A stretch of DNA of 10,415 nucleotides from Desulfobulbus sp. (lineage in GTDB: Bacteria > Desulfobacterota > Desulfobulbia > Desulfobulbales > Desulfobulbaceae), in NCBI GenBank assembly GCA_030602145.1, contig JAUWAH010000043.1:1-10415 (forward strand), in the 5' to 3' direction. Numbering within the stretch: position 1 is the stretch's first letter; each line of letters starts with the position of its first letter. The position numbers and the translations under genes were made by a program. This document shows, in pieces, positions 1-10,415 of the stretch. The notes below the pieces were generated by a model. That model made no database searches, was not told the DNA's origin, and saw only the letters and a program-made list of their open reading frames with translations.

Positions 1-1615
1 CGAGGGAATTGAAGATCGACAGGACCATGATCACCGGGATGAGCACCTTGCTCGCCTTGAAGAGAAAGGCCTTCAGCCGGTCGTAGGAACGGAGCAGGAC
101 CGAGCGCACCGTGGGCAGGTGGTAGGGCGGCATCTCCATGATGAAGGGGGTGACTTCGCCCTTGAGCAGGGTGTTCTTCAGGATCAGTCCGGTGAGCACG
201 GCAAAGCCGATGCCGATCAGGTAGAGGAGAAAGACCAGATTCTGGCCGCCGGTGGGAAAAAAGGCGGCGGCAAAGAGCGCATAGACCGGCAGCCGGGCTC
301 CGCAGGACATGAAGGGATTCATCATGATGGTCAGAATGCGGTCGCGCTCGTTTTCCAGGGTGCGGGTGGCCATGATGGCCGGCACGTTGCAGCCGAAGCC
401 AACCAGCATCGGCACGAAGGCTTTGCCCGGCAGGCCGATGAAGCGCATGAACCGGTCCATGACAAAGGCGGCCCGGGCCATGTAGCCGGAATCCTCCAGA
501 AAGGACAGGCAGAGAAACATGAAGCCGATGGGCGGGATGAAGGTGGCCATGGTCTGGAGGCCGCCGCCGATGCCGGTGGCCAGCACGGCGATCAGCCACT
601 GGGGTGCGCCGAGAGCGCCGAGCAGCTCGGACAGGCCGTCCACGAAGAGGGCGCCGGCCAACTGATCGAAAAAGTCGATGAAGGCGCCGCCCAGGTTGAT
701 GGTGAACATGAACACCAGGTACATGGCGAGGAGAAAAACAGGAATGCCGAACAGCCGGCTGAGCACCACCCGGTCGATCCGGTCGGAGAGGCTGCTGCTC
801 ACCCGGCCATCGCGCTTGACCAGATCCCGAAGCAGCCAGGAGACAAAGCCGTAGCGGGCCGAGGCGATGATGATGTCCGCTTCCTCCTCCAACGCCTCCT
901 CGATCCCGGTCCGCAGGGAGGCGATCAGGTCCAGGGTGGCCTGGCCGATGGGAACAACGGCTCCGGCCTGCGGATCGCCCTCCAGCAGCTTGAGGGCAAG
1001 CCAGTAGGGGTCGATCTTCTTGGCGGCGCAGGCATCCTGCAGTTCGGAGGCCAGCTTTTCCCTGGCCGCCTGCACCGGTTCCGGATAGATCAATTCCGCG
1101 GCGGCCGTGGCAGGTGAGGCGGCGGCGGCGAGGATCACCGCCTTGAGTTCGTCGATGCCCTTGTTCTTGGCGGCGATCACCGGCACCACCGGACAGCCGA
1201 GCCGCCCGGCAAGTCCCTTCACGTCGATGGCCAGCCCCTTTTCCTTGGCCATGTCCATCATGTTGAGGACCAGGACCAGGGGGGCGCCCATTTCCAGCAA
1301 CTGGCTGGTGAGGTACAGGTTGCGCTCGATGTTGGCGGCATCGACGATGTTGACGATCAGGTCCGCCTCCCGGGAAAGCACGAAATCACGGGCGACCTGT
1401 TCATCCAGGCTGGAGGCGGCCAGGGAATAGATGCCGGGGGTGTCGATCACCTCGACGGTGTGACCATCGTCGCGATACCAGCCGGTCTTACGGTCCACCG
1501 TCACCCCGGGCCAGTTGCCGACCTGCTGCTTGGCGCCGGTCAGGCAGTTGAACAGGGTGCTCTTGCCGCAGTTGGGGTTGCCGACCACCCCGATGGTATA
1601 CTGCTTGCCGCTCAT
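1..1615 (-). CDS. feoB: Ferrous iron transport protein B (FeoB), C-terminus cut by window edge
   Basis: FeoB is the inner-membrane Fe(II) importer: a cytosolic G-protein domain fused to a polytopic membrane domain. About 538 codons are visible and the frame runs off the window at base 1; family members are usually roughly 650-780 residues, so the last membrane segments are missing. The G domain is intact: P-loop GNPNCGKTT at residues 12-20, the G3 motif DTPG followed by IYSL, the G4 motif NMMD, and an AAKNKG G5-like segment. A hydrophobic membrane region follows from about residue 280, including the hallmark GFGCNVPAIMATRT and then NPFMSCGARLPVY. The ATG shares an ATGA overlap with the stop of the upstream feoA, indicating translational coupling. 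It is the last visible gene of a feoA-feoA-feoB operon transcribed away from nifE. Family assignment is secure; only the 3' end is unknown. Confidence 0.97.
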   Translation of the reverse strand, partial: MSGKQYTIGVVGNPNCGKSTLFNCLTGAKQQVGNWPGVTVDRKTGWYRDDGHTVEVIDTPGIYSLAASSLDEQVARDFVLSREADLIVNIVDAANIERNLYLTSQLLEMGAPLVLVLNMMDMAKEKGLAIDVKGLAGRLGCPVVPVIAAKNKGIDELKAVILAAAASPATAAAELIYPEPVQAAREKLASELQDACAAKKIDPYWLALKLLEGDPQAGAVVPIGQATLDLIASLRTGIEEALEEEADIIIASARYGFVSWLLRDLVKRDGRVSSSLSDRIDRVVLSRLFGIPVFLLAMYLVFMFTINLGGAFIDFFDQLAGALFVDGLSELLGALGAPQWLIAVLATGIGGGLQTMATFIPPIGFMFLCLSFLEDSGYMARAAFVMDRFMRFIGLPGKAFVPMLVGFGCNVPAIMATRTLENERDRILTIMMNPFMSCGARLPVYALFAAAFFPTGGQNLVFLLYLIGIGFAVLTGLILKNTLLKGEVTPFIMEMPPYHLPTVRSVLLRSYDRLKAFLFKASKVLIPVIMVLSIFNSL

Positions 1616-1851
1616 GACTGCACCTCCCGGACCAGCAGCACCCTGGCCTCGTCCCGGCGCAGGCTGAGGCTGAAATCCCGAACCATGATCTCCACGGGGT
1701 CGCCCATGGGCGCCACCCGGATCACCTTGAACGGGGTGCCCTTGAGCAAACCCATGGCCAGCAGTTTGTGCCGATAGCCGCCGCTTTCCCTGGCAAAACC
1801 GACCACCATGCCGGACTGGCCGACATCTATGTCACTGAGCGTTTTTTCCAT
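1612..1851 (-). CDS. feoA: FeoA-domain protein (proximal copy)
   Basis: A 79-residue FeoA, a small SH3-like cytosolic protein that supports FeoB-dependent Fe(II) uptake. The sequence shows the family core: an N-terminal LSDIDVGQSGMVVGF strand region, then GYRHKLLAMGLLKGTPFKVI (the conserved 'L..MGL..G' signature), then a GDPVEIMVRDFSLSLRRDEA segment ending in a beta-rich tail. Length is typical of stand-alone FeoA (about 75-90 residues). The start at 1851 is set by a TAATG junction with the preceding feoA copy. A weak purine-rich stretch (AAAGGTAGGG) lies just upstream inside that gene, so expression probably relies on coupling. Its stop overlaps the feoB start by four bases. A longer in-frame start further upstream would run through the other feoA in a different frame and is not credible. 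Confidence 0.93.
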   Translation of the reverse strand: MEKTLSDIDVGQSGMVVGFARESGGYRHKLLAMGLLKGTPFKVIRVAPMGDPVEIMVRDFSLSLRRDEARVLLVREVQS

Positions 1852-2132
1852 TACCCTACCTTTGTCACGTTTATCTTGTGGGCCATGCCGCCGCCGAGAC
1901 CGTATCGGCATCCCGATTTCTCGATGAGCACGGCACCGTTTTCCTGTTTGTGGACCACCAGGATCTCGTCCTCGACGCTGATCCCCATGCTGAGCAGCCG
2001 CTCCCGCAGCATGCAGCCGCCGCGCAGGCCGACCACCCTGACCCGCTCGCCCTCCCCGGCAAGGATGAGGGGAAAGGAGCCGACCTGGGTCGGCTGGGTC
2101 ACGGGGGGGGCGATGGTGGATGAGTGGCTCAT
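1851..2132 (-). CDS. feoA: FeoA-domain protein (distal copy, first gene of feo operon)
   Basis: A second FeoA-type protein of 93 residues, promoter-proximal in the feo operon. After a short polar, Pro/Thr-rich N-terminus, the fold core is visible: EGERVRVVGLRGGCMLRERL, then LLSMGISVEDEILVVHK (equivalent to 'L..MG...G..i.v'), then a C-terminal GLGGGMAHKINV segment that resembles the conserved 'R.G...A..I.V' FeoA ending. The start at 2132 is preferred because AAAGGAA sits 5-6 bases upstream; the alternative ATG at 2267 would add a Pro/Arg/Cys-rich extension unlike FeoA and would cover the promoter region. It is clearly diverged from the downstream feoA, so this is not a recent duplication. Two FeoA proteins ahead of one FeoB is a recurrent arrangement in anaerobic bacteria; the distinct roles of the copies are not known. 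Confidence 0.9.
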   Translation of the reverse strand: MSHSSTIAPPVTQPTQVGSFPLILAGEGERVRVVGLRGGCMLRERLLSMGISVEDEILVVHKQENGAVLIEKSGCRYGLGGGMAHKINVTKVG

Positions 2133-2215
2133 GTTCCTTTGCCTGTCTTCTGCTGGATGTGGCCGGGGCTGGGGGGAGTCGGGCCGGAGCACCTCTCCGG
2201 CACAGCACCGCCTTT

Positions 2216-2239
2216 CTAAGTTAGCATCCCCAAACTTAG
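2216..2239. promoter_or_regulatory. Inverted repeat, candidate operator of the feo operon
   Basis: CTAAGTT (2216-2222) and its exact reverse complement AACTTAG (2233-2239) form 7-base arms around a 10-base centre. The same stretch holds a near-direct repeat, TTAGCAT (2221-2227) and TTAGGAT (2236-2242), offset by 15 bases. It lies at the predicted start of feo transcription, where a repressor would block the polymerase. An iron-sensing regulator of the Fur or DtxR/IdeR type is the natural candidate for an feo promoter. The arms do not match the classic Fur box; the TTAG/CTAA content is closer to DtxR-type sites, but this is inference. Confidence 0.4.
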
Positions 2240-2245
2240 GATAGT

Positions 2246-2274
2246 CAAATACAATGCGTTGGTCCAAATGTCAA
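2246..2274 (-). promoter_or_regulatory. Candidate sigma70-type promoter of the feo operon
   Basis: Reading the minus strand, a perfect -35 hexamer TTGACA (2274 to 2269) is followed, after exactly 17 bases, by TATTTG (2251 to 2246), which matches three of six -10 positions. This predicts a transcription start near 2239 and a leader of about 107 bases before the first feoA start at 2132. A second TTGACT lies at 2248-2243 but has no good -10 behind it. Placement upstream of the only minus-strand operon supports the call; the weak -10 is the main doubt. Confidence 0.45.
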
Positions 2275-2512
2275 CCAAATCCATAAAAAAAATAAAGGAC
2301 GCCTCAAACAACCGTCGAGCAGGGGGCCACAGGAGGTGATATCAACCCGCAGAACGGTCAAGCAGTCCCGACATCGACCCTGGCCGCCCTGATTTCAGCC
2401 ACTTACCCGGATCGGCGCCCCTCTGGATCCCGGCCTGCTCTTGATCCGCTCCCCTGCCTGTACGGCCCGATGAGGCCGAGGGTCGACACTTGTGTATCAC
2501 CCTCTTCATTTT

Positions 2513-2528
2513 TGTTCAGGTATCGACA
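2513..2528 (+). promoter_or_regulatory. NifA upstream activator sequence
   Basis: TGT (2513-2515), ten bases, then ACA (2526-2528) is an exact match to the TGT-N10-ACA site bound by NifA, the enhancer-binding activator of nif promoters. Its centre lies about 120 bases upstream of the transcription start predicted from the -24/-12 element, inside the usual working distance. A single copy is present in the intergenic region. The motif alone is short, but its position with an IHF site and a sigma54 element makes chance unlikely. Confidence 0.75.
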
Positions 2529-2572
2529 CAATCCTGCCCCTCCCCCTCCCCCAGCCTTGGACAAACAAAACG

Positions 2573-2585
2573 CAACGTCTTGATA
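2573..2585 (-). promoter_or_regulatory. Integration host factor (IHF) binding site
   Basis: On the minus strand TATCAAGACGTTG matches the IHF consensus WATCAANNNNTTR at every defined position. It sits between the NifA site (2513-2528) and the -24 element (2613), where IHF classically bends the DNA to bring NifA into contact with sigma54 polymerase. A-rich DNA flanks it on the downstream side (2585-2605), also typical of IHF sites. Confidence 0.65.
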
Positions 2586-2612
2586 CAAAAGGATAAAAAG
2601 AAAAACGTCCAT

Positions 2613-2629
2613 TTGGCACGCATCTTGAC
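2613..2629 (+). promoter_or_regulatory. Sigma54 (-24/-12) promoter of the nifENB operon
   Basis: TTGGCACG at 2613-2620 is a perfect -24 element; after the correct spacing TTGAC (2625-2629) stands where TTGCW is expected, so the -12 GC is GA. The predicted transcription start is near 2640, about 30 bases before the nifE ATG at 2670. Together with the upstream NifA and IHF sites this gives a standard NifA-dependent promoter. The off-consensus -12 base may lower basal activity. Confidence 0.8.
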
Positions 2630-2669
2630 TTGGCAAAGGTAACCAGATCACCTAGCCAGGGAGCCCCAC

Positions 2670-4016
2670 ATGGAAGCCATCGCATTGAAAGATCGAGAAA
2701 ATCAGATTCACGTCAAGGGCGAGGCGCCCTTTGACATCGTCTGCAACAAGGACAGCCTGGCCGGGGCGGTCAGTCAGCGGGCCTGTGTGTTCTGCGGTTC
2801 GCGGGTGGTGCTCTACCCCATCGCCGACGCCCTCCACCTGGTGCATGGCCCCATCGGCTGCGCGGTCTACACCTGGGACATCCGCGGCGCCCTGTCCTCG
2901 GGTCCGGAGTTGCACCGCCTCTCCTTTTCCACCGATCTGCAGGAAAAGGACGTCATCTTCGGCGGTGAAAAGAAACTGGCCGCCGCCCTGCGCGAGTTGA
3001 TCGAACGCCATTCCCCCAAGGCCGCCTTTGTCTATTCGACCTGCATCGTCGGCATCATCGGCGACGACCTGGAAGCGGTCTGCCGCGAGGCTGAGGCCGA
3101 ATGCGGGATTCCGGTCATTCCGGTCAAGTCCGAAGGCTTCAAGGGCAACAAACGGGCCGGCTACCAGGCGGCCTGCGACGCCCTCTTCCGGCTGATCGGC
3201 ACCGGCGACACCACCGGCATCTCCAAATACTCCCTCAACATCCTGGGCGACTTCAACCTGGCCGGCGAGATCTGGATGATCCGCGAATACTATGAGCGCA
3301 TGGGCATCGAGGTGGTGGCCAACATCACCGGCGACGGCCGGGTGGCCGACATCGAGCGCGCCCACGGAGCCGCCCTCAACGTGGTCCAGTGTTCGGGGTC
3401 GACCATGCAACTGGCCAACATGATGGAAGAAAAATATGGCATCCCCTCGATCCGGGTCTCCTACTTCGGCATCGAGGACATGGCCGAGGCCCTCTACGAC
3501 ATCGCCCGCTTCTTCAAGGACCCTGCGATGATGGAGCGCACCAAGAAGATCGTCGAGGAGGAAGTGAAAAAGCTGGCCGTGGCGCTCGAACCCTACCGCA
3601 GGGCCCTGGCCGGCAAGAAGGCGGCCATCTATGTGGGCGGCTCGTTCAAGGCTTTCTCGCTGGTCAAGGCCTTTCGGTTGATCGACATGCAGGTGGTCAT
3701 GGTCGGCTCCCAGACCGGCACCAAGGAAGACTACATCGAGCTGGAGGCGATCACCGACCCCGGCACCGTCATCGTCGACGACTCCAACCCGCTGGAGTTG
3801 ACCACCTTCCTCAAGGAGAAGGAAGTGGACGTATTCGTCGGCGGCGTCAAGGAACGGCCCATCGCCTACAAGCTGGGCATAGGATTCTGCGACCACAACC
3901 ACGAGCGCAAGGAGGCCCTGGCCGGATTCGAGGGCATGCTCAACTTCGCCCGCGAAGTCTACTCCTCGGTGATGAGCCCGGTCTGGCAGTTCGTGCCGCG
4001 CAAAAAAAACAACTGA
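2670..4016 (+). CDS. nifE: Nitrogenase FeMo-cofactor scaffold protein NifE
   Basis: NifE (448 residues) is the alpha subunit of the NifEN scaffold, on which NifB-co is converted to the FeMo-cofactor before transfer to NifDK. Length is normal. The N-terminus has the family block SQRACVFCGSRVVL, then LVHGPIGCAVYTWDIRG; Cys39, Cys64 and Cys125 (in YSTCIVG) correspond to the NifE ligands of the bridging [4Fe-4S] cluster. Cys241 in NVVQCSGS aligns with the position of the NifD cofactor cysteine. The C-terminal block CDHNHERKEALAGFEGM (from about residue 407) is characteristic of NifE; NifD would show different cofactor-pocket motifs such as the HSWDYSGPYHG-type segment. AGGGAG at 2658-2663, six bases before the ATG, sets the start. 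First gene of the operon, directly behind a sigma54/NifA promoter, 56 bases before nifN. Confidence 0.97.
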   Translation: MEAIALKDRENQIHVKGEAPFDIVCNKDSLAGAVSQRACVFCGSRVVLYPIADALHLVHGPIGCAVYTWDIRGALSSGPELHRLSFSTDLQEKDVIFGGEKKLAAALRELIERHSPKAAFVYSTCIVGIIGDDLEAVCREAEAECGIPVIPVKSEGFKGNKRAGYQAACDALFRLIGTGDTTGISKYSLNILGDFNLAGEIWMIREYYERMGIEVVANITGDGRVADIERAHGAALNVVQCSGSTMQLANMMEEKYGIPSIRVSYFGIEDMAEALYDIARFFKDPAMMERTKKIVEEEVKKLAVALEPYRRALAGKKAAIYVGGSFKAFSLVKAFRLIDMQVVMVGSQTGTKEDYIELEAITDPGTVIVDDSNPLELTTFLKEKEVDVFVGGVKERPIAYKLGIGFCDHNHERKEALAGFEGMLNFAREVYSSVMSPVWQFVPRKKNN

Positions 4017-4072
4017 GCATTCCCTGCGGTCGAGATGACAGCACAATGTCCGTATAACGAAGGAACAACGCC

Positions 4073-5458
4073 ATGAGCACCAATCCGCCCACCTTCAAGA
4101 AGACCAAAAAACCCAACGCCATCTCCACCACCAATGCCTGCAAGCTGTGCAAGCCGCTCGGCGCCTGCCTGGCCTTCAAGGGCATCGAAGGCGCGGTGCC
4201 CTACCTGCACGGTTCCCAGGGCTGCGCCACCTACATGCGGCGCTACATCATCAGCCATTACAACGAGCCCATCGACATCGCCTCCTCCTCGCTCTCGGAG
4301 AAGCACGCGGTCTACGGCGGCGGCCCCAACCTCAAGCTCGGCCTGACCAACGTCGCCGCCAAATACCGCCCAGCTCTGATCGGCATCGCCACCACCTGCC
4401 TGACCGAGACCATCGGCGACGACGTGGCCATGTATCTGCGCCAGTACGCCGAGGACACCAAGGGTTCGGTGGGGCTGCCCACCTTCGTCAATGTGTCCAC
4501 CCCCAGTTATTCAGGCACCCACATGGAGGGGTTCCATGCCGCCATCCGCGAGGTGGTGGCCCAGTTGAGCGAGGGCGGGCCACGCAGCGAGACGGTCAAT
4601 GTCCTGCCGGGATTCGTCAGTTCCGCCGACTTTCGCCTCCTCCATGAGATCATGGCCGACTTCGGCCTGGACGCCACCCTGCTGCCCGACCTGTCCGAAA
4701 CCATGGATGGTCCGGCCCTGCTCGAATACGAGAAGATCCAGCAGGGCGGCACCCCCCTGGCCGACATCAAGGCCATGGGCCGGGCCAGGGCCACCATCGA
4801 GTTCGGGCCGACGCTCGGCGCCATGCGCACCGGCGGCGACGTGCTCGCCGAAAAATTCGCCACGCCGCTGCACCGGATCGGCATGCCCGTCGGCATCCGT
4901 GAGACCGATGTTTTTTTTCATCTGCTGGAAGAACTGAGCGGCCGGCCGATGCCGGAGAAGTACGCCAAACAGCGCGGCCGCCTGGTCGATGCCTACGTCG
5001 ATGGTCACAAGTACGTCTTCGGCAAGCGGGCGGTCATCTACGGCGAGGAGGATCTGGTGGTCGGGCTCAGCTCGTTTCTCACCGAGATCGGCGTCCAGCC
5101 GGTGCTCTGCGCCTCGGGCTCCACCTCGGGCCGGCTCACCGAGGCCATCGCCCGGGTGACCGGCGACACCCTGGCCGAACAGCCGCAGGTCTTCGAAGGC
5201 ATGGATTTCTACGAGATCGACGAGATGGCCGCACAGATGGATATCGATCTGGTGGTCGGTCATTCCAAGGGATATCCGCTGGCCAAGAAACTGAATATCC
5301 CGCTGATCCGGGTCGGCTTTCCCATCCATGACCGGATCGGCGGCCAGCGGATCCTGCATTTGGGCTACAGCGGTGCCCAGCAGTTGTTTGACACCGTGAC
5401 CAACGCCCTGATTGAAAAGAAGCAGAATGATAGCCCGGTCGGCTACTTCTACATGTGA
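4073..5458 (+). CDS. nifN: Nitrogenase FeMo-cofactor scaffold protein NifN
   Basis: NifN (461 residues) is the beta subunit of the NifEN scaffold. The N-terminal region KLCKPLGACLAFKGIEG followed by YLHGSQGCATYMRRYI is the NifN/NifK-type signature; Cys51 in HGSQGC is the expected NifN ligand of the [4Fe-4S] cluster at the NifE interface. TTCLTETIGDDV and the FVNVSTPSYSGTHMEGF segment follow, then the C-terminal GFPIHDRIGGQRILHLGYSG block. The SQGC/CLAFKGIEG context and the pairing with nifE favour NifN over NifK, which also would normally follow nifD and be longer at about 510-520 residues. AAGGA at 4060-4064 lies eight bases before the ATG. The 56-base spacer after nifE shows no terminator, so the two are probably co-transcribed. 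Confidence 0.96.
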   Translation: MSTNPPTFKKTKKPNAISTTNACKLCKPLGACLAFKGIEGAVPYLHGSQGCATYMRRYIISHYNEPIDIASSSLSEKHAVYGGGPNLKLGLTNVAAKYRPALIGIATTCLTETIGDDVAMYLRQYAEDTKGSVGLPTFVNVSTPSYSGTHMEGFHAAIREVVAQLSEGGPRSETVNVLPGFVSSADFRLLHEIMADFGLDATLLPDLSETMDGPALLEYEKIQQGGTPLADIKAMGRARATIEFGPTLGAMRTGGDVLAEKFATPLHRIGMPVGIRETDVFFHLLEELSGRPMPEKYAKQRGRLVDAYVDGHKYVFGKRAVIYGEEDLVVGLSSFLTEIGVQPVLCASGSTSGRLTEAIARVTGDTLAEQPQVFEGMDFYEIDEMAAQMDIDLVVGHSKGYPLAKKLNIPLIRVGFPIHDRIGGQRILHLGYSGAQQLFDTVTNALIEKKQNDSPVGYFYM

Positions 5459-5489
5459 GCAATTCGCCATTGCGACAAAGGAGCCTGTC

Positions 5490-6767
5490 ATGCCCAGCGA
5501 CAAAGATTTTTCCCGTCATCCCTGTTTCAACGTCGACGCCAAGGGGCAGTTCGGTCGGGTCCACCTGCCGGTGGCGCCGAAGTGCAACATCCAGTGCAAT
5601 TACTGCAACCGCAAGTTCGACTGCGTCAACGAGTCGCGGCCCGGGGTCACCTCGACCCTGCTCAGCCCGGAACAGGCCCTGGTCTACGTCGACAAGGTGG
5701 TGGAGAAGGAACCGCGCATTGCGGTGGTCGGCATCGCCGGCCCCGGCGATCCCTTCGCCAACCCCGACGAAACCCTGGAGACCATGCGGCTGATCCGCGC
5801 CCGCCACCCGGAGATGATCCTCTGTCTCTCCTCCAACGGCATGAATCTGGCCCCGCATGTGCCGGAACTGGCCGAGATCGGCGTCTCCCACGTAACCATC
5901 ACCATCAACGCGGTGGATCCGGAGATCAGCCAACACATCTATGCCTGGGTTCGCGACGGCAAGGTCCTCTATCGCGGCCGCCAGGGTGCCGAACTGCTGC
6001 TCGCCCGCCAGTTGCAGGCGATCCAGTTGCTCAAGGAGCATGGCATCACCGTCAAGATCAACACCATCGTCATCCCCGGCATCAACGACCACCACATTCC
6101 GGTGCTGGCCGCCAGGATGAAGGAGCTGGGCGTCGACCTGCTCAACTGCATGGCTATGTTTCCCAATGCCGATACCGGATTCGAGCATATCGACGAGCCG
6201 AGCAAGGAGATGATGGAAGCCCTCCGCGCCGAGGCCGAACAGTTCCTGCCGCAGATGCGCCACTGCACCCGCTGCCGGGCCGATGCGGTCGGCCTGCTCG
6301 ACCAGGACAAGACCGACGAGATGCGCGGCTGCCTCTCCGCCTGCGCCCAACTGCCCAAGCCGGAGGAGACGACCCGCCCCTACGTCGCCGTGGTGACCAT
6401 GGAAGGCGTGCTGGTCAATCAGCATCTGGGCGAGGCGACCCGCTTCCAGATCTGGGGCGAAGATGGTCAGGGCGGCTACCGCCACATCGAGGACCGGCCG
6501 GCTCCGCCCGCCGGCGGCGGCAGCCAGCGCTGGCTGCACATCAGCCGGCTTTTGGCCGACTGCCGGGCCATCCTGGTCAACGATCTGGGCGATTCGCCCA
6601 AGGAGATGCTGAAAAAACGCGGTATCCAGCCGATCACCATGGCCGGCTTCATCGAACGCGGCCTGGAGGCGGTGTACACCGGCAAGGGGCTTGCCACCCT
6701 GCAGGGCAGGATGCGCAAATGCTCGTCAAAAGGCGCCTGTGCCGGCGGCGGGAACGGCTGCGGCTGA
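5490..6767 (+). CDS. nifB: Nitrogenase cofactor biosynthesis protein NifB (radical SAM, with fused NifX-like domain)
   Basis: NifB fuses two [4Fe-4S] units and inserts carbide to make NifB-co, the 8Fe core of the FeMo-cofactor. The 425-residue product starts with the conserved HPCFN (residues 10-14), then the radical SAM motif CNIQCNYC with Cys32, Cys36 and Cys39, followed by the NifB-specific NRKFDC...NESRPGVTS segment. A CTRCRADAVGLL block closes the radical SAM part. From about residue 296 (RPYVAVVTMEG, NQHLGEA) runs a C-terminal NifX/NafY-like cofactor-binding domain, ending in a Cys/Gly-rich tail (CSSKGACAGGGNGCG). The fused form is the usual bacterial NifB; many archaeal NifBs lack this domain. 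The start at 5490 is chosen because AAAGGAG at 5477-5483 lies six bases upstream; an in-frame ATG at 5412 lies within nifN and has no family support. A 31-base gap follows nifN. Confidence 0.98.
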   Translation: MPSDKDFSRHPCFNVDAKGQFGRVHLPVAPKCNIQCNYCNRKFDCVNESRPGVTSTLLSPEQALVYVDKVVEKEPRIAVVGIAGPGDPFANPDETLETMRLIRARHPEMILCLSSNGMNLAPHVPELAEIGVSHVTITINAVDPEISQHIYAWVRDGKVLYRGRQGAELLLARQLQAIQLLKEHGITVKINTIVIPGINDHHIPVLAARMKELGVDLLNCMAMFPNADTGFEHIDEPSKEMMEALRAEAEQFLPQMRHCTRCRADAVGLLDQDKTDEMRGCLSACAQLPKPEETTRPYVAVVTMEGVLVNQHLGEATRFQIWGEDGQGGYRHIEDRPAPPAGGGSQRWLHISRLLADCRAILVNDLGDSPKEMLKKRGIQPITMAGFIERGLEAVYTGKGLATLQGRMRKCSSKGACAGGGNGCG

Positions 6768-6820
6768 TCGCCCCCCTTTGATCGCCGCACCGCCCGCCGC
6801 TCGTGGCGCAGGGTCGGGAT

Positions 6821-6863
6821 CGGAAGGCCGTTTCCGCACCCCGTGCCCCCGTTGCGCCAACGG
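6821..6863 (+). other. Two short hairpins in the nifB-cassette spacer
   Basis: CGGAA (6821-6825) pairs with TTCCG (6832-6836) around a 6-base loop, and CCGTTG (6849-6854) pairs with CAACGG (6858-6863) around a 3-base loop. Neither is followed by a T run, so they do not look like Rho-independent terminators. They could stabilise or mark processing of the transcript between nifB and the next genes. In G+C-rich DNA short stems are common by chance. Confidence 0.3.
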
Positions 6864-6893
6864 CCTGCACCGGTCCTCTTGGAAGACGCATCC

Positions 6894-6909
6894 GGGGCGC
6901 AACATTGCT
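6894..6909 (+). promoter_or_regulatory. Possible weak sigma54 element before the three-gene cassette
   Basis: GGGGCG (6894-6899), five bases, then TTGCT (6905-6909) keeps the invariant GG and GC of a -24/-12 promoter at the correct spacing and has a perfect -12 half. The -24 half is otherwise poor. It lies about 70 bases ahead of the ATG at 6981. I see no TGT-N10-ACA activator site in the spacer, so an independent nif promoter here is only a possibility; read-through from nifB is just as likely. Confidence 0.25.
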
Positions 6910-6980
6910 GACTCCAGCCGCGCTCCATCGGGCCCTTGCCAGCGGTACCTTCACCTTCCCACAACCCCAACGAACCGATC

Positions 6981-8204
6981 ATGCCCTCGATCCATCTGGA
7001 CCTCTCCGTGCAGGACTGCCTGAGCCTCTTTCCCCAGACCCTGCCGGTGTTTCAACAGTTCGGCTGCCACGATTTCGACGACCCCCAGGTTCGGGAAAAG
7101 CTCGGTCCGTTCGTCAAACTCCGGACCCTGCTGGCCGTCAGGCGCATCGACGCCCAATCGTTTCTCGATCGGTGCCATGAGAGGCTGAGCCCCGCACCCG
7201 ATCAGCCGGAACCGGGGGATCTCCACGGCGCCAAACCGACCCTGCTGGCGCTGCTGCCCTGCGGGCTCAAGGTGTCCCTCGACCGTGCCCTATACGATTT
7301 CAGCGAAGAACTCGCCCGGGGCGGCGCCCCGCTGGCCTACCTGGCCGAGGGCAACGTCAACCACGAGCTGTCCTACTCCCCCTACATCGACGCGGTGGAA
7401 TCGGTGGACGAACTGCCCGACCTGATCCTCAGTTCGGACATCAACGGGTTCTACCACCGCCGCTTCCTGGAACGGTTCCTGGCCCCCGGCCACTTTGTCA
7501 GCGTCAACGGGCCGATGGCGCCGCGCATGGCCGAAATCGGCCTGGCTGATCCCAAAGGCCATTTCACCATGTTCTGCACCAACGCCCTGGTCGTCGTCCG
7601 GGTCAGGGATATCAAACCCCATGTGCCCACCCCGGAGGCCTGGGCCGATCTTCTTGAGCCGGGCTTTCACAAGGCGATCATCCTGCGCGGCCAGAATGAC
7701 TTCTTCTGCTCGGCCGTGCTGACGCCCCTGTTCAGACTCTACGGCCGGGCGGCCGTGGAGCGCCTGGCGGCCAACGTCTGCGATGGCCTCCATCCGGCCC
7801 AGATGGTCAAGATGATCGACGCCCGTGCCGCGAACTGCCCGCCGCTGTTCGTCATGCCCTGGTTTTTCGCGCAGAAGATCAAGGCCAGGGAGCGGGTCGA
7901 GATCCTCTTTCCCCGCGAAGGAGCCTTCATCAGCCCGGTGCAGCTCCTGGTGAAACGGGAGAAGCGTGCCGCCCTGGCCCCGGTGATCGAATTCCTCATG
8001 GGCCGCACGCTCCACCAGCATTGCAGCGACACCTACTTCCCCACCCCGCACCCCGAGGTGGCCGACAAGCTGCCCGAGGGCGCGGGCCTGTTCTGGATCG
8101 GCTGGGATTTCATCTACGACAACGACCTTGAGCGGATCAAAAAGGAACTTGGCGAGACCTTCACCGCCGAATACCGGCGCACCGGAGGAGGGACATGCAA
8201 CTGA
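6981..8204 (+). CDS. Cytoplasmic substrate-binding-protein-like protein with N-terminal DUF1858-like domain
   Basis: A 407-residue protein I cannot name. Residues 1-65 form a small helical domain (LSVQDCLSLFPQTLPVFQQF pattern, then a Leu-rich pair of helices) resembling DUF1858/ScdA-N-like domains. From about residue 80 the sequence looks like a type 2 periplasmic-binding-protein fold of ABC importers: an LLALLPCGLKVSL opening, PDLILSSDINGF, a HKAIILRGQNDFF segment, and VEILFPREGAFISPVQLLV followed by KREKRAALAPVIEFLMG, typical of the C-terminal part of iron/molybdate-type binding proteins. There is no signal peptide, lipobox or membrane segment, so it should stay in the cytoplasm. I chose the ATG at 6981 because the domain begins right there; no good ribosome binding site is visible, and a TTG at 6936 would add 15 unstructured residues. 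It overlaps the next gene by ten bases. Its ligand is unknown; molybdate, a thiolate metal species or a cofactor precursor would fit the nif context. Confidence 0.72.
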   Translation: MPSIHLDLSVQDCLSLFPQTLPVFQQFGCHDFDDPQVREKLGPFVKLRTLLAVRRIDAQSFLDRCHERLSPAPDQPEPGDLHGAKPTLLALLPCGLKVSLDRALYDFSEELARGGAPLAYLAEGNVNHELSYSPYIDAVESVDELPDLILSSDINGFYHRRFLERFLAPGHFVSVNGPMAPRMAEIGLADPKGHFTMFCTNALVVVRVRDIKPHVPTPEAWADLLEPGFHKAIILRGQNDFFCSAVLTPLFRLYGRAAVERLAANVCDGLHPAQMVKMIDARAANCPPLFVMPWFFAQKIKARERVEILFPREGAFISPVQLLVKREKRAALAPVIEFLMGRTLHQHCSDTYFPTPHPEVADKLPEGAGLFWIGWDFIYDNDLERIKKELGETFTAEYRRTGGGTCN

Positions 8205-8884
8205 TCACCGTGGCCGGCCCGCCGTCGAGCGGCAAGACCTCGGTGCTCCTCAAGGCCCTGGAATGGCTGCGGGCCGAGGCCGTCCGGGCCGGGGTGATCA
8301 AGTTCGACTGCCTGGTCGCCGACGACGACCAGGCCTACCAAAACGCCGGCGTGCCGGTGCGCAAGGGGCTTTCCGGGGTGCTCTGCCCGGACCATTACTT
8401 CGTCAGCAACATCGACCGGGTGCTGGAATGGTCGAGTGCGCAGCAACTGGCCATGACCCTGATCGAAAGCGCCGGCCTGTGCAACCGCTGCTCACCGCAC
8501 ATCAAGGGGCTGCTGGCGGTGTGCGTGCTCGACAACGTCAGCGGCCTGCAAACCCCTCGAAAGATCGGCCCGATGCTCAAGCTGGCCGACATCGTGGTGA
8601 TCACCAAGGGTGACATCGTCAGCCAGGCCGAGCGCGAGGTCTTTGCCTTCCGGGTGCAGAGCGTCGCTCCGCGCGCCCGGATCGTCCAGGTAAACGGCCG
8701 CACCGGCCAGGGTGCGCAGGCACTGGCCAGGCTGTTGCGCGCCGCGCCGCACCTGGAGGGCGACGGCGACTCGCTGCGGCTGCGTTTTCCCATGCCGGCG
8801 GCGCTCTGCTCCTACTGCCTGGGCGAGACCCGGGTGGGGCCGGACTACCAGATCGGTCAGTTCCGCAAGCTGGACATCGACTGA
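8195..8884 (+). CDS. HypB/UreG-type (SIMIBI) GTPase with paired CxxC motifs
   Basis: A 229-residue P-loop NTPase. The Walker A motif is GPPSSGKT (residues 8-15). VIKFDC with Asp38 and an acidic ADDD follow, like the region after the P-loop in HypB and UreG. IESAGLCNRC (90-99) aligns with the 'IENVGNLVCP' switch region of HypB, and TKGD (137-140) stands in for the NKxD guanine-specificity motif. Cys64 and His67 (CPDH) lie where HypB has its metal-binding Cys-His pair. Cys96/Cys99 and a C-terminal CSYC at 205-208 add more potential ligands. HypB and UreG insert nickel into hydrogenase and urease, so a metal or metallocluster insertase role is plausible here, but no hydrogenase or urease gene is nearby. 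A strong GGAGGAGG at 8184-8191 precedes the ATG, which overlaps the previous stop by ten bases. Related alternatives are a CobW-like or ArgK-like GTPase; the HypB likeness is best. Confidence 0.75.
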   Translation: MQLITVAGPPSSGKTSVLLKALEWLRAEAVRAGVIKFDCLVADDDQAYQNAGVPVRKGLSGVLCPDHYFVSNIDRVLEWSSAQQLAMTLIESAGLCNRCSPHIKGLLAVCVLDNVSGLQTPRKIGPMLKLADIVVITKGDIVSQAEREVFAFRVQSVAPRARIVQVNGRTGQGAQALARLLRAAPHLEGDGDSLRLRFPMPAALCSYCLGETRVGPDYQIGQFRKLDID

Positions 8885-8955
8885 CGGCCGGAACAGCCCG
8901 CAGTGCAGCACAAGCTGGCAATTGTTGTCCCATCGAGAAGACCAAGAGAGAGACC

Positions 8956-9987
8956 GTGCAACCGCTCGACCGTGAACGCCTCCATCGACACAGCCTCGCC
9001 GACCTGCTGATCGAGTACCCCTTGCTCGAATCCGCGCTCCTGGAAGCGGGCATCGAGTTCGATCCCGACGAGCAGACCACCCTGCCCGCCCACCTGGCCC
9101 GCTGGGCCGAGGTGCACGGACAGTCGGCCGACTCCTTTCTGGCCCGGCTGATCGAACGGATCGACGAACTCAACCGGCTGCTCGGCCCGGCCACTTCCAT
9201 GAAACGGCTTTCGATCGTCGCCGGCCGCGACAAATCGGGCCGCGCCGAAACGGTTGCCGGCATCGAACTCAACCGGGGCGACCTGCTGGCCATCGTCGGC
9301 CCGACCGGCTCGGGCAAGAGCCGGCTCCTGGCCGACATCGAGTGGCTGGCCAGCGGCGACACCCCCAGCGGCCGACGGATCCTGATCGACGGCCGGACCG
9401 CCGAAGACAGACGGTTCGCCTTCGGCGGCGACCGGATGATCGCCCAGCTCTCCCAGACCATGTCCTTTGTCCTCGACGCCACGGTCGAGGAACTGCTCGC
9501 CCTGCACGTGGAGAGCCGGGGACTGGCCGCGGGGCTGGTTGAGGACGTGATCGAGGCGGCCAACGGCCTATCGGGCGAGCCGTTTTTCCGGCACACCCCC
9601 CTGACCGGCCTCAGCGGCGGCCAGACCCGGGCCCTGATGGTGGCCGACACCGCCCTGGTCTGCCGCTCGCCGATCGTGCTCGTCGACGAGATCGAGAATG
9701 CCGGCATCGACCGCCGGGCCGCCTTCAATCTGCTGCTCGCCCAGGAGAAAATCGTCCTCTCCGCCACCCACGACCCCCTGCTGGCCCTGCTGGCCCCCCG
9801 GCGGCTGTGCATGCGCCACGGCGCCATGCATTCGCTCCATCGGCGCACCCCCGAAGAAGAGGCCATCCTTGCCGACCTGGAAACCCTGGACGATCTCCAC
9901 GGCGCCCTGCGCAGCCAGCTTCGCCTCGGCGCCCGACTCACCCCCCTCGGCGCCCTGCACCACAGGAGGAACCCATCATGGCCATGA
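8956..9987 (+). CDS. Soluble ABC-type ATPase with N-terminal DUF1858-like domain
   Basis: A 343-residue ATPase. Residues 1-70 are a small helical domain (SLADLLIEYPLLESALLEAG, then TLPAHLARWAEVHG...FLARLIERI) matching the DUF1858 pattern and resembling the start of the gene two places upstream. The ABC domain follows complete: Walker A GPTGSGKS at 115-122, a Q-loop region AQLSQ at 163-167, signature LSGGQ at 219-223, Walker B IVLVDE at 240-245, a D-loop-like NAGID, and the switch histidine in SATHD (His272). There is no membrane segment and no permease gene beside it. The tail after about residue 280 is helical and charged. The start is a GTG at 8956 with a weak GAGAG ahead; no in-frame ATG exists upstream, and the domain begins at this codon. 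It lies 71 bases after the GTPase and overlaps the next gene by ten bases. Substrate unknown; remodelling or metal-cluster handling in the cytoplasm fits better than plain transport. Confidence 0.75.
   Translation: MQPLDRERLHRHSLADLLIEYPLLESALLEAGIEFDPDEQTTLPAHLARWAEVHGQSADSFLARLIERIDELNRLLGPATSMKRLSIVAGRDKSGRAETVAGIELNRGDLLAIVGPTGSGKSRLLADIEWLASGDTPSGRRILIDGRTAEDRRFAFGGDRMIAQLSQTMSFVLDATVEELLALHVESRGLAAGLVEDVIEAANGLSGEPFFRHTPLTGLSGGQTRALMVADTALVCRSPIVLVDEIENAGIDRRAAFNLLLAQEKIVLSATHDPLLALLAPRRLCMRHGAMHSLHRRTPEEEAILADLETLDDLHGALRSQLRLGARLTPLGALHHRRNPSWP
9964..9970 (+). promoter_or_regulatory. Ribosome binding site deciding the nifO-like start
   Basis: AGGAGGA lies seven bases before the ATG at 9978 and thirteen before a second in-frame ATG at 9984. 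The spacing favours 9978, although the later ATG would make a tidy ATGA coupling with the stop of the ATPase gene. Confidence 0.7.
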
Positions 9988-10415
9988 CCATCCGTTTCTT
10001 TGCAAAACCCCACTGCACCGGCAACGCCCGGCAGCAAGCCATTCTCCTTGCCGCCGGTCACCGGCTGATCATCGAAAACATCCTCACCTACCCCTTCACC
10101 GGCGAGGAACTGCGCTCCTTTTTCGGTGCCCTGCCGGTGGTCCATTGGTTCAATCACCTGGCGCCTGCGGTCAAATCGGGACAGCTCGACATCCGGGCCA
10201 TGGACGAGGACCAAGCCCTGGAGGCCATGCTGGCCGACCCGCTGCTCATCCGCCGTCCCCTCATGGAGATCATGGGGATACGGATCGCGGGCTTCAATAT
10301 CGAGGAGTTGGAACGGATCGGGGTCAGTTGCAGGGACAATCCGAGACTGCGCCTGCTGACCGGGGCGGATCTGGAGGGGTGCCCGGGGGATGCGACGGGG
10401 CTTCGCTGCGACACC
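9978..10415 (+). CDS. nifO: Nitrogenase-associated ArsC-family protein (NifO-like), C-terminus cut by window edge
   Basis: The frame is open from 9978 to the window end (146 codons), so the 3' end is missing, probably only slightly. It belongs to the ArsC/Spx thioredoxin-fold family, in the subgroup found only beside nif genes (the 'nitrogenase-associated protein' family, NifO). Markers are CTGNARQQAILLAAGH with Cys13 at the redox position, FFGALPVVHWFNHLAPAVKSG, and ADPLLIRRPLMEI, which contains the RRP motif conserved in ArsC-type proteins. The N-terminal CTGN differs from the CGTSR of true arsenate reductases. Its molecular role is not settled; NifO has been linked to molybdenum or cofactor partitioning in diazotrophs. 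It is translationally linked to the ATPase gene by a ten-base overlap, tying the three-gene cassette to the nif operon. Confidence 0.9.
   Translation, partial: MAMTIRFFAKPHCTGNARQQAILLAAGHRLIIENILTYPFTGEELRSFFGALPVVHWFNHLAPAVKSGQLDIRAMDEDQALEAMLADPLLIRRPLMEIMGIRIAGFNIEELERIGVSCRDNPRLRLLTGADLEGCPGDATGLRCDT

Follow-up and report, generated by a model that had tools for sequence, protein, structure and literature searches.

A cytosolic binding protein, a G3E GTPase and a soluble ABC ATPase encoded behind nifB in Desulfobulbus: a candidate module for molybdenum trafficking

Known systems and the layout of the locus

Several described systems resemble, in part, a set of three genes found in a 10,415-nucleotide stretch of Desulfobulbus sp. 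DNA (the window), which encode a substrate-binding protein (SBP), a GTPase and an ABC ATPase. The nickel insertion systems HypA/HypB and UreE/UreG share with this trio the fold of the GTPase and the position of a metal motif, as the CPDH of the trio GTPase aligns with the CPH of UreG, and the S branch of the trio family (described below) even has a HypA-like small protein. They differ in that the trio GTPase falls far below the cut-offs for HypB (TIGR00073, 49.2 bits against 121.2) and UreG (TIGR00101, 28.3 bits against 204.2), in that the trio adds a cytosolic SBP and a soluble ABC ATPase, and in that its M branch adjoins molybdenum (Mo) or nif genes. NifQ is comparable in its position on the nifB side and in the Mo donor role that we propose for the trio; in the relevant part of one source, the nifB-led operon of Azotobacter contains nifQ (PMC4465626). 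However, NifQ has no sequence kinship with the trio, which consists of three proteins, would be NTP driven and also occurs away from nif. The ModABC and MolBCA transporters are often neighbours of the trio, and in relatives mod genes take its slot behind nifB, but the trio has no permease, does not export its SBP and includes a GTPase. FbpA shares a predicted fold with residues 83-401 of the SBP (model pLDDT 90.3), whereas the SBP is cytosolic, carries an N-terminal DUF1858 domain and has Phe-Phe in place of the Tyr-Tyr iron ligands. SufC/SmsC of Fe-S assembly are likewise soluble ABC ATPases acting in cofactor assembly, which for the trio is a proposal; they differ from the trio ATPase, which has a DUF1858-like N-terminal domain, lacks SufBD partners at its locus and gives an unspecific fold match. 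Among the papers listed in literature searches of open-licence PMC articles, none names an SBP-GTPase-ABC system.

The three frames are open, run in the same direction and are flanked by nifB and a TIGR01616 gene (Table 1), and the SBP and GTPase genes overlap by 10 nt. Frames and Pfam and NCBIfam matches confirm that the trio between nifB and an ArsC-family gene, as claimed in the preliminary description, is real. The nifB product ends in a NifX-like domain (PF02579, residues 309-396), and the nifN-like gene also matches the nifK profile (316.8 bits), likewise below the nifK cut-off. The NifA-type site ahead of nifE recurs in two related loci (L003 and L251) and is missing from two others (L154 and L253). 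The sigma-54 pattern alone is weak, because the window holds 15 matches with at most two mismatches when 12.0 are expected; all five loci tested have a site with no or one mismatch at -56 to -60 relative to nifE. Behind nifO, four relatives (L154 and L251-L253) have a gene that resembles, by eye, a flavodiiron protein.

Table 1. Features of the window
Feature	Position	Strand	Remarks
NifA upstream activator-like site TGT-N10-ACA	2513..2528	+	sole window match; 0.79 expected by chance
sigma-54 -24/-12-like promoter	2614..2628	+	1 mismatch
nifE	2670..4016	+	TIGR01283 641.2 bits, cut-off 505.1
nifN-like	4073..5458	+	TIGR01285 310.8 bits, just below cut-off 326.8; named by place behind nifE
nifB	5490..6767	+	TIGR01290 391.6 bits, cut-off 343.65
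SBP, cytosolic binding protein, DUF1858 + SBP_bac_6	6981..8204	+	407 aa
HypB/UreG-like G3E GTPase with CPDH, CNRC and CSYC motifs	8195..8884	+	229 aa
soluble ABC ATPase, DUF1858-like N-terminal domain	8956..9987	+	343 aa; GTG start
nifO-like gene, ArsC family	9978..10415	+	TIGR01616 133.8 bits, cut-off 109; truncated by window end

The three proteins

The SBP matches SBP_bac_6 with 201.5 bits and, from residue 4, DUF1858 with 31.9 bits, just below the cut-off of 32.2. None of the three proteins shows a sign of a signal peptide or transmembrane segment, since the highest Kyte-Doolittle mean over 19 residues is only 1.47. Lengthening the SBP frame up to a TTG at 6936 does not give an exported start either, so the binding protein was rightly described as not exported. 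Its modelled fold is closest to ferric-binding proteins and is not singled out as ModA-like, and no NCBIfam model, including that of ModA (TIGR01256), matches it at E 0.1. In a profile alignment the iron-binding NTYYIG of FbpA (1y4t) falls on PlFFA, and the two phenylalanines, Phe295 and Phe296, are invariant in 90 relatives. Arg236, Cys243 and Asn127 are present in all 11 nif-linked SBPs checked; S-branch proteins mostly have Pro and Phe at the 236 and 243 positions. Arg236 and Cys243 are missing from four SBPs in a Mo context (L044, L195_11311, L218 and L219).

The GTPase scores above the gathering score of the cobW/HypB/UreG family (PF02492, 44.2 bits against 20.7), and the HypB/UreG-type GTPase of the preliminary description is therefore probably of the G3E metallochaperone type. 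GPPxxGKT (124/127), CPDH (127/127) and TKGD (121/127) are conserved across its family; TKxD in place of NKxD is a variant known from SRP GTPases. The ABC ATPase of the window (ABC_tran, 46.5 bits) belongs to a family with Walker A in 119, LSGGQ in 124 and the H-loop in 123 of 125 members, and with DEIENAGID at the Walker-B/D-loop in 119 of 125, presumably a departure from the usual sequence of ABC ATPases. Its N-terminal domain is homologous to that of the SBP (hhalign 95.8%, E 7e-9; three controls at most 0.2%). Its model lies near CbiO and SmsC2 among many others, a fold match that appears unspecific.

Since the SBP and the ABC ATPase come from transporter superfamilies, and modAB or FecCD genes are frequent neighbours of M loci, the trio might be part of a binding-protein-dependent importer with its permease, for example ModB, encoded elsewhere. 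We find this highly improbable, as the SBP has no signal peptide, the conserved set of three has no permease in between, a G3E GTPase stands in its middle and DEIENAGID replaces what we take to be the usual motif. When reference sequences of ModB, FecCD, ModA, MolA, ModE and Mop were used in tblastn against six Desulfobulbus loci (the window, D. elongatus L002, D. rhabdoformis L003 and L251-L253, those of the window and D. rhabdoformis being short), nothing was found at E 1e-3. The claimed absence of a permease stands to that extent, and a ModB- or FecCD-type permease just beyond the window was rejected for the relatives checked. All 11 genomes searched, either carrying the trio or related, encode an ordinary ModA, so that import is already taken care of.

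Spread, branches and gene context

The trio is an old, widespread module of anaerobes and a tight set in many anaerobic phyla. Its family was seen in Bacillota, Fusobacteriota, Spirochaetota, Bacteroidota, Acidobacteriota, Cloacimonadota and others, and the order SBP-GTPase-ABC is kept in 114 of 135 loci. The genes are thus nearly always together, and this recurring order rules out chance or mis-annotation. A plasmid search with a Methanosarcina SBP gave one Fusobacterium record (31%). The SBP tree has two branches, S and M, with the window in M; where L151-L153 and L158-L160 belong is uncertain, owing to long branches. S is the larger branch and accompanies a mini HypA-like protein and the hybrid cluster protein (Hcp).

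Within the genus (23 genomes), nifB occurs in 10 and the SBP in 5, and all five SBP copies are in nifB-positive genomes, directly behind nifB (Fisher 0.0075). The remaining 5 of the 10 nifB-positive genomes do not have the trio, which is therefore not essential for Mo nitrogenase. Of 21 further nifB loci in the family, 10 have mod genes behind nifB; where tested, these ModA and ModB calls are over the cut-off, save one ModB just below it. Taken alone, the comparison of trio and mod genes in this slot is not significant (Fisher 0.057).

Genes for nif or Mo functions lie within 11 kb in 14 of 28 dereplicated M loci and in none of 63 S loci at strict cut-offs, or in 1 of 63 S loci at looser ones; the references for this count were drawn partly from the M loci themselves, and the samples are not random. 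FecCD and BtuF neighbours were left out of the strict Mo count, because NCBIfam does not settle their substrate; counting such importers, the M branch reaches 15 of 28 (Fisher 6.8e-10). The other 14 M loci, including two groups in family f43, lack nif and Mo genes over the same 11 kb, and weak ModA/ModB neighbours are seen at one S locus (L042). In Pelosinus, nif genes, modAB, the trio and a Mop gene (TIGR00638, 63.1 bits, cut-off 55) share a single stretch. The M branch also adjoins Mo genes without nif. In L202 the trio and an operon that carries a Moco riboswitch (RF01055) and a Mop-like gene are divergently oriented, and in L157 MoeA, MoaD and AOR lie 8-10 kb from the trio. Of the M loci searched with Rfam, the initial nine, the window among them, gave no riboswitch reaching the gathering score and the following 7 gave a single Moco riboswitch; none of the Moco type turned up in 8 further loci or in 8 S loci. 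Of the 20 genomes in the class of Pelosinus that carry an M-type SBP (at least 44% identity), 19 have a NifH over the cut-off, versus 55 of 180 others, but we give this little weight because the family includes NifH paralogues and those 20 genomes are relatives of one another.

The trio is thus linked to nif in the M branch only. 'In a nif operon' is a fair description for the genus Desulfobulbus and does not extend to the whole family, and the idea of a nif invention is not borne out, as the larger S branch has no such neighbours at the strict cut-offs. A machine for nif alone was likewise rejected, because most of the 80 named loci that the GTPase scan yielded belong to the S branch.

Two other cargoes are conceivable. 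An iron or Fe-S module could supply or repair a complex iron cluster, Hcp in S and nitrogenase here, for example after damage by nitric oxide. Hcp (15/80), NrfA (3/80) and Rrf2-type regulators (7/80) next to the S branch, as counted over the named loci, agree with this, as do the ferric-binding proteins as closest predicted SBP folds, the modelled likeness of the ATPase to CbiO and SmsC2 among many, and the flavodiiron-like gene behind nifO. In passages of two sources, DUF1858 genes elsewhere are under nitrate/NnrR control (PMC6282519, PMC6710368). Yet Hcp is in reach in none of the 28 dereplicated M loci, the FbpA Tyr-Tyr pair aligns with invariant phenylalanines, and the mod, Mop, ModE, MoeA and AOR neighbours are left unexplained, so that we regard this module as unlikely. 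Delivery of nickel or another divalent metal as by HypA/HypB, with the nif context as a hitch-hike, would fit the kinship of the GTPase to HypB/UreG, the hypF gene adjoining the trio in L199, and the small S-branch partner, which has an MH-E/D start, a Zn ribbon and a weak HypA match (E 0.0007-0.0012, below cut-off). This partner is found in 0 of 28 M loci, which adjoin Mo genes instead, and the putative anion-type pocket residues of M differ from those of S; we consider such a delivery very doubtful.

A proposed role in molybdenum trafficking

The reading that we prefer, with about an even chance of being right, is that the trio is a cytosolic, permease-free and NTP-driven module for the trafficking of Mo, possibly W, which would serve FeMo-co here. 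Mo loading, as first suggested, is partly supported and the best fit because the window belongs to the branch with ties to nif and Mo genes, although 'nif machine' was too narrow. The trio may be co-transcribed with nifENB from the putative NifA/sigma-54 promoter. The cleft of the SBP would hold a Mo species, the G3E GTPase would hand it over via its CPDH and Cys-x-x-Cys sites, and the ABC ATPase, docking with the SBP as both carry a DUF1858-type adaptor domain, would power loading or release. Mo would then be fed to NifEN/NifH for FeMo-co, which elsewhere is the job of NifQ. We infer that Mo is carried, in which order it is handed over, that NifEN/NifH receive it and what the nucleotides are used for. 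The SBP could instead carry an organic ligand or metal-organic complex for FeMo-co, such as homocitrate or metal-citrate. This is improbable, as M-branch trios are also found next to Mo genes where nif is lacking, the Z value of MctA is not set apart from those of the other rows, and nifV is a usual nif gene.

A Mo trafficking role does not make the trio a strict replacement of NifQ. NifQ (PF04891) has no match in the trio proteins and none in the 72% complete genome. It is, however, also missing from a genome with nif and without the trio (G445), and the genome of L069 has both NifQ and the trio, so that strict replacement is not supported. Another source reports that Paenibacillus, Clostridium, cyanobacteria and Frankia lack NifQ (PMC4761190).

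More tentatively, the family may represent a class of metallocentre machine that has no name yet: a formerly periplasmic SBP, now cytosolic, would be joined with a G3E GTPase and an ABC ATPase via the common DUF1858 adaptor. The S branch, with its mini-HypA, would serve a target near Hcp, and M would be a dedicated Mo/W donor, which would explain the supply of Mo for FeMo-co in some anaerobes without NifQ. For diazotrophs that lack NifQ, the trio is a concrete, deletable candidate for Mo processing, and Desulfobulbus elongatus, D. rhabdoformis and Pelosinus fermentans are culturable carriers. The wider family, labelled as parts of an 'ABC transporter', conceals a conserved cytosolic system.

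Gene order and regulation of the nif locus

The window (G000:C242; its genome is 72% complete, in 481 contigs) carries nifE, a nifN-like gene, a nifB whose tail is NifX-like, the genes for the SBP, the GTPase and the ABC ATPase (the trio), and a TIGR01616 'nifO' gene truncated by the window end. The genes for the SBP and the GTPase share 10 nt, and there is likewise an overlap between ABC and nifO. The three window proteins showed neither a signal peptide nor a membrane span. A sigma-54 site with 0 to 1 mismatch is present 56 to 60 bases 5' of nifE in all five loci where the start of nifE could be read, and in three of these a TGT-N10-ACA site lies about 100 bases further upstream. Because of these sites, and because a search of the plus strand of the window from 2127 to 10415 gave no terminator-like site, the sequence suggests that the nif genes and the trio form one operon under NifA and sigma-54. 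A sigma-54 site 5' of the SBP gene, with 2 mismatches, was found only in L253, a genus relative.

In the genus, nifB is present in 10 of 23 genomes (9 above the cut-off) and the SBP in 5, all of them nifB positive, with the SBP gene immediately 3' of nifB in the order nifE-nifN-nifB-SBP-GTPase-ABC-nifO. Of the 59 genomes of the wider family, 33 have nifB above the cut-off, and the GTPase was found in 5. We inspected 21 trio-less nifB loci of the family (20 from the family nifB matches, plus L161); mod genes are located 3' of nifB in 10 and are absent from 11, two of which end at a contig end right behind nifB. ModA or ModB exceeded the NCBIfam cut-off in L225, L226, L227, L229, L230 and L234; in L161, ModA was above it and ModB scored 176.1 against 182.6. 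Since relatives have mod genes behind nifB, the trio occupies their molybdate-transport slot.

A family with two branches

In homologue searches, each of the three proteins had full-length relatives; for the GTPase and the ABC ATPase, more than 6,000 of 8,000 scored candidates reached E 0.001 or better among the matches listed. From a scan of named genomes with the GTPase profile, the best 80 of 490 confirmed loci were used, and 74 of these contain the complete trio, the remaining 6 being truncated by contig ends. The order SBP-GTPase-ABC is found in 114 of 135 loci and GTPase-ABC-SBP in one; the others are incomplete, mainly at contig ends or as far relatives without a recognised SBP.

The SBP tree (145 rows) separates the M side, which holds the window (67 rows), from the S side (78 rows) with a support of 100, and the GTPase tree agrees in outline (window clade, 99; S clade, 97; second M clade, 85). 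Within the best 80 of 490 named loci, a small Cys-rich protein is encoded 3' of the ABC gene in 43 (among L004-L076), Hcp (>200 bits) nearby in 15, Rrf2 in 7 and NrfA in 3. The small protein has an MH-E/D start, a zinc ribbon and a weak resemblance to HypA under the cut-off, and judged from its sequence it is possibly a mini-HypA partner of the S branch. Neither this protein nor Hcp was found at the 28 dereplicated M loci (0/28). G202, a genome with both kinds of trio, has one copy adjoining nifH and another with the small protein and NrfA. Hcp genes lie directly behind or near the S-branch trios of L008, L025, L031, L036, L054, L079 and others, and Rrf2 or Crp/Fnr-type regulators accompany some of the trios having Hcp genes.

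Molybdenum context and proposed mechanism

Genes for nif or Mo functions lie within 11 kb of 14 of the 28 dereplicated M SBPs (the single locus L140 contributes two of the 28) versus 0 of 63 S SBPs; counting BtuF/FecCD importers too gives 15 of 28, and looser cut-offs give 16 of 28 versus 1 of 63, the S case being L042. The 556-aa protein of L202 has no Pfam or NCBIfam match; its gene adjoins the Mop-like gene, and the trio is divergent, ordered GTPase-ABC-SBP. L254 has a NifO-like gene (TIGR01616, 101.6 bits; cut-off, 109) two genes 5' of its M trio, and no nif genes were seen in 20 kb. The diverged trios of L144-L150 (family f43) adjoin a gene resembling an NRAMP metal transporter or a CyuA-like gene, and their SBP pocket has Cys/Ala at positions 236/243.

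Features and loci of the window and of other genomes (L numbers)
Feature	Location	Strand	Remark
feoB and two feoA genes	window 2-2126	-	opposite strand, divergent from nif operon
Desulfobulbus-type nif-linked loci (six)	window, L002=L154, L003, L251-L253		
nif, trio, Mop, modAB	L056, L192, L193, L197, L198		Pelosinus and kin
nifHDK, trio, nifB-like	L069		Desulfuromonadales
nifH	L140		M branch
nifB-like and nifV	L143		M branch
ModE, FmdE, molybdopterin-domain protein	L142		M, without nif
MoeA, MoaD, AOR	L157		M, without nif
mod genes	L194, L195, L218, L219, L044		M, without nif
Moco riboswitch and Mop-like gene	L202		M, without nif
Moco riboswitch	L202:6820-6941	-	ahead of gene for 556-aa protein
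95-aa protein	L143:8593-8880		between nifV and trio; 90 residues scanned, no Pfam match
62-aa protein	L156:12016-12204, L254:9192-9380		kept ahead of SBP gene in two M loci
hypF (TIGR00143, 790 bits)	L199:5183-7477	-	directly behind M-branch trio
Conserved gene, flavodiiron-like by eye	L154:12318-13547, L251:5607-6833, L253:4730-5956		3' of nifO
Small Cys-rich gene (example)	L012:11730-11972		behind ABC

By the features tested, the trio is not an ABC importer, and it is not NifQ; its GTPase is excluded from HypB and UreG by both cut-offs, and its SBP is not FbpA, judged by the iron ligands. Searches of a library of open-licence papers gave no publication that names it. Foremost against the proposed mechanism are the absence of the trio from half of the nifB-positive genomes of the genus and the lack of a Mo or nif neighbour at half of the dereplicated M loci. 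In the mechanism that we propose, the context, operon and residues are observed, and the cargo, the partners and the nucleotide use are inferred. The trio is a set of a G3E GTPase, an ABC ATPase and an FbpA-fold protein, and its working mode would be most like that of an NTP-driven metallochaperone set. In the proposed mechanism, the SBP would hold a Mo species, the GTPase would pass it onward, and the ABC ATPase, docking via the twin DUF1858 domains, would drive exchange, here toward FeMo-co.
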